From assembly GCF_008035925.1 (NCBI RefSeq), contig NZ_CP036264.1, positions 9,830,123-9,894,122 of the forward strand: DNA of 64,000 bases, given 5' to 3'. The notes beneath the pieces were generated by a model that saw nothing but the letters and a program-made list of their open reading frames with translations, searched no databases and was not told the DNA's origin. Below are positions 1 through 64,000 of this stretch, in pieces. The position numbers and the translations under genes are program-made. The stretch comes from Stieleria maiorica. GTDB lineage: Bacteria; Planctomycetota; Planctomycetia; Pirellulales; Pirellulaceae. Position 1 is the first letter of the stretch. Each line of letters starts with the position of its first letter.

Positions 1-804
1 GTCGATCACGATCTGGTCGATGTCATCGTTGTAGATGTCCCGAATCGTTTTGATGATCAGGTCGCTTTCTTCGTACAACACGCCCGGCTGGTTGCCGCTT
101 TTGACGCGGCGGACGATCGTTTTCCACAACCGGATCAGATAGTCCATGTCGCGACCGAGTTCGTTCTCGCTGCGGCCGGCGCCGGCGGTGCGGACGATGA
201 ACCCGAGTCCCTTTGGCGGGCCGAGCGACAGCAGGCAGCGACGCAGCCGTTTGCGGTCGTCGTCGTCTTCAATCTTGCGGCTCACCCCGACGCGTTCGAG
301 TGCGGGCATCAGCACCAGGTAGCGTCCCGGGATGGAGATGTACGTGCTGAGCGTGGGTCCTTTGGTGCCGATCCCTTCCTTGATGACTTGGACCAGGACT
401 TCGTCGCCGCGTTTAAAGATCTCCTGGATCGGAGGTTTGATGCGCGGCCGTCCGCCTTTGAAGGCTCGTTTGGATCCGCGGCCGGATTCACGGGCGCGTT
501 TGGCAGCCGCCTCGGCCATCTCGTCCGATTCGCGTTTGATCTCCTCGGGGTCGTAGCCGCCTTGGCGAAAGTACTGGGGTTCGACGTCGCTGATGTGCAG
601 GAACCCGTTTCGTCCGACACCGAAGTCGACGAAGGCGGCTTGAATGCTGGGTTCCAGGTTGACGATTTTTCCTCGGTAGATGTTTCCGGCAAAGGCTTCG
701 ACACTCTTGCGTTCGACGTACAACTCTTCCAGTTTTCCGTCGTCCAGGATGGCGATGCGGCTCTCTTCGGGCTGGAGCACGTTCATCAACATTTCGCGTT
801 TCAT
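1..804 (-). CDS. Ribonuclease E/G family protein (N-terminal part, cut by window edge)
   Basis: The reverse strand is open from an ATG at 802-804 to the window edge, giving 268 residues that begin MKREMLMNVLQPEESRIAIL. The segment with DGKLEELYVER, then GNIYRGKIVNLEPSIQAAFV and FVDFGVGRNGFLHISD, is the S1-type RNA-binding start typical of RNase E/G, an endoribonuclease for rRNA and mRNA processing. The C-terminal part lies outside the window, so RNase E and RNase G cannot be told apart. Its ATG directly follows the TAA of the upstream DUF2344 gene, so the two are probably co-transcribed and translationally coupled. Confidence 0.9.
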   Translation of the reverse strand, partial: MKREMLMNVLQPEESRIAILDDGKLEELYVERKSVEAFAGNIYRGKIVNLEPSIQAAFVDFGVGRNGFLHISDVEPQYFRQGGYDPEEIKRESDEMAEAAAKRARESGRGSKRAFKGGRPRIKPPIQEIFKRGDEVLVQVIKEGIGTKGPTLSTYISIPGRYLVLMPALERVGVSRKIEDDDDRKRLRRCLLSLGPPKGLGFIVRTAGAGRSENELGRDMDYLIRLWKTIVRRVKSGNQPGVLYEESDLIIKTIRDIYNDDIDQIVID

Positions 805-1611
805 TTAGTTCACCTCGTCGGTGTGTTCGCCGTGGTGCGGCGATTGGTTTGCGATTGCTAAAAATTCGGGATCCGTGGTCGGAAACTCGCGTTTCAGAAC
901 CACTTCTGTACGAGTGATTTGCGACCCGTGGGCGATCCAATCGGAGCATCCGATCAGATCCAACACGTCGGTCGGCTTGAGGGTCGCCGCGTCGCTGGCG
1001 GCCATCGAAAGATCGATGTGGTCGTTAAAGGTCAACGACAGAATCTGCTCGGCGACCTTGAACGTCACCGGCTTGTTTTTTCGAGTCACCGTGACGCTCT
1101 CGCGAGACAGAAACGCCGCCAGATCGGACCGGATCAGGTCTTCATCGAGTGGCGCGGCGCCCAGCTCGGGATCGGGGCGGGTGATCACATACTCGGTGCG
1201 TTCCAGCTTTGCCTTGCCGCTGTCGGCGGGCAGCAATTGAACGCTCTTGATCGTCAGCCCCGGTTGGTCGTCGTGATCCAGCCGGCGGAACAACTCGGGT
1301 GCGGACAGTCGTTCGGCCAAGTCCAGTTCGACGACTTCGTTGAGACCGCTGATACCGAGTGCGAGTGCCGACGGGAATCCGATTCGTGGTTTGGGGTGAA
1401 AGCCCTCGGTCATCGACAGTTGCAACTGGGCGCGGCGCACCAAGCGTTCCCACAACCGCGCCAGATCGCGGTGACTGGTCCATCGCAGCAGGCCTGTTTT
1501 TGCGAAACGAATTCGGTAGCGCAAACGCAACGGCTCGGCGGCGGTCACTTGATCCGTCGCTTCGTCGGTCGTGTCGTCAGTCGGAGGGATGGAGGTTGGG
1601 GGAGAAGACAT
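805..1611 (-). CDS. TIGR03936 / DUF2344 radical SAM-linked protein
   Basis: This 268-residue protein has the DUF2344 signature: RYRIRFAKTGLLRWTSHRDL, then RRAQLQLSMTEGFHPKPRIG and a SALALGISGLNEVVEL segment. Family members are usually fused to, or encoded beside, a YgiQ-like radical SAM protein and often precede RNase E/G, as here; the biochemical role is not established. No radical SAM partner is visible, because the upstream gene is PTS enzyme I. Only 13 bases separate it from the enzyme I stop, and its stop abuts the RNase E/G start, so an operon is likely. The first ~25 residues are a low-complexity Thr/Asp-rich lead. Confidence 0.85.
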   Translation of the reverse strand: MSSPPTSIPPTDDTTDEATDQVTAAEPLRLRYRIRFAKTGLLRWTSHRDLARLWERLVRRAQLQLSMTEGFHPKPRIGFPSALALGISGLNEVVELDLAERLSAPELFRRLDHDDQPGLTIKSVQLLPADSGKAKLERTEYVITRPDPELGAAPLDEDLIRSDLAAFLSRESVTVTRKNKPVTFKVAEQILSLTFNDHIDLSMAASDAATLKPTDVLDLIGCSDWIAHGSQITRTEVVLKREFPTTDPEFLAIANQSPHHGEHTDEVN

Positions 1612-1624
1612 GAATGGTGGGCTA

Positions 1625-3370
1625 TCAGGTCACGATCAGTTCGGGAACGTATTCGCCGAGCCGGTCGAGTAAATACAGGTCGACGTCACGCGCCGCTTCG
1701 AGTTGCATGACGCGTTCGGCCATCTGTTCGCATTGGCCGATGGAGACGGAACGAATCGCCTTTTTGACTCGCAGCAGCGACGACGGCGGGACGCTCAAGT
1801 GGCGAACGCCCATGCCCATCAACAACAGCGCGCGAGCCGGGTTGCTGCTCATTTCACCGCAGATCGAAAGCGGGCGATCATGTTCTTTGGCGACCTCGAC
1901 GCAGCGGGCGATCAGACGCAGCACGGCCGGGTCGCTGGATTGGTACAGGTCGGCGACGTATTCGTTGCTACGGTCGACGGCCAGGGTGTACTGGGCCAGA
2001 TCGTTGGTCCCGATCGACAGAAAATCGACTTCTTCGACGAACCGATCCAGCATCATCACGGCCGCGGGGACTTCGACCATCATGCCGACGGGGATGTTGC
2101 TGCGGTGGGGTGTGCCGGATTCTTCCAGGTCTTCGGCGACGACGTTCAGCAACATCCGCGCTTGCCGGAATTCGGCCAGCGTCGTGATCAACGGAAACAT
2201 CACGCGGATGTCGCCGTGAACGGCCGCCCGCAAGATGGCCCGCAATTGGGGTCGGAACAGATCCAGATTCCGCAGTGACAGACGAATGCTGCGCAGTCCC
2301 AGGAAGGGATTGTGTTCATGTTCGGCAAGCGGCCGATGGCCCATCTTGTCGGCGCCCAGGTCCAGGGTGCGGATGACGACGGGGCGGCCATCCATCTCGC
2401 GGACCACTTGGCTGTAGGCTTGATAGTGGTCTTCTTCGCTGGGTTCTTCGGCGCTGGACAGGTACAAGAACTCGGTGCGGTAAAGTCCGATCCCGTCGGC
2501 GCCGCGTTCCAGGCAGGTGGTCGTTTCGTGGGGGAATTCGATGTTGGCGCTCAACCGCAGCGGCGTCCCGTCGATGGTTTCGGCGGGCAGGTCACGAAGC
2601 TCGGACAGTTTGGCGGTCAACGACCGTCGTTCTTTGAGCCGTTTCTTGTAGCTGGCCAGGGTCTCGGCGTCGGGATCCAGGATCACCCGTCCGCGATCTC
2701 CGTCGACGATCACCTTGATGCGATTGCCGACTTGATCGAGGAAATTACCGATGCCGACCACCGCGGGAAGCTCCAAGCCTTTGGCGACGATCGCGGTGTG
2801 GCCGCCGGGGCCGCCGGTTTCGGTGCAGAACCCGCGGACATAGCGGCGGTCCAGGTTGGCGGTTTCGCTGGGGGTCAGGACATGCGAGAGGATGATCACC
2901 GCTTCATCCAGATCCGTCAGTCGGCTTTCCGAGACGGCGCCCAGGCAGAACAGCAATTGCTTTTCGATGTCCAAGACGTCTTCGGCACGATCGGCCAGCA
3001 GCGGGTTGTCCAGCTTTCGCAGCGCTTCGGCATAGTTGTGCAAGACGCGGCTGACGGCGTAGGCGGCCGACTGATGCTCCTCTTCGATCCGCCGCCGCAG
3101 TTCGGCCTGCAGTCGCGGATCGTGCAACATCTGCAGTTGGGCGGCAAAGATGTCGCCGGTGTGTTCGCCGGCGACGGCCGAGGTTTCCAGGCGATTGGAT
3201 TCCAAACGGTTGGACACGCGGTCGACGGCATCGCGCAACCGAGCGAACTCCGCTTCCACTTCATCAGCGGCGAGCAGAGAACGCGGGATTCGATAACCGG
3301 CCGCATCCAGCACTAGCGCTGGGCCGATCGCGACCCCGGGTGAAACAGGGATGCCTTGAAGTTCGACCAT
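1625..3370 (-). CDS. ptsI: Phosphoenolpyruvate-protein phosphotransferase (PTS enzyme I)
   Basis: The 581-residue product has the usual enzyme I length and starts at ATG with VELQGIPVSPGVAIGPALVL. It moves phosphate from PEP to HPr in the cytoplasm. The phosphohistidine loop TGGPGGHTAIVAKGLELP places the active His at about residue 191, the normal position. The PEP-binding barrel shows the IGTNDLAQYTLAVDRSNEYV and SICGEMSSNP blocks with the catalytic Cys. HPr and a IIA protein lie upstream on the same strand, but no sugar permease is in view, so a regulatory role is inferred. HPr is 352 bp upstream, so enzyme I may have its own promoter. Confidence 0.95.
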   Translation of the reverse strand: MVELQGIPVSPGVAIGPALVLDAAGYRIPRSLLAADEVEAEFARLRDAVDRVSNRLESNRLETSAVAGEHTGDIFAAQLQMLHDPRLQAELRRRIEEEHQSAAYAVSRVLHNYAEALRKLDNPLLADRAEDVLDIEKQLLFCLGAVSESRLTDLDEAVIILSHVLTPSETANLDRRYVRGFCTETGGPGGHTAIVAKGLELPAVVGIGNFLDQVGNRIKVIVDGDRGRVILDPDAETLASYKKRLKERRSLTAKLSELRDLPAETIDGTPLRLSANIEFPHETTTCLERGADGIGLYRTEFLYLSSAEEPSEEDHYQAYSQVVREMDGRPVVIRTLDLGADKMGHRPLAEHEHNPFLGLRSIRLSLRNLDLFRPQLRAILRAAVHGDIRVMFPLITTLAEFRQARMLLNVVAEDLEESGTPHRSNIPVGMMVEVPAAVMMLDRFVEEVDFLSIGTNDLAQYTLAVDRSNEYVADLYQSSDPAVLRLIARCVEVAKEHDRPLSICGEMSSNPARALLLMGMGVRHLSVPPSSLLRVKKAIRSVSIGQCEQMAERVMQLEAARDVDLYLLDRLGEYVPELIVT

Positions 3371-3722
3371 CGTGGTTCGATGGGGCGGCGCTGATCTGCC
3401 GAGCGCTTGAAGGTCACGCGATCGAGCGATGACAAACGGTGCCCGTCGATGTTCACGGCGCCCTCAGGCGGTGACATCGGCAAACGGTTTGTCGTGATCG
3501 TGCGCACCTTGCAGCGAGGCTCGGTCAATTCAATCCGATCCATCGAGGTGGAGTGTGTACGGGGGTTCGAAGATCGCGGCGGTTCGGCGTTGATCTTCCA
3601 GCGGGAATGTATGGGTGTCTGTCGGTCTGGGAACGACGCCATCGCCGCCGGGCATCGATCACGCTTCGATCATGAATCGTGCCGGCGGTGGGTCGCCAGA
3701 GCCGGGGTGCGTTCGTTTCGGA
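3371..3722. other. Non-coding interval between HPr and enzyme I genes
   Basis: I see no convincing gene here; the open frames are short and have no recognisable protein. Near the HPr end two nested inverted repeats occur: CGCCAGAGCCGGG (3694-3706) pairs with CCCGGCTCTGGCG (3765-3777), and GGTCGGAT (3735-3742) pairs with ATCCGACC (3759-3766). They span the HPr stop region and could attenuate or stabilise the transcript 3' end. No U-tract was found. Confidence 0.4.
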
Positions 3723-4070
3723 TCAAGCAGGCGAGGTCGGATCGGTTTCTCTGACTTCATCCGACCCGGCTCTGGCGGGGGCGGAATGATTCTCGTCAGC
3801 TTCGTCGAATCCGCGTTGGAAAAACTGCTCGATCGATTCGATTGCGGTTTCCGCGTCGTTGCCTTCGGCGGACAGGGTCAGCTCGGTGCCGAGGGCGGCC
3901 CCGAGCGTCAGGAGTGATAAGATGCTTTTGCAGTCAACCATTTCACCGCCACGACCGATTTGGATCACGGACTCGAACTGATTGGCCATCCGCACCAGAA
4001 GATCTGCCGGGCGTGCGTGCAGCCCTTGCGGATTGGAAACAACGACGGTGCGGCAAAGCGCTTTTGACAT
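3723..4070 (-). CDS. ptsH: HPr phosphocarrier protein
   Basis: The first ~90 of 115 residues are a standard HPr. The phosphorylated His18 lies in NPQGLHARPADLLVRM, and the regulatory Ser49 lies in DCKSILSLLTLGAALG, equivalent to Ser46 of Gram-positive HPr. HPr carries phosphate from enzyme I to IIA proteins. Having both sites suggests possible HPr kinase control, but no hprK is in the window. The C-terminal ~25 residues after ESIEQFFQRGF form a polar tail beyond the normal ~88-residue fold. The IIA gene lies 81 bp upstream. Confidence 0.93.
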   Translation of the reverse strand: MSKALCRTVVVSNPQGLHARPADLLVRMANQFESVIQIGRGGEMVDCKSILSLLTLGAALGTELTLSAEGNDAETAIESIEQFFQRGFDEADENHSAPARAGSDEVRETDPTSPA

Positions 4071-4151
4071 GCAAAAAGCGGGTCTGTATCGGGTGTCTAA
4101 AGGGGTTTGGGGTCCGGGCGGGGCCGCTGCAGACGCGGCCCGATCGAACCA

Positions 4152-4631
4152 TCAGCCGGTGGCAAACTGGTTGTCGTCGGCTTCCTGCAATAACTGGGTG
4201 ATGTCCTCGGCTGACTTGCTCTGTTTGAGAAATCGACAGAAGGTTTCGTCGCGCAACTGACGCGAGATGTTCTCCAATGCCCGCAGGTGATCGCCGGGGC
4301 GCTCCGGGGGGCTGATCAACAGGAAGAACAGCTGAACCCGTTCTCCGTCAAGTGAATCAAAGTCAACCCCTTCCTCGCTGACTCCGACGGTACCGACCAG
4401 CTTTTGCACGCTGGGGTGTTTGGTGTGCGGAACCGCGACGCCGCGACCGATGCCGGTCGAACCGAGTTCCTCACGCTTCATGATGGCGGCGATGATGTCG
4501 TCGCGCTGCTCCGCATCGATCTCGCCCGACTCAAGCAAACATTGAACGAGCTCTTCGATCGCTTGCTCTTTTGTCCGGGCCTTGAGTTCGGCCTTGATCG
4601 ACTGCGTACTGATGAAATCTGCAAACTTCAT
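4152..4631 (-). CDS. PTS EIIA component, PtsN/fructose type
   Basis: A single EIIA domain of 159 residues from ATG 4631 (MKFADFISTQSIKAELKART). The phosphorylatable His69 lies in GIGRGVAVPHTKHPSV, followed by VQLFFLLISPPERPGDHL, as in PtsN and fructose IIA proteins. It would receive phosphate from the neighbouring HPr. With no membrane IIC nearby, a PtsN-like regulatory role is inferred. An upstream GTG at 4667 would add 12 residues, but the family normally starts at the MKF position. HPF is just upstream, recalling the rpoN-hpf-ptsN order of proteobacteria, without rpoN in view. Confidence 0.9.
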   Translation of the reverse strand: MKFADFISTQSIKAELKARTKEQAIEELVQCLLESGEIDAEQRDDIIAAIMKREELGSTGIGRGVAVPHTKHPSVQKLVGTVGVSEEGVDFDSLDGERVQLFFLLISPPERPGDHLRALENISRQLRDETFCRFLKQSKSAEDITQLLQEADDNQFATG

Positions 4632-4694
4632 GGGGTGTGAATTTTCGTTGAGTGTATCGACAACCACGAGGCGCTCGACTGGTTCAAGAGCCGA

Positions 4695-5033
4695 TTACTC
4701 GTCGTTTGCCGGGGTTTCAATGTGTTTGTGTCCGGTGGCGCGGTGGCCCGTTTTCTTCTCTTTGATCCGGCGAAGCTGCTGCTCCACTTTCGGGATCGAC
4801 ATGTCCAAAGCTGCGATCACCGTGGTGGCTTCCGCGGTGGCGACACATTCTCCGGAATGCTCGATGGAAACTTGGATTTCAACCGCAGGCTTATCGGTGT
4901 TTTCAAGATCAACCGTGACTTCAATCGCATTGATTCGGTCATTGAGACGCCTCAGTTTGACGGCCTTCTCTTGAATCAACTCCTGGTCACCCGGCTGAAG
5001 ACTGCCATGGCGAGCTGAAACACTTACCTGCAT
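4695..5033 (-). CDS. hpf: Ribosome hibernation promoting factor, short form
   Basis: The product is 112 residues, MQVSVSARHGSLQPGDQELI onward, with the HPF/YfiA fold hallmarks: an RRLNDRINAIEVTVDLEN strand, HSGECVATAEA, and the VIAALDMSIPKVEQQLRRIK helix. It binds the 30S decoding region and inactivates ribosomes in slow growth. The length fits the short form without the C-terminal dimerisation domain. ATG 5033 was chosen because the family starts here and a GAGAG purine run lies just upstream; the frame stays open to 5363 but that part has no family similarity. The tail KKTGHRATGHKHIETPANDE is polar. Confidence 0.9.
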   Translation of the reverse strand: MQVSVSARHGSLQPGDQELIQEKAVKLRRLNDRINAIEVTVDLENTDKPAVEIQVSIEHSGECVATAEATTVIAALDMSIPKVEQQLRRIKEKKTGHRATGHKHIETPANDE

Positions 5034-5384
5034 CGTTGCTACTCTCCGATCGATGAAATCCGACTCCGTCACCGTCCGACTGGACGCGGCTCCCTGCCCA
5101 GGTCCGAGTTTTGTTTCGCCTGCAGACAGGGCGGTTCGCGACCGCCGGATCGTCAGAAACCCGGCACGCCGTGACGACAGAGTGCTCCTGTTAAACCGCA
5201 AGCATACGCGACAGAACCGTCGACGGGTAGCGATCATTTTTACAGATAGTCCGTTTGGGTGGTGACCCAAGGCCGAATCTGCGGATCGATTCTCCCCCGA
5301 CACCCCGCCGATGAACCATACCTCAACCCTCCTAAGAAATTCGACGAGGATTCTTTTGTCCACTACTCGTTTCGCCCCCCGGGT

Positions 5385-5662
5385 CCGAGGTCGTGCGGTT
5401 TACAAGTCCTTCATCCTAAGGGGTTTTTGCAAATTTCTCCGGCCGCCCTGAACCACATGGAGGTCGATTGCCCACGGATAGCAGCGCGAACCCACGGATC
5501 CCAGGCCGTATCACATCCGTGGGTTCGCGCTGCTATCCGTGGGCCTTTTCGATTCTTCAGACCGCCTGCCTGAACGCACCACCTCAAAGCAAGCTTCCTG
5601 CCCAGGGGAGTGAAACGTGTAAACGCCTAGTATCTCCAAGGTTAAAAACCGCACGACCTCGG
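5385..5662. repeat. Inverted-repeat element with 17-bp outer arms and nested hairpin
   Basis: CCGAGGTCGTGCGGTTT at 5385-5401 is perfectly complementary to AAACCGCACGACCTCGG at 5646-5662. Similarity seems to continue weakly inward (a TCCTAAGG-like stretch on the left, CTAGTATCTCCAAGG on the right). The 29-bp palindrome at 5471-5543 lies inside. This could be a small non-autonomous mobile element or a structured RNA. Confidence 0.6.
5471..5543. repeat. Perfect 29-bp hairpin with 15-base loop
   Basis: The left arm 5471-5499 (CCCACGGATAGCAGCGCGAA, then CCCACGGAT) is an exact reverse complement of 5515-5543. Each arm itself begins and ends with CCCACGGAT, so there are direct repeats within each arm as well. 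The loop is 5500-5514. There is no U-tract, so an ordinary intrinsic terminator is unlikely. Confidence 0.8.
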
Positions 5663-5909
5663 CCGCGAGGAGACTTACCAGGAGGGCGAAAGACGACCAT
5701 CGGCTGCAGGCTCGGGAACCACAAATCCACCCCGGCCGGCTGTTGCTGGGCGAAACCGTCCCCCTTTTCGGTCTTCCTGGGTCGGAAAACCGACCGAGCT
5801 CCCCGGACGGGAGTGGCGACTTCGTGCGGTTATTGCTAACTTACGTGGCCAAAATCTACCTCGGCGGTCCGCCGAAACTCAATTCGTCCCCTCTAGCCCC
5901 TGACCATCC

Positions 5910-6191
5910 ATGGCCCGTAAGGTCGTCAGCCGAGCCGAAAAAGCTGCCGAAGCGGAAGCTGCCGAAAAGGCACTCGCCTCGAAAAAGAAGAAGTCCAGCA
6001 AGCGAACCAAGGCGGCTGAGAATGTCAGGATGCGTCTTTACTGGGGCGTCTTCAGCCAGAACTTGAAGCGGGTCGCCGTCTTTGATTTCGACAAAAAGGG
6101 CGAAGCGGACAAACGCGCCAAGGAATTGAGCAAGGGCGGAAAATCACCGCACTTTGTCCAAAAAGTCAAAGAAGAAATCAAAGTCGAGTAG
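5910..6191 (+). CDS. Small Lys/Ala-rich hypothetical protein
   Basis: The 93-residue product begins MARKVVSRAEKAAEAEAAEK and has a basic, helical, probably disordered first third with a KKKKSSKRTK run. A compact C-terminal half follows, with MRLYWGVFSQNLKRVAVFDF and a KRAKELSKGGKSPHFVQKVK stretch. I do not recognise the family. The switch from a charged tail to an aromatic-rich block that looks like a beta-alpha fold supports a real gene. It ends 9 bp before the agmatine deiminase gene on the same strand, so co-transcription is likely. The basic tail could bind nucleic acid, which is speculation. Confidence 0.75.
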   Translation: MARKVVSRAEKAAEAEAAEKALASKKKKSSKRTKAAENVRMRLYWGVFSQNLKRVAVFDFDKKGEADKRAKELSKGGKSPHFVQKVKEEIKVE

Positions 6192-6200
6192 TCCAGCGAC

Positions 6201-7220
6201 GTGAAACGGGTTCCCGCCGAGTGGGAACGGCAAGCCGCCGTTTGGATCGCATGGCCCCACAACCACGACACCTGGCCGGATCGGTTTGCGCCGGTCCCGG
6301 GCTGTTTTCGGCGGATGATCGAATTGATCGCCCCGGCTGTCCCCGTGCACGTGATCGGTGCTGCAGACCTGCGCCCGTCAGCGGGGCTGGAAAACCTGGC
6401 CGACGTCACTTGGATCGACATCCCGACCAATGACAGTTGGATCCGCGATTACGGTCCGACCTTTGTCGTCGACGGCACCGAGCAGCTCGCGATCGATTGG
6501 GGCTACAACAGCTGGGGCGGAAAGTACCCGCCGTGGGACGCCGACAACGCTGCAACGGCCCAGATCATTCAGCATGCCGACTGGAAACGCGTCGAAGGCG
6601 GTTTGACGCTCGAAGGCGGCGCGCTGGAATGGGACGGCAGCGGGCGTTTGCTGACGACCACAGAATGCTTGGTCACCGAAACGCGCAACCCGGGCTGGAC
6701 CAAGCCGCAAGTCGAATCCCAGTTGCAATCGCTGGCCGGGGCGCGAGAAATCGTGTGGGTCGACGGCGGCGGGTTGATCGGTGACGACACCGACGGACAC
6801 ATCGACCAGTTGGCCCGCTTCATTGATCCCGAAACGGTCGTCGTCGCCGTCAGCGATGATCCCGACGATCCGAATCACGCCGGACTCCAACGCAACGAAC
6901 GCCAACTCCGTCAGTGGGCACAATCGACATCGCCCCAGGTGACCGTCCACCGCTTGCCGATCCCTCCGGCCCGCTTCATCAACGACCAACGCGTCCCGGA
7001 AAGCTACTGCAATTTTCTGCGGTTGGGCCCCGATCGATTGCTGGTGCCGACGTTCCGAAGTGAAACCCACGATTCGGATGCGATCACGTTGCTCAGCCGA
7101 CTCGCCCGGCAACAATCACCGGCGGTCGAAGTGATCGGCGTCGATTGCCACGATCTGATTTGGGGACTCGGCGCCCTGCACTGTGCCAGTTGCAACCAGC
7201 CGGCGATGGAGTTGGAGTGA
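6201..7220 (+). CDS. aguA: Agmatine deiminase (peptidyl-arginine deiminase family)
   Basis: At 339 residues this matches the agmatine deiminase family, which converts agmatine to N-carbamoylputrescine and ammonia in putrescine synthesis. It shows the N-terminal RVPAEWERQAAVWIAWPHN block, the NDSWIRDYGPTFVV substrate loop, LEGGALEWDGSG, and DDTDGHIDQLARF with the catalytic Asp/His. The nucleophile is Cys328 in WGLGALHCAS. The start ATG follows the 93-residue gene by 9 bp. A peptidyl-arginine deiminase role is less likely without a signal peptide. Confidence 0.92.
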   Translation: MKRVPAEWERQAAVWIAWPHNHDTWPDRFAPVPGCFRRMIELIAPAVPVHVIGAADLRPSAGLENLADVTWIDIPTNDSWIRDYGPTFVVDGTEQLAIDWGYNSWGGKYPPWDADNAATAQIIQHADWKRVEGGLTLEGGALEWDGSGRLLTTTECLVTETRNPGWTKPQVESQLQSLAGAREIVWVDGGGLIGDDTDGHIDQLARFIDPETVVVAVSDDPDDPNHAGLQRNERQLRQWAQSTSPQVTVHRLPIPPARFINDQRVPESYCNFLRLGPDRLLVPTFRSETHDSDAITLLSRLARQQSPAVEVIGVDCHDLIWGLGALHCASCNQPAMELE

Positions 7221-7231
7221 CACGGAAGTGG

Positions 7232-7334
7232 GGTCAAAAAATGGGATGGTCAAAAAATTAGGGCCGGTCGACGAGCCGAGTGTTGCTCCGTCGCGGCAAC
7301 ACCATTTTTTGACCACCAAATCTTTTGACCCGCC
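7232..7334. repeat. Palindromic element between two converging genes
   Basis: GGTCAAAAAATGG (7232-7244) pairs with CCATTTTTTGACC (7302-7314). An inner hairpin GTGTTGC (7280-7286) / GCAACAC (7296-7302) lies between the arms. A second GGTCAAAAAATT copy follows at 7248-7259, and a CTTTTGACCC echo lies at 7322-7331. The element starts 11 bases after the agmatine deiminase stop and may act as a bidirectional transcript end. Confidence 0.65.
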
Positions 7335-7411
7335 ACGCAGCAAATCTATCTGCCCGAATGGTTCTGCCATCGCTCTCGCGTGCTCTGATAACCGGTGAAT
7401 GTCCTCTGTAG

Positions 7412-8557
7412 CTAGCGGGACAACTTCGCCGCAGCCGTCTCCGCGCCGCGTAGGGCGCGCATGACGTTTCCGCCGAGCACTTTGTGAACGTCGGCTTCAC
7501 TGTATCCGCGATCGAGTAGTGCTTGGGTGATCAACGGGTACTTCGACACATCGTCCAATCCGGTCGGCAATCTCGGAACGCCGTCGAAGTCCGAACCGAT
7601 GCCGACGTGGTCGATGCCCGCGATGCGGATGACGTGTTCGAGGTGATCGACGACATCGTGGATGGAACCGCGCGACGATTCGTTCGCTTTCAAGCGTTCG
7701 CTCGGGACAACAAACTTGGAATAAAAATTGACCATCACCACACCACCGTTGGCGGCGACCAGCGGCAACACGTCGTCAGGCACGTTGCGCGGATGGTCGT
7801 TGATCGCGGCGGCCGAGGAATGCGAAAAGATGATCGGTGCAGCGGAGACCCCGATCGCTTGCTTCATCACTGCCGGCGACACGTGGGACAGGTCAACCAA
7901 CATGCCGATGCGGTTCATTTCGCGAACGACTTCCTTGCCGAATTCGGTCAGCCCGCCGTGGCGTGCATCGTCGGTCGCCGAATCCGCCCATGACAACGTC
8001 TTGGAATGTGTCAGCGTCATGTAGCGGCAGCCACGATCGTACAAACGTTTCAGGTTTGCCAACGATCCTTCGATCGAATGTCCGCCTTCGATGCCCATCA
8101 TGCAGGCGATCTTTCCCGCATCGGCAATCCGCTCCACATCGTCGGCGGTTGCGGCGATCTCAAACACGTCGTCGTAACGCTGCACCATCGCATCGACGAT
8201 GTCGATTTGCTCCAACGTCTGAAGCAACGAATCGCCCGTGGTCATCGTGTCGGCCGGAACGTAAACCGACCAAAACTGGGCTTTCAACCCGCCCTCACGT
8301 AGCCGAGGAATATCGGTGTGCAACTGCGGCTGTCGTTTGGCGATGTCAATTTCGTCGAACGACGAATGACCGGTCTTGCGGAACGCCCACGGAAGATCGT
8401 TGTGTCCGTCAAATAATAGTCCCGCGAAGTGCACCGAGCGGCCGTGATCGGTTAACACCAGATCCGGCATCGGAGCGGGGTCCACGGCCGACACGGGCAG
8501 CGGCACCAATAGTGTCGCGGCAAGAGTAGTGATCAGCAAATTAGCGCGTACGAACAT
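7412..8557 (-). CDS. Secreted membrane dipeptidase, peptidase family M19
   Basis: The ATG at 8557 opens with a signal peptide, MFVRANLLITTLAATLLVPL, cleaved near VSAVDPA, giving a 381-residue exported zinc dipeptidase of the renal dipeptidase family. Metal and substrate motifs appear in family order: LFDGHNDLPWAF, MMGIEGGHSIEG, MLVDLSHVSP, IIFSHSSAAAINDHPRNVPD and HVGIGSDFDG. It hydrolyses dipeptides, often with a D-residue. The open frame extends upstream to 8653 but lacks family features there. It converges with the agmatine deiminase gene and lies downstream of the cupin gene on the same strand. Confidence 0.92.
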   Translation of the reverse strand: MFVRANLLITTLAATLLVPLPVSAVDPAPMPDLVLTDHGRSVHFAGLLFDGHNDLPWAFRKTGHSSFDEIDIAKRQPQLHTDIPRLREGGLKAQFWSVYVPADTMTTGDSLLQTLEQIDIVDAMVQRYDDVFEIAATADDVERIADAGKIACMMGIEGGHSIEGSLANLKRLYDRGCRYMTLTHSKTLSWADSATDDARHGGLTEFGKEVVREMNRIGMLVDLSHVSPAVMKQAIGVSAAPIIFSHSSAAAINDHPRNVPDDVLPLVAANGGVVMVNFYSKFVVPSERLKANESSRGSIHDVVDHLEHVIRIAGIDHVGIGSDFDGVPRLPTGLDDVSKYPLITQALLDRGYSEADVHKVLGGNVMRALRGAETAAAKLSR

Positions 8558-8639
8558 GTCGCATCCGGTCGGTGAGAGATTCAACCCCGCCGGGCATCGT
8601 AGCGGTCCCACCACCGACCTGCAACAAATCCGACCGCGC

Positions 8640-8987
8640 TCAATCGTCGGCACGGTAGAACACCGCCAGCCAGACCGTCGGTTCGGAGTCCGACGTCCAA
8701 TCGACGCGGTGTTTTCGATGGGCCGGGATCAACAGATGGTCGCCGGCCTTCAGCATCAACGGTTCGGGATCGTCTTCAAAGGACAGTCGGGCTTCGCCGC
8801 TAAGCACGGCGACCCATTCGTGTTCGTCTTGGTCATACCAAAACTCGTCGGGGCTGGATTGTCCGGTCGACACGATGCGTTCGATCCGGACGTGCGGCGA
8901 CGATGCGAGCACCTCGACCCATTCCTTTGCAGTCGATGCGGGCAAATCGCTGAGAAGGTTTTTTAACGTCGTTTCGTTCGCCGTCAT
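8640..8987 (-). CDS. Single-domain cupin protein
   Basis: The product is 115 residues from ATG 8987, which has a GGAG ribosome site about 8 bases upstream. It has one cupin barrel: WYDQDEHEWVAVLSGEARLS with metal-ligand-type His and Glu, then LMLKAGDHLLIPAHRKHRVD. Such proteins are often small sensors or isomerases; no substrate can be assigned. The start overlaps the stop of the zinc-ribbon gene by one base (TGATG), so the two are probably coupled. It ends 82 bp before the dipeptidase start. Confidence 0.85.
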   Translation of the reverse strand: MTANETTLKNLLSDLPASTAKEWVEVLASSPHVRIERIVSTGQSSPDEFWYDQDEHEWVAVLSGEARLSFEDDPEPLMLKAGDHLLIPAHRKHRVDWTSDSEPTVWLAVFYRADD

Positions 8988-9220
8988 CAAGTTACGCTCC
9001 ACTCCGATGAAATCGTTCGCCGGTTGCGCGTCGGCCCGGGGCCTTCCTCCAGGATCCTGACCACGGCGGTGTCGGAAAGCTTTTCGCGGATGGCGTACCC
9101 AAAAACGAACGTGGCGTCGCACTTCGGACAACGAATCATCGCGCCGATCAAGGCCACGTCACCCCGCAATCGGTGGCCGTTGGGACATTGGCACAACATT
9201 CGCTTTTCAGATTCGTCCAT
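8987..9220 (-). CDS. Small zinc-ribbon-like hypothetical protein
   Basis: From ATG 9220 the product is 77 residues, MDESEKRMLCQCPNGHRLRG onward. It has paired Cys sites (CQCPNGH and IRCPKCDATFVFG) spaced like a zinc ribbon, a pattern common in short planctomycete proteins. The C-terminal third has no Cys and is polar. An earlier ATG at 9280 is possible. The one-base overlap with the cupin gene suggests co-expression. No specific role can be assigned. Confidence 0.65.
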   Translation of the reverse strand: MDESEKRMLCQCPNGHRLRGDVALIGAMIRCPKCDATFVFGYAIREKLSDTAVVRILEEGPGPTRNRRTISSEWSVT

Positions 9221-9464
9221 CGCAAGATTCCCGCTACAGCAAACTGTCACATCGATCGCATTCAAACCCCTGCATCCCACTCCCCAAATGAAGAGACGCC
9301 GCGGCGACGGATTTATTTGGTAGATTCTGAAAATATTTCAATCTATTTCAGCTGGGATCGGCGTGGGGCAAAGCTTCGCCGTTTCGCGGACGCCGAGTTC
9401 GGAGAACACGGCGACTCTCAGAACACATCGTCAAGTACGCAAATTCTCAAACAAACGAACTCAG

Positions 9465-10796
9465 ATGACGCGTCCCAATCAAAAAGTGGTCCTTGTCGGA
9501 GGCGGGTTCGCCGGAATCGAGGCCGCCAAGCGGTTGGGCCGATGCGATTGCGTGGACGTCACGATCATCGACAAAAGCAACCACCACGTCTTTCAGCCGT
9601 TGCTGTACCAGGTCGCGATGGCGGGGCTGGATCCGTCGGACATCGCCTCACCGATCCGGTCGATGTTGTCGCCCTATCGCAATGTGCGGACCTTGCTGGC
9701 AAAGGTGACTGATGTAGACGTCGGGCAGCGACTGGTCCACAGCGACGCGGGGAAATTCGAGTTTGATTATCTGGTCATCGCGTGTGGCGCGGTGCACAGC
9801 TATTTCGGCAACGACGACTGGGAACAGCACGCCCCGGGATTAAAGTCGCTTCCCCAAGCGACCGAAATCCGCCGTCGCGTCTTGCTAGCCTTCGAGCAGG
9901 CGGAACGGACCGACGATCCGATCGAACAAAACCACTGGATGACCTTCGTCGTTGTCGGCGGCGGACCGACAGGAGTCGAACTCTCCGGCGCGATCGCCGA
10001 GATGGCACGATACACACTGAAACGCGACTTTCGCTCGATCGATTCCAGTTCGGCGCGCGTGATCCTGGTCCAGGCAGGCGACCGGATTTTGGAGCAGTTC
10101 CCCGACGACCTGTCCGAGTACAGCAAACAGGCGCTCGAAAGCATCGGCGTGGAAGTCCGTTTGGGAGACCTGGTGACGAACGTGACGGATCGCGGTGTGC
10201 AAATCGGAGATCAGTTCTTGAATGCCAGGACCGTGATTTGGGCGGCCGGAGTCCAAGCGAGTCCGCTGGGAAACTCACTCGGTGTGCCGACCGATCGCAG
10301 CGGCCGCGTCCTGGTCGAACCGGACTTATCGATCCCGGGCTACCCGAACGTCTTCGTCGCCGGCGACATGGCGGCGGCCAAAGACAAAGACGGCAACGGA
10401 TTGCCCGGATTGGCGCCGGTCGCGATTCAACAGGGCCGCTATCTCGGCGAATTGATCAGCCGCGAAGCCCAATGCTACATGATCGAACGTCCTGCCCCCG
10501 AACGGTCTCGGTTCAATTACCTGGACAAAGGGCAGATGGCGACGATCGGTCGACGCCGCGCGGTCGCCCAAAGCGGTCGGTTCAAATTGACCGGACGGTT
10601 GGCTTGGCTGGCCTGGTTGTTGATCCACATCGCTTACTTGAACGGATTTCGCAACCGAATGTTCGTCTTCCTTTCCTGGGCTTGGTCCTACCTGACCTTC
10701 GCCCGCGGGGCACGGTTGATCGTGCCCAAGAATTGGCGGATCAAGAAACCATCCGGTGTCCAAAGTGATGTCGGCCGACCCGATGGTGGTTTATGA
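9465..10796 (+). CDS. Type II NADH dehydrogenase (NDH-2)
   Basis: The protein is 443 residues with two Rossmann motifs: VLVGGGFAGIEAAKRLG for FAD near the N-terminus, and FVVVGGGPTGVELSGAIAEM for NADH. ARTVIWAAGVQASPLG and NVFVAGDMAAAKDKDGNGLP complete the family pattern. A C-terminal hydrophobic region, LAWLAWLLIHIAYLNGFRNR then MFVFLSWAWSYLTFARG, is the NDH-2 membrane anchor. It would oxidise NADH and reduce quinone without pumping protons. The ATG at 9465 sits right before the flavin fold; the frame is open to 9363 without similarity. Confidence 0.92.
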   Translation: MTRPNQKVVLVGGGFAGIEAAKRLGRCDCVDVTIIDKSNHHVFQPLLYQVAMAGLDPSDIASPIRSMLSPYRNVRTLLAKVTDVDVGQRLVHSDAGKFEFDYLVIACGAVHSYFGNDDWEQHAPGLKSLPQATEIRRRVLLAFEQAERTDDPIEQNHWMTFVVVGGGPTGVELSGAIAEMARYTLKRDFRSIDSSSARVILVQAGDRILEQFPDDLSEYSKQALESIGVEVRLGDLVTNVTDRGVQIGDQFLNARTVIWAAGVQASPLGNSLGVPTDRSGRVLVEPDLSIPGYPNVFVAGDMAAAKDKDGNGLPGLAPVAIQQGRYLGELISREAQCYMIERPAPERSRFNYLDKGQMATIGRRRAVAQSGRFKLTGRLAWLAWLLIHIAYLNGFRNRMFVFLSWAWSYLTFARGARLIVPKNWRIKKPSGVQSDVGRPDGGL

Positions 10797-10910
10797 TACC
10801 GACCCGGTGGGGATGGCGATGGCGGGGATCGGTATTGGGCATCGTCTGCCCCAAACGCGTGCTGCGGCATCTCAGTTCACACTGGATATCGACCTGCGGG
10901 AGACGGTTCC

Positions 10911-12941
10911 ATGGCTGACTCGATCTTTCGAATAGGCATCTTCTTCATTCTTTGCACGCGATTATCGACGGCAATGGCTGTGGCGCAGTTCCCAGAGCCC
11001 ACAACCGTCACGGCTCAGAGTCCGGCGCAGCGAACCGTGACCGGTCGAATCGTGCTAACGATGCAGCAAGGTCAGTTGGTCGCTACAGAAAAACCCGATC
11101 TGGGCGAGGTCCAGGCCTCGGAATGGTTGACTGCTGATTTCGACGTCGTTAACGGCACCGAAGACGAACTCGTGTTCGACAAAATTGTCAGCACGGTTGA
11201 TCGAGCAGTCCCCGACAGTGGACGGATCAAGCCAGGGGAATCGATGAAAGTTTCCGTGAAGTTTCAGACGCACTCGCGCCCAAACGCACAGCGCGGTGGC
11301 AATTTTCTCGAGTTTCACTGCGACGACGGACGGACGGGATTTGTCCATTACAATTTTTCCTATGCGGCCTATGTCGGGATCGCAAATGATTTTGTGTCGG
11401 TTCCTGTGCAGCATTCGGGTGAAGTCTCCGAAGTGCGTTTCGACGTACCGATCGTGATTGGAGGAAAGCTCACAGAAGGAGACTTTGAGTTCTCTCTCGA
11501 AGGAATCGCCGGACAATTCGAATCGAAGATCGACCCCGACGCCAAACAGCTACAGTGCCAGATCAAACTTGACCAACCGATGTCGTCCGGCCGCTTGCAA
11601 GGCCAAATCGTCGTGCTCGATTTAGCATCCGGATTGATTCGTGAAACGCCGGTCGTTTTAGAAAAGCAAAAACGGCTCGACGTTTTGCCCACTTTTCTTG
11701 AGTTCATCCCTGACCAGTCGGGCAACAATCACATTGCGATGCTCTATGTTCGAGATGTTGCTTTGAATGCTGGTGATGAGCAATTCAAGTGTCATGTGGA
11801 GGCATCGATACTCGGCCATCCTTTTCCGTGCAATGTGTCGTCGATCGAGCATGACTTGATTCGCTGCCGGCTCAAGATCAGCAGTGAGAAGTTCGAAAAG
11901 CTGACTGAGACTGTTTCGCAACGCAGCAGCGAATCACGAGACCCGCAACCGATCGATGCGCAGATAGAGCTGACGACGGGTGAATTCAAGATGACGAGCA
12001 CGATTCCGGTTGCGATTCGAGGGCAAGCGGGATTTCGAGGTGCCCCGATCGACAATCTGTTTGTAATCGACGCCATCAGGACAGGAATGCTGGCGATGGA
12101 ATCCATGTCGCCATTTGACGTTTATGGCGAGACAACGGTGGAACGAAAGTTCGAGGGTGAGCCCAGGAAGGTTTCCGAAGAAACCCGCTTTCGCCTGCTG
12201 GTTGATCGCCAGAATCAAATCGCGGTGTACGCGGTCGAAACCAGGCCCGATCACTTCGCTGTTTTGCGAGGACAAGATCCGACCGGGACCGAATCGGTCA
12301 GCTACCACCGAATGATCGTCGACGGAACGTCGCTCTACGACTCCATGCCCAAGGGCAATCCCCGCGTTCTTGAGTCGTTCAAACAAGCTCTTTCCAAGTC
12401 GGGCATTCCACAGCCCGGCTACTGGGGCGTGACCCAGTTCCCTGGCCATGATGCCGTTCCCAAAGAGCTTGAGCGGCTGGCAATCACAGCGGCCGATCAT
12501 GAAGCAAAATTGACACTCTCTGGCGTTGATGACCAGATGCGTGTCTCGCTATTGATTGATAAACAGCGCGGCGCGATGAGTGAAATTCGAAGTTGGAAAT
12601 ATCGGCTTCCAGAGTATCAGCCAACGGAATTCAAAGTCCAACGATTGAGTCAAGGATCGCCACGCTCGATCGTCGAGCAGACGATCAAGTGGGGTACAAT
12701 TGGAGGGCGCGATGCCCCGAGACTGATCCATTCGGAGTTTGCCGCCATTGAACGCATTGACGACGGCGGCGAAATGAAATTCAAACTGGGAAACGGGTAT
12801 CGGGACACGGAGTTGGCATGGCTAAGTTTTGCTCCCAAACTGTCGGCCGAAACCAGAAGCAAGTACCTGGTCCATACCGTCGAAGAGATTAAAACGTTTA
12901 TCGACGAAGGTAAGATTCAAGGCAAGCGCATTGCCGATTGA
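10911..12941 (+). CDS. Large secreted hypothetical protein with DUF1573-like start
   Basis: This 676-residue protein has an N-terminal signal segment (IGIFFILCTRLSTAMAVAQF). Residues ~40-150 resemble the Ig-like DUF1573 fold: FDVVNGTEDELVFDKIVSTV, then RIKPGESMKVSVKFQTHSRP. The CGC motif often seen there is absent. The rest is beta-rich with no domain I recognise; the part after ~380 (MLAMESMSPFDVYGETTVER) resembles outer-membrane-lipoprotein-type regions that score DNA/lipid carriers, but this is weak. It is probably periplasmic or surface-exposed. It stands alone between NDH-2 and a converging PQQ propeller gene. Confidence 0.75.
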   Translation: MADSIFRIGIFFILCTRLSTAMAVAQFPEPTTVTAQSPAQRTVTGRIVLTMQQGQLVATEKPDLGEVQASEWLTADFDVVNGTEDELVFDKIVSTVDRAVPDSGRIKPGESMKVSVKFQTHSRPNAQRGGNFLEFHCDDGRTGFVHYNFSYAAYVGIANDFVSVPVQHSGEVSEVRFDVPIVIGGKLTEGDFEFSLEGIAGQFESKIDPDAKQLQCQIKLDQPMSSGRLQGQIVVLDLASGLIRETPVVLEKQKRLDVLPTFLEFIPDQSGNNHIAMLYVRDVALNAGDEQFKCHVEASILGHPFPCNVSSIEHDLIRCRLKISSEKFEKLTETVSQRSSESRDPQPIDAQIELTTGEFKMTSTIPVAIRGQAGFRGAPIDNLFVIDAIRTGMLAMESMSPFDVYGETTVERKFEGEPRKVSEETRFRLLVDRQNQIAVYAVETRPDHFAVLRGQDPTGTESVSYHRMIVDGTSLYDSMPKGNPRVLESFKQALSKSGIPQPGYWGVTQFPGHDAVPKELERLAITAADHEAKLTLSGVDDQMRVSLLIDKQRGAMSEIRSWKYRLPEYQPTEFKVQRLSQGSPRSIVEQTIKWGTIGGRDAPRLIHSEFAAIERIDDGGEMKFKLGNGYRDTELAWLSFAPKLSAETRSKYLVHTVEEIKTFIDEGKIQGKRIAD

Positions 12942-13013
12942 CGTCAAACCACTCCCCGGTAAAACGTCGATCAGACGCACCGTTTCACCAAGGTTGCGAG
13001 CATTTCACCGCAC

Positions 13014-14423
13014 TCACTTGGCATCGATGCAATACAGCTTCGATGCGGTACGGAAGTAGACGGCGCCATCGGCGACCGCGGGTGTCGACCACGTCAGCTC
13101 GTCGATTTCGTTGGTCGCAATGACATTTAACTCGTCATCGGGTGCGAGCACGTAGGTCGTTCCGCTGGTGTCGACACAGTAAACCCGATCGCCGCTGGTC
13201 CAGGGAGAGCTCCAAAACGCACGTGCCCGCGGAAGGCGGCTACGATAGACAGTGCTTCCCGTTTCAGCATCGACGCAATGGACCACCCCGCTGCGCCGCT
13301 CGAGCAGATACAGTTTGCCGTTGCAGTAAGCCGGCGACGCCATTTGGATTCCGGAACGCTCGATCTTCCACGCGATGTGCTCGGTTTGTGATTGCCCGGC
13401 CGGCGGAGTGATGTCGCCGCTGCCGCCGGGTTTGATCGCGAACAGGAATCCGCCGCCGTCATCGGCCCCGCCACGGTTGCGGTATTCTGTTCCGACGTAC
13501 AACCGATCGCCGACGGCCAGCGGGGTCGCCGAACTACGGCCCTTGTCCATGTCCAGCTGCCAGAGCAGTGTTCCCGTCTGCGGGTCATAGGAACGGTAAA
13601 ACATTCCGCCGACGATCAACTCGTCACGCCCGCTGTTACTCCAAATGATCGGTGAACTGTACTGGGAGCTTTCCTCGCGAAGCACCCGCCAGAGTTCTTC
13701 ACCAGTCTTGGCATCGATCGCGACCAGGAACGATTGCTGTTCGTTGTCCACCTGCACGAACAGCTTGCCGTCGAACAACACGGGCGAGCTGGAGGTTCCC
13801 CATCCGGCCCGCATCTCATAGCTGCCAAGGTCTTTCTCCCAAACCTTGTTGCCCGCCATGTCAAAACAATACAGTCCCGTCATGCCGAAGTAAGCGTAGA
13901 CGTGATTGCCATCGGTCACGGGGGTTTCGGTCGCATAGGTGTTGGAACTGTGCCGCTCCATCCTGGGACGACCCTCGCGAGCGGTTTGGCGCCAAATCAG
14001 ATCGCCGGTGTTGGCGTCCAGACACATCACTTGCCAGCGGTAGTTCACGCGGGTCAGGTCGTCGCGACGGCTGCCCCCGCCGCCGCTGTATTCTTCCGGG
14101 CCGGTGGAATCGGATTCGGTCAGCGGAACGGCCGCGGTCAAAAACACGCGGTCCTCCCAGACCACGGGGCATGACCAACCCTCGCCGGGCACATCGATCG
14201 ACCAGCGCACGTTGTCGGTCTGCGACCAGCGCTGCGGATGCTCGGTCCCCGCGATCCCGTCCATGCGGTTCCCGCGAAACTGGGACCACTGGTCGGCGGC
14301 CGCGAAACCGCAAAGGCTACTCACGGTGAGGACCATCAGGCAGCCGATCACGCGTTTTTGTGCAGGCATCGTCATCTTTGTGGACATTCCGAGATTCATT
14401 GGCCAATTGGAGTTTTGTTTCAC
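13014..14423 (-). CDS. Secreted PQQ-type beta-propeller protein
   Basis: A signal peptide around RVIGCLMVLTVSSLCGFAAA precedes DQWSQFRGNRMDGIAG, the usual opening of planctomycete PQQ-binding-like propellers. Repeated blades follow, such as VMCLDANTGDLIWRQTAREG, LVAIDAKTGEELWRVLRE and VHCVDAETGSTVYRSR, typical of the BamB-like eight-blade fold. It is likely periplasmic. Several in-frame ATGs lie near the N-terminus (14423, 14387, 14372), and the one nearest the signal peptide may be real. It is not a dehydrogenase with certain function, since no catalytic Asp/Ca site can be assigned. Confidence 0.87.
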   Translation of the reverse strand: MKQNSNWPMNLGMSTKMTMPAQKRVIGCLMVLTVSSLCGFAAADQWSQFRGNRMDGIAGTEHPQRWSQTDNVRWSIDVPGEGWSCPVVWEDRVFLTAAVPLTESDSTGPEEYSGGGGSRRDDLTRVNYRWQVMCLDANTGDLIWRQTAREGRPRMERHSSNTYATETPVTDGNHVYAYFGMTGLYCFDMAGNKVWEKDLGSYEMRAGWGTSSSPVLFDGKLFVQVDNEQQSFLVAIDAKTGEELWRVLREESSQYSSPIIWSNSGRDELIVGGMFYRSYDPQTGTLLWQLDMDKGRSSATPLAVGDRLYVGTEYRNRGGADDGGGFLFAIKPGGSGDITPPAGQSQTEHIAWKIERSGIQMASPAYCNGKLYLLERRSGVVHCVDAETGSTVYRSRLPRARAFWSSPWTSGDRVYCVDTSGTTYVLAPDDELNVIATNEIDELTWSTPAVADGAVYFRTASKLYCIDAK

Positions 14424-14841
14424 ACGGAAGTCAGTGTAGACGACCGACCAGTTTCAGGTGAGATCGCGGCAGTCGTCCGGTGCAGCGGGGGGGAATCGCC
14501 TAAAGGGACCATCCAGCTTAGGGCTGAGGCAAAACGCAAAAAATCAGAATGATCTGACTGGTCGGGTAAGGGGTGGGCGGCGGAGGGTGTACGACGTCCT
14601 TTCTAGGTCGTCGCGCAGAGCCCCACGGGCGACGGCCCGGAAGGGCCATCGTACACCAGAAAACGATCGCCCTAAGCTGGACGGTCCCTAAAGGCTAAAC
14701 ACCAACGTGCGCTGGTGTCCAGGCTTTAGCCGCACACGGTCGCTGCGAAGCAGCATCCCGGGAATCGCTTGCGTCGATTCGGGCTCTTTGGGTCGTGAGA
14801 GCCGTCGAGACGTTATGATATTTCCAAAGGAGATCCCCTCC
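14424..14841. other. Repeat-filled interval between divergent genes
   Basis: No gene is seen. About 270 of these 418 bases are mobile-repeat sequence, described in the next entries. The final ~50 bases carry the AAGGAG ribosome site (14827-14832) of the App1-like gene. Confidence 0.6.
14491..14770. mobile_element. Composite repeat: ~180-bp inverted-repeat element inside palindromic element
   Basis: Bases 14507-14686 form an element with terminal inverted repeats GACCATCCAGCTTAGGGC and GCCCTAAGCTGGACGGTC (one mismatch). It is flanked on both sides by the direct repeat CCTAAAGG (14499-14506 and 14687-14694). The outer sequence matches halves of the ~70-bp palindromic element seen intact at 44800-44868. 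A second, partial palindromic copy continues to about 14770. There is no open frame for a transposase, so it would be a non-autonomous (MITE-like) element. Confidence 0.7.
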
Positions 14842-15966
14842 GTGCCAAATCCTGTCAAGAGCCTCTTCGTCGTCATCCCGATGACGATTGCGATTTCATG
14901 GGCGATCGGTCTGGAACCGGAGTTCGACACGCTCTCGCCCTCGACGTTGAAGCCCGATGAAGCGATCTTGTTCTACCCGACCTACGGACATTTCGACAAA
15001 CAGACCCGGTCGTGGCGGTTCGACGTGCACGGAAAGGTCTTTGAGCCCGAAGACAGTTCGTTCAAGCGGGCGGCGCTGATCGCGGCCTTGAAATCCTCGG
15101 CGGGCCTGAACAACGACATCGACCCAAAGTCCTTTCGCGAGGACCGCATTCGGCCGTTCTTGGTCGATAACGAACGAGGAAAATCGGTCACCGTCGACGT
15201 CGCCGGCAAACAATATTCCGCGGGAACCTCGCAGCCCAATGGACACTTTCTCAGCTCCCTGTCTTCCGCTGCCGATCCATGGCACGGCGGTCGCTCCGAA
15301 AACCAGGTCGCGGTGCTGAAAGCCGTCCTTCCGCGCGGGGATTCCAGATCGTTCCGCGGGCGCGTGCATCTGATCACGCCGCAAGGACTGTCGGTGATCT
15401 CCGACATCGACGACACGATCAAGGACTCCCAGGTGACGGACAAATCCGAACTGCTGAAGAATACCTTTCTACGAGACTTCCAGGCGGTGGCGGGGATGTC
15501 GCCGCTGTACGCCGGTCTGCACGACCGCGGGGCCGCGTTTCATTACGTCTCGGGAAGTCCTTGGCAACTGTATCAACCCTTGGAACGATTTCTGTCCGAT
15601 GCGGGATTTCCCAAAGGCACGTTTCACCTGAAGTTCTTTCGCTTGACCGACTCCAGCGGACTGGGGCTGCTCTCGTCTCAGCAGTCGATGAAAATCGCCG
15701 CGATCACTCCGATCTTGAAATCGTTTCCCGAACGTCGCTTCCTCCTGTTCGGCGATACGGGAGAACAAGACCCGGAGATCTACGGTCAACTGGCGCGCGA
15801 CTTTCCGGACCAGATCTTCGGTATCTTCCTTCGCAACGTGACTTCGGCCGAATCGACCGACCGGCGATATCAGGTCGCATTGGACGGTGTTTCGAAAGAA
15901 CGCTGGATGCTGTTTGATGACGTGGCGCAAGTCCAACAGCGGGTCGATGAAATGACGCGGAAGTGA
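14842..15966 (+). CDS. App1-like phosphatidate phosphatase domain protein (DUF2183)
   Basis: The C-terminal half carries the App1/DUF2183 HAD-like core: LSVISDIDDTIKDSQVTDKS with the catalytic DxD, AAFHYVSGSPWQLYQP, and RRFLLFGDTGEQDPEIYGQL. Family members dephosphorylate phosphatidate or other lipid phosphates. An N-terminal hydrophobic segment (SLFVVIPMTIAISWAIG) suggests export or membrane anchoring. GTG 14842 is preferred because an AAGGAG site lies 9 bases upstream; ATG 14815 would add nine residues. Residues ~45-190 are an N-terminal region common in bacterial members. Confidence 0.85.
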   Translation: MPNPVKSLFVVIPMTIAISWAIGLEPEFDTLSPSTLKPDEAILFYPTYGHFDKQTRSWRFDVHGKVFEPEDSSFKRAALIAALKSSAGLNNDIDPKSFREDRIRPFLVDNERGKSVTVDVAGKQYSAGTSQPNGHFLSSLSSAADPWHGGRSENQVAVLKAVLPRGDSRSFRGRVHLITPQGLSVISDIDDTIKDSQVTDKSELLKNTFLRDFQAVAGMSPLYAGLHDRGAAFHYVSGSPWQLYQPLERFLSDAGFPKGTFHLKFFRLTDSSGLGLLSSQQSMKIAAITPILKSFPERRFLLFGDTGEQDPEIYGQLARDFPDQIFGIFLRNVTSAESTDRRYQVALDGVSKERWMLFDDVAQVQQRVDEMTRK

Positions 15967-16202
15967 CGGCGTGTCGCCGGTGATCATGTGGCACAGTTCT
16001 TGCATTGCCGCGTCGCGGTTCACGCTTCGGTAAGGACGCATTCTTTTTATCAGCGGGGGCTGGTTGACGCCCGAGTCGATCTTCCGTTTGTGCTAGATTC
16101 TCCCTTACGCTTATCACTGAAAACGGTCCCGCTTTCAGTTCATCACTCGACGTCGCACGCACACGTTCGCACTTCCGAGCGTGTCAAGAAGGAACACACA
16201 CC
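15967..16202. other. Intergenic region upstream of the pyrophosphatase gene
   Basis: No gene is seen. It contains the sigma-54-type promoter match listed below. It also has a TGTGCTAGATT stretch near 16087-16097 that resembles an extended -10 without a clear -35, and an AAGGAAC ribosome site before ATG 16203. Confidence 0.4.
15989..16004 (+). promoter_or_regulatory. Sigma-54-type -24/-12 promoter match upstream of hppA
   Basis: TGGCACAGTTCTTGCA matches the sigma-54 consensus TGGCAC-N5-TTGCA. The GG and GC pairs are exactly 10 bases apart, as required. It would start transcription near 16015 and give a leader of about 190 bases before the pyrophosphatase ATG. No enhancer-binding activator gene or rpoN is in the window. 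Confidence 0.55.
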
Positions 16203-18725
16203 ATGCTGGAATTCACTGTTCTGTTCGCAGGTACTGTTTTGACTGCTGCTCTGATTCGGGCGTGCTCCTGCGACACACCATTCCGCACGCATTTCCGCAC
16301 ACTCTTGATCGTCTTGGCGGTCTCGTTGGCGTGCTGCCCGATGACGGTGATGGCGCTAGAAAGTGAAGCTGCGACCGCCGTCGAAGTGACCCGCACGTCG
16401 GCCGGCGAAGAGGGACCATCAGCGTCCGCGACACCTGCGGCCACGCCAACACCCGCCGCAAACGTCGATGCTGCCTCCGAAGGCGGCGTGCCTTGGATCG
16501 CTTACCTGATTCCGCTGTTCGGTCTCGCCGGCCTCGGATTCACGTTTTGGAAAACCAGCTGGGTCGGACAACAGGAGGTCGGCGGAGAAAAGATGGCGCG
16601 GATCGCGGCCAACATCTCCGAAGGTGCGATGTCGTTCTTGAAGGCCGAGTACTCGATTCTGGCGGTGTTCGTCATCGGCGTGGCGTGTTTGCTCGGCTAC
16701 GCCGGCAGCACACAAGGCGAATCGTCGTCCCCGTTGGTCGCGCTGTCGTTTGCCTCCGGCGCGATCTGTTCGGCGCTGGCGGGGTTCATCGGGATGACGG
16801 TGGCCACCAAAGCCAACGTGCGGACGACCAACGCGGCCCAGACCAGCCTGGGAAAGGCCTTGGAAGTCGCTTTTGCCGGCGGCAGCGTGATGGGGATGGG
16901 CGTGGTCGGTCTGGGCGTACTCGGATTGAGCATCTTATTCGTGGTTTACGCCAGCCTGTTTGGACTGGACACTCAAGCCAGCCTGACGCGCGTCATCACC
17001 GTACTGACCGGATTCTCCTTTGGTGCGTCCTCGATCGCGTTGTTTGCCCGCGTCGGCGGCGGGATTTATACGAAAGCCGCCGACGTCGGCGCCGATCTGG
17101 TCGGCAAGGTTGAAGCCGGGATCCCCGAAGACCACCCGCTTAATCCGGCCACGATCGCCGACAACGTCGGCGACAACGTCGGCGACGTCGCCGGCATGGG
17201 AGCGGACCTGTTTGAGTCCTACGTGGGGTCGATCATCGGCACGATGGTGTTGGGCGCAGCGTTTTTCACCGTCTTCAACGAATCCGGCCTGGATGACTTC
17301 GGCGGCTTGTCGGCCGTCCTGCTACCGTTGGTCCTGGCCGGCGTCGGCATTCTCACCTCGGTCGCCGGCACGTTCTTTGTCAAAGTGAAAGAAGGCGGGA
17401 ACCCGCATCACGCGCTCAATCTCGGCGAATTCGGATCGGCAGCGATCCTGTTGGTGCTGACCTACGCGATCATCAAATTCATGCTGCCTGCCAGCTGGAC
17501 CGTCGGTGAAGGCGAGGCCGCATTTGTTTACACCAGCAGCGGCGTATTCTTCGCGATTCTGTTCGGATTGGCGGCCGGACTGGGGATCGGCAAGATCACC
17601 GAGTACTACACCGGAACGGGCACGCGGCCGGTCACTTCGATCGTGCGACAGTCGGTCACCGGGCCGGCCACGACGATCATTTCCGGTCTGGGTGTCGGCA
17701 TGATGTCGACCGCGATTCCGATCCTGATCATCGCCGCGGCGATCATCGGTGCCTACGCGATGGCCGGGCTGTACGGGATCGCGATCGCCGCGGTCGGCAT
17801 GCTCTCCAACACCGGCATCCAACTGGCCGTCGACGCCTACGGACCGATCTCGGACAACGCCGGCGGGATCGCCGAGATGTCGGAATTGCCTGCGGAGGTT
17901 CGCGAGCGCACCGACAAACTCGACGCCGTCGGCAACACCACCGCGGCGATCGGAAAAGGGTTCGCCATCGGTTCGGCCGCACTGACCGCGCTGGCGCTGT
18001 TCGCCGCCTTCATCACCGCCTACAACGCGACCCATGTCGAAACGCCGATCGTGTCGATCAGCATCACCAATCCCTACGTGATGGCGTCGCTGTTTGTCGG
18101 TGCGATGTTGCCGTTCCTGTTCTCGGCGCTGTCGATGAACGCCGTCGGCCGCGCCGCGATGCGGATGATCGAGGAAGTGCGTCGACAATTCAACGACATC
18201 CCCGAACTGAAGGCGGGGCTGAAGGCCATGAATGACAACGAGGGGAAACCGCTGGAAGAATGGTCCCAGGCCGACCAGGCGACGTTCCAAGCCGCCGACG
18301 GCAAGGCCGAGTATGGCAAGTGCGTCGCGATCTCCACCCGGGCTTCGATTCGCGAGATGATCGTTCCCGGTTTGGTCGCGGTGTTGGTTCCGGTCGGCTT
18401 CGGTTTCGTGCCCAAGTGGGTCGGGTTACCGGGCAACACCAACGCGTTGATGTTGGGCGGTTTGCTCGCCGGGGTGACGGTCAGCGGCGTCTTGATGGCG
18501 CTGTTCCAATCCAACGCCGGCGGTGCCTGGGACAACGCCAAAAAGATGATCGAAGAAGGCTACGACGTGAGCGGCCAGCGGTTGGTCAAAGGCAGCGACG
18601 CCCACAAAGCAGCCGTCGTCGGTGACACCGTCGGCGACCCCTTCAAAGACACCTCGGGACCGTCGCTGAACATCCTGTTGAAACTGATGAGCGTCGTCGC
18701 CCTCGTGATCGCCTCGCTGATCTGA
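16203..18725 (+). CDS. hppA: Membrane-bound ion-translocating pyrophosphatase
   Basis: The 840-residue integral membrane protein couples pyrophosphate hydrolysis to H+ or Na+ export. The substrate site is clear: [20 protein letters not shown], then [20 protein letters not shown] and [12 protein letters not shown]. The later block [20 protein letters not shown] has Ala where K+-independent enzymes have Lys, so the K+-dependent class is inferred. About 90 extra N-terminal residues, with a signal-like segment and an Ala/Pro/Thr-rich linker ([20 protein letters not shown]), precede the usual first membrane helix. An AAGGAAC site precedes the ATG. H+ versus Na+ use is not decided here. Confidence 0.95.
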
Positions 18726-18731
18726 AGGCCA

Positions 18732-19351
18732 CGCCGCGGAAACCGCCAAGGTCTTCGGCACGCCGCACGTCGGCCGCGTTGCCGCAGAAAGCGAAACTCT
18801 ACGCGAGTTCCGCTACGACCGTGACCAATCAATCCAAACGTAGCGGAAACCGCCAAGGTTTTCGGCTCGCCGCACGTCGGCGGCGTTACCGCCGGAAGCG
18901 AAACTCTTCGCGAGTTCCGCTACGATCGTGACCAATCAAATCAACCGTAGCGGAAACCGCCAAGGTTTTCGGCTCGCCGCACGTCGGCCGCGTTACCGCC
19001 GAAAGCGAAACTCTTCGCGAGTTCCGCTACGATCGTGACCAATCAAATCAACCGTAGCGGAAACCGCCAAGGTTTTCGGCACGCCGCACGTCGGCCGCGT
19101 TACCGCCGGAAGCGAAACTCTTCGCGAGTTCCGCTACGATCGTGACCAATCAATCCAACCGTAGCGGAAACCGCCAAGGTTTTCGGCTCGCCGCACGTCG
19201 GCCGCGTTACCGCCGAAAGCGAAACTCTTCGCGAGTTCCGCTACGATCGTGACCAATCAATCCAAACGTAGCGGAAACCGCAAAGGTTTTCGGCACGCCG
19301 CACGTCGGCGGCGTTACTGCAGAAAGCGAAACTCTACGCGAGTTCCGCTAC
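18732..19351. repeat. BIME array: six 107-bp REP/inverted-REP units
   Basis: Units start at 18732, 18839, 18946, 19053, 19160 and 19267, exactly 107 bases apart. Each has a REP, GTAG followed by stem CGGAAACC, loop GCCAA, stem GGTTTTCG, then about 34 spacer bases. An inverted REP follows, whose reverse complement reads GTAG, CGGAACTC, GCGAA, GAGTTTCG. A linker with GTGACCAATCAA completes the unit. The first unit has a damaged left foot (CGCCGCGG). The GTAG-plus-hairpin form is the recognition unit of RAYT transposases, and such a gene follows directly. Confidence 0.9.
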
Positions 19352-19395
19352 GATTGCGCGGTCAACTGAGCACGCTACGGGGCAAAACGCGATCG

Positions 19396-19983
19396 ATGAA
19401 CAAACACAAGCAACGATTGAAACGCCTTCCGCCCGAATACTATCGTGGTCTTGCCTGGGTTCATTGGACGATGACCATCGAAGATCGGCGTACCGGCTGG
19501 CTTGACGGTCGATTCTTGTACAAGTTTCGAGAAATCCTCACTCATGCCGCGTTTTGCGATGCGTTGGCCTGCCCGATTTTCTGTCTGATGCCGGACCACA
19601 TCCATCTGCTTTGTTGCGGTCTGACCGACAAGACAGACCAGCGTCACGCCATTCAGCGGCTTCGAAAAGACACGAACGAGTGTTTAAAGCGGATCGGATT
19701 CTTATTTCAACGGCAGGCTTACGACCATGTCTTGAAGGATCATGAACTCGAGCGAGACGCAATCGAATCGATGGTCGAGTACATTGCCAGAAATCCAGAA
19801 CGAAAGGAGCTCGTGCCGGTCGATGCATTTGCGACCTACGCGTTTACCGGCTGTCTGATCCCCGGATATCCTCAAATGAAGCTATTCCAAGCGGACAGCT
19901 GGGATCGAATTTGGCGTACGATTGCATTTCTTAAGCGTACGGAGTGTTTTCGCCTTCCCGACCCAAAGTATCAAAAACCGTAG
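19396..19983 (+). CDS. REP-associated tyrosine transposase (RAYT, Y1/HUH family)
   Basis: The 195-residue product starts MNKHKQRLKRLPPEYYRGLA and has the HUH motif in CPIFCLMPDHIHLLCCGL. The catalytic Tyr is likely in the MVEYIARNPERKELV helix, where RAYTs have Y-x-x-x-N-P. These single-strand DNA transposases bind REP hairpins with a GTAG foot, and matching REPs lie on both sides of this gene. The stop codon TAG (19981-19983) is the TAG of the GTAG foot of the downstream REP, so the coding end is built from the repeat. ATG 19396 is chosen because the longer frame from 19249 only translates the repeat array. Confidence 0.9.
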   Translation: MNKHKQRLKRLPPEYYRGLAWVHWTMTIEDRRTGWLDGRFLYKFREILTHAAFCDALACPIFCLMPDHIHLLCCGLTDKTDQRHAIQRLRKDTNECLKRIGFLFQRQAYDHVLKDHELERDAIESMVEYIARNPERKELVPVDAFATYAFTGCLIPGYPQMKLFQADSWDRIWRTIAFLKRTECFRLPDPKYQKP

Positions 19984-20128
19984 CGGAAACCGCCAAGGTT
20001 TTCGCCTCCCCACGCGCCGGCGTTGCCGCCGGAAAGCGAAACTCTTCGCGAGTTCCGCTACGGTCGTGACCAATCAAATCAACCGTAGCGGAAACCGCCA
20101 AGGTTTTCGCCTCCCCGCGCACACCACT
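19979..20128. repeat. Downstream BIME units after the RAYT gene
   Basis: One complete unit (19979-20083, 105 bases to the next start) and one partial unit (from 20084) repeat the GTAG hairpin of the upstream array. The spacer differs (CCTCCCC instead of GCTCGCC), showing a second subtype. The partial copy loses its inverted REP near 20128, just before the stop of the sialidase-like gene. Confidence 0.85.
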
Positions 20129-20154
20129 CACGGCGGCGCGACATCCAAGGTCGA

Positions 20155-21561
20155 TCAGATCGTGTCGCCTTCGCGGCGTCCGCCGCCGTGGTCGCTGGGG
20201 CGGCTGACGATGCGGTTCAAGAAACTTTCCCCGTCGACGAGTTCGCCCGCCAGGATGTCGGCTTCGGTGATCTTGGACAAAAAGATGGTGTGCTGGCCGA
20301 TCGTGCCGCGGCCTTGGTCATAGACGATATAGATCGCCCCGTCCTTGCCCAGCGTCGCCGAAGGATAACTGATTTGACCGTCGTCGCACAAAAGCACCTT
20401 GTGCGAAAACGTCTTGCCGTCATCCTCGCTCAAGTAGGCCGTCATCCGCGTCCGCGCCGTCTTGTGTTTGGTCAGCTCGCGTTGTTGACCGTTTTCGTCG
20501 GTGTAGTGGTAGACCCGCTTGCCGCCGTCTTCTTTCATCTGGACGTCGTTGGCGACCAACAAGACGCGTCCCGAAGGCAATGTTTTGAGGATGCATTTGG
20601 TATTGATCGAAAACTGCATCGGGTAATAACCGCCCAGTTTCCAGGTCCGGCCGCCGTCGAAAGATTCGGCAGACTTCTGTCCTTCCTTGGCGCGATAGAA
20701 CGTGAACAGGCTGCCGTCTTTTCGGATGATCGGCATTTGCTCGGCAAACACCGCGTCATTGTCGATCGGAAACTCGGACACAAAGATCGGCGAGCCGTCG
20801 ACGGCTTCTTTCAGAAAACGAATTCGAACCTTGTCGCGTTTGCCGACCAGTTTGAAGTCATCCATCGAGCGTAGGATCGTGCCGTCGGGAAAAACAAGCG
20901 GCTTCATGACGGAGATGTTCTTGTTGCCCAATAAGCGCGGAGCGCTCCATTCGGTGTGTTCGTTTTCCGCATCCAGCATGGTGAACTCCCACGCCGAGGA
21001 GGCGAATTCATCTTGCCCCTTGAAATCGATGTTCCGCAGGCCGATGAAGCGAACCTTTCCCTCGGGGTCTTTCCACAACATCGGATCGGATGCTCCACCG
21101 CCCAGCAATTCACTCGGGTCGAAGACAAAGACCTCTTTCCAAGTTTTGCCATCGTCGGCCGAAGTCGAGATGACCGAGAATTGATCGTTGTGGTACGGCG
21201 CGCGTTCGGCTTGGACGTTGGAACCGAACCAGGTCGCCCAAAGTCGGCCGCCCTCGGAGATTTCGACCTGCGGGCAGCCCTGAAAAAGCCTCAAGTTGAT
21301 GCGGTGCTTGTGGTAAGGCTTTTGTTCTTTGTCATTAATCTTGGTCAACGCCGGCGGCGTCTTGCCCGTGATGCCGTAGGGGAACGTTTGCGAAACGTGG
21401 TCCGATGGCGGCATCGTGGTGTCACCCAGGACCGAAACCGGATTCACGGTTTGGGCGCACACCGTCGCACCGAAACCGGAGAACAGACCGGCAAAGAGAA
21501 CGACGGCGCAAGCGGTCAAGGATTGAACGGTACGGAGAATCAGTTGAATTTGCTGGGGCAT
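20155..21561 (-). CDS. Secreted sialidase-like (BNR/Asp-box) protein
   Basis: The 468-residue product has an N-terminal signal segment (ACAVVLFAGLFSGFGATVCA) and several Asp-box repeats: STSADDGKTWKEVFV, ESFDGGRTWKLGGYYPM and LSEDDGKTFSHKVLL. This is the six-blade propeller of the exo-sialidase superfamily. Members in planctomycetes include glycoside hydrolases and proteins without proven activity, so sialic acid as substrate is not certain. It is the last gene of a minus-strand run with a sulfatase (63 bp upstream) and an SGNH hydrolase, suggesting polysaccharide breakdown. Confidence 0.85.
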   Translation of the reverse strand: MPQQIQLILRTVQSLTACAVVLFAGLFSGFGATVCAQTVNPVSVLGDTTMPPSDHVSQTFPYGITGKTPPALTKINDKEQKPYHKHRINLRLFQGCPQVEISEGGRLWATWFGSNVQAERAPYHNDQFSVISTSADDGKTWKEVFVFDPSELLGGGASDPMLWKDPEGKVRFIGLRNIDFKGQDEFASSAWEFTMLDAENEHTEWSAPRLLGNKNISVMKPLVFPDGTILRSMDDFKLVGKRDKVRIRFLKEAVDGSPIFVSEFPIDNDAVFAEQMPIIRKDGSLFTFYRAKEGQKSAESFDGGRTWKLGGYYPMQFSINTKCILKTLPSGRVLLVANDVQMKEDGGKRVYHYTDENGQQRELTKHKTARTRMTAYLSEDDGKTFSHKVLLCDDGQISYPSATLGKDGAIYIVYDQGRGTIGQHTIFLSKITEADILAGELVDGESFLNRIVSRPSDHGGGRREGDTI

Positions 21562-21624
21562 CGGGTTGCTTTCTTTTAATCAACGTGGGGAATGGAATGA
21601 CACGGAATTGCGCGTCGGTCCCTT

Positions 21625-23451
21625 TTACTGCCTGATGAGGATCGGCCGCGATGGCCAGCGGGGCGAGTGGATTTCGTGAATCGTTCCGTCGGTGCTTTCG
21701 ACCACATAGACCCCGCCGATGCGAGCGTTCATCGTGACCGAAGCACCGGGGCGGAGCGTTCGTCCGCCGGCGCGGCGTCCGCTGGGCGTGATCGGATACA
21801 CCCTGATGTCCACTTCGGTTCGGTTTTCAAACGTCATCTCGACGGGTAAACGGCCAGGCCCTGACGGATTGCTGTGTACCGCCGGCGTCATGCTCAACTT
21901 CCGCGGCGGATGGGTCGAATGCAGCATCGTGCGGAGTCTGTTCAACACAGACGGATCGACAGTCGCGGCGAGATTCTTTGTTTCTGGTTTACCGAGATTT
22001 GAGACGGAACCGGATTCGCCATCATCGGTGCTGTGATCGTAAAGTTCTTGAAACTTCATGGTTCCACTCGCGAAATCACGCCACTCGGTGTAGCGGTAGC
22101 GGTCGGTGCGCATGGAATAGCCCATGTATTCGCTGCTTTCGTGCGTGCGGTAATATTGGCTGATCACGGATTGATGCACGTTGGATTGGGGATCGCGGAG
22201 GATCGGAACCAGACTCTTGCCTTCGACGAAATCGGGTGTCTGCAAACCGGTCAGCTCGCAGAGCGTCGGATACAGGTCCAGCAGCGCCGCCAGCGACTCG
22301 GTGCTCTGCCCCGTGGTTTTCATCGCGGGTGCGGAGATGATCAATGGGACGCGGGCATCGATTTCGAAGTTGGTCATCTTGCCCCAGCCGCGATACTCGC
22401 CGAGCTTCCAACCGTGATCGCTCCAAAGGACGACGATCGTGTTGTCGCGCAGGCCTTCTTCGTCGAGCGCCGTCAACAAACGACCAATCTGCGCGTCAAC
22501 GAAGCTGACACAGGCGTGGTAACCGTGGACCAAGCGTCTCGCTTTCTCGGCGGACAGTTCTGCTTCGTCCCAGGGCCTTGGCATGTCGATCAAATCAACA
22601 TAGTGCGAAAGTTCGCTGTTGTTGTGCATCGCATACGGCGGTGCGCCTTCGGGAATACTCTGACCCGTCAAAACGGGCAATTGGTCTGGGTCGTACAGGT
22701 CCCAATACTTCTTTGGCGAGACGAACGACAGATGGGGGCGGATGTAACCCATCGCCAAGAAGAACGGTTGCTGCGATTTGGCAAGTCGCCTCAAGTCTTC
22801 GATGCACAAGTCCGTTCGGGCGCCGTCGAGCAGTTGATGATCCGGCAGATCCGGTGCGGCGGTCGCCGGGCCACGGAGGTTGTTCTTTCGCCAATCGTTC
22901 GCCGGCAGTGCGTTCATGGCGGTGCGAACGACATCGCGGGTGCCTTCGGGATAGAAAAAGGGCAACCGCGGCAGATTGCGAATCGGTTCGCTCCAGGATT
23001 GGGGGTCCGGTGTCGGGTTGTGATAAATCTTGCCATGGCTGACGGCGGTGTAACCGTGCTTGCGCATCCACTGCGGCAACGTCACCGCGTCGGGTTTCGC
23101 CTCGCGAAAGTGAATCGGGAGCGTCCAGACACCCAACGTGTCCGGGCGTAGACCGGTCATCAAACTGGCGCGTGAAGGATTGCAAACCGCGACCTGACAG
23201 TACGCTCGATTGAATCGCATGCCGCGGTCGGCCAAGCCATCCATCTGCGGTGTGATCGCGTTTTGATCTCCGTAGCACCCCATCGTCGGACGCAGATCAT
23301 CGACGGCGATGAACAACACGTTGGGTTTCCGGTGCTGCGACGCGGTGGTCGATGTGGCATCGGATTCCTCGTCGTTGCCGGCCGCGACCAGACTGGACAG
23401 CGCCGCCAACAGCAGGACGCATGTGGTTCGTTGCATCGTACTTGTGATCAC
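21625..23451 (-). CDS. Secreted sulfatase (iduronate-2-sulfatase-like)
   Basis: This 608-residue sulfatase has a short signal segment and the formylglycine site QVAVCNPSRASLMTG with the modified Cys at about residue 90. PNVLFIAVDDLRPTMGCYG holds the first metal-binding Asp pair, and VVLWSDHGWKLGEYRGWGKM the second. It would remove sulfate esters from a glycan. After about residue 525 the chain continues with MTFENRTEVDIRVYPITPSG, then GGRTLRPGASVTMNARIGGV, an extra beta domain that resembles the VHL beta domain (tentative). The start may be M6 instead of M1. An SGNH hydrolase gene lies 75 bp upstream. Confidence 0.93.
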   Translation of the reverse strand: MITSTMQRTTCVLLLAALSSLVAAGNDEESDATSTTASQHRKPNVLFIAVDDLRPTMGCYGDQNAITPQMDGLADRGMRFNRAYCQVAVCNPSRASLMTGLRPDTLGVWTLPIHFREAKPDAVTLPQWMRKHGYTAVSHGKIYHNPTPDPQSWSEPIRNLPRLPFFYPEGTRDVVRTAMNALPANDWRKNNLRGPATAAPDLPDHQLLDGARTDLCIEDLRRLAKSQQPFFLAMGYIRPHLSFVSPKKYWDLYDPDQLPVLTGQSIPEGAPPYAMHNNSELSHYVDLIDMPRPWDEAELSAEKARRLVHGYHACVSFVDAQIGRLLTALDEEGLRDNTIVVLWSDHGWKLGEYRGWGKMTNFEIDARVPLIISAPAMKTTGQSTESLAALLDLYPTLCELTGLQTPDFVEGKSLVPILRDPQSNVHQSVISQYYRTHESSEYMGYSMRTDRYRYTEWRDFASGTMKFQELYDHSTDDGESGSVSNLGKPETKNLAATVDPSVLNRLRTMLHSTHPPRKLSMTPAVHSNPSGPGRLPVEMTFENRTEVDIRVYPITPSGRRAGGRTLRPGASVTMNARIGGVYVVESTDGTIHEIHSPRWPSRPILIRQ

Positions 23452-23526
23452 TGGTTTGCATTCCTTTCATCTCATTTCCCCGCCCGCGATCTCATAAGGT
23501 GGGGCTGCGACCAGAGCCCCCGCGAT

Positions 23527-24276
23527 TCAGTCGGCCAGGGCGGTTTGGATCACTTCGGCGACGTGCTCGCCGAGCAGCTTGGAACCCTCCGGGGTGTAGT
23601 GGACGTTGGCCGGTCGCTGGTGTTCTTTGACGGACTGGGCGAAGTCGAAAAACGAATCGGTCTGGATCCCGCCGACCTTGGCGATCGCTTCGGCTGCCGC
23701 CGCGTTGTACTTGGCCGAATCACCAACCACGCGACCCGCGGCACCCTCGGGGACCGGCGTCGTCTCACGCCAGATCACAACCTTTGCCTGTTGCTTGATG
23801 CGGCGGGCGAGTTTTTCGATGTTGGACTTGTACTGGTCGATCGGCACCTGTGGATGCGAGTCTGCGGCCTGCGGATCGGCCAGATTCTGACCGCTGGGTC
23901 CCATGTACTTCAGGTCGTGAAGCCCGAAGTTCCAATGCACGACGTCCCACATCCGATCGCCCAACCATTGGTCGATTTGTTCCAAACCACGTGTCGTCGG
24001 CCCGCAATTGGTCGCCGGACGGAACACGTTGGCCTTGCCGGCCATCGCCTTGCGCGCCGGCACCATGTACCCGATGGAAATCGAATCGCCGATCAGCAAC
24101 ACGTTGGGAAGCTTGGGGATGATCTCCGGAGGTTGGAAGGCCGGGTTTACTTTCTTCGCCGCAGGCTTCTTGTTCGCGGCCGGCTTCTTGGCGGTGTCTT
24201 GGGCGGAGACCTGGGCAGGGGCGGCGGAGATGACGTGCGCGAGGGCGACGATCAAGCAGAGTCCGAATCGGATCAT
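23527..24276 (-). CDS. Secreted SGNH/GDSL-family hydrolase
   Basis: From ATG 24276 the 249-residue protein starts with a signal peptide (IRFGLCLIVALAHVISAAPA) and a Lys/Ala/Pro-rich linker. The SGNH blocks are NVLLIGDSISIGYM (Ser), VVHWNFGLHDLKYMG (Asn-Gly-His-type block) and ANVHYTPEGSKLL (catalytic His). Such enzymes deacylate carbohydrates or lipids. The longer frame from 24408 lacks features. It is first in the run with the sulfatase and the sialidase-like gene, which suggests removal of acetyl and sulfate groups from one polymer. Confidence 0.87.
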   Translation of the reverse strand: MIRFGLCLIVALAHVISAAPAQVSAQDTAKKPAANKKPAAKKVNPAFQPPEIIPKLPNVLLIGDSISIGYMVPARKAMAGKANVFRPATNCGPTTRGLEQIDQWLGDRMWDVVHWNFGLHDLKYMGPSGQNLADPQAADSHPQVPIDQYKSNIEKLARRIKQQAKVVIWRETTPVPEGAAGRVVGDSAKYNAAAAEAIAKVGGIQTDSFFDFAQSVKEHQRPANVHYTPEGSKLLGEHVAEVIQTALAD

Positions 24277-24452
24277 GGTCGGTGGGCTTCGATTGGCAGG
24301 GGGCGTGAAGTTTGAGACGTCCCCATCATATTTGCCCGCAGCGGGCCGTGCCGCAATCCCGGAGCACTCGATCATCAGAAAATGCCGTTTCGTTGGGAAT
24401 GTGTACAATCATGTTTTCCTTCTGATGCAATGATTGATCCTGCTCGCAGGCG

Positions 24453-25919
24453 GTGTCTTCGATGTCGATGGATTCGAAAAGCGGTCGTCATGACCAACAG
24501 TTGCCACTGACCGAAGACCTCAGTGGAACCCGAGGTGCCGACACCGACGGCGATTTTTCATTCCATCGCAACGGTCGTGAACCCAAACGGCTGGGTCAGT
24601 ACGAATTGCTGGAGCGGATCGGCCGCGGGGGCATGGGCATCGTCTTTCGCGCCCGCGACGTCAAACTCGGAAAGACGGTCGCCGTGAAGGTGCTGCCCCT
24701 GAACTCGGCGGTCATCAGCACGTCTGCATTGGCCCGGTTTCAAATCGAAGCCAAGGCCGCCGCACAGTTGGAACATCCCAATGTGGTCACGGTGTACGCG
24801 TCGGATGTGGACGACGGGATTTATTATTACGCGATGCAGTACATCCAGGGTCAGAATCTGGCCAAGCGGATTTCAAAGTTTCGCGAGGCGTGTTCGGCTG
24901 ATCCGGCTTTGATCGGTGGATCGCGGCGTTCGACGGCCAAGATTCGCAATCAGTCGACCGAGCGCGGATCCGGCAGAGTCGGCGGTCTTTCTCACAGCGA
25001 CCCGAGCGGAACCAATCGATCCGATCGATCGTCTGTGACCACGTTTGCCCGTTGGGGAATCCAGATCGCAGACGCGCTGCAACATGCCCACGAGTTGGGG
25101 ATTGTGCATCGGGATATCAAACCGTCGAACTTGCTGATCGATGATCACGAGAACCTGTACGTCGCGGATTTCGGATTGGCACAGGTGCAGGGAGAATCCG
25201 AATTGACCCGCCCCGGCGATGTGATCGGCACGTGGCGATACATGAGCCCGGAACAAGCCTGCGCGAAACGTGTGGTGGTCGATCACCGATCCGATCTGTT
25301 TTCGTTGGGGGCAACGCTGTATGAGTTGTTCACCCTGCGTCAAGCGTTCGACGGTAAGACGCGGACGGAAATTCTGCGTCAGATCGCGTTTGAGGATCCG
25401 GTCTTTCCGCAAAAGATCAACGCCGATCTGCCGGAAGAATTGTCGATCGTTGTCATGAAGTGTTTGGCAAAAAATCCCGACGAACGGTACCAGACGGCCG
25501 GAGAATTGGCCGATGACCTGCGGGCGTATCTCAACGACGAACCCATTCGGGCGCGAAAGCCCACGTTGGTGCAGCGTTCCAGACGATGGGCCAGAAAACA
25601 CCGGGCGCTGGTCAATTCGCTGGCCGCCGCATCGGCCATCACCATCATTGCGTCGATCGGCTCGTTGAGCTACGCCGTCCAAGCGGAAATCGACGCGCGT
25701 CACCACGTGGAAGCCAAGAACACCGAATTGGCCACGGCGCTCAAAGAATCCGAAGGTCGTCGGTTGATCGCGCTCTCATCGCTCGAATTTACCCCACGAC
25801 CCCGACCTGTCCATGGCACTGGCGGCGGAAGGGTTGCGACGTCACTCGGACGCCGAGGGCCGAACCGCGATGTTGGCCGCGTACCAGGCGAACCACCAGC
25901 GGTTCTACTTGCAAAATGA
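24453..25919 (+). CDS. Ser/Thr protein kinase (5' part of a frameshifted kinase-WD40 gene)
   Basis: The 488-residue frame holds a Hanks-type kinase: LLERIGRGGMGIVFRARDVK, VAVKVLPLN, GIVHRDIKPSNLLID, VADFGLAQVQGE, and YMSPEQA in place of APE. One membrane helix (SLAAASAITIIASIGSLSYA) and a helical linker follow. After residue ~459 (LIALSSLEFT) the frame becomes Arg/Pro-rich nonsense and stops. A natural continuation (HDPDLSMALAAEGLRRHSDA) exists one base over. The switch is at ACCCCAC (25792-25798), where one C fewer would restore the frame. A GTG at 24453 starts the frame; ATG 24462 or 24468 are alternatives. Confidence 0.85.
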   Translation: MSSMSMDSKSGRHDQQLPLTEDLSGTRGADTDGDFSFHRNGREPKRLGQYELLERIGRGGMGIVFRARDVKLGKTVAVKVLPLNSAVISTSALARFQIEAKAAAQLEHPNVVTVYASDVDDGIYYYAMQYIQGQNLAKRISKFREACSADPALIGGSRRSTAKIRNQSTERGSGRVGGLSHSDPSGTNRSDRSSVTTFARWGIQIADALQHAHELGIVHRDIKPSNLLIDDHENLYVADFGLAQVQGESELTRPGDVIGTWRYMSPEQACAKRVVVDHRSDLFSLGATLYELFTLRQAFDGKTRTEILRQIAFEDPVFPQKINADLPEELSIVVMKCLAKNPDERYQTAGELADDLRAYLNDEPIRARKPTLVQRSRRWARKHRALVNSLAAASAITIIASIGSLSYAVQAEIDARHHVEAKNTELATALKESEGRRLIALSSLEFTPRPRPVHGTGGGRVATSLGRRGPNRDVGRVPGEPPAVLLAK

Positions 25920-26772
25920 ATCGGATGTGGGCGAGGCTCGATACAGTCCCGATGGGAAACGGATCGTCACCGCGGCCCCTTCCTCCCGATACCTTGCCGG
26001 CCCGTTGCCGGCCCGCATCTTTGATGCGTTGACAGGTCAGCCACGGGCGGAATTGCGATCGGCGACGACGATCACATCCGCGGTCTTTGATCCGACCGGC
26101 CGCCGCGTGTTGACGACCTCCTCACCCGGCGGCGCGTTCAGCGTGCCGCAAGAAAAGCTCGCCGAAGTTTCGCCCCGCCTGTGGGACGCCGATCGTGGCG
26201 TCGAAATCGCCTCCCTGGCGGGCGGATTCTTGCTGCAAACCGATTCCAGCTCGTTTTGTCCGACCGGTTCGACGACCAAGGTGGTGACACCGGCGATCGC
26301 CAACACGGCCCGCGTCTACAATGCCGCCGGTGAGCTGATGCTGACGCTCGACGGCCACACCGACCGTGTCACCTACGCCGGCTATTCACCCGACGGCGCA
26401 AAAATCGTCACCATTTCCGATGACCACACCGTGCGGATTTGGAACGCCGAAAGCGGCGCGGAACTTCTGAAACTGGATTCGTGGAAAAACCGATTGCCGG
26501 ACGAAACGGCGGGACAATTAGTTCAATCCGCCCTTTTCAGTCCCGATTCGAACCACCTGCTGACCTGTTCGGTTCAGTTGGGCGTCGAACTCTGGGACCT
26601 GAATCGCGACGAATCCACGGCACTGGGTTGCGGTCATCAGATCGCGTTCAGTCCCGACGGGGAGCAACTGGCGATCGCCTGGGACGATACGATCCGTGTT
26701 CTGGATTGGCACAACCGAACGCTGCGCTGCCAACTGATCCACGATCAGTGGGCCGTTCTCGTTCTCCAATGA
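25813..26772 (+). CDS. WD40 repeat segment (middle part of the frameshifted kinase-WD40 gene)
   Basis: This frame continues the kinase above: SMALAAEGLRRHSDAEGRTA is the usual linker after the membrane helix in planctomycete kinase-WD40 proteins. WD40 blades follow, such as TDRVTYAGYSPDGAKIVTIS, DDHTVRIWNAESGAELL and VQSALFSPDSNHLLTCS. The frame ends at TGA 26770-26772 after LIHDQWAVLVLQ. The next frame carries FSFSNDGKRIVSLTG exactly where the following blade should continue, so one extra base lies around 26753-26756. It is unlikely to be translated alone, as it has no visible ribosome site. Confidence 0.7.
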   Translation: MALAAEGLRRHSDAEGRTAMLAAYQANHQRFYLQNESDVGEARYSPDGKRIVTAAPSSRYLAGPLPARIFDALTGQPRAELRSATTITSAVFDPTGRRVLTTSSPGGAFSVPQEKLAEVSPRLWDADRGVEIASLAGGFLLQTDSSSFCPTGSTTKVVTPAIANTARVYNAAGELMLTLDGHTDRVTYAGYSPDGAKIVTISDDHTVRIWNAESGAELLKLDSWKNRLPDETAGQLVQSALFSPDSNHLLTCSVQLGVELWDLNRDESTALGCGHQIAFSPDGEQLAIAWDDTIRVLDWHNRTLRCQLIHDQWAVLVLQ

Positions 26773-28675
26773 CGGAAAACGGATCGTCAGTCTGACCGGG
26801 TCCAAGATCTTCTTCGCCTGGGATTCCGAATCCGGCCGCAAGCTCGCCGAGTTTCGCGGACACGATCGAAACGTCGTGTTCGCTTCAGTCAGCCCGGATT
26901 CGGAGCACCTCGTTTCCGGATCCGGTTATTCCAAAGTCCGCGTGTGGTCGCTCCGCTCGGGAAAACAACGCCAGACGTTACCGGAGGATGCCGCGATTCA
27001 TCCACCAATGATCGTGCAAAATTCCAAGTCCGCCCGGATCCTGTTTTCAGTCACGCCGATCAATTCCAGCGGCATCCTGCAACTCGATTCCGGAGAATTC
27101 TCCGATCAGTTCGCCGGGCACCTGCAAACCGAAGCTGCCGCGGCAAGCCGACTGGTCACACACACCGACCATCAGGTTCTCGTTCGCGACGGCCGCAGCG
27201 GTGACCGGCTGGGAACGTTCCATCAACGCTTGGGTCGGATTCTGGAAGCCAAGCCGAGCCCGACGGGGGACCATGTCTTTCTCCGGACCGAGGACGGGCC
27301 CAGTTGGATATGGAATTGGAGCACGAACGAGACGGTCCTGGTGACGGGCGATCACAACATCATCCACGCCACCGCGTTTCATCCCACCCAGCCTCAGGTG
27401 GTTTACGGCGGCGATGATGGCGTCGTCGGCGCCCGAAACTTCGCCACGGGCGCCCGGCTGAAACCCTTTTCCTGTCCCGGCGAGATCTCGCAACTGATCT
27501 ACAACCCGGCCGGTGACCGACTGCTCGTCATCAGCTCTGAAAACCGCGGCTTTTTACTCAACTCCGATTCGCTGGACGTCGTGACGGAATTCACTTCGCC
27601 GGATCACACCTTCAATCGCGCCGTATTTGTCGCTGACGGAAAACGCATCCTGACGTATCGACGATCGACCAGCACACTGGCATGTTGGGATGCAGAGACC
27701 GGCGAATTGATCCACCAAGTCGAAAGTCCTGGCGGGAAACTGCGTCTGGCGGTGGGTGTGCTGGGAACCAAAGCGGTTCTCGCGAGCGACCAAGCGGGAC
27801 TGTTCGTCTGGGACGTCGTTTCGGGTCAGCTCGTTCGCCGCGCGGCGGGGTCTTATGCCGCCGTCGCGTTCTTGGATCACGAAACCATTGTCGCCGCGAC
27901 GGCCCACCCCTTCGCCAGGCTCGCGCGGAATCAACGTGCCAAATTTGGTCCGCCACAATTGGAACTCTGGAACGTCGGCGACAATTCTGCGGAACCCCAG
28001 CGCGTTGTGACCCTCCAGGGTGCCGTTCACACCCTTCGCATCACCGACGATCCGAACCGCATTCTGATCGGTCGGCGTCACTTCCCGTTGGCGGTGTACG
28101 ATTCGCAGAACCGCAAACCGATCGGTCAGATTCGTGGACACGCGGCCCCGATTTCTTTCGCGGCGCTGCTCCCCGATCGAAACGAGATCGTCAGCTGCTC
28201 TTATGACACGCAGGTCATGATTTGGGATGCGAAAACACTTCGCCTCAAACGCACGCTGGCATCGCACCGCAGTCCGATCACGTCCGCGGCGATCGCGGCG
28301 GACGGTCAAATGCTCGCCTCGGCCGATCACGACGGCACGCTCAACCTATGGAATCTTGACGCCGAGAATCAACCCGATCCGCTTTATCATCTCGATGCGT
28401 TTGAGGAGCCGATCGAAGGTTGCAGCCTGTCCGCGTTCAACGCCCGTGTGGTGGCGTACACGCAGCGCGGTCAGTGGAATGTTTGGGACACCACAAGCGG
28501 AAAACCCGCCCAATGGGATGCCGAAAAGCAGCGTGTCGCGTTTGCCGAGTTTCAGCCGGATGGAAGTCGGCTGCTGTTGGTTCCATCCAGCCGAGACACC
28601 CAACGATTTCCATCACAGATCGTTTCACCGGCGGGAAAGGTCGTCCAACTGAAACTGCAGCGTTATCCGCTTTAA
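26756..28675 (+). CDS. WD40 repeat segment (3' part of the frameshifted kinase-WD40 gene)
   Basis: About 639 residues in the third frame continue the propeller: FSNDGKRIVSLTGSKIFFAW, FRGHDRNVVFASVSPDSEHL, IRGHAAPISFAALLPDRNEI, QVMIWDAKTLRLKRTLASHR and LASADHDGTLNLWNLDAENQ. The first start-type codon in frame is GTG 26876, so stand-alone translation would lose the first blade. Coding quality is good to the TAA at 28675. Together the three frames would give a kinase-WD40 protein of about 1,400 residues. I cannot separate sequencing error from a true pseudogene. Confidence 0.7.
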   Translation, partial: FSFSNDGKRIVSLTGSKIFFAWDSESGRKLAEFRGHDRNVVFASVSPDSEHLVSGSGYSKVRVWSLRSGKQRQTLPEDAAIHPPMIVQNSKSARILFSVTPINSSGILQLDSGEFSDQFAGHLQTEAAAASRLVTHTDHQVLVRDGRSGDRLGTFHQRLGRILEAKPSPTGDHVFLRTEDGPSWIWNWSTNETVLVTGDHNIIHATAFHPTQPQVVYGGDDGVVGARNFATGARLKPFSCPGEISQLIYNPAGDRLLVISSENRGFLLNSDSLDVVTEFTSPDHTFNRAVFVADGKRILTYRRSTSTLACWDAETGELIHQVESPGGKLRLAVGVLGTKAVLASDQAGLFVWDVVSGQLVRRAAGSYAAVAFLDHETIVAATAHPFARLARNQRAKFGPPQLELWNVGDNSAEPQRVVTLQGAVHTLRITDDPNRILIGRRHFPLAVYDSQNRKPIGQIRGHAAPISFAALLPDRNEIVSCSYDTQVMIWDAKTLRLKRTLASHRSPITSAAIAADGQMLASADHDGTLNLWNLDAENQPDPLYHLDAFEEPIEGCSLSAFNARVVAYTQRGQWNVWDTTSGKPAQWDAEKQRVAFAEFQPDGSRLLLVPSSRDTQRFPSQIVSPAGKVVQLKLQRYPL

Positions 28676-28864
28676 CGAGTGGCACCAGAAACGATTGCCG
28701 GCCAGGCCGTTCAGGCGTGATGCCATCCGCTCATCAATGCGTTGCCTGGTGAGAGGACGCGACGCGCCGAAAAGCCCGACCCGACGACGCAGTCTCATAA
28801 CAGCTAAAATGAGCGTTGCCGTTTCCCGTCGTGTCCTTGGGTATCAGGAGTGTTTCCGCAAGCG

Positions 28865-29665
28865 ATGTCAAAGCATGGAATGGTTCAAATCGAACCCGCA
28901 CATTTTTCCAATGTGATCGGTGCGGTCCAGCGGACGGCCAGTCTGACCGGGGGCGCCGTTCGTGGCTTGCCGGGCGGCGTCGTGATCGGCGGGTTGCCCG
29001 GAGTCGCCTCGTTCGCTTCCTCGATTTCGGACGCTCAGAAAGAGTTCCAGCTGGGACGGGTGCACAGTGCGCTGGAACGCGTCCGACAGTTGGAGACCAG
29101 TTTCAACGGGATCACCGGCCGCTGGAATTCGAATGCGATGTCCGTGATCTCATCAGCCAAGCAAGGACGCCAGGCGGTTCCGTTGGCCAAGCTGAACGAG
29201 GTGAAGAATGCACAAACTCGGATGCAACAGCTGATCCGACCGGCCGAGAAGGCGTTTCGTGATCTGGTCACGGCGCTGGAGCATGAAGTGGCGATGGAAG
29301 GCCGTCGGGAGGAGGATGCCGACGACGTGTCAGGAGGTGATGCGCCGGAGATTGAATTGCCGGGTGACGTCGCCGAAATCTATTGCGGCGGAGCCCGGAT
29401 CGAGTTGCAGCAGGGTGACGACGGGAAAACACGACTCGTGCCGGCTCTAAAAAAGCAGTCCCGCTACTTCATTGCGGGACTCGATCCGCCGCGTGCGGTT
29501 CGACTCAAGTCCCTCGACAAAAAAGCGATCGTGGCCATCGATGTCCGCCGTGGCGAGGAGTTGGTGATTCCGGCACCCGAGCTCGCGAAACTGATCCGAA
29601 TCGGAGTGTGGACACTGCTGCCAAAATCCGATGACGAACCTGAAACATCGCAACGACAAACGTAG
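28865..29665 (+). CDS. Hypothetical protein
   Basis: The 266-residue product from ATG 28865 (MSKHGMVQIEPAHFSNVIGA) has an N-terminal Gly/Val-rich hydrophobic stretch (GGAVRGLPGGVVIGGLPGVA), a helical middle section and a basic, beta-rich C-terminal part. A CAGGAG site lies 14 bases upstream; a GTG at 28850 would add five residues. I do not recognise a family. Asp/Glu-rich EEDADDVSGGDAPEIELPGD separates the two halves. It precedes the exporter genes by ~60 bp on the same strand, but no function follows from that. Confidence 0.7.
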   Translation: MSKHGMVQIEPAHFSNVIGAVQRTASLTGGAVRGLPGGVVIGGLPGVASFASSISDAQKEFQLGRVHSALERVRQLETSFNGITGRWNSNAMSVISSAKQGRQAVPLAKLNEVKNAQTRMQQLIRPAEKAFRDLVTALEHEVAMEGRREEDADDVSGGDAPEIELPGDVAEIYCGGARIELQQGDDGKTRLVPALKKQSRYFIAGLDPPRAVRLKSLDKKAIVAIDVRRGEELVIPAPELAKLIRIGVWTLLPKSDDEPETSQRQT

Positions 29666-29728
29666 CTACCTTGACGTGGCGTGTTCCACGTTCCACGCTC
29701 ACCTAACCCCCAAGTTGACGCTTGCAAC

Positions 29729-30865
29729 ATGTTGAATCGATCCATTCCGCTTTCGGTCGCGGTCGTTGGTTTGCTGGCGTTGGTGTTTTACAGCCAGTGG
29801 AACCGTGAGCCACCACGGGTCTCTGGCTTTATCGAGGCCGACGAGATTCGTCTCGGTTCTCGCGTCGGCGGACGAGTGGCGGTGGTGCATGTGCAGGAAG
29901 GCCAGGAAGTCACCGCCGGTGAGGTGTTGGTCGAGTTCGAACCGTATGACCTGTTGGAACGGGAAAAGGAACTGGAACTGACCTTGGCGGCTCGCGAATC
30001 GGAATACCAGCGATTTTTGGCCGGATTTCGAGAGGAAGAAACCGCACAGGCCAAAGCCAAATTGGACCAGCTGCAAGCTCGATCGGATCTGTTGATTGCC
30101 GGGCCGCGAAAGCAGGAGATCCAGGCCGCGCGGGGACGCCTCGCACAGGCCGAGGCCGAAAAGCGGCTCGCCGTCCAAGGTTTTGAACGTCTGTCAAAAC
30201 TGGCCGGATCCAACGCGACGTCCCAGCAGGAATTGGACGCCGCCCGCGAGGCGTTAGAAGCGGCAACGGCCAATCTTGATGTCCGCCAACAAGAGCTGGA
30301 CCTGCTGTTGGCGGGAACGCGGGCAGAGGAATTGCGCGAGGCGGCCGCGCGGGTCGAAGAAGCTCGCCAGGCATGGCAACTGATGCAGCGCGGTTACCGT
30401 CAAGAAGAAATCGATCAAGCGAAAGCATCCCGCGATGCCGCCAAAGCGGCTCTGCAGGCGATCGGGCGTCAGAAAGAAGAACTCCGCGTCAAAAGCCCCA
30501 TCGACGGCACGATCGAAGCGCTCGATTTGCAGCCCGGCGACATGGTCGCGCCGGGAGCACCGGTGCTGTCAATGTTGGACCGCGGCAATCTGTGGGTACG
30601 GAGCTACATCCCCCAAAACCGCGTCGGGATGCAGCTCGGCCAACGGCTTCGCTTGAATGTCGACAGTTACGGCGACCGGACTTTTCACGGAGTCGTTACG
30701 TTCATTGCGCGGCAAGCCGAGTTCACACCGAGCAACGTCCAGACGCCCGAGGAACGATCGAAGCAAGTCTTTCGCATCAAGGTCGCCATTGAAAACGAGG
30801 ACGGCATGTTGCGGCCGGGGATGATGGCCGACGTGTGGTTGGACGAACACGGTGGCGCACCATGA
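29729..30865 (+). CDS. HlyD-family membrane fusion protein
   Basis: The 378-residue product has one N-terminal membrane helix (IPLSVAVVGLLALVFYSQW) and a biotinyl-lipoyl half-motif, VSGFIEADEIRLGSRVGGRV, matched by VKSPIDGTIEALDLQPGDMV. Between them lie long coiled coils rich in Gln, Glu and Ala (residues ~90-250). It would bridge an inner-membrane exporter and an outer-membrane channel, as YbhG does in E. coli. Its TGA overlaps the ATG of the ABC gene (ATGA), so the two are translationally coupled. Confidence 0.9.
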   Translation: MLNRSIPLSVAVVGLLALVFYSQWNREPPRVSGFIEADEIRLGSRVGGRVAVVHVQEGQEVTAGEVLVEFEPYDLLEREKELELTLAARESEYQRFLAGFREEETAQAKAKLDQLQARSDLLIAGPRKQEIQAARGRLAQAEAEKRLAVQGFERLSKLAGSNATSQQELDAAREALEAATANLDVRQQELDLLLAGTRAEELREAAARVEEARQAWQLMQRGYRQEEIDQAKASRDAAKAALQAIGRQKEELRVKSPIDGTIEALDLQPGDMVAPGAPVLSMLDRGNLWVRSYIPQNRVGMQLGQRLRLNVDSYGDRTFHGVVTFIARQAEFTPSNVQTPEERSKQVFRIKVAIENEDGMLRPGMMADVWLDEHGGAP

Positions 30866-33054
30866 CCGAGCCGATCATCGATGTGCGGTCGCTGTCGCGT
30901 TCGTTCGGACCGTTGGTGGCCGTCCGCGATGTCAATTTTCAGGTTCACCAAGGATCGATCTTTGGGCTGCTCGGCCCCAACGGCAGCGGCAAATCGACGA
31001 TCATTCGCATGTTGTTGGGCATTCTGCCGCCAAGCAGCGGCGATGCGAGTGTGCTGGGGTTGGACGTTCGAACCGACGCGGAACAGATCAAGCCGCGGGT
31101 CGGATACATGTCGCAGCAGTTCAGTCTTTATGCCGATTTGTCCGTCCAAGAGAACCTGGACTTCTATGCTCGTATCTATGGGCTCGATCGCGGGCAACTG
31201 GTCGAGCGTCGCGGAGCCGTGCTCGAATTGACGGGGCTGTCGGACCGATTACGCCAGCCTGCCGCCACGCTTTCCGGCGGCTGGAAACAGCGGTTGGCGC
31301 TCGCCTGTTCTCTGATTCACCAGCCCGACGTGTTGTTCTTGGACGAACCGACCGCGGGCATCGATCCGGTGGCCCGACGACACCTGTGGGACCTGTTGTT
31401 CGAGCTGTCCGGCCAAGGCGTCACGCTGCTGGTCACGACACACTACATGGACGAAGCCGAACGCTGCAGCGATGTGGGTTACATCTACCAGTCCGAATTG
31501 CTGGTGCTGGGAAAACCCGAACAACTAAAGCAGCTTCCGGAGGTTAACCCGGCCGATTCGCGTCGCTACGAGTTGCGTGTGCCCTCGCCGGCGCAGCACC
31601 TTGCGGCGCTGCGCCGGCTGCCGGAGGTCCGCGACGCAACCTTGTTCGGCGAAACGATCCACTTGCTGCTGCAGCAGACGCGCGAACCCGAGGACGTGTT
31701 GCGGCAACTGGGCGTCACCGCGTCGGCCGAAGCGCGGCAGGTTCCCGCCAGTTTAGAAGACGTCTTTGTGACGCTGACCAGCAACGCACCAAAAGTCGGC
31801 CGCGTCGATCCGGACCGAGAAGACCGCGTTGAATCGGCCGAGGAACCTTCCGGCGCTCCGCCCTTGCCGGAAACACGCCCTACGCGTCCAGGAAAGCACA
31901 GCACGTGGACCGGGCTGGCAGCCGTGTTGATCAAGGAGTTCGTTCACATCCGCCGTCAACCGACGACGTTGTTTTTCATGTTGGTCGTTCCGGTGATGCA
32001 GACGATCATTTTCGGCTACGCGATTGACACACAGATCGAGAACATCCCCACGGTGGTGTTTAACTTGGACGGTCGCCAGCAGTCTCGTGAGCTGGTCGAT
32101 GCGCTGGTCAACACCCGACGTTTTCGATTGATCGGACATGTGCAAAGCGAGGAAACGTTTCAGCGATCGATGTCATCGGGGCAGGCGAAGGTCGGTGTGC
32201 GAATCCCGCCCGACTACGCGGACCGGATCTTGCGAGGCGAACAAGCGAGTCTGCAAATCTTGATCGACGGTAGTGATTCCCAGGTGGCAACGACGGCGCA
32301 GAGCACGGCAAAGTTGTTGGGGCTGAATCTATCGATCCAGATGGCGATGGCCAAAGGTGACGCGCTGCAACTCGCTCCGGCCCGCGACGCTTTCGGACGG
32401 GGGACGCTGCCGATCGATGTGCGGACTCGGATGCTGTACAACCCCGACTTGGACAGTTCGCATTTCTTCGTGCCCGGTCTGGTGGGCATCATTCTGCAAT
32501 TGGTGACGCTGTTTCTGACCTCGTTCGCCGTCGTTCGCGAGCGGGAATTGGGGACGCTGGAACAATTGTTCGTCACGCCGGTCGGCCGAACCGGGCTGCT
32601 GTTGGGTAAACTGTTGCCCTATGCCCTGGTCGGGTTTGTCGCCTTGTTGACGGTGCTGGCCGTCATGATCGAAGTGTTCGGGGTCGACATCCGCGGCAGC
32701 ATCCCCTTGTTATTGGCGTTGTCGATGTTGTTCATGGTGTGCTCGCTGGGGCTGGGGTTGCTCGTTTCCACACTGGCCAAGACGCAACTGGAAGCGGTTC
32801 AGTTTGCCTTTGTGATCATGTTGCCGTCGGTGTTGCTTTCCGGATTCGTGTTCCCGCGCAGCGAAATGCCGCTGCCGATCTACTTGGTCACCTTCGCGAT
32901 CCCGGCGACGTACTACATCGAAATCCTCCGCGGCGTTGTCCTTCGCGGTGCCGACTTTATCGATCTGGTCCCCTGGGTGGCCGGATTGACGATTTGCGGC
33001 GCGATTGTGTTGATCCTCAGCGTGTTACGATTCCAAAAACGGCTCGGCGCCTGA
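30862..33054 (+). CDS. ABC exporter with ATP-binding and ABC-2 permease domains fused
   Basis: The 730-residue protein has an ATP-binding domain first: GLLGPNGSGKSTIIRMLLGI (Walker A), ATLSGGWKQRLALACSL (signature), VLFLDEPTAGIDPVARR (Walker B) and a switch His in VTTHYMDEAERC. A polar linker near residues 310-350 leads to an ABC-2 permease: one helix near LFFMLVVPVMQTIIFGYAI, a periplasmic loop, then five helices from FFVPGLVGIILQLVTLFLTS. E. coli YbhFSR has these parts as separate proteins. The HlyD-type partner overlaps upstream. No second permease or outer-membrane channel gene is adjacent, so it may act as a homodimer. Confidence 0.92.
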   Translation: MTEPIIDVRSLSRSFGPLVAVRDVNFQVHQGSIFGLLGPNGSGKSTIIRMLLGILPPSSGDASVLGLDVRTDAEQIKPRVGYMSQQFSLYADLSVQENLDFYARIYGLDRGQLVERRGAVLELTGLSDRLRQPAATLSGGWKQRLALACSLIHQPDVLFLDEPTAGIDPVARRHLWDLLFELSGQGVTLLVTTHYMDEAERCSDVGYIYQSELLVLGKPEQLKQLPEVNPADSRRYELRVPSPAQHLAALRRLPEVRDATLFGETIHLLLQQTREPEDVLRQLGVTASAEARQVPASLEDVFVTLTSNAPKVGRVDPDREDRVESAEEPSGAPPLPETRPTRPGKHSTWTGLAAVLIKEFVHIRRQPTTLFFMLVVPVMQTIIFGYAIDTQIENIPTVVFNLDGRQQSRELVDALVNTRRFRLIGHVQSEETFQRSMSSGQAKVGVRIPPDYADRILRGEQASLQILIDGSDSQVATTAQSTAKLLGLNLSIQMAMAKGDALQLAPARDAFGRGTLPIDVRTRMLYNPDLDSSHFFVPGLVGIILQLVTLFLTSFAVVRERELGTLEQLFVTPVGRTGLLLGKLLPYALVGFVALLTVLAVMIEVFGVDIRGSIPLLLALSMLFMVCSLGLGLLVSTLAKTQLEAVQFAFVIMLPSVLLSGFVFPRSEMPLPIYLVTFAIPATYYIEILRGVVLRGADFIDLVPWVAGLTICGAIVLILSVLRFQKRLGA

Positions 33055-33078
33055 CATCCTTCACAAACAAGCCCGATC

Positions 33079-34179
33079 ATGGCAACCCGTCACTCTCACA
33101 CTGCGAAACGGTCCAGGAAGCGTTTTCGGCGTCAGACGCGTCCGGGCACTCCGCCGGGGGCGGTGGTGCCCCATCCCGATGCGCCCCCGCCCCTGATGCG
33201 GCTGGTCACGTACGGTTCGAACGATTGCTCGGACCGAGAGGTGGGTGACTTGGAGACCATCACTGCGCAGATCAAGGGGGCCGCGGTAACTTGGGTCGAC
33301 GTCAATGGTCTCGGAGACGCGGACGTGGTGATGCGGGTGGGTGAGCTGTTTGGGCTGCACCATCTGGCCCTGGAGGATGTGGTCAACGTCCACCAGCGGC
33401 CCAAAGTCGAACTGTACGGCGACCATCTGTTTATGATCGCCCGTGCCCTGCCGCACGGCCATACTGATGGCAGCGTGCAAGTGGCGATGTTTCTGGGACG
33501 CGATTTTGTCGTTTCCTTTCGCGAGCGTGACGCCGTGTGTCTTGACGCGGTGCACCAGCGGATCCTCGCAGGCAAAGGCAAGATCCGGACCTACGGAGCG
33601 GACTATCTGCTCTACGCACTCCTGGACGCGGTGATCGACGACTACTTTCCCGCGCTTGAAAAACATGGAGAAAACCTGGATCGATTGGACAGTTTGATTT
33701 CCGCCGGTGCCGAGCGAAATCTGATCAGCCAAGTGCATCAATTGCGCACCGATTTGCTTTCCGTGCGCCGTGCCATATGGCCGCTGCGTGACGCGATCAA
33801 CGCGTTGATTCGTGATTCTGGTGATTTGATCTCCGATGAAACGGATTTGTACTTGCGTGATTGCTACGATCACATCATTCAAATCATGGATGTGATTGAA
33901 ACCGATCGCGAACTCTGTTCCGATTTACGCGACTTTTATCTGACGGTGGTCAGCAACCGGATGAATCAGGTGATGAAGTTTCTGACCATCATCGCCACCT
34001 TGTTTATGCCACTGGGGTTTATCGCCGGATTGTACGGGATGAACTTCAACTCGGCGGTATCGACATGGAATATGCCCGAACTGAACTGGACCTTCGGCTA
34101 CCCGTTTGCGTTGGCCTTGATGGCAGCAACGGCGACGACGTTGGTGCTGTTTTTTTGGCGTAAAGGTTGGCTGACCTGA
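33079..34179 (+). CDS. corA: CorA-family magnesium/cobalt transporter
   Basis: The 366-residue product ends with two membrane helices; the first carries the diagnostic GMN in FIAGLYGMNFNS, and the second is FGYPFALALMAATATTLVLF. The soluble N-terminal funnel has VTWVDVNGLGDADVVMRVGE, HHLALEDVVNVHQRPKVELY and long helices. It would move Mg2+ (or Co2+/Ni2+) into the cell as a pentamer. It starts 24 bp after the ABC gene on the same strand. A basic, Arg/Pro-rich 40-residue start precedes the conserved domain. Confidence 0.94.
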   Translation: MATRHSHTAKRSRKRFRRQTRPGTPPGAVVPHPDAPPPLMRLVTYGSNDCSDREVGDLETITAQIKGAAVTWVDVNGLGDADVVMRVGELFGLHHLALEDVVNVHQRPKVELYGDHLFMIARALPHGHTDGSVQVAMFLGRDFVVSFRERDAVCLDAVHQRILAGKGKIRTYGADYLLYALLDAVIDDYFPALEKHGENLDRLDSLISAGAERNLISQVHQLRTDLLSVRRAIWPLRDAINALIRDSGDLISDETDLYLRDCYDHIIQIMDVIETDRELCSDLRDFYLTVVSNRMNQVMKFLTIIATLFMPLGFIAGLYGMNFNSAVSTWNMPELNWTFGYPFALALMAATATTLVLFFWRKGWLT

Positions 34180-34195
34180 AGGGGGACAAATCGCG

Positions 34196-34220
34196 CGACG
34201 GCCCGGAAGGGCCATCGTAC
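34196..34220. repeat. Solitary GGCCC-GGAA-GGGCC hairpin repeat
   Basis: CGACGGCCCGGAAGGGCC followed by ATCGTAC is one of five copies in the window, all in the same orientation. The stem is GGCCC/GGGCC with a GGAA tetraloop and a CGA/TCG foot. This copy is just after corA and is not within a full ~180-bp element. Confidence 0.75.
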
Positions 34221-34327
34221 TCCCGGGGGACTGTTTTCCATGTTCGGCCGAAAGTTGGCGTGCTTGGTATGCCAGTTGCTCCGGTTGAAGTTGTTTTGGC
34301 ATTCACGTCGCACCCCAGGGAAAGGTC

Positions 34328-36229
34328 GTGGCTTCTGAGACGAACCCCAAGCAGGCGACGCCGACGTGGAAGTCGCTCGAGACGCTGATCGCGGTGTTTG
34401 CGATTTTCATGATCGCGTTGCATCTGGTTCTGCGTTTCGCGACGGGCAGTTCGCCGGCGATGGCCAACGTGCCGCTGTTGGCCGTGCTGACCTTCGGCGG
34501 CATCCCGCTGGTCTGGGATCTGCTGAAAAAGTTGCTTCGCGGGGAGTTCGGTTCGGACCTGCTGGCCGGGATTTCGATCGTCACTTCGGTGCTGTTGGAG
34601 GAGTACCTGGCGGGCTCGCTGGTCGTGCTGATGCTCTCCGGCGGGGAGGCGTTGGAGGCGTATGCGGTGCGGAGTGCGTCGTCGGTGCTTCGCGCCCTAA
34701 GTCAACGGATGCCGTCGGTCGCCCACCGAAAACAGGAATCGGCGATTGAGGACATCGATTTGAACGACTTGGCGATCGGCGACATCGTCGCGGTGTTTCC
34801 GCACGAAATCTGTCCGATCGACGGGACGGTGATCGAAGGGCACGGCGTGATGGACGAGTCGTACTTGACCGGCGAACCGTACATGATGTCCAAGACGCCG
34901 GGGTCGTCGGTGCTGTCGGGGGCGATCAACGGCGAGTCGGCGCTGATCATCCGCGCCGACAAGCTGGCCGTCGATTCACGTTATGCCAAGATCATGGAGG
35001 TGATGGAGGCGTCGGAGACGCAAAAACCCAAGATGCGGCGTCTGGCGGACAACTTGGGCGCCTGGTACACGCCCCTGGCCGTAGCGATCGGGTCGGCCGC
35101 CTGGATCGCGACGGGCAATCCGGTGCGGTTTTTAGCGGTGATGGTGGTCGCCACGCCCTGTCCGCTGTTGATCGCGATTCCGGTGGCGATCATCGGATCG
35201 ATTTCGTTGGCCGCGCGTCGGGCGATCATCGTGCGTGACCCCTCGTCACTGGAAATGGCCGACACCTGCCGGACGTTGATCTTTGACAAAACCGGGACAC
35301 TGACCTACGGCGAACCGAAATTGGTCGATCGGGTGTGTGTCGACCCGTCGCGCGATCGGGAGATTTTGGGCGTCGTCGGTTCTTTGGAACGCTTCTCCAA
35401 GCATCCGTTGGCCCTGGCGATCGTGACCGCGGCCAGCGATGCCGGTTGCCCGGTGCAAAGCGTCTCGGAAATCAGCGAACCGCCGGGCAAGGGGTTGCGT
35501 GGCACAGTCGCCAATCGAACCGTGGAAGTGACCAGCCGCAAGAAGCTGCTCGCCCAACAACCCGAACTGGCGTCGCAGTTGCCGCCGCAGGCCGGGGGCC
35601 TGGAATGTGTGATTCTGATCGACGGGGGGTATGTGGCGACGTATCGATTTCGCGATACCCCGCGACGCGACGGCGCCTCCTTCATCGAACACCTGGGGCC
35701 GCGGCATGCGATCCGTCAGACCATGATGGTGTCGGGCGATCGCGAATCGGAAGTCCGCTACCTGGCCGAACAAGTCGGCATTGATGACGTCTATTTCAGC
35801 CAAAGTCCCGAACAGAAACTGGAAATCGTCAATGCCGAGACGGCCAAGGCGAATTCGATTTTTGTCGGCGACGGGATCAACGACGCCCCCGCTTTGATGG
35901 CCGCCACGGTGGGCATCGCATTCGGCCAGAACAGCGACGTCACCACCGAAGCGGCCGATGTGGTCGTGCTGGATAGCTCGCTGCAAAAGATCGACGAATT
36001 CCTGCACATCAGCCGACGGATGCGGCGAATCGCACTGCAAAGTGCGATCGGCGGCATGGCGCTCAGCATCGTGGGGATGATGTTGGCCGCCGGGGGATTC
36101 CTGACCCCGGTCGCCGGTGCGATTTGCCAAGAAGTCATTGATGTCGCCGCCGTGCTGAACGCCTTGCGCGTTGCGCTGCCGCCGGGGTCGATGATCGACT
36201 TTGAACCCGCCGAGACGGAGTATTCGTAG
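34328..36229 (+). CDS. P1B-type heavy-metal ATPase with TPC motif
   Basis: The 633-residue pump has the phosphorylated Asp320 in [18 protein letters not shown], the SKHPLALAI block, the ESYLTGEP actuator loop and a [11 protein letters not shown] hinge. The ion-binding helix has [13 protein letters not shown], so TPC instead of CPC or SPC. No N-terminal HMA metal-binding domain is present. TPC pumps have been grouped as P1B-5-like, possibly Ni2+/Fe2+, but the ion here is not known. GTG 34328 is the start. The stop TAG lies in TTCGTAGCGGAAG, resembling the REP foot. Confidence 0.87.
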
Positions 36230-36549
36230 CGGAAGTCGCCGACGGCCCGTCGATTTACCAGCCCGAAGCGCAAGCGAGTGAATCTGCATCGCCCCTGGCT
36301 CGCGCCGCGGGCGTTCGCTGGACAGCGGTTGTCAATCGCGCTAGAATCGGACGTCTGCAAGGTCGCAGCAATCCCTGTCTTGTCAGGGCTGTATTGTCAG
36401 GAACGAGCACGCGTCCCTCTGGCGGCTGTGTCGTGTTCGTCTCCGAGTCCAGAACTTCAACCTCCGCTGCAGAGCCCACCGCACCCGACTTTCCGCCGGA
36501 TGCTGATCACGACGTGGGGACTCCGCTGCGACCTCGATCAAGCCGCCCG
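36230..36549. other. Intergenic region before the hybrid kinase
   Basis: No separate gene is seen. The first ~15 bases are similar to the REP foot (CGTAGCGGAAGTCGCC, 36224-36239, including the stop of the ATPase gene). A promoter match is listed next. The frame of the hybrid kinase is open back to a TTG at 36394, but that part reads as low-complexity sequence. Confidence 0.4.
36319..36347 (+). promoter_or_regulatory. Sigma-70-type promoter candidate for the hybrid kinase
   Basis: TGGACA (36319-36324) and TAGAAT (36342-36347) are 17 bases apart, each one base off the TTGACA and TATAAT consensus. The start of transcription would be near 36354, about 195 bases before ATG 36550. Confidence 0.45.
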
Positions 36550-39500
36550 ATGGATTCCAGCCAGGCCCCCCAAGAAACGGAGCTCCAACAAAACCAGACC
36601 GATCGGTCGATACCGATTGTCGGTCTGGGCGCGTCGGCCGGCGGATTGACGGCCTTGGAAACGCTTTTCGAGCAGTTGCCGATCGACACCGGGGCGTCCT
36701 TCGTGGTCGTCCAGCACTTGTCGCCGGACTACCAAAGTCACATGGTCGAACTGCTCGGCCGCCGCACCAAAATGCCGACGGTACAATTGACCGATGCGGT
36801 CGATCCCCAGCCCAACACCGTGTACCTGCTGCCGCCGGGCAAGCACGTCGTCCTGCATGACGGACAGCTTCAACTTCGTGACCGCGGCGGTGACGGCGAA
36901 CTCAACCTGCCGATCGACAAGTTCTTCCAGTCACTGGCCGAGCAGAACGATCGTCCGATCGCGGTGGTGATCCTGTCGGGCACCGGCAGCGATGGCAGTG
37001 AGGGCATTGTGGACGTGCATCGCATCGGCGGACTGGTGCTGTCCCAAGACGAAGACAGCGCCCAATTCAACAGCATGCCGCTCAACGCGATCAAGACCTC
37101 CGCGGTGCACGTGGTGGCCCCGGTTGTGGAGCTGGCCGAATCGCTGGTCGCGTTCCTGTCGGGCAATTCCATCGACGACGTCGTCGCGCATTGTTCACCC
37201 GAGCTCGAACGCAGCGAACTCGATTCGGTCTACAGCCGCCTGGAACAAATCTGCGGCGTCGATTTCCAGCAGTACAAGATCGGCACGTTCAGCCGGCGTT
37301 TGTCGCGGCGGATGCTGCTGTCAAAAATCGATCAACTGGACCGCTACATCCAGTGGCTAGACAACAATCCCGCCGAACTGTCACGTTTGGCCGATGACTT
37401 GATGATCGGGGTCACGCGGTTTTTCCGTGATCCCGACGGCTATCAACGACTGGCCAACCGCTGCATCCGCCCGGCGGTCGCGGCAAAGTCGGTGGGGGAC
37501 GAGTTTCGCACCTGGATCGCCGGCTGTGCGACCGGCCAGGAAGCCTACAGCGTCGCGATGTTGATCCATCACGAACGCGAAAAATCCGGTTTGGATCTGG
37601 GCATCAAGATCTTTGCCACCGACCTGCACCCCGATGCGATCCGGTATGCCCAGCGAGGCGTCTATCCGGCCGAATCGATGGCTGAGATCCCGCAGGCGTT
37701 CCGCGAGAAGTACCTAGTCCGGACCGAGGACGGATTCGAAATCTGCAAAGAAATTCGCAGCTCGATCGTGTTTGCCCGCCATGACGTGCTGCAAGACGCA
37801 CCGTTCACCGGGATGGACCTGGTCACCTGTCGCAACCTGCTGATCTATTTGGTCGAAGACGCCCAGCGACGGGTGTTGAACATGTTCGCCCACGCGCTCC
37901 AACCGCGCGGCGTGCTGTGGCTGGGACCGAGCGAAACCCCCGGCGATCTGGTCGACGATTTTTCGATCCTGGACAAACACTGGCGGATTTTTCAGAAGCA
38001 CCGTGACTCGCGTTTGCCGCTGGATCTGAAGCTACGCAATCGTCCTTCCTCCAGCCTGAGCGTCCCGCTGCGACCGCGTTCCTCGCGCGCGCCGTCGCCG
38101 GCCCTGGTGGCGTCCTACGATCGCATCTTGGAACAGTTTGCCCCGCCGGGAATCCTGGTTGACGACGCCCTGCGCCCGCTGCAAATCTTTGGCGACGTGT
38201 CCCGATACGTCACCGCCCGGCCGGGCCGCATGACCGGCACGGTGGATGACCTGTTGGCCGAACCGCTGCGGCTGCCCATCACGTTGGCGATCGAACGAGT
38301 CAAAGCCGATCAGGGGTCCGTGATCTCGGAACGCGCGACCGTCGATCAACACCCCATCGACATTCGCATCAGCGTCTTTCACCACGCCCGCCAATCCGAA
38401 ACGCACTATCTGATCAACTTCAGCCAAGCCGATTCGGACGCCGGACCGTCCATCGCCGACCGCCCCGTGCAACGTCAACCGGCCGGTCGCATCCAATCAC
38501 AACCGGAGTTATCGACCGATGCGGCCTCAGGCGATGCAGCCTCACGCGATGCGGCCTCGCCGGACGCATCGACGTTGGCGCTCAACGCCGAACGCATCCG
38601 GATGCTGGAAATGGAGTTGGAGTTCACGCGCGAAAACCTGCAGTCGACGATCGAAGAGGTCGAAACGACTAACGAAGAACTGCAATCCAGCAACGAGGAA
38701 TTGACCAGCAGCAACGAGGAACTGCAGAGCACGAACGAAGAACTGCACAGCGTCAACGAAGAATTGCACACGACCAATGCCGAAAGCAGTCGGCGATTGC
38801 AATTGTTGACCGAAACCACGCGCGACCTGGAAACGGTCATGCAGGAAAGTGACGTGGGCATCGTGCTGGTCGATAACGATCTGAACATCCGACGCGTCAC
38901 GCCCGCGGCGGCCGACATGCTGCTGATCCGACGCAAGAACGCCGAAGGCGAACGGCTGGTCGAATATGCCCACGCGCTCGAAGGCGTCGATCTGGTGGAT
39001 TTGGTCGGCCAAGTCCATCGCGACCACGAACCCATTGAAATTGAGACCGCGGATCGCCGCGAGGACCCGATTTTGTTGCGGGTCGCGCCCTACCGGCAGC
39101 GCGACGGGGTGGTTTTAACGATGACGAATCTGCGCAGCGTCAAAGAGACGTCTGACAAGCTTCGCAAACTGACGTCGATCGTCCAGGACAGCACCGATGC
39201 GATCATCGGCGTCGAACTCGACTTGCGGGTCACCAGCTGGAATCGCGGCGCGACACGCTTGTTCGGCCATGAATTGGATGTGTCACGAAACGTCGAATTG
39301 TGCGATGTCCTTCCCCGGACGATCTGTGAAGTCTGCGAAACGCTGGTTCGTCAATTGATTCGCAAGGGCGAAGTCGCCGCGAAAGAGATCGTGACGGAAA
39401 TCCTGGAAAAACAGCGCACGCTGCTGATCCGCGTCACGCCGGTTCTGGATGAATTCGAACGCGTCTCGTCGGCCGCGATCACGGTGTATGACATCACCAG

Positions 39501-41808
39501 CATGCGGAGGGCGGAACAACAATTACGGCTGCGGACCCGCGCCATCGATGCGGCCAGCAACGGCATCCTGATCGTCGACGCACAGAAGGACGACATGCCG
39601 ATCGTGTATGCCAACCAAGGGTTTCAACAGCTAACCGGATTCGTCCCCGAAGACGTCAGGGGCCGCAATTGCCGTTTTCTGCAAGGCCCCGAAACCGATC
39701 CGGCCGACGTTCAACGGATCCGCGACGCGATCAAGAACCAGGAAAGTTGCCGCGTCACGCTGTTGAATTATCGCCGCGACAACACCCAGTTTTACAACGA
39801 GCTGGTCATCACGCCGATCTTTGATGCCCAGGATCGGTTGACCCACTATGTCGGTGTGCAAAGCGATGTCACCGACGTGGTCCAGGCCAACCTGTCGCTC
39901 AAACGCAGCGAGCTGGAATACCGCAGCACGTTTGAAAATGCCGCCATCGGGATCGCACACGTCGGATTGGAAGGCCAGTGGCTGCGGGCCAACGAAAAGC
40001 TTTCACAGATCCTCGGCTACAGTCGGGAGGAACTTCTGTCGCTCTCCTTCCAAGATCTGACGCATCCCGATGACATGGACTCCGACTTGCTGTTGTTCAT
40101 GCAGATGAAGCGGGGTGAGATTCCCGGTTACTCGATGGAGAAACGGTACATCCACAAAGACGGGCATCTCGTTTGGGCCAACCTGACCACATCGATTCGC
40201 CGGGACGTGGACGACACCGCCGAGTGTTGTATCTCGTTGATCGAAGACATCACCGAACGCAAGCTGACCGAACAAAAATTGGCTGCATCGCGGGCGATCA
40301 TCACCGAAGTGATCGCAAAAAGCCAAGACCCGTTCATCAGCTTCGACGAATATGGTGTGATCCAGGTCGCCAACCAGGCGGCACAGAACTTTTCCGACCA
40401 GGATTCCGGTCTGGTCGATCGCACCGTCCACGACTTGTTCGGCAACCACGCCGAACCGCCCTTGTTGGCGGCGGTCGATCGCGTCCGGCAATCTCAAACG
40501 GCGGAAACGACCGAATATTACTCGCCGCGATTGAACCGTTGGTACGACGCCCGCGTGTTCCCGGTCGACAACGGCGCAGCGATCTACATGACCGACGTGA
40601 CCGGGCGGAAAGAGACCGAAGCCTATCTGGAAGCCGCACGCATCGCGGCCGAAGAAGCCAGTCAGGCGAAAAGCCAGTTCTTGACCAACATGAGTCACGA
40701 AATCCGATCGCCGATGTCCGCCATCTTGGGCTTTGCCGACCTGACGCTGCGCGACATCCGCGAAGGCAACGAGATCGACCCGGACAACCTGGAAACCGTG
40801 ATCCGCAACGGCCGGTTCCTGCTGCGGATCATCAACGACATCCTGGACCTTTCCAAAGTCGAAGCCGGCAAGTTGGAAGTCCGGCGATCGCGGTTCAAGC
40901 TGCTGCCCATGCTGGCCGACATCAACGAACTGATGCGTCACCGCAGCGAATCGTCCGGCGTGCCGCTGACGATCGAATTCCGCGGACCGATCCCCAGTAC
41001 CCTGCGCAGTGATCGATCGCGGGTGGAACAGATCCTGGTCAATTTGATCGGCAATGCGTTGAAGTTCACGCCCGAAGGCAGCGTGCGAGTCGTCGTGACG
41101 GTCGATGACAGCGATGAAGACGTCGTTCAGTTTCGCGTCATCGACACCGGGATCGGAATCTCCAAAGCCAACTTCGATCGGCTGTTCCAGACCTTCAGCC
41201 AAGTCCATGATCGCAAGCGGGTCGGCGTCGAAGGGACGGGGCTGGGATTGGTGATCAGCAAACGCTTGGCGAATCTGCTGGGCGGAGACATCACCGCGAC
41301 CAGTGTCGAAGGGGAGGGCAGCGAGTTTGTGTTGCGGTTACCGATCGAAGCGTCAGCCGAAAGGATCGAAGCGACGACGGACGATTTGAAACCGCGTCGT
41401 GCCGCCGTGGACCGGTTGCAACAAATCAACGCTCGCGTGCTGGTCGCCGACGACTCCCGCGACGTGCGGTTGGTCACGACCCGGTTTCTGTCTCGCGCCG
41501 GCGCGGACGTCGTCGAAGTCGTCAACGGCGCCGAAGCGGTTCAAGCCATCCGCGATGCCGAAACCGACGACAATCCCTTCGGTTGCGTGCTGATGGACAT
41601 GCAAATGCCCGAGTTGGACGGCCGCGAAGCGACGCAACAGATTCGCGACGAGGGCTTCACCGTGCCGGTGATCGCATTGACCGCCGGAGCGACCAACGAT
41701 GAAATCAACGACGCCCTGTCGGCCGGGTGCACCGAATTCATGGCCAAACCCGTCGACGCCGCCGGACTGATCCGCCGCGTTGCCGAGTTGACCCGCCGTC
41801 CCCGATGA
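36550..41808 (+). CDS. CheB-CheR-PAS-LOV hybrid histidine kinase with receiver
   Basis: The 1,752-residue protein (from ATG 36550) has, in order: a CheB methylesterase domain (residues ~18-207; IVGLGASAGGLTALE, VVVQHLSPDY, LSGTGSDGSEG); a CheR methyltransferase (~215-487; FRTWIAGCATGQEAYSVAM, TCRNLLIYLVEDAQRR); a coiled coil of repeating TNEELQSSNEEL units (~678-770); several PAS domains; a LOV-type PAS (~996-1110) with GRNCRFLQG and Cys1041; two more PAS domains; HisKA with His1383 in NMSHEIRSPMS; a HATPase (GTGLGLVISKRLANLLGGDI); and a receiver with Asp1683 in VLMDMQMPELDG. A TTG at 36394 would add 52 residues. No chemoreceptor gene lies nearby. Confidence 0.93.
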   Translation: MDSSQAPQETELQQNQTDRSIPIVGLGASAGGLTALETLFEQLPIDTGASFVVVQHLSPDYQSHMVELLGRRTKMPTVQLTDAVDPQPNTVYLLPPGKHVVLHDGQLQLRDRGGDGELNLPIDKFFQSLAEQNDRPIAVVILSGTGSDGSEGIVDVHRIGGLVLSQDEDSAQFNSMPLNAIKTSAVHVVAPVVELAESLVAFLSGNSIDDVVAHCSPELERSELDSVYSRLEQICGVDFQQYKIGTFSRRLSRRMLLSKIDQLDRYIQWLDNNPAELSRLADDLMIGVTRFFRDPDGYQRLANRCIRPAVAAKSVGDEFRTWIAGCATGQEAYSVAMLIHHEREKSGLDLGIKIFATDLHPDAIRYAQRGVYPAESMAEIPQAFREKYLVRTEDGFEICKEIRSSIVFARHDVLQDAPFTGMDLVTCRNLLIYLVEDAQRRVLNMFAHALQPRGVLWLGPSETPGDLVDDFSILDKHWRIFQKHRDSRLPLDLKLRNRPSSSLSVPLRPRSSRAPSPALVASYDRILEQFAPPGILVDDALRPLQIFGDVSRYVTARPGRMTGTVDDLLAEPLRLPITLAIERVKADQGSVISERATVDQHPIDIRISVFHHARQSETHYLINFSQADSDAGPSIADRPVQRQPAGRIQSQPELSTDAASGDAASRDAASPDASTLALNAERIRMLEMELEFTRENLQSTIEEVETTNEELQSSNEELTSSNEELQSTNEELHSVNEELHTTNAESSRRLQLLTETTRDLETVMQESDVGIVLVDNDLNIRRVTPAAADMLLIRRKNAEGERLVEYAHALEGVDLVDLVGQVHRDHEPIEIETADRREDPILLRVAPYRQRDGVVLTMTNLRSVKETSDKLRKLTSIVQDSTDAIIGVELDLRVTSWNRGATRLFGHELDVSRNVELCDVLPRTICEVCETLVRQLIRKGEVAAKEIVTEILEKQRTLLIRVTPVLDEFERVSSAAITVYDITSMRRAEQQLRLRTRAIDAASNGILIVDAQKDDMPIVYANQGFQQLTGFVPEDVRGRNCRFLQGPETDPADVQRIRDAIKNQESCRVTLLNYRRDNTQFYNELVITPIFDAQDRLTHYVGVQSDVTDVVQANLSLKRSELEYRSTFENAAIGIAHVGLEGQWLRANEKLSQILGYSREELLSLSFQDLTHPDDMDSDLLLFMQMKRGEIPGYSMEKRYIHKDGHLVWANLTTSIRRDVDDTAECCISLIEDITERKLTEQKLAASRAIITEVIAKSQDPFISFDEYGVIQVANQAAQNFSDQDSGLVDRTVHDLFGNHAEPPLLAAVDRVRQSQTAETTEYYSPRLNRWYDARVFPVDNGAAIYMTDVTGRKETEAYLEAARIAAEEASQAKSQFLTNMSHEIRSPMSAILGFADLTLRDIREGNEIDPDNLETVIRNGRFLLRIINDILDLSKVEAGKLEVRRSRFKLLPMLADINELMRHRSESSGVPLTIEFRGPIPSTLRSDRSRVEQILVNLIGNALKFTPEGSVRVVVTVDDSDEDVVQFRVIDTGIGISKANFDRLFQTFSQVHDRKRVGVEGTGLGLVISKRLANLLGGDITATSVEGEGSEFVLRLPIEASAERIEATTDDLKPRRAAVDRLQQINARVLVADDSRDVRLVTTRFLSRAGADVVEVVNGAEAVQAIRDAETDDNPFGCVLMDMQMPELDGREATQQIRDEGFTVPVIALTAGATNDEINDALSAGCTEFMAKPVDAAGLIRRVAELTRRPR

Positions 41809-41828
41809 CCGCGAGCGTCGGGCCACGG

Positions 41829-41977
41829 GACCGTCGAGCTTAAGGCAGAGGCAAATCGCGACATTCCCAATGATTTGACGGATTGGGTAAGAGGTGCTCG
41901 GTGGAAGGGTGCACGACGTCCTTTCTAAGAGCGTCGCGCTGAGCCCCACGGGCGACGGCCCGGAAGGGCCATCGTAC
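41829..41977. mobile_element. Truncated copy of the ~180-bp inverted-repeat element
   Basis: It has the left terminal repeat (GACCGTCGAGCTTAAGGC), the internal CACGACGTCC block and the GGCCC-GGAA-GGGCC hairpin (41953-41977). It lacks the right terminal repeat and the flanking CCTAAAGG. A further small hairpin, GGGTTTA (41990-41996) / TAAACCC (42007-42013), lies downstream of the hybrid-kinase stop. Confidence 0.65.
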
Positions 41978-42162
41978 ATCAAGGTATTGGGGTTTACCCT
42001 CCGCAATAAACCCGACAATTGCTTCGTTCGCTTCACTTTCGCTTTTCACGGTTTTGGGGCCATTTCGCGGCCTAAACTTCCCCGTCGCTGTGGCACCTGT
42101 CGAGGTGCGAAGACTGTCACGCAGCGGGCATTCTTTCATCAAAACCTATCGAATGTGGGCAC

Positions 42163-43131
42163 ATGACCAACACACAACAACGATACCGCTTGCTGACCCG
42201 AAGTGACTTTGACGGACTCGTCTGCGCGTTGCTGCTGAAAGAGTTGGACATCCTCGGCGAGATCAAGTTTGTCCATCCCAAGGACATGCAGGACGGCGAG
42301 ATCGAGGTGACCGAGAACGATATCCTGACCAACCTGCCCTACGTGCCGGGTTGTCACCTCTGCTTCGATCACCACAGCAGCGAAGAGATTCGTAACGAAG
42401 GCGAGCAGGCCGACAACTACGTCCTTTCGACCAGCGCCGACTCCGCCGCCCGCGTCGTGTACGACTACTTCGGCGGCCGCGAGCGGTTCCCGAAAATCAG
42501 CCTGGCGATGATGGAAGCGGTCGACAAAGCCGATGCCGCAAAATTCTCCGCCGACGAGATTCAGAATCCTCAAGGCTGGGCGCTGCTCTCGTTCCTGATG
42601 GACGCCCGCACCGGACTGGGACGATTCCGCAGCTTCCGCGTTTCCAACTACCAATTGATGATGGATCTGATCGATTGCTGCCGCGATCTGGACATCGAAG
42701 ACATTCTGCTGCTGCCGGACGTCCGCGAGCGCGTCGAGATGTACGAACTGCATCGGGAGCTCGCCCAAGACCAGCTGAAACGGTGCGGCACCGTCCACGA
42801 CAACCTGGTCGTTTTGGATTTGCGCGACGAAGAAACGATCTACGCGACCAACCGGTTCGTGATCTATTCGGTCTACCCGCAGTGCAACATTTCGATCCAC
42901 GTGTTGTGGGGCAAGCAAAAGCAAAACACGGTGTTCACGATCGGCAAATCGATCCTGGATCGCTCCTGCCGCACCGATGTCGGCGAACTGTGCTACCAAT
43001 ACGGCGGCGGCGGTCACGAAGCGGCCGGCACCTGTCAGGTCTCTCATGATCAGGCCGAGCAAGTTCTGCAAGAGTTGATCTCCCGCATTAACGCCGATCA
43101 ACACGCCGGCGTTACTCCGGTCGAAGTCTAA
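42163..43131 (+). CDS. DHH-family phosphoesterase
   Basis: The 322-residue protein has the DHH metal sites (LLTRSDFDGLVCALLL, CHLCFDHHSSEEI, EAVDKADAAKF) and a DHHA1-type C-terminal glycine loop, YQYGGGGHEAAGTCQVS. Relatives include exopolyphosphatase-like proteins and oligoribonucleases (NrnA), which cleave short phosphodiester or polyphosphate chains with Mn2+. The length and motif spacing do not select between these roles. The gene stands alone between two repeat-rich gaps. Confidence 0.88.
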   Translation: MTNTQQRYRLLTRSDFDGLVCALLLKELDILGEIKFVHPKDMQDGEIEVTENDILTNLPYVPGCHLCFDHHSSEEIRNEGEQADNYVLSTSADSAARVVYDYFGGRERFPKISLAMMEAVDKADAAKFSADEIQNPQGWALLSFLMDARTGLGRFRSFRVSNYQLMMDLIDCCRDLDIEDILLLPDVRERVEMYELHRELAQDQLKRCGTVHDNLVVLDLRDEETIYATNRFVIYSVYPQCNISIHVLWGKQKQNTVFTIGKSILDRSCRTDVGELCYQYGGGGHEAAGTCQVSHDQAEQVLQELISRINADQHAGVTPVEV

Positions 43132-43349
43132 GCGGACAGTGCCGCTTCGCGCGGGTTCATGCCTCATGCCACCCTCGTTCCCGGGCTCCGCCTGGGAACG
43201 GGCAGCTTCCAGAGGCTCCGCCTCGAGTTGCAAACCCGGCGTGTGGCAGGAGCCACAACTGCAGTGCGTTCCAAGGCAGAGCCTTGGAACGAGGAAATTT
43301 TTCTGCCCCCCATTTTTCTGTCATCCTCCCCGACCGTTCATCCAACCAT
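43132..43349. repeat. Hairpin cluster between the DHH and fuconate-dehydratase-like genes
   Basis: Two strong hairpins occur: CGTTCCCGGGCTCCGCCTGG ending GAACG (43176-43200), and CGTTCCAAGGC-AGA-GCCTTGGAACG (43267-43291, a perfect 11-bp stem). Smaller stem-like blocks lie between them (GAGGCTCCGCCTC near 43212-43224 and TGGCAGGAGCCA near 43242-43253). The stretch ends with the post-stop motif at 43297-43323. No gene is seen. Confidence 0.75.
43297..43323 (-). repeat. Post-stop A-rich/G-rich motif, copy downstream of 43350 gene
   Basis: Read on the gene strand it is TGACAGAAAAATGGGGGG then CAGAAAAAT, starting 26 bases after the TGA stop. A close copy follows the stop at 45021, and a related one follows the agmatine deiminase stop. 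Confidence 0.6.
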
Positions 43350-44690
43350 TCAATCCGCCTCAAACGCCACGCCCTTCTTCCCCGAACTGCGATTCTTCCA
43401 AACCTCTCCGTCGGGGAACCGGTGTTGCTCGATGAACGCGGATCGAAACTCCAATCCCCAGCCCGGTGCCGTGGGCGTCACGTAGCATCCCTCGCGGACT
43501 CGGACGGGTTGCTCGACCGCGTCCTGCAGGAAATCGATGTACTCGACCAACTGCGTCTGGGAATGGCCCGACACGGCGATCTGATCCCACATGCCGTAGT
43601 GTTGGATCATGTTGCACAGCGCGATGCCGCCGCCGTGGGGACAGACCGGCACGTTGAATTTGGCCGCCATGAGAAGGATCGCCATCACGTCGTTCACGCC
43701 GGCCACGCGGACCGCATCGATCTGGCAATACCCGATTGCCCCGCTCTTAAGCAATTGTTTGAAAATCACCGGTGAAGCCGCCTGTTCGCCGCAGGCCAAA
43801 TCAAACGAGGCGTCGGCGAAGGTCTCGGCCAGCTCGACGTAACCGAGCACGTCGTCACGGGCGATCGGTTCTTCGATCCATTTTAGATCGAACGGCCGAT
43901 AGCGATCGATGTGGCGCTTGGCCTGGTCCAATCCCCAGTACTGATTCGCGTCGACCATCAATTGAGACGCCGGACCGATGGCATCACGCATGAATCGGAT
44001 CCGACGAACGTCCTGGTCCGAATCGCGACCGACCTTCAACTTGAACGCATCGAACCCCTGATCCTGAAGCTTCTGGATCGTCGCCAGGATTTCGTCATCG
44101 CTCAGCCCCAGCCACCCGGCGGTGCAATAGGCTCGGGGTCCCCGCTCGGCCATCTCCGCTTCGCGCTCCGTCACGTGGGGTCGCGTCTTTTGCAGCAGCA
44201 TGACCGCTTCGTCGCGCGTCAGCGCATCACCGATGTTGCGCCAATCGATGCAATCGGCGACGAACTCCGGTTCCAGATCGACGAGCAGTTTCCAGAGTGG
44301 TTTGTCGAGCGACTTGGCCCACAGGTCCCACATCGCGTTCAGCACCGCACCGGCGGCCATCCGAAACACACCGTCGTGCAACCAACGCAGTTGATGGTGA
44401 TCGATCAGCCGCCGATAGAGCTTGATCGGAGCTGCGGCAAAATCCTCCAGGTTGGTGCCGACGATCAGCCGGCAAAGGTCTCGGATACCGTAGCAAATCC
44501 AATCCGTACCCGCGCCGACGGTGAACACGACCGACACGCCTCGCAGTCCTGCATCGGTTTCCAGATGCAGCACGGCCGACGAGTAATCGGGTGCCTTGTG
44601 AAACGGGTCCGAACCGAGCATTTGGTCCGACGTCGGAACCCGAAGATCGATAACTTCGGCCGACGTGATGGTGATCGAGCGATCCGACAT
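43350..44690 (-). CDS. L-fuconate dehydratase-like enzyme (enolase superfamily)
   Basis: The 446-residue protein has the mandelate-racemase/fuconate-dehydratase architecture: the DQMLGSDPFHKAPDYSSAVL opening, FDAFKLKVGRDSDQDVRRIR (catalytic Lys), LMVDANQYWG, KWIEEPIARDD and FDLACGEQAAS (three metal-binding acidic residues), and VCPHGGGIALCNM with the catalytic His. FucD converts L-fuconate to 2-keto-3-deoxy-L-fuconate in fucose breakdown. The N-terminal and LHDGVFRMAAGAVLNAMWDL blocks fit FucD and its relatives. No other fucose genes are adjacent, so assignment rests on the sequence alone. The post-stop motif follows its 3' end. Confidence 0.86.
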   Translation of the reverse strand: MSDRSITITSAEVIDLRVPTSDQMLGSDPFHKAPDYSSAVLHLETDAGLRGVSVVFTVGAGTDWICYGIRDLCRLIVGTNLEDFAAAPIKLYRRLIDHHQLRWLHDGVFRMAAGAVLNAMWDLWAKSLDKPLWKLLVDLEPEFVADCIDWRNIGDALTRDEAVMLLQKTRPHVTEREAEMAERGPRAYCTAGWLGLSDDEILATIQKLQDQGFDAFKLKVGRDSDQDVRRIRFMRDAIGPASQLMVDANQYWGLDQAKRHIDRYRPFDLKWIEEPIARDDVLGYVELAETFADASFDLACGEQAASPVIFKQLLKSGAIGYCQIDAVRVAGVNDVMAILLMAAKFNVPVCPHGGGIALCNMIQHYGMWDQIAVSGHSQTQLVEYIDFLQDAVEQPVRVREGCYVTPTAPGWGLEFRSAFIEQHRFPDGEVWKNRSSGKKGVAFEAD

Positions 44691-44720
44691 GAAAAAACTT
44701 CAAAGACAAAGATACGAGTT

Positions 44721-44868
44721 GGTGTTTAGCCATGAGGCGATCCCCCTCGCTGCGGAGCAGCGACCGAGTGCGGCTAAAGCCTGGACACCAGCGCAAGTTG
44801 GTGTTTAGCCTTTAGGCGATTCCCCACGCTGCGGAGCAGCGACCGAGTGCGGCTAAAGCCTGGACACC
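44721..44868. repeat. Two ~69-bp palindromic elements, one with an empty insertion site
   Basis: Copies at 44721-44789 and 44800-44868 begin GGTGTTTAGCC and end CGGCTAAAGCCTGGACACC; each has a central CGCTGC-GGA-GCAGCG hairpin. The second contains CCTTTAGG (44809-44816), the reverse complement of the CCTAAAGG that flanks the ~180-bp element elsewhere. A third, truncated copy starts near 44875 (GGTTCGTGTCTAGCC). Confidence 0.8.
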
Positions 44869-44897
44869 AACGCTGGTTCGTGTCTAGCCCCCATGTG

Positions 44898-44922
44898 CGA
44901 CGGCCCGGAAGGGCCATCGTAC
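44898..44922. repeat. Solitary GGCCC-GGAA-GGGCC hairpin repeat
   Basis: This copy of the CGACGGCCCGGAAGGGCC-type hairpin follows the third, truncated palindromic element. It is in the same orientation as the other four copies and is not part of a full ~180-bp element. Confidence 0.75.
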
Positions 44923-44976
44923 CCGGAAAAAGGGATTCCTATTCACCCCTGGTCCCATCCCCACCAACCGGGCTCC

Positions 44977-45003
44977 ATTTTTCTGCCCCCCTGTTTTTCT
45001 GTC
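44977..45003 (-). repeat. Post-stop A-rich/G-rich motif, copy downstream of 45021 gene
   Basis: On the gene strand it reads GTGACAGAAAAACAGGGGGG then CAGAAAAATGG, starting about 17 bases after the TAG stop. It matches the copy at 43297-43323 except for short changes. Confidence 0.6.
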
Positions 45004-45020
45004 ACGCTCCCAACGGCCAC

Positions 45021-45548
45021 CTACTTGGCGGTCCGTTCGACGACGAATTCATAACCCTTGTCGTCGTTACGGCCGATGGCTCTGCGCGAGCCGACGATCT
45101 TCCATCCTTGACCGCCGATCTCGCGAAGACGTTGCGACGCTTTGGTGTCCGAGACATAAACGATGTCGTATTCGTAGACCGGCTGAGACACTGCTTGGTA
45201 GCCGGAGACGAACGCGGCGGCCAAGATCACCAGCAGCAAGACGGTCCCGAGATTGCGGAGCACCCTGACTTCGGATGCGAGATCGGGAGCGGCGGTCGAG
45301 GCAGGTGTTGTGGCGGAACGAGGGGAAAGTCGCTTTTCCGTGATCGCCTGGCGTGCCCCCTTTTCATCCGAGCTCGATTCATCGAACAACAAAAACTCAA
45401 TCGGTCCGGCTCCATCATTCGCTTCGATGAAACGACGAATCAATTCCTTTGCCGCGTCGGCGGGAGTCCCTGCGGCAATCGTCCCACCCTTGTAGCTGAC
45501 GGCCCCCGGGTGCTGTGCGGCTTCGTTGATGTCGGTGGTCAGTTTCAT
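45021..45548 (-). CDS. Membrane protein with DUF4177-like C-terminus
   Basis: The 175-residue product from ATG 45548 (GAGAGGAG site ~7 bases upstream) has a polar N-terminal part, MKLTTDINEAAQHPGAVSYK, then a linker and one membrane helix, LGTVLLLVILAAAFVSGY. The C-terminal 50 residues, VYEYDIVYVSDTKASQRLRE then IGGQGWKIVGSRR and YEFVVERTAK, have the short alpha/beta pattern of DUF4177. The longer frame to 45770 reads as non-coding. No role is known. The next minus-strand gene upstream starts far away and is not clearly linked. Confidence 0.7.
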   Translation of the reverse strand: MKLTTDINEAAQHPGAVSYKGGTIAAGTPADAAKELIRRFIEANDGAGPIEFLLFDESSSDEKGARQAITEKRLSPRSATTPASTAAPDLASEVRVLRNLGTVLLLVILAAAFVSGYQAVSQPVYEYDIVYVSDTKASQRLREIGGQGWKIVGSRRAIGRNDDKGYEFVVERTAK

Positions 45549-45663
45549 CGTGGATTCTCCTCTCGGGAAGCGAAAAGGCACAGAGTCAAGTACCTCGCGA
45601 TTCCGGTCTGCACCAGAAAAACCGACCCAAAACCCCGCATGCCAGCGACGAAACCTTGTGGTG

Positions 45664-46590
45664 CTACCCCACCAGGTCGCGTGCGGCAACCAATCGAGGG
45701 GCGTAGAACAACGCCCTGCGATCGTTGAACAGAAACTCGCCCAACTTTTCCAGGATTTGCTGTCGGTCATTGTTTTGAAAATTATTGTTTTGAAAATTGA
45801 CGTCCACCAGGGCGTTGAGGTACTTCCGAAAGGTCGGCGTGATGCTCTTTCCAGCTTTCGAGCGGCTGAATCCGAGTTGATGCCACGTGAATTCCGGCTG
45901 GTAACCGAAGGCGCACAGACCGATCAGCTCTCGGGCGAAAACGCGCGGGTTTCGCTTTTCGTCATCAAAGAACATGTGAACGTTTGCTCGAAGAAACTCT
46001 TTCCACGCATCCTTGCATTCGTTCTTATCGAAATTGGACCTGAGCACCGCGACCCGGTTCACTTTCATTCCGTGGGTCTTCTCCCAGTCGTCTCGCTCCT
46101 CTTCGGTGAGCGCGAGTGTAAAATGCTGACCGACCGTCGCGGCCCCGATGATCAACGTGTCGTTCAGAATGGGGCTCCAGCACTTCTCGCTCAGGATGCT
46201 GCCGATCTTCGTGACGCGCCGAGGCTTTTTCGGTCGAGCGGTGCAGTGGGGATTCTTCAAATAGTTCGATTTGGCCTCAAAATCACGACGAAGGAATTCT
46301 GCCCGAACGATCTTTCGCGTCGCTTCGTCCTGGATGCCGTTGGCGGCGGTGACGCCGAACGCGCGGACCAGCGGTGATTCCGTGCGGATCTCGGTGCCGC
46401 CCAGCAAGGTCAGCTGGAGAGCGTTGGTGGCGGTGGCGGTGTAGAGCTTGTAGGCGGCATTGATCAGTTTTGTCAGCACGTCCTCTTGCGTCCAATCTTC
46501 GACAAACCTCGCGTACCACGCATTATGGCGTCGATAGTCGCGTTTGAGCCCCTCGGTAAACTGCCTGACGAATTGATCATGTGATAACAC
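45664..46590 (-). CDS. Hypothetical protein with tandem FQNN repeat
   Basis: The 308-residue product is basic and helical: LTKLINAAYKLYTATATNAL, then a Lys/Arg-rich mid part and a C-terminal KSITPTFRKYLNALVDVNFQ. I recognise no domain. Two perfect 15-bp copies of ATTGTTTTGAAAATT (plus strand 45769-45783 and 45784-45798) encode the repeated NFQNN near residues 265-275. It looks like a recent slippage in a rather AT-rich stretch for this genome. A VGQHFTLALTEEERDDWEKT segment may be a fold feature. The isolated position and composition leave transfer possible. Confidence 0.65.
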   Translation of the reverse strand: MLSHDQFVRQFTEGLKRDYRRHNAWYARFVEDWTQEDVLTKLINAAYKLYTATATNALQLTLLGGTEIRTESPLVRAFGVTAANGIQDEATRKIVRAEFLRRDFEAKSNYLKNPHCTARPKKPRRVTKIGSILSEKCWSPILNDTLIIGAATVGQHFTLALTEEERDDWEKTHGMKVNRVAVLRSNFDKNECKDAWKEFLRANVHMFFDDEKRNPRVFARELIGLCAFGYQPEFTWHQLGFSRSKAGKSITPTFRKYLNALVDVNFQNNNFQNNDRQQILEKLGEFLFNDRRALFYAPRLVAARDLVG

Positions 46591-46765
46591 GGAAAAGTTC
46601 CTCGCAAGACGCGGGTGCGGTACAGTGATTCAGTTCGACTTTGCACGACCAGTTCCTATACTTGGCCCTGGTGCCGGCGGTCGTCTTGGCAGGTACTTCC
46701 GGAAGATTTCGGAAACCTAATGGCGATTCTCTCGTTTCTCGAAAAATTGTTTCCCTGCGGCTGTC

Positions 46766-47389
46766 GTGAGCGAACCATCTGACCTTTCCACCAGTGCAAC
46801 GCTACTCGGGCAGCTGCGATCTAAACCCGACGATTCCGCGGCATGGCGCCGTTTCGAATCCCGCTACGCCCCGTTGGTTTCCGCCTGGTGTCGCCGTTGG
46901 GGGATGCAACGTTCCGATGCCGATGACGTGGTGCAGGAAGTCTTGATGGCTTTCTCGCGACAAGCTGCTTCGTTCGAGTACGACGGCCAGCTACGCTTTC
47001 GTGGCTTTCTGCGAACCATTGCCCGTCGCGCCTGGGCCGACTTTTTGACCAACAAGCAGCGTCAGGCGATCGCGACCGGCGATACGGTTGTTCATCAAAT
47101 GCTCCAGCAGCACGGCGATGGCGATCAATTCGCCGAGCAAATGGAGGCCGAATGGAAACGCGAATTGCTCGAGAAAGCCATGCTGCGGGTGCGTGATCGA
47201 GTGCAGCCGAAAACCTGGCAAGCGTTCGAACAGCTGACGCGAAACGGGCGCTCGGGCGAACAGGTGGCCGAGTCGTTAGACATGAAAGTCGGTGCCGTCT
47301 GGGTCGCCAAAAGCAAGGTCAAGAAGATGCTGCAGGAAGAGGTCGCGATCTTGGAGCAAGCCGAACTGCTTCCGCCGGATCCGTGTTGA
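46766..47389 (+). CDS. ECF-type RNA polymerase sigma factor
   Basis: The 207-residue protein has region 2 (RRWGMQRSDADDVVQEVLMA, AFSRQAASFEYDGQLRFRGF, LRTIARRAWADFLTNKQRQA) and region 4 (TWQAFEQLTRNGRSGEQVAE, DMKVGAVWVAKSKVKKML). It starts at GTG 46766. Its TGA overlaps the ATG of the kinase-TPR gene by one base (TGATG). This sigma-kinase pairing, with a zinc-binding-like start in the kinase, is typical of planctomycetes and suggests the kinase controls the sigma factor. Confidence 0.92.
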   Translation: MSEPSDLSTSATLLGQLRSKPDDSAAWRRFESRYAPLVSAWCRRWGMQRSDADDVVQEVLMAFSRQAASFEYDGQLRFRGFLRTIARRAWADFLTNKQRQAIATGDTVVHQMLQQHGDGDQFAEQMEAEWKRELLEKAMLRVRDRVQPKTWQAFEQLTRNGRSGEQVAESLDMKVGAVWVAKSKVKKMLQEEVAILEQAELLPPDPC

Positions 47390-50190
47390 TGGACTGCCCC
47401 ACCGAAGAATCGCTGCGGATGCTATTGAGCGGCGGCTACTCGGTCCATGAAGACCTGGGCGGCGGACTGCTGGACCACGTGGGCCAATGCGAGTCCTGTC
47501 AGCGGCGACTAGAAAGCTTGGCCGACGTGGACGTGTCAGACGTCGACCGCCTGGAAACCCTGTTGGGCGATCAGCACCTCGCATGGCCGACCATCGGTGT
47601 CGACGAAGAGCGACGTATCGACGCGGCGTCCCAAACAGAACAACTCCGATCGAATCGCTCCCCAACGGATCCCAGCAACGATCCGACCTTGGCGCAGACC
47701 CATGACATGCGGTTGGCCCATGACATTCGGTTGGGGTCGAAAGCGGTCACCGCTGGAAACGGTAGCGACCGACGCGCGTCCGCTGGAGCGTTCGGCGACT
47801 ATGAATTGTTGCGACAGATCGGTGCCGGCGGCATGGGTGTGGTCTATAAGGCACGTCAAAAAAGTGCCAACCGCATCGTGGCGGTGAAGCTGATCCGCCC
47901 CGATCAACTTTCCATGTTAACGCCGGAACGTGCAGAAACGTGGAAAAAACGTTTTCGCGCCGAAGCCCAAGCGGCGGCTCGGCTTGATCATGACCATGTC
48001 GTGACGATCTATGAGGTCGGCGAGGTCGACGGCACGCTGTTCTATTCGATGCAATTCATCGATGGCTCCAGCCTGTCATCGGTGGTGCAGGACAACCCGA
48101 TCGAGAACCGGCGCGTGGCTGCGTTGATGGCGAAAGTCGCCGGTGCAGTCGATCATGCGCACCAGAGCGGCATCTTGCACCGCGACCTCAAGCCACAAAA
48201 CATTTTGCTGCGCGAAAGCCGGGTCTCGTCATTTTCGTCCGCGGCCACGCTCTCGTCCCATTCTGTACCCCAACGTGATGCCGCTGGTGGCGATTCATCT
48301 GACCGTCGAAGCGTAGAACGGAACGCTGAGTTCTCTGAACGGCCCTACGTGGCGGACTTTGGGTTGGCCAAAGCGACCGACGAGGGCATCGCCGGCAGCA
48401 CCCACACGGGCGAGGTGATGGGGTCACCTTCATTCATGTCGCCCGAACAAGCCCAGGATGCCTCGCGTTGCACCCAAGCCAGCGACATCTACAGCTTGGG
48501 CGCGACGCTCTATTTCTGCCTGACCGGTCGGCCGCCCTTTCGATCCGCCTCCGCAATCGAAACGTTGCGTCAGGTCATCGACGAAGAGCCGGTCGAACCA
48601 CGTGAATTGAACCGGGCGATCGATGCGGACTTGCAAACCATCACGCTGAAGGCACTCTTCAAAGAGCCTGCCAAACGCTACGCGTCCGCCGCCGACTTGG
48701 CCGATGATTTGAACCGCTACCTGCGCGGTGAACCGATCCTGGCCCGCCCGGTCAGCCGCGTGGAACGATCGATTCGTTGGTGTCGCCGAAATCCGATGGT
48801 TGCGACGCTGGCTAGCGGCATCGCGATGTTGCTGATCGTGATCGCGACGATTTCGCTGCTCTCGTCGATTCGGCTGCGCCAACATGTCCAACGGGAAAGC
48901 GAAGCTCGAAAAGAAGCCGAAGAGTTCTTTTCGGTTTCGTTGAACGTGATTCACGAGATGGTTACCAGCTATGCCAGCGATTCGCTGGAGCATGTACCGC
49001 AAATGCAAACGGCGCGGCGTGAATTGCTCCATCGTGCCTTGTCGCTCTATGAACGCTTGTCGCAGTCGCGGCCCAGCAATCCACAATTGTGGAACCAGTA
49101 CGCTCGGACACGCTATCGGATCGCACTGCTGCACAGTCTGCTGGGCGAAACTCACGAAGCCCAACTCGCGTTTCGCGACGCGATCGCGGTGCTCGATTCA
49201 CTGATCGAAGCATCACCTGATGACATGGACCTACAGGTCCAGTGGGCGCGGTCGCACGCGATGCTCGGAGAAACACTTCGCATCACCAATCCCGAGACCG
49301 CTCGCGTGCATTTCCAGCGTGGGCTCTCGCTGCAAACGAAGTTTCATCGGCAGTTCCCGGAAAACACCGATTACAAACTCGAGTGCAGTCGAACGCTGAA
49401 CAACCTGGGACTGCTGCTGACCCAGACGGGTGAGTTTTCTGTCGCGGAAGACGACTTCAATAGCGCGATCGAGTTACTCCGAGAGCTGGCCGACGATACG
49501 TCGCTTCCGATAACGGACCGTTCGCGATTCCTGGCGGACCTTGCCCGGTCCCAAATCAACTTGGGCGTGCTGTTGCGAAAGTTCCCCGGCCGAGTCGACG
49601 GAGCACATCAGTCGTACGAGTTGGCGATCAAAAACCTTGAACAAGCGCTGGCGTTGGAGCCCGACAACCGTGATCACCAATTTCGCTTGGCGGTGGCCGA
49701 AGTCGACTTGGGAAATTTGCTGCTGACGGGAATCGAGGGTGGGAAAGAATCGGCACTCGGGTTTGCCACCGATGCGACGCAGCGGTTAACGAAACTGTTC
49801 GATGAGTTTCCCGGGATTCCGATCTACCTGTATGAATCAGCCAACGCCGGCAATAGCGTCGCCGGTGCGCTCGCGATGCTCGGTCGCCGGCAAGAGTCGA
49901 TGACCGAGTTTCAAAACGCCGTCGGCCGGCTGGAACTGATGACGGACAAGTTTCCCGAATTCGCGGAGACCGAAGCCCGTTTCCACAGTTTACGCGGACG
50001 CCTGTTGGGCGGCATCGGGTACCTGCATTCACAAAACGGTGACTGGGACACCGCCAAACAGTATGTCGATCAAGCCATCGTGAACCAGCGCGCCGCGCTC
50101 CGTCGGCAACCGCTCAATCCCGAGATCCAAGACTTCCTGGACCAACACCTCGCCTTTGAAAAGTCCGTCTCGGAAAGATTGGACGATTGA
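47389..50190 (+). CDS. Ser/Thr protein kinase with anti-sigma-like start and TPR region
   Basis: The 933-residue protein starts MDCPTEESLRMLLSGGYSVH and has a zinc-site motif, HVGQCESCQRRLESLA, resembling anti-sigma factors. The kinase domain follows: LLRQIGAGGMGVVYKARQKS, VAVKLIRPDQ, GILHRDLKPQNILLR, YVADFGLAKATDE and FMSPEQA. One membrane helix (LASGIAMLLIVIATISLLSS) separates it from an extracytoplasmic half of tetratricopeptide-type helices with patterns such as QLAFRDAIAVLDSLIEASPD and NLGLLLTQTGEFSVAEDDFN. It overlaps the sigma factor gene by one base. The substrate is unknown. Confidence 0.93.
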   Translation: MDCPTEESLRMLLSGGYSVHEDLGGGLLDHVGQCESCQRRLESLADVDVSDVDRLETLLGDQHLAWPTIGVDEERRIDAASQTEQLRSNRSPTDPSNDPTLAQTHDMRLAHDIRLGSKAVTAGNGSDRRASAGAFGDYELLRQIGAGGMGVVYKARQKSANRIVAVKLIRPDQLSMLTPERAETWKKRFRAEAQAAARLDHDHVVTIYEVGEVDGTLFYSMQFIDGSSLSSVVQDNPIENRRVAALMAKVAGAVDHAHQSGILHRDLKPQNILLRESRVSSFSSAATLSSHSVPQRDAAGGDSSDRRSVERNAEFSERPYVADFGLAKATDEGIAGSTHTGEVMGSPSFMSPEQAQDASRCTQASDIYSLGATLYFCLTGRPPFRSASAIETLRQVIDEEPVEPRELNRAIDADLQTITLKALFKEPAKRYASAADLADDLNRYLRGEPILARPVSRVERSIRWCRRNPMVATLASGIAMLLIVIATISLLSSIRLRQHVQRESEARKEAEEFFSVSLNVIHEMVTSYASDSLEHVPQMQTARRELLHRALSLYERLSQSRPSNPQLWNQYARTRYRIALLHSLLGETHEAQLAFRDAIAVLDSLIEASPDDMDLQVQWARSHAMLGETLRITNPETARVHFQRGLSLQTKFHRQFPENTDYKLECSRTLNNLGLLLTQTGEFSVAEDDFNSAIELLRELADDTSLPITDRSRFLADLARSQINLGVLLRKFPGRVDGAHQSYELAIKNLEQALALEPDNRDHQFRLAVAEVDLGNLLLTGIEGGKESALGFATDATQRLTKLFDEFPGIPIYLYESANAGNSVAGALAMLGRRQESMTEFQNAVGRLELMTDKFPEFAETEARFHSLRGRLLGGIGYLHSQNGDWDTAKQYVDQAIVNQRAALRRQPLNPEIQDFLDQHLAFEKSVSERLDD

Positions 50191-50273
50191 ACCAAGGATG
50201 CCGATAACGACGATGTGTGTTCGGTCACCGGTCGCGAAGGCCGTCCAATGACTCTTGTTAAGATCCCTTGGAA

Positions 50274-51239
50274 ATGCGCAACCGGGGCTGCAGACGTGTT
50301 GGCCACCTTCTGTTCGCCATCGCACTTGTGTGGTCGCTGGCGGCGCTGCCGACAACGCAGGCCCAAATTGTGGTCGGCGACAGCGGGGTCGGCTACATCG
50401 ATTCCGCCGTGCTGGGAAACCAAATCCGATTCCGCTTTGACGCCGCATACTCCAGTCGCTTTGCCGACCGAGCCGAATTCGTTTATGCCCAGTACGGTGT
50501 CGCAGGCGCACCGGAACTGGAACGAGGCATCGACAACCACCAAGAACTCGCCACGTACCTTGAGTGGCATCGCTGGGAAAACGTTTCCCTGTTCGCCGAA
50601 CTCCCGATTCGATGGATCGACCCGGTTGTCAACGCCAACACCGGAGGCTTGTATGACATCCAAGCTGGCGTCAAAGCCTCGTTGCTGGAAAGTGAAACGT
50701 CGTTGTTTACGGCGCAGCTGCGAGGGTACTTTCCGACCGGGGACGCAAGTAAAAGCCTGAGCACCGATCACGTCAGTCTGGAGCCGGGGTTGCTAAGCCT
50801 GTTTCGGCCCAGCTGTAACGTGACGGTTGAATCGGAGCTGCGTTATTGGATCCCGATCGGTGGCTCGACGGCTCCTCCGGTCGGCGGAACGGGTGAGCGT
50901 CGCGAGTTTACCGGCGAAGTGCTGCGGTATGGACTGGGGGCCAGCTACAAGGCCCTCGAGGGTTCGCGGTTGGATGTTTCCCCGGTCGCGGAAGTCGTCG
51001 GTTGGCACGTCTTCAGCGGACTGCGTAGCGATTCGACCGGTCAGCGGAACTCCGCCGTCAACGACGCCATCGTTAACTTCAAGGTGGGCGCAAGGTTTTC
51101 GATCAAGTCGAACCCATGCTGCGGCCGGTCTCCCACCAGCCAGTCTCCCACCAGCTTGTACGTCGGTTACGGAACCGTTCTCACCGACAGCAATTGGTAC
51201 AGCGATATCGTTCGGTTTGAGCTGCGACGATCATTTTGA
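50274..51239 (+). CDS. Probable outer-membrane beta-barrel protein
   Basis: The 321-residue product starts with a signal peptide (GHLLFAIALVWSLAALPTTQ) and continues as alternating hydrophobic/polar strands, ending in a C-terminal Phe (VRFELRRSF), the outer-membrane insertion signature. Sequence such as AELPIRWIDPVVNANTGGLY, ELRYWIPIGGS and LVGYGTV-like strands suggests a barrel. ATG 50274 is chosen; a TTG at 50268 adds two residues. It follows the kinase-TPR gene by 83 bp on the same strand and may be part of the operon. Function is unknown. Confidence 0.75.
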   Translation: MRNRGCRRVGHLLFAIALVWSLAALPTTQAQIVVGDSGVGYIDSAVLGNQIRFRFDAAYSSRFADRAEFVYAQYGVAGAPELERGIDNHQELATYLEWHRWENVSLFAELPIRWIDPVVNANTGGLYDIQAGVKASLLESETSLFTAQLRGYFPTGDASKSLSTDHVSLEPGLLSLFRPSCNVTVESELRYWIPIGGSTAPPVGGTGERREFTGEVLRYGLGASYKALEGSRLDVSPVAEVVGWHVFSGLRSDSTGQRNSAVNDAIVNFKVGARFSIKSNPCCGRSPTSQSPTSLYVGYGTVLTDSNWYSDIVRFELRRSF

Positions 51240-51768
51240 TGACGAGGGGGGATGCTTGGATGGATCGTAGACGGTGTGCCGGGGGAGAGTGGCACGGGCA
51301 TCAGTCAAAAGGAACGCGGCAATCGTTGGTGTTCAGGCTTTAGCCGCCCACTGTCGCTGCTTCGCAGCGACCGGGAATCGCCTAAAGGGACCGTCAAGCT
51401 TAGGACGGAGGCGAAACGCGACGAATCCAAATAATCTGGCCGATTGGGTAAGAGGTGGTCGGTGGAGGGGTGTACGACGTCCTTTCTAGGTCGTCGCGCT
51501 GAGCCCCACGGGCGACGGCCCGGAAGGGCCATCGTACCCCAAGAAGAGCATCGCCCTAAGCTGGACGGTCCCTAAAGGCTAGACACCAGCGCTCACGCCC
51601 GTGCCATTCGTGCCGGGGACGATTGAGACAATTGTCGGGGGAGCGATTGGGACAATGGCTCTACCATGGTTGAACGTGCACGCGAGTGTGACGTGGGGCC
51701 CCTCGCTTACGCGTCGGGCTGGCATGCGGCAACCGAGTTTCGATGCGGGGAGGTTGCGGACGCCGTAC
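51240..51768. other. Gap holding the composite repeat and short AT-poor spacer
   Basis: No gene is seen. Bases 51328-51587 are the full composite repeat listed next. The remaining ~180 bases (51588-51768) include two similar GGGACGATTGAGACAATTG-like stretches near 51615-51660, but I see no feature in them. Confidence 0.5.
51328..51587. mobile_element. Complete palindromic element interrupted by the ~180-bp element
   Basis: The palindromic element (GGTGTTCAGGCTTTAGCCGC start; CTAGACACC end) is split at CCTAAAGG by 182 bases (51389-51570). The insert has terminal repeats GACCGTCAAGCTTAGG and the reverse complement of GACCGTCCAGCTTAGGGC. CCTAAAGG flanks it on both sides (51381-51388 and 51571-51578). 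The insert carries the GGCCC-GGAA-GGGCC hairpin (51513-51537) and a second hairpin around GTACGACGTCCTTTCTAGG. Compare the empty site at 44809-44816. Confidence 0.75.
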
Positions 51769-53454
51769 TTACGCCGCGTGTTTGGCGGTGGTGGGGCGGT
51801 GGGGGAAAGGGTGTTTGGACTCGCAGAGCAGCCATTGCATCGGGCCGGCGCGGCGCTCGCCGAGCACCTGGGCTTGGCGGGGGATGCTCAGATTGGCGAG
51901 TTCGGGGAGCGACCAGTGCCGCGGCCGCTCGTCGTCCAGGATCGCGTCGATCACGGTGACGTCGTGCGTGGCGGCGAATTGCTCGTGCAGCCGCTCACAG
52001 ATCCCGGGGCGAAACAGGTCGTGCGTCTCGATCAGGAAGTCACTGTCGGCGAAGGCTTCAGCGGCGCGCTCGTCGACCAACAACTCCGCCTCGCCGCCTT
52101 CGATGTCACAGATCACCAAACCGCGTCTTCCGTAAAGGTCGCCGAACATGCATTCAGCTTGAACGACCAAGCGGTCTTCCACGCCGTTAGCCGCCGCCAT
52201 CTCGGCGATCGCCGCCCGGGCTTCGCGTTGCAGCTCGTACGCCAACACCCGGGCATCCGGCCAACGCATCGCGCAGCCGATCGCGTAGTAACCTTCCGCG
52301 CCGCCGACGTCGATGATCACCGGATAGTCTTTGGCAAGCAAACGATTCAATACCGGTTGCAGTTCGGCTTCGTACGTGCCCAACAACTTCGCCGCCAGCG
52401 TGCTGCCGTGCGAGTAGGCTTCGGGGTAGCGCAGCCCGGCAAAGGGGCCGCGCCGGACCGTCATCTCGCCAGCAAACTGCAACACCATTTCACGATCACG
52501 GGCCTGTAACATTGCCCGCCGCATCTGACGTTCGGCTGCGGCCTTGTCACGCCGCTGCTGACGGATCCGACGGCGGCGGTTTCGGTACGCGGCGACGGGG
52601 CCACGCTGGTACCAGCGACGTTTCTTTTGCGGACGCTTCGGTAGATCAAATCCGGCATCGCGAACCGCCTCGGCCAGCTGCCAGAATTCATCAGCGAACG
52701 GATGCGGTCGCCAGGTTTGCCAGGGCTTCGAACCCTGACCGCTGAAGTGGATGACGTGTGGATCGGGCGTCGGCAAAGGCAACGCATCGGGACCCGAAAA
52801 GAAACGATGCGTCACGTTGTACTCTGGCGCAAGACGCGTCCACCCCCCGGCGAACTGCACCGCCAAGATGTCTTGATCGGGGTAGACCCATCGATCGGGA
52901 TCCTGCATCACCTTGTCCAACATCGCCTGGCTGGTCCGCTTCGAGCGCCAAACGGCCAAGTCGATCGCGAGCACACCGCTGTTCAGGTACGCCGATTCGG
53001 GCGGCAACCCGAGTCGTTCGACCGCCGGATGGGCTTCGGGAACCGCCGCCAAGCCGGAATCACCCAGATCCTGGTTGAACAGTTCGTCCAACGGCCCGCG
53101 GACCAGTGTGTCGCCATCCAGGTAGACGACGCGGCCGATCTCTGCCGGCAGAATTTGCGGCAGGGCCAGTCGGTACAAGACCGAGACGTCCCAGTCGGAA
53201 TGCTGGGCGAACTGGCGGGGGAACGATTCGCCGACACGGTGGAAGGCGACCACGGCGCCGTTGGCCTGGATCAGGTTGCCGATATGGGATTGATCGGCGT
53301 CGTGAATGTCACCGTCGTGGACGATGTGGAATTCACAGCGCCGGGTCTGGGACCGGATCACCGAAAGCATGCTGACCAGCGCATAGGAGATGAAGTCTCG
53401 GTTGATCGTGTAGACGAACCGGAACGATTCGCTGGGTGTCCGCGGGCAATCCAT
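51769..53454 (-). CDS. GT8 glycosyltransferase fused to a SAM-dependent methyltransferase
   Basis: From ATG 53454 the 561-residue product has a GT8-like domain (residues ~10-270): SESFRFVYTINRDFISYALV, SVLYRLALPQILPAEIGRVV, VYLDGDTLVRGPLDEL with the DxD metal site, AYLNSGVLAIDLAVW and HVIHFSGQGSKPWQTW. A basic linker follows (KKRRWYQRGPVAAYRNRRRR), then a methyltransferase-type domain with YPVIIDVGGAEGYYAIGCAM and VICDIEGGEAELLVDERA. The fusion suggests transfer of a sugar and methylation of the same glycan. Frames open to 53619 upstream, but MDCPRTPSES fits the domain start. Confidence 0.87.
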   Translation of the reverse strand: MDCPRTPSESFRFVYTINRDFISYALVSMLSVIRSQTRRCEFHIVHDGDIHDADQSHIGNLIQANGAVVAFHRVGESFPRQFAQHSDWDVSVLYRLALPQILPAEIGRVVYLDGDTLVRGPLDELFNQDLGDSGLAAVPEAHPAVERLGLPPESAYLNSGVLAIDLAVWRSKRTSQAMLDKVMQDPDRWVYPDQDILAVQFAGGWTRLAPEYNVTHRFFSGPDALPLPTPDPHVIHFSGQGSKPWQTWRPHPFADEFWQLAEAVRDAGFDLPKRPQKKRRWYQRGPVAAYRNRRRRIRQQRRDKAAAERQMRRAMLQARDREMVLQFAGEMTVRRGPFAGLRYPEAYSHGSTLAAKLLGTYEAELQPVLNRLLAKDYPVIIDVGGAEGYYAIGCAMRWPDARVLAYELQREARAAIAEMAAANGVEDRLVVQAECMFGDLYGRRGLVICDIEGGEAELLVDERAAEAFADSDFLIETHDLFRPGICERLHEQFAATHDVTVIDAILDDERPRHWSLPELANLSIPRQAQVLGERRAGPMQWLLCESKHPFPHRPTTAKHAA

Positions 53455-53621
53455 TGGCGCGTTTTTTGGTGGGAGGGGTAGTGGACGAGGCGACGAGTCC
53501 ATTCGGATTGCCAGCTGCGAGGACTCCTCGCGTCGTCCACTACCGTTTACCCGAATGTATCGACAGGCTGGAAGCCTATCCCACTCGTGCCGATAGCAAA
53601 TAGGGCCTGCGGCCGACAATG

Positions 53622-55760
53622 TCAGTTCAGGTTTGCTTGCAAGAATGCCCAGAGATCCGCGTACTGGTCGATCTGTTTGCTGACCGGGGTTCCCGCGCCG
53701 TGGCCGGCTCGGGTTTCGATGCGGATCAACGTCGGATTGTCACAGGACTGGGCGGCTTGCAGGGCCGCAGCGAACTTGAAACTGTGTCCCGGCACGACGC
53801 GGTCGTCGCGGTCGGCCGTCGTGATCATTGTCGGCGGATAACACGTCCCCGGTTTCAAGTTGTGAAGCGGTGAATACGACAGCAAGTTCTCGATCTGGTC
53901 CGCTTCGTCACTGCTGCCATACTCGGTGACCCAGGCCCATCCGATCGTGAACTTGTGGTAGCGAAGCATGTCCATCACGCCGACGGCCGGCAAACAGGCG
54001 CCGAACAGATCGGGCCGCTGGGTCATGACGGCGCCGACCAACAACCCACCGTTGCTGCCGCCGCGGATGCCCAACCGGCCTGACGTGGTGTATCCGGCAT
54101 CGATCAGGTGTTCCGCCGCGGCGATGAAGTCGTCGAAGACGTTTTGTTTTTTCAGCCGCATGCCCGATTCATGCCACTCGCGTCCGTACTCTCCGCCGCC
54201 GCGCAAATTGGCCACCGCATAAATCCCTCCGGCATCGACCCAGGCGGCGTTGGCGGGCGAGAACACGGGGGTCAGCGAAACGTTGAACCCGCCGTAGGCA
54301 TACAGCAAGGTTTGATTGGTGCCGTCCAGTTTGCTGTCTTTGCGACGCGTGATGATGATCGGAATCTTCGTGCCGTCCTTGCTGTCGCAAAAGATCTGTT
54401 CGGTGACGAAGGCATCCAAGTCCAGATCGATCTCACTTTGTCGCCACAAAGACGTCGCTTCGGCTGGAGAGTCCTCGGTCAGGTCGACTCGATAGATCGC
54501 ACCGGGCGTGACGTAATTCGTGAAACTAAAGAACGTCTCGGTAGCGTCCTGGTGACCGCCGAAGCCGCTGACGGTTCCGACACCGGGCAAATCGAAATCG
54601 CCGATCGAGGATCCGTCGATCGCGTATCGGCTGACGTGGCTGCGGGCATCGCGGAGAGCGTCGACGTAGAACGTTTCTCCGAACAGGCTGACCGATTCGA
54701 TCACATCTTCGGACTCACCGATCACTTCTTTCCAATGCTCACGCTGCGGCGCGTTCACGTCGACGGCGATCACGCGTCGCCGCGGAGCCTGGTGATCGGT
54801 CAGGAAGTACATTGTGTCTTCGTTCGAACCGATGAAGTCGTATTCGAAATCGAATCCCGTGATCAGGGGCATGATTTCCGAATCGGCATCGCGGAGGTCT
54901 TTGACGAAGACTTGCGACTTCGGTTCGCTGCCTTTCCAGTTCTGGATCACCAGGTACCGTCCGTCGTCGGTGACGACCGGCGAGAATCCCCATTTGGGAT
55001 GATCCGGACGTTTCAGAATCAACGGGTCGTCGCTCTGGTCGGTTCCCAGGGCGTGAAAGTGCAGCCGTTGGTTTTCGTTGGTGCCGGTCAATTCCGATCC
55101 GGCATCGGGTTCGTCGTAGCGGGCGTAAAAGAAACCGCTGTTGTCGGGCAACCAAGCGATCGAGCTGAATTTGACCCAATGGACGGCGTCCTCCAGATCC
55201 TTGCCGGTGGCTACGTCACGAACTTTCCAGGTCCGCCAATCGCTGCCGCCGTCGGCCAATCCGTAAGCGATCAACGAACCGTCACGTGTCAGCTCGGTAC
55301 CGGCCAGTGCGACCGTGCCGTCGTCGCTCAACTTGTTCGGGTCGATCAGCACCTGTCGCTCGGCGGACAGCGAATCGGCCATGTAAAGGACGCTTTGGTT
55401 CTGCAGCCCGTTGTTGTGGGTATAGAAGTAGCGCTCGCCGCGGCGACTGGGGACGCCATAGCGTTCATAGTTCCAAAGCTTTTCAAGCCGCTGTCGCATC
55501 GGTTCGCGCTGGGGAAGCGATTGCAAGTAGGCCTGAGTGACTTCATTTTGTGCCTTGACCCATTGTTCGGTCTCGTCGCTCTCGGTGTCTTCCAGCCAGC
55601 GAAAGGGGTCGGCGACCTCGATGCCGTGGTACGAATCGCGGACGTCCGCCTGGTCGGTGACGGGGTACTTCAACGTGGTTGGGGTGACTTGTGCGTTCAA
55701 AACAGAAACGGCCGATAGCAGCAAAAGGAGGGACGTGATCGCTCGCGTTGGTTGATTCAT
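53622..55760 (-). CDS. Secreted prolyl oligopeptidase, family S9A
   Basis: The 712-residue product from ATG 55760 has a signal peptide (TRAITSLLLLLSAVSVLNAQ), then YPVTDQADVRDSYHGIEVAD and PFRWLED, the family opening, a beta-propeller, and a C-terminal catalytic domain. The serine lies in LGIRGGSNGGLLVGAVM, the Asp in TADRDDRVVPGHS and the His in TRAGHGAGTPVS. It cleaves after Pro in short peptides, here probably in the periplasm. A GTG at 55775 would add five residues. The gene is divergent from the comEC-like gene. Confidence 0.93.
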   Translation of the reverse strand: MNQPTRAITSLLLLLSAVSVLNAQVTPTTLKYPVTDQADVRDSYHGIEVADPFRWLEDTESDETEQWVKAQNEVTQAYLQSLPQREPMRQRLEKLWNYERYGVPSRRGERYFYTHNNGLQNQSVLYMADSLSAERQVLIDPNKLSDDGTVALAGTELTRDGSLIAYGLADGGSDWRTWKVRDVATGKDLEDAVHWVKFSSIAWLPDNSGFFYARYDEPDAGSELTGTNENQRLHFHALGTDQSDDPLILKRPDHPKWGFSPVVTDDGRYLVIQNWKGSEPKSQVFVKDLRDADSEIMPLITGFDFEYDFIGSNEDTMYFLTDHQAPRRRVIAVDVNAPQREHWKEVIGESEDVIESVSLFGETFYVDALRDARSHVSRYAIDGSSIGDFDLPGVGTVSGFGGHQDATETFFSFTNYVTPGAIYRVDLTEDSPAEATSLWRQSEIDLDLDAFVTEQIFCDSKDGTKIPIIITRRKDSKLDGTNQTLLYAYGGFNVSLTPVFSPANAAWVDAGGIYAVANLRGGGEYGREWHESGMRLKKQNVFDDFIAAAEHLIDAGYTTSGRLGIRGGSNGGLLVGAVMTQRPDLFGACLPAVGVMDMLRYHKFTIGWAWVTEYGSSDEADQIENLLSYSPLHNLKPGTCYPPTMITTADRDDRVVPGHSFKFAAALQAAQSCDNPTLIRIETRAGHGAGTPVSKQIDQYADLWAFLQANLN

Positions 55761-55944
55761 GACGTTGGGTTTCACGATTGGAAAGGCGTTGCGATGTAAA
55801 GTTCACTTCAGGGGGTGTCGGACTACTTCATTGTCGGTCGCGACTGGTCTATTCTAACCAGATAGCGCCACTTTGACGTCGCCACTCTTGCCGGCGAAGG
55901 TAGCTACGTTTTGGCGGCGATTCAAATTGATTGCCAGCACGCTA

Positions 55945-58644
55945 ATGGGAGCGACCGGGGTGAACGCGGCTTGGAGGCGACGATCGCGGTTGCGGCAATG
56001 GATGCGGCGTGACTGGTTGAATCGGGACCTGCTGCTGGAGCCCGGCGGACGACTGGCGTCGATGCTGCACCGGTTTCCGTTTGTCGTTGCCAGTGGCTTC
56101 GCCGCGTTGGGGGTGGTCTGCGATGCGTGGTGGTATGTGTCGTTGTGGACCAGCATGACGCGTTGGTTGTCGATCGCTGCGGTGGCGGGTTTGTTGCCCC
56201 TGGCGATCGAGCGCATGCTGCGCCCCTCGCCGACGGGAGTGCAATGGACCGGCGTGGGAGGATCGGCTCGCGTGGTCCGCTGGACGTGCAATGCGGTCTT
56301 GTGGATGTGTTGCTTTGGGGTGTTGCATGCGTGGAGCGAAACATCATATCGCGGCGCGTCGATTCGGGCGTTGGTCGATCAATCCGACCAGCCGATCGTG
56401 GTGCGGGGCCGGCTGGATTGTACGGTCTCGCTGCGCCGCAATCCGATTTCATACGGGCGCCGGGGTGATGGCCAATCGCCGTGGCAAAGTCAATTGACGA
56501 TTGCGCTGGATCAGCGTCGTGTGGGCGACGGTTATGAAGCGATCGACGGCAAGGTGTTGGTTTACGTCGACGGGGATATGAGCGAGTTTCGCCCCGGGGA
56601 TCGGTTGGAGATCTATGGCTGGCTGCGTTCCTTTGAAGGTCCGACCAACCCTGGCGAAAGCGACCTGCGTCCTTCGTATCGACGCCGCGGGCTGCACGGC
56701 CGCATTGAAACGAAACACGCCGGTGCGATCACATTGCTGCAGCCATCGCCCGACCGAATCGCCGCTGCGGTGGCGGGGATCGCCACACGGGGGCGTCAAT
56801 CGTTGCTGCGTCACACCGACCAGGTGACCGGACCGTTGGCGGTCGCGTTGGTCGTCGGCCAGCGTGAGTTTGTGGACCCGAAGACGCGCGATGCTTTGTT
56901 GGCCACCGGCACGGCGCACTTGCTGTCGGTCAGCGGAATGCACTTGGCGATTCTGGTGCTGGTGGTGACCTGGATCGTTTCCGCACTGGGGATTCAGCCG
57001 TTCAGCCGCTTTGTGGTGATTGTGGCGGTCAGCGCGTTGTATGTCGCGGTGACGGGCGGCCGCCCGCCGGTGATGCGGGCAGCGATTTTGATTTCAATGC
57101 TGTTGTTGTCGACCTGTGTTCGGCGGACATCCCAGCCGATCAATACGTTGGGCGTGGCGGCGTTGCTGTTGATCTTGTTGAACCCGATGAACGTGTTTTC
57201 GGTCGGCGTTCATCTGTCGTTCTTGGCGGTGATCACGTTGATGCTGGCCGGACGACCGATCGTGCCGGGGTCGATGCGATCGGAGATGGAATTGCAGCGT
57301 GAGAGCGGTTTCCAAGCGATGGTCGACGCGTCGTCCAGCCGCTACGTCCGACACGCCAAAACGGTCGCCCGGTTCTTCGGCCAGATGGCATGGCTCAGTG
57401 CATGCGTGACGGCCGTCAGTTTGCCGTTGGTGTGGTCGAACTTTCATCTGGTGTCGCTGGTCAGCGTGTTGACCAACGTGTTGGTGTGGGCCGGATTGAT
57501 GTTGGCGTTGCCGGCCGGTGTGTTGACGGTGATCTTGGATCCCGTTCACAGCTGGTTGGGGATGATCCCCGGAACGGTCTGTCACGTGGCCTTGCGGTAC
57601 ATGTGGTGGATCATCCAGGGAACGGCTACCTGGCCGGCCGGGCACGCCTGGCTGCCGGCACCACCGACCGCCGCGGTGGGACTGTTTTACGCGGTGATGG
57701 CGGCGTCGTTGATTTGGCGGTCGCGGCGAGCGCGTTGGTTCCGCTGTGGCTGGGTGCTGGTGTGGGGATTGGCGGTATTCGCGATTTCGACGCGTGTCAG
57801 TCCGCTGCCGCCGAGCACTTTGGAAGCCACGTTCATCGACGTCGGGCACGGGACCAGCGTGATCGTGCGGACGCCCGACGAAAGGGTGTGGTTGTATGAT
57901 TGCGGACGGATGGGCAACCACTTCGGCACCAGCCGCGACATCGACACCGCGCTCTGGTCGCTGGGGGTGACACACTTGGACGGGGTGTTTCTATCACACG
58001 CCGACGCGGATCATTACAACGCCTTGCCGGCGATCTTGGATCGATTTTCGGTCGACCAGATCATCACGCCACCGGCGATGTTGCACGGCGGTGACGCGGC
58101 CCTTGCGCCGGTTCGCGCGGCAATCGCCGATCACGGGATTCCCGTCCGCGAGGTCACTGCAGACGAGGTCACTGCAGACGAGGTCACTGCGGACGGGATC
58201 GCAGAGGAGGAGGGCGGGGCGAGGGTCGTGCCGGCGGGCATGTCGGTGTTGCATCCGTCCGGCCACCGCATCACCGGCAGCGACAACGCCAACAGCATGG
58301 TGTTGCGAATCGACCATGGCGGCGGAACGTTGTTGTTGCCGGGGGATTTGGAGCCGCCGGGGACCGGGGCGTTGGCATCACGGCCGCGGCCGCCGGCCGG
58401 TGGCGTGTTGATGGCACCCCACCATGGCAGTTTGTCGATGGACGCCGATGTGGTGTTGGCCTGGGCGCGGCCGCAGCAGACGATCGTCAGCGGCAGCCGT
58501 CGGGCGGCGCGGACGGAAGTCGAAGCGATGTTGTCGGTGACCGGCAGCGGCGTACACATCACCGCCCGCAGCGGTGCCATTCGGGTGCGACTGGATGACA
58601 CTGGAAAAATCGGTATTCGAAGATGGTTGGAGAGTCCTTGGTGA
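55945..58644 (+). CDS. comEC: ComEC/Rec2 competence DNA channel protein
   Basis: The ~900-residue product has an N-terminal OB-like region, a Competence domain with many membrane helices (TGTAHLLSVSGMHLAILVLV, VTGGRPPVMRAAILISMLLL) and a C-terminal metallo-beta-lactamase-like domain with LEATFIDVGHGTSVIVRTPD and VFLSHADADHYNALPAILD. ComEC moves single-stranded DNA into the cytoplasm during transformation. Residues near EVTADEVTADEVTADG come from three 15-bp repeats (58150-58194). ATG 55945 is used; the frame is open back to a TTG at 55873, but 55889-55903 matches a palindrome (GTAGCTAC) also found at 29663, so this part may be intergenic. Confidence 0.85.
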   Translation: MGATGVNAAWRRRSRLRQWMRRDWLNRDLLLEPGGRLASMLHRFPFVVASGFAALGVVCDAWWYVSLWTSMTRWLSIAAVAGLLPLAIERMLRPSPTGVQWTGVGGSARVVRWTCNAVLWMCCFGVLHAWSETSYRGASIRALVDQSDQPIVVRGRLDCTVSLRRNPISYGRRGDGQSPWQSQLTIALDQRRVGDGYEAIDGKVLVYVDGDMSEFRPGDRLEIYGWLRSFEGPTNPGESDLRPSYRRRGLHGRIETKHAGAITLLQPSPDRIAAAVAGIATRGRQSLLRHTDQVTGPLAVALVVGQREFVDPKTRDALLATGTAHLLSVSGMHLAILVLVVTWIVSALGIQPFSRFVVIVAVSALYVAVTGGRPPVMRAAILISMLLLSTCVRRTSQPINTLGVAALLLILLNPMNVFSVGVHLSFLAVITLMLAGRPIVPGSMRSEMELQRESGFQAMVDASSSRYVRHAKTVARFFGQMAWLSACVTAVSLPLVWSNFHLVSLVSVLTNVLVWAGLMLALPAGVLTVILDPVHSWLGMIPGTVCHVALRYMWWIIQGTATWPAGHAWLPAPPTAAVGLFYAVMAASLIWRSRRARWFRCGWVLVWGLAVFAISTRVSPLPPSTLEATFIDVGHGTSVIVRTPDERVWLYDCGRMGNHFGTSRDIDTALWSLGVTHLDGVFLSHADADHYNALPAILDRFSVDQIITPPAMLHGGDAALAPVRAAIADHGIPVREVTADEVTADEVTADGIAEEEGGARVVPAGMSVLHPSGHRITGSDNANSMVLRIDHGGGTLLLPGDLEPPGTGALASRPRPPAGGVLMAPHHGSLSMDADVVLAWARPQQTIVSGSRRAARTEVEAMLSVTGSGVHITARSGAIRVRLDDTGKIGIRRWLESPW

Positions 58645-59582
58645 GCCCTCGCCGACCGGTTGACTCTGGCCATTTTCACGGCGATGTGTACCATGACAGC
58701 CTGCAACGTGTTTGTCTCGGGACCGCTTTTGGAGCCAATTCGCCTGTGTTGGGAATCCTTCACCAGATTTCTATCACCTGTTTTTTCACCAGTTATCTGG
58801 TGGCGTTGCTGCTGGAGCTGACGCGGCTAGTCGGCCAATTCCGGTTTCGGATGGCGGCGGTGCTGGCGATGATGGGCGTGGGGCTGTTCACCCACATCAG
58901 CTACCTGTTTTTACGGGCCGTGGATCTGCCCGACGATGACGGCCGGGGGCTGTTGTCCAGCTGGGCCGAGTGGTCGCTGTTGTTGGCGCTGGGGCTGGCG
59001 ATCTGTTTTTTGATCGCCTACGTCCGCCGCAGCGACACGATCATCAGTTTCTTTTTTCTGCCGCTGATCTTGCTGACCATCGGGCTAGGAATTTGGATCG
59101 GCGGTTGGGAGCGGTTTTCACGCACCGAAACGGCCAACGCGTGGCGATCGATTCATGGGTTGGCGATGATGATCGGGACCGGCGCGGTGTTGGTCGGTTT
59201 TCTGGCCGGGGTGATGTACCTGGTGCAATCCTGGCGTCTGAAGCACAAGCGGGCCGGGATGCGGGGGTTCCGTCTGCCGACGCTGGAGACGCTCGACTGG
59301 GCCAACCGACGGACGCTGGTGATCAGCACCGCCGCAGTGGGGATCGGGGTGGTTGCCGGTGCGATCATGAATTTGAATCAAAACGAGCACTTCGAATGGT
59401 CCGACGGCGGAATCCTGTTGTCGCTGGTTCTGTTCCTGTGGCTGGTGGCGGCCACGGCGATCGAGTTTCTGTACTCGCCGGCCAGCCGGGGGCGAAAGGC
59501 GTTCTACATGACGTTGGCCAGCCTGGGCTTTCTGGTCCTGGCGCTCGTCGGCGTCATCTTCAGTTCACACGGGGTGGGCTGA
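58623..59582 (+). CDS. HemX/CcsA-like membrane protein
   Basis: The 319-residue product has about eight membrane helices, including VLGILHQISITCFFTSYLVA, FRMAAVLAMMGVGLFTHISY, WSLLLALGLAICFLIAYVRR and GLAMMIGTGAVLVGFLAGVM, matching the HemX/CcsA family. Its position before hemA favours the HemX role of tuning glutamyl-tRNA reductase level; cytochrome c maturation is the alternative, as the tryptophan-rich WWD motif is not seen. ATG 58623 overlaps the comEC 3' end; GTG 58641 is an alternative start. The TGA overlaps the hemA ATG (TGATG). Confidence 0.85.
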   Translation: MVGESLVSPRRPVDSGHFHGDVYHDSLQRVCLGTAFGANSPVLGILHQISITCFFTSYLVALLLELTRLVGQFRFRMAAVLAMMGVGLFTHISYLFLRAVDLPDDDGRGLLSSWAEWSLLLALGLAICFLIAYVRRSDTIISFFFLPLILLTIGLGIWIGGWERFSRTETANAWRSIHGLAMMIGTGAVLVGFLAGVMYLVQSWRLKHKRAGMRGFRLPTLETLDWANRRTLVISTAAVGIGVVAGAIMNLNQNEHFEWSDGGILLSLVLFLWLVAATAIEFLYSPASRGRKAFYMTLASLGFLVLALVGVIFSSHGVG

Positions 59583-60859
59583 TGAAACTGCAAATGATCG
59601 GCTGCAGTCACCACGACTCGGCCGTTGAATTCCGTGAACGGGTTGCGTTTTCGGGCGACCAAATCGATACGGCCTTGGACGAGTTCCGCCGGCGGTTTCC
59701 CAAAGGCGAATTGGTGCTGCTGAGCACGTGTAATCGGACCGAGCTGTACACGACGACCGACGAAGAGTTCTCGCTCGATCGCGACGCCGTGATCCGGTTT
59801 CTGGCCGAACAACATCAGCTGCCGGCCGATGAAGTCGTCGAGCAGATGATCTATCGCAGCGGACATGATGCGGTCGAACACCTGTTCACGGTCGCATCGA
59901 GTCTGGACAGCATGGTGATCGGCGAATCCCAAATCCTCTCACAGGTCAAACAGGCCTACGATTTGGCCTGTCAATCGGGATCGGCCGGTCCGCTGACGCA
60001 CGCCGTCTTTCAAGCCGCCAATCATGCGGCCAAGCGGGTGCAAACGGAGACGGAGATTCATCGCCGACGGGTCAGCGTGCCCAGCGTGGCGGTGGGCGAA
60101 GTCGTTCCGGAAGTGTTCGATTCGTTGGTCGGCAAACGGGTGTTGATCTGCGGTGCCGGGGAGATGGGCGAAGAAACGCTTCGTTATCTGATCCAAGCCG
60201 GGGCGAACGACATCGTGGTTTTGAACCGATCGCTGGAGCGAGCCAAGGGCCTGGCCGATGCGTTTTCGATCCGATACGCCCCTTGGGAGAGTTTGTTGGA
60301 TCAGGTCGTTCAAGCGGACTTGATGGTCGGCACGACGGCGGCGACCGAACCGATTTTGACCTACGAGCAATACGCCAAACTGCGATCGCAGCGACGCGAC
60401 CGAGTGCTGTTGGTGTTGGACCTGGCCGTGCCGCGTGACTTCGACGCCCGGCTGGACGATTTTCCCAACCTGTACCTTTACCAGATCGACGACTTGCAGG
60501 CGGCGTGCCAGCGAAATCGGCACGAGCGGGAGAAGGAGTGGCCCAAAGCGCAGCGGATCATCACGGAGGAAACGCAGCGTTTATTGACCGATTTGAATCA
60601 TCGCGCGACTGGTCCGGTGATCAAACGTTTGCGGCAGCACGCGCAGCAGATCAAACAGGACGAACTGGAGCGGTTGCTGCCCAAGTTACGCGCCTTGGGC
60701 GGTGAACCGGCAATGCAAAAAGAGATCGAGAAATCGCTTGACCGGTTGATCAACAAGTTGTTGCACCCGCCGCTATCGTCATTGAAAGAGGACGCGGCCG
60801 AGGGGCATCAAAAGGGGCTGGTCAAGGCGTTGCGGGAGCTATTCCGGCTGGGGGATTGA
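59582..60859 (+). CDS. hemA: Glutamyl-tRNA reductase
   Basis: The 425-residue enzyme begins MKLQMIGCSHHDSAVEFRER, has the catalytic Cys50 in LLSTCNRTELYT, the conserved HLFTVASSLDSMVIGESQIL block with SQVKQAY, and the NADPH site VLICGAGEMGEETLRYL. The C-terminal dimerisation helices end LVKALRELFRLGD. It converts Glu-tRNA to glutamate-1-semialdehyde, the first step of C5 heme biosynthesis. The ATG overlaps the HemX-like stop by one base. The longer frame from 58970 is a reading-frame artefact, translating the upstream gene out of frame. Its stop lies in a hairpin with the acidic-protein stop. Confidence 0.95.
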   Translation: MKLQMIGCSHHDSAVEFRERVAFSGDQIDTALDEFRRRFPKGELVLLSTCNRTELYTTTDEEFSLDRDAVIRFLAEQHQLPADEVVEQMIYRSGHDAVEHLFTVASSLDSMVIGESQILSQVKQAYDLACQSGSAGPLTHAVFQAANHAAKRVQTETEIHRRRVSVPSVAVGEVVPEVFDSLVGKRVLICGAGEMGEETLRYLIQAGANDIVVLNRSLERAKGLADAFSIRYAPWESLLDQVVQADLMVGTTAATEPILTYEQYAKLRSQRRDRVLLVLDLAVPRDFDARLDDFPNLYLYQIDDLQAACQRNRHEREKEWPKAQRIITEETQRLLTDLNHRATGPVIKRLRQHAQQIKQDELERLLPKLRALGGEPAMQKEIEKSLDRLINKLLHPPLSSLKEDAAEGHQKGLVKALRELFRLGD

Positions 60860-60873
60860 TCGATCTCAATCCC
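60852..60873. terminator. Hairpin shared by two converging gene ends
   Basis: GGGATTGA (60852-60859) pairs with TCAATCCC (60866-60873) across a 6-base loop. It includes the TGA of hemA (60857-60859) and the TGA of the acidic protein gene (60866-60868, reverse strand). No U-tract follows on either strand, so termination is only inferred. Confidence 0.45.
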
Positions 60874-61291
60874 ACTCTTCGTCGTCGCCATCGCCGTCGT
60901 CATCCCAGTCGTCTTCTTCATCGTCGTCCCAGTCATCGGCTTCATCGTCGTCGAAGTCTTCTGATTCTTCGTCGTCATCGCCGAAGTCGTCGTCATCCTC
61001 GTCGTCGACTTCTTCCCAGTCGTCGTCCTCTTCGGCGTCTTCGTCCTCGTCGTCCTCCTCCTCGTCGTCGTCCTCGTCGATGTCGTCCCAGTCTTCGTCT
61101 TCGTCGTCGAAGTCATGATCGCCTTCGTACAGATCATCTTCTTCGTCTTCGATCACCGCCAGCGGCGTATCGACAACGGGATCGACGGGAAACCACAGCA
61201 ACGAATCATCGACCAGATGACCCGTCGTCGGTTCGGGAGAGGATGCAAACGGGTTGGTTGGGGTGACCGATGCGAAAGCAACAAGGCTCAC
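60866..61291 (-). CDS. Highly acidic low-complexity protein
   Basis: Of 141 residues, the first ~47 are ordinary (MSLVAFASVTPTNPFASSPE, then HLVDDSLLWFPVDPVVDTPL). From residue ~48 nearly every position is Asp or Glu with a few Trp (EEDDLYEGDHDFDDEDEDWD onward). I recognise no family. A highly acidic chain may bind Ca2+ or basic proteins, but this is unproven. The gene converges on hemA with a 6-base gap. The DNA is a repeating GTC/TTC-type triplet array, which could expand by slippage. Confidence 0.6.
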   Translation of the reverse strand: MSLVAFASVTPTNPFASSPEPTTGHLVDDSLLWFPVDPVVDTPLAVIEDEEDDLYEGDHDFDDEDEDWDDIDEDDDEEEDDEDEDAEEDDDWEEVDDEDDDDFGDDDEESEDFDDDEADDWDDDEEDDWDDDGDGDDEEWD

Positions 61292-61321
61292 GACTGACTC
61301 CTTCTTAGATGTCGAAACTGC

Positions 61322-62122
61322 TTAGCTCGAGTGTTCTGAATCAAATGGTTCTGGGTCTATTTCTGCATCTTCTTGCAACGGTTCCCAATTGATCGGCGGC
61401 AGGGCGTCGCCGGAGGGAAGTCCAAAAAGTTGTAAAAACTGCTTTGTTGTATCGTAAAGATAGGGTCGTCCGAGCTCTTCGCTTCGCCCGGAAATTCGAA
61501 TTAAATCGCGTTCCATCAGTTGCCGCAACAACTCCCCACAAGCCACACCACGAATTGCTTCGACGTCGGCGCGTGAAACCGGACCGCGATACGCGACAAC
61601 GGCCAGCGTCTCCATCATCGGCGATGATAACCGAACTGCTGAAGGTAAATGTCCCAGTCGGGCCAACCAAGGGGCATAAGCGGCGCGGGTTAACATTCGA
61701 AAACCCCCGGCGACCTGCTCGATCCGGATCGATCGACCCAAGTTGTCGTAAATCTGATTCAAGCGGCGGACAAGTGTACGGGTCTCCGTACCATCCGCCA
61801 AGTGAGCCAATTGGGCCAGTTTTCGCGTGGTCAACGGCGTTTTTGCGAGCAACAAGACTGCTTCCAATCGCATTCGCCGAATCGTCGGATCTTCATCTTC
61901 AGCCGCCTCGGCCGGCGATTGCTGTCCCGATTGCACAACCGGGTCCCGCGTCGCCCCGGGAAAAAGCACGTCGTAGGGACGCCGCGTGGATTTTGGCCGA
62001 CCGCCGACTGTCGCGCCGGCTGCCCGACCGACTGCTTCCCGCATCAACCAAGGCTGGCTGCCGTCGGCCGACATCATAGCGTGCATTCGCGGCGATTTGC
62101 GGAGCGATGTCGATCGATACAT
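61322..62122 (-). CDS. scpB: Segregation and condensation protein B
   Basis: The C-terminal ~190 residues are ScpB: RMRLEAVLLLAKTPLTTRKL, the winged-helix block EQVAGGFRMLTRAAYAPWLA, METLAVVAYRGPVSRADVEA, and SEELGRPYLYDTTKQFLQLF. ScpB pairs with ScpA and SMC in chromosome condensation. The first ~75 residues are low-complexity and do not match. ATG 62122 is chosen to avoid deep overlap with the divergent gene, but 62086 or 62218 are possible. No scpA is in view. Confidence 0.85.
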   Translation of the reverse strand: MYRSTSLRKSPRMHAMMSADGSQPWLMREAVGRAAGATVGGRPKSTRRPYDVLFPGATRDPVVQSGQQSPAEAAEDEDPTIRRMRLEAVLLLAKTPLTTRKLAQLAHLADGTETRTLVRRLNQIYDNLGRSIRIEQVAGGFRMLTRAAYAPWLARLGHLPSAVRLSSPMMETLAVVAYRGPVSRADVEAIRGVACGELLRQLMERDLIRISGRSEELGRPYLYDTTKQFLQLFGLPSGDALPPINWEPLQEDAEIDPEPFDSEHSS

Positions 62123-62184
62123 GGCATAAACTGGTGGATGCTGTACTTTGGCTGTAACTTTGATGGTTCGCCCAAACATCCCCA

Positions 62185-62925
62185 ATGGATGGCATCGTGT
62201 CCACGTCGGTCTCGTCAACCCGTTCGCCTAATTCACCCAACCGCTCTCGCAAGGGGTCGCGCCGTTCGCTGATCCTCGTAAGCTCGATTCTGAGCCTATT
62301 CTTGGTCGCGACCGTCGTGGCGATCAAGGGCAGTGTTTCCGGGACCGAGTTTGCGCCGAGCCATTTTCAGACCCGCCAATTCTCGTTTTACGAGATCCCG
62401 TTTTTCCACGTCCAAATCACGCCGATCACCCGGACGGACACGACCGGGCCGCTGGCACGTCAAATCCGGGCCAAAGGCTGGATCTCAATTGTCCGAGGAA
62501 AAAAGCCCAGCCATTGGCATCTGGTCTCGCTCCGACGAGGTCCGACGAACACCCCTGCTGTAGCCGGTTTGTTGACCGACACGATGCAGCTGCAAGATTC
62601 CGGCGGCCCGTTCTGGGTCGGCTGGAACAACGACCATCCCAACCGGGCATCCGTCTTGTGGCCCGCCGTTCAACGGCTGGCCGAGCGAGAATTGTACGTG
62701 ATGCTTCCCGAGCTGTTTCAATTGGCCCGGACATTGCCCGGCAAGGACAACGCCGGCGAATTGACCGCCGTGATCGATCGCTGGCTGGTCGATCAATACG
62801 TGATGTTGGTCAAGGACTTGCGGGACGCCGACCGCCGGGATTTGGCCGACGACCTGCTGGCCGAAGCCCGGCGTGATTACCCCGCTTCGCAACAATTGGC
62901 CGATCTCGACAGCCGTGGCGGGTGA
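62185..62925 (+). CDS. Membrane-anchored hypothetical protein
   Basis: The 246-residue product has one N-terminal membrane helix (LILVSSILSLFLVATVVAI) after a basic, Ser-rich 28-residue start. The outer part has FAPSHFQTRQFSFYEIPFFH, IVRGKKPSHWHLVSLRRGPT and DSGGPFWVGWNNDHPNRASV, then helical sequence. I recognise no family. Its stop precedes the cysteine desulfurase ATG with no gap (TGA at 62923-62925, ATG at 62926), so they are likely co-expressed. It is divergent from scpB. Confidence 0.75.
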   Translation: MDGIVSTSVSSTRSPNSPNRSRKGSRRSLILVSSILSLFLVATVVAIKGSVSGTEFAPSHFQTRQFSFYEIPFFHVQITPITRTDTTGPLARQIRAKGWISIVRGKKPSHWHLVSLRRGPTNTPAVAGLLTDTMQLQDSGGPFWVGWNNDHPNRASVLWPAVQRLAERELYVMLPELFQLARTLPGKDNAGELTAVIDRWLVDQYVMLVKDLRDADRRDLADDLLAEARRDYPASQQLADLDSRGG

Positions 62926-64000
62926 ATGATTTATCTGGACAACAACGCCACCACCGCGATCGACCCCCAAGTCGCCGACGTGATCCACGCCGAGATGCTG
63001 CGCGGGCCGGCCAATCCCTCCAGCCAGCACGCCATCGGCCGCGGCTGCAGCGATCGACTGGACGATGCCATCCAGCGAATCGGGGCCCGCCTCGGAAGCG
63101 ACCTGTCGTTGCCCGGCGGAGCCCGATTGATCATGACCAGCGGCGGCACCGAATCGAACAACCTGGCACTGGCCGGTTTAGCGAAACCCGACTCGCCGTT
63201 GGTCGTCAGCAGCATCGAACACGCCAGTGTGATCGGGTTCGCCCAGCAGGCTCAAAAGCAAGGCCGACACGTCCAGTTCCTGCCCGTCACTGCCGGAGGA
63301 GTGGTCCGTGTCGACGCGCTGCGACAGACCCTCGCCGATCTGGCCGGCCGGCAAGCGGTCGTCTCGGTGATGTCGGCCAACAACGAAACCGGCGTGGTCC
63401 AGCCGATCGCCGACGTCGCGGAGGCTTGTCGCGCTGCGGGTGCATTGTTGCACGTCGACGCGACCCAATCGATCGGCAAACTTCCCGCCACCATCGCCGA
63501 CCTCCCCGCCGCGGCGATCACCATCACCCCGCACAAATTTCACGGACCGGCCGGTGTGGGGGCGTTATGGATCGACGCCGGAATCAAACTCCGCCCCCTT
63601 CTGTTTGGTGGGGAGCAGCAACTGGTCACCCGGCCGGGGACCGAGCCGGTTGCGCTCGTCATCGGGATGGCCAAAGCGATCGAAATCGCTGTGGAAAAAC
63701 AGTCGGCGACCTGTCAGCAAATGGTCAGCCAACGGGGTCAATTCGAAGCGACGCTACGCCGCGAGTGCCCCGGGCTGTTGATCCACGGCGAAAACGAAAC
63801 CCGTTTGCCGGGAACGAGTTGTGTTTCTTTTGCGGGCACCGATCGGCAGTCGATGTTGATGGCGTTGGACTTCGCCGGGGTGGCCTGCAGCAGCGGATCG
63901 GCGTGCAGCAGTGGTAGCAGCCCTCCGAGCCATGTTTTGCTTGCCATGGGATCCCCCGAGTGGGCTGTCGGAAGTGCGATCCGGTTCAGCCTGAGCCGGT
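62926..64000 (+). CDS. Cysteine desulfurase (IscS/NifS type), C-terminus cut by window
   Basis: The visible 358 residues begin MIYLDNNATTAIDPQVADVI, the family start. The PLP-binding Lys lies in ITITPHKFHGPAGVGALWID, PLP contacts appear in TSGGTESNNLALAG and HVDATQSIGK, and the active-loop Cys in GVACSSGSACSSGSSPPSHV. The enzyme removes sulfur from L-cysteine for iron-sulfur clusters or tRNA thiolation. It immediately follows the membrane-protein gene. The final part lies outside the window, so group I or II and the partner scaffold are not determined. Confidence 0.93.
   Translation, partial: MIYLDNNATTAIDPQVADVIHAEMLRGPANPSSQHAIGRGCSDRLDDAIQRIGARLGSDLSLPGGARLIMTSGGTESNNLALAGLAKPDSPLVVSSIEHASVIGFAQQAQKQGRHVQFLPVTAGGVVRVDALRQTLADLAGRQAVVSVMSANNETGVVQPIADVAEACRAAGALLHVDATQSIGKLPATIADLPAAAITITPHKFHGPAGVGALWIDAGIKLRPLLFGGEQQLVTRPGTEPVALVIGMAKAIEIAVEKQSATCQQMVSQRGQFEATLRRECPGLLIHGENETRLPGTSCVSFAGTDRQSMLMALDFAGVACSSGSACSSGSSPPSHVLLAMGSPEWAVGSAIRFSLSR

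Follow-up and report, generated by a model that had tools for sequence, protein, structure and literature searches.

Organization of the locus

What kind of system is formed by a gene for a REP-associated tyrosine transposase (RAYT) that lies among BIME repeats in a planctomycete, and do its repeats still move? The window, i.e., the whole 64-kb stretch that was analysed, spans positions 9830123-9894122 of a genome consisting of one contig of 9.894 Mb. It contains 15 sites that match the REP pattern with at most three mismatches (0.03 expected in shuffles), all of them inside 18733-20109. The features of the locus, in window positions, are the following.

16203..18725, + strand: upstream neighbour ORF, synteny anchor (ORF list; orthologues in sister genomes)
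18733..18757, + strand: first REP, degenerate, type B' (GCCGCGGAAACC...); GTAG foot lost, one stem mismatch, three mismatches to the REP pattern
18736..19354, + strand: BIME array of 107-bp period upstream of the RAYT gene, 5.8 units with 94% matches (tandem-repeat detection with TRF, repeat search, REP pattern)
18840..18864, also 18947, 19054, 19161 and 19268, + strand: REP B', GTAG-CGGAAACC-GCCAA-GGTTTTCG (REP pattern)
18792..18816, also 18899, 19006, 19113, 19220 and 19327, - strand: REP A, GTAG-CGGAACTC-GCGTA-GAGTTTCG (REP pattern)
19396..19983, + strand: RAYT gene, 195 aa, intact, ATG to TAG (ORF, motifs, fold)
19980..20004, + strand: downstream REP B', whose GTAG foot contains the RAYT stop TAG (19981-19983)
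20037..20061, - strand: downstream REP A (REP pattern)
20085..20109, + strand: last downstream REP B' (REP pattern)
20155..21561, - strand: downstream neighbour ORF, synteny anchor (ORF list; in the sister genome G013, 92% similarity over 372 bp at the 3' end)

The array is situated between two convergent ORFs; to judge from their sequences, the upstream one probably encodes an HppA-like membrane pyrophosphatase and the downstream one a sialidase-like protein. Each array unit carries REP B' on the + strand and REP A on the - strand. Upstream of the RAYT gene there are six REPs on each strand, i.e., six units, and the three downstream REPs (+19980, -20037, +20085) make up 1.5 units. The preliminary description, which placed a RAYT gene between six 107-bp units upstream and 1.5 units downstream, is confirmed by the tandem repeat at 18736-19354 and the 15 REP sites, and its interval, 18732-20128, fits the layout of REPs and gene. 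It also ascribed a GTAG foot, an 8-bp stem with one G-U pair and a 5-nt loop to all REPs, which holds for 14 of the 15; the first REP (18733) has no foot and a mismatched stem. In the + type, the CGGAAACC/GGTTTTCG arms enclose the loop GCCAA (GCAAA in one copy), and in the - type the CGGAACTC/GAGTTTCG arms enclose GCGAA or GCGTA. The TAG stop of the RAYT gene coincides with bases 2 to 4 of the GTAG foot at 19980, an overlap also found at loci L037, L039 and L040; REPs directly behind rayt stops are already known (PMC2817692). Both REP types of the locus fold as the 8-bp hairpin, with modest z values against shuffles (-2.1 and -1.6), and the whole BIME unit yields -2.5 and -2.3. As folding is only modestly above shuffles, the case for hairpins rests on covariation (see below).

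The RAYT protein

The protein carries the HUH motif PDHIH (H68, H70) and the tyrosine motif YIARNP (Y129). These three residues are invariant in all 19 aligned RAYTs of the clade and are, to judge from the sequence, the probable catalytic residues. The two motifs align to LPEHMH and VDYIYINP of TnpA-REP (4er8), which is the best solved structural match, 3.6 Z units ahead. The Pfam model Y1_Tnp scores 18.1 bits, under its cut-off of 23 bits, and the NCBIfam RAYT model NF047646 scores 34.3 bits (E 1.8e-8), under its cut-off of 80 bits. Since the latter score places the divergent clade beyond the trusted range of the model, the name RAYT rests on motifs, fold and REPs. A PHROGs search with the RAYT gave no match, and a single-sequence search against the PDB gave four chance-like matches with no transposase among them. 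Taken together, these three features identify the protein as a RAYT of a divergent clade.

The Y1 fold is common to IS608/ISDra2 transposases, as it would be if the gene belonged to an ordinary IS200/IS605 insertion sequence. This reading is extremely unlikely and was rejected by copy number: there is no set of near-identical copies, the RAYT occurs once, and the only other relative found in the genome is 52% identical and broken by an in-frame stop. Moreover, REP arrays flank the gene, with 15 REPs around it, and TnpA-REP leads the structural matches. The genome also holds 11 matches to NF047646, i.e., many more distant RAYT-like genes.

The RAYT clade and its REP stems

At E<=1e-15, relatives were found in 16 of 117 near genomes, and a profile search found them in 10 of 392 genomes drawn from the phylum (this genome counted in both); a scan of named genomes added two relatives, both in Verrucomicrobiota-type MAGs. 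The distribution is patchy, usually with one clade RAYT per genome where present, and most frames are open. In the other 13 genomes of the 14-genome genus set, no relative above 57% identity was found at E<=1e-15. The nearest RAYTs, 67% and 64% identical, belong to two other genera and lie beside different genes. The 64% relative (L040, G026:C10) lies between BIME arrays of 110-bp units, roughly nine upstream and three downstream, the same architecture as at the window locus.

GTAG-hairpin sites accompany most of these genes. Under a strict definition (GTAG, then 8-mer arms that enclose a loop of 4 or 5 and form at least 7 of 8 pairs), 18 of 24 clade loci hold at least two sites, 120 in total, where shuffled flanks give 0.07 per locus; no such site occurs in L050-L053, L055 and L056. 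With at least 6 of 8 pairs, at least one REP occurs in 21 of the 24 loci and at least two in 19, while L051-L053 still have none and L050 and L055 have one each. The stem begins with CGGAA- for the window and the two nearest RAYTs, with TGGA- for a large sister group, and with CTGG- or CTACC-/CCACC- elsewhere in the clade. REP stems track the RAYT tree, for which 16 of 30 other loci passed the motif filter. The distance between RAYTs correlates with that between stems (Mantel r 0.53, 0/20000), as calculated for 16 of the 19 RAYTs, each represented by a single hand-chosen REP (no REP being available for L051-L053); thinned of near-copies to 12 RAYTs, r is 0.36 (131/20000).

A second RAYT of the clade with CTACC-type REPs lies at 5.56 Mb in this genome (L032, G000:C1:5558025-5558576) and has an in-frame stop. 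Its orthologue in G013 (L043, G013:C112) has an open frame, the two loci being 85.7% identical over 3559 aligned bases. As the reverse applies to the RAYT of the window (see below), each sister keeps intact what in the other is broken or not found.

Dispersed REPs and REPINs

The preliminary description proposed that many dispersed units with the same foot would support mobility. A genome-wide search did find such sites beyond the locus: 338 at up to two mismatches, 14 of them at the locus, with none for the reversed-pattern control, and 253 exact ones. In this respect they are high-copy and dispersed, as is characteristic of the GTAG REP superfamily. Of 88 REPs in 46 sampled loci, 83 pair at the four free stem positions (shuffled mean 36.9, maximum 52), so that the foot is combined with a hairpin that shows compensatory changes, another feature of this superfamily. 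The main sampled types are AGCC/GGCT (B, 37 REPs) and ACTC/GAGT (33) and ATTC/GAAT (6), both A. The dispersed loci retrieved number 45: the 25 best BLAST matches to the array (L006-L030), which are hence biased towards it, and 20 (L104-L123) hand-picked from the first 100 exact sites, at 0-3.6 Mb. Most sampled REPs are paired as REPINs of about 80 bp that combine two REP types; among the 20 hand-picked loci, 11 of 13 facing pairs join A with B, and at six loci just one REP was detected at this stringency. Seven REP A copies on one strand, in steps of about 180 bp, form a second tandem cluster at G000:C1:3671833-3672949.

The B' form (AACC/GGTT) has eight copies in the whole genome, seven of them at the locus. 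The lone B' REP elsewhere (1643558), for which no partner was seen, could be a recent dispersal. Since B' occurs only once outside the locus, the array is not a recent source of the dispersed REPs.

At six of the 20 hand-picked loci, the REPIN lies inside an element of about 135 bp with a terminal inverted repeat (TIR) of about 20 bp, TAGGCTTTGTCCCTAAACCC...GGGTTTAGGGACAAAGCCTA. Both ends were found in L105, L120 and L123 (one of them imperfect) and a single end in L109, L111 and L115; the inverted repeats begin with TAGGCTTTGTCCC (TAGGCTTCGTCCC in L123) and end in TA. Its sites in this genome include 59.8 kb, 1.855 Mb and 3.562 Mb. It resembles a MITE that carries a REPIN, and part of the REP spread may therefore be due to another transposase. 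That some copies were spread not by the RAYT but as passengers of such elements is somewhat unlikely. The six loci speak for it, as does a second, uncertain family of shared flanks ('MITE2') with a weaker inverted repeat, seen by eye in 10 of 45 loci (among 175 loci, none had an exact match to its presumed end ahead of a REP), and there is a Pseudomonas precedent, described in PMC3733652, of TIRs in which degenerate REPs are fused to other hairpins. The flanks of 12 of the 20 loci (14 if the second family is uncounted) nevertheless look unrelated by eye, and REPINs without TIRs also vary in presence and absence between species. At 44717-44889, the window contains 2.2 copies of a 79-bp repeat (AGTTGGTGTTTAGCC...GGACACCAACGCA); similar sequence is seen by eye in the flanks of the REP loci L109 and L116, perhaps as another dispersed family.

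Age of the dispersal

The joined flanks of 18 dispersed loci (12 of the 20 hand-picked and six of the 25 BLAST-picked) were searched in three sister species, and the matches were fetched and aligned. Left out were L106, L113, L114, L116 and L119, whose flanks were repetitive or whose bounds were unclear, L109, L115 and L123 to limit element-borne loci, and 19 BLAST-picked loci to limit length; the search covered the best 40 candidates per genome, from which missed sites may stem. G013 is the nearest sister (hppA end 94% identical over 826 bp), and G001 and G012 are 88% identical in hppA. Both flanks were found in G013 for 15 of the 18 loci, L107, L111 and L120 being without two clean flanks. 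A REPIN occupies the same place in 14 of these 15 (L121 has none), with a recognisably common spacer except at L006, which has extra DNA inside. In contrast, the REPIN was present at none of the seven judged sites in G001 and none of the six in G012; these sites are not clean empty sites and often hold other sequence of 8 to 123 bases. The TIR site L105 is likewise filled in G013 and without the element in G001 and G012. G013 matches to one flank (query 4585-4680), considered as a spread of REPIN-bearing elements, were dropped, as the matching part lies outside the REPIN.

These counts indicate that REPINs moved as units, after the split from G001 and G012 and mostly before that from G013. They suggest that most of the sampled REPIN spread predates the split from the nearest sister. 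The locus had been described as currently or recently mobile. Current mobility is rejected for most sampled copies, given the filled sites in G013, the local homogenisation of the array (see below) and the one B' REP outside it in place of a set of private B' insertions; recent mobility stands only on the scale of species, i.e., since divergence from the 88% relatives. A shared insertion in G013 says nothing about activity at a very low rate, and L121 does differ.

The array and the RAYT gene in sister genomes

Between the same two genes, G013 has 21 REPs (11 on the - and 10 on the + strand), and blastn detected no trace of the RAYT there, an absence that is not certain since this assembly is in 270 contigs. 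The preliminary description held that a disrupted RAYT frame in close relatives would count against it; in the closest relative, neither a disrupted frame nor any other trace of the gene was found. In the 1500 bases behind hppA, there is no REP in G012 and G002 and one in G001; in G005 and G008, where the contig breaks off 188 and 513 bases past hppA, respectively, there is none up to that point. Similarity between array units is 97% in this genome (four upstream units compared), 94% in G013 (nine units) and 82% across the two genomes. Units are more alike within than between genomes, so both arrays have been homogenised since the split.

Exact REPs number 253 in this genome, 471 in G013, 40 in G009, 12 in G001, 8 in G008, 7 in G012, 6 in G002 and 4 in G005; at up to two mismatches, the counts are 338, 601, 88, 89, 232, 41, 49 and 52, respectively. 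The low exact share in G001, G008, G012, G002 and G005 may reflect decay or another consensus. As G013 has more exact REPs than this genome though no such RAYT was found in it, the presence of the RAYT does not predict copy number; some of the surplus in G013 may stem from insertions that postdate the split. Another RAYT of the genus might have spread the window-type REPs, but of 30 loci inspected (L057-L086, out of 123 NF047646 matches in 14 genomes) none has a GTAGCGRAA cluster, L059 and L063 have one such site each, and REPs of quite another kind are frequent. Further RAYT families in the genus have REP arrays of their own (L057-L061, L064, L066, L076, L086), e.g., GTAG GGCACGC TGT GCGTGCC in 26-bp steps in L057, L059 and L060, and a GTGG foot with GATAGGCT/AGCCTGTC in L064.

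An array without the gene in G013, the lack of any relative above 57% in the rest of the genus and the occurrence of the nearest ones in other genera would also be expected if, instead of a loss in the sister, the RAYT had entered an already existing REP array in this line through insertion or horizontal transfer. Such a gain is a real possibility but not the favoured one: the REPs of this RAYT share foot and stem type with the dispersed REPs of both species, presumably spread by some RAYT, and the RAYTs most closely related to it are likewise accompanied by REPs of the CGGAA type. The alternatives weighed here are not mutually exclusive, and a gain is compatible with most of the preferred explanation given below.

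Possible constraint on REP arms

At 11 loci shared with G013 (of 14; L105, L006 and L122 were left out), 550 positions of REP arms show 10 differences (a gap among them) and 288 positions of spacers 24, changes being counted across both lineages together. The adjoining 50 bp show 100 mismatches in 1046 aligned positions and the next 100 bp 147 in 2174. Because arms picked in this genome hide changes on its own branch, they were compared with half the spacer rate, which predicts 22.9 changes against the 10 observed (Poisson 0.002). The arm difference is about one fifth of the raw spacer rate and, after allowing for the picking, under half. Gene conversion between REPs could be an alternative cause of this low arm change.

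The slower change of the arms, together with the retention of the array in a sister where the gene was not found, could also point to a plain tandem repeat between convergent genes (a terminator or supercoiling element) in which the RAYT is a dead passenger. This is improbable in view of the intact 195-aa frame with its HUH and Tyr residues and of a clade in which frames are mostly open and REPs vary with the protein.

A proposed history of the locus

The explanation preferred here, and considered probable, is a REPtron of a divergent RAYT clade with ancestral spread of REPINs, rare dispersal since and local homogenisation of the array. It starts from what was observed, namely the anatomy of the locus, the family, the copy number, the shared insertion sites in the sample and the homogenised arrays. 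By analogy with its homologues, the RAYT would act as an ssDNA endonuclease/transferase of the HUH single-tyrosine type and recognise REPs (GTAG plus hairpin) on one strand. In the ancestor of this species and its sister, it may have spread REPINs of about 80 bp, in which REP A and REP B face each other, across the chromosome, presumably by copying, and dispersal would have been rare since the two split. At the RAYT locus, direct BIME units probably multiplied and were homogenised by recombination or replication slippage, and in this way the compensatory stem change AGCC/GGCT -> AACC/GGTT may have reached each of the seven foot-bearing B units, as an 'orthoswitch' at an early stage. With direct repeats on either side, the RAYT would be prone to loss by recombination, and the uninterrupted array of the sister at the same locus fits such a loss, although the direction of gain or loss is itself deduced.

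A bolder version sees an orthoswitch caught at its start and REPs that outlive their enzyme under constraint, such that REP hairpins serve the host without their RAYT. It draws on B' in seven of seven foot-bearing B REPs, the sister's 471 exact REPs apparently without this RAYT and the low arm change, and is nonetheless doubtful. In this pair of species, one with and one without the RAYT, which share many same-site REPs, one may ask whether REPs decay after RAYT loss or are kept by the host. The RAYT/REP papers cited here deal mostly with Proteobacteria; this locus and its relatives contribute further RAYT/REP pairs, in which about twelve stems are variations of a common 8-bp scaffold, and the rules of recognition might be deduced from them.

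Comparison with known systems

RAYTs and REPs in planctomycetes had been called little described in the preliminary description; yet GTAG REPs of Planctomycetes and the PVC group are already in print (PMC3733652). A literature search that covered few subscription papers retrieved nothing on RAYTs of this genus or on planctomycete REPINs inside TIR elements. The coupling of RAYT and REP is likewise reported in PMC2817692. Planctomycetes also have TnpA-Y1 class 3 proteins, HUH Y1 proteins of the same phylum, for which PMC6006769 gives NHVH, YV[VI]xEQ and a CnGA foot, in contrast to DHIH, YIARNP and GTAG here.

The E. coli TnpA-REP (RAYT group 2, 4er8) resembles the RAYT of the window in having HUH and one Tyr and is the closest solved structure; however, the two are 15% identical, and the window RAYT has a longer C-terminal tail with a GCLxPGYPxL-like motif. 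The E. coli Y/Z REPs and BIMEs, as described in PMC8266576, share the GTAG foot, the two-type REP pairs and the REP-flanked gene. Unlike the E. coli REPs, those of the window have an 8-bp stem with a G-U pair, a 5-nt loop and no AA-GC bulge. Group 3 of Stenotrophomonas and Pseudomonas is similar in its short 8-bp stem behind GTAG, the palindrome of REPtron Sm having a 3-nt loop (PMC8266576); the window differs in its 5-nt loop and in YIARNP and FQ/LQ, compared with YI[VI]ANP and WQ as listed in PMC6006769.

The dispersed units are like REPINs, i.e., two inverted REPs with a variable spacer (PMC8049555; see also PMC3116915), but their two REPs differ in type and some lie in a TIR element. The loss of a RAYT with REPs left behind, as well as the orthoswitch, is already in print in Nunvar et al. 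2013 (PMC3686654), and E. coli without a RAYT but with REPINs is described in PMC8049555. In agreement with the model of Nunvar et al., the RAYT-adjacent REP differs here from the older dispersed class and REPs persist where the RAYT is gone. According to this model, REPs are expected to decay without a RAYT, whereas here the sister keeps many exact REPs.
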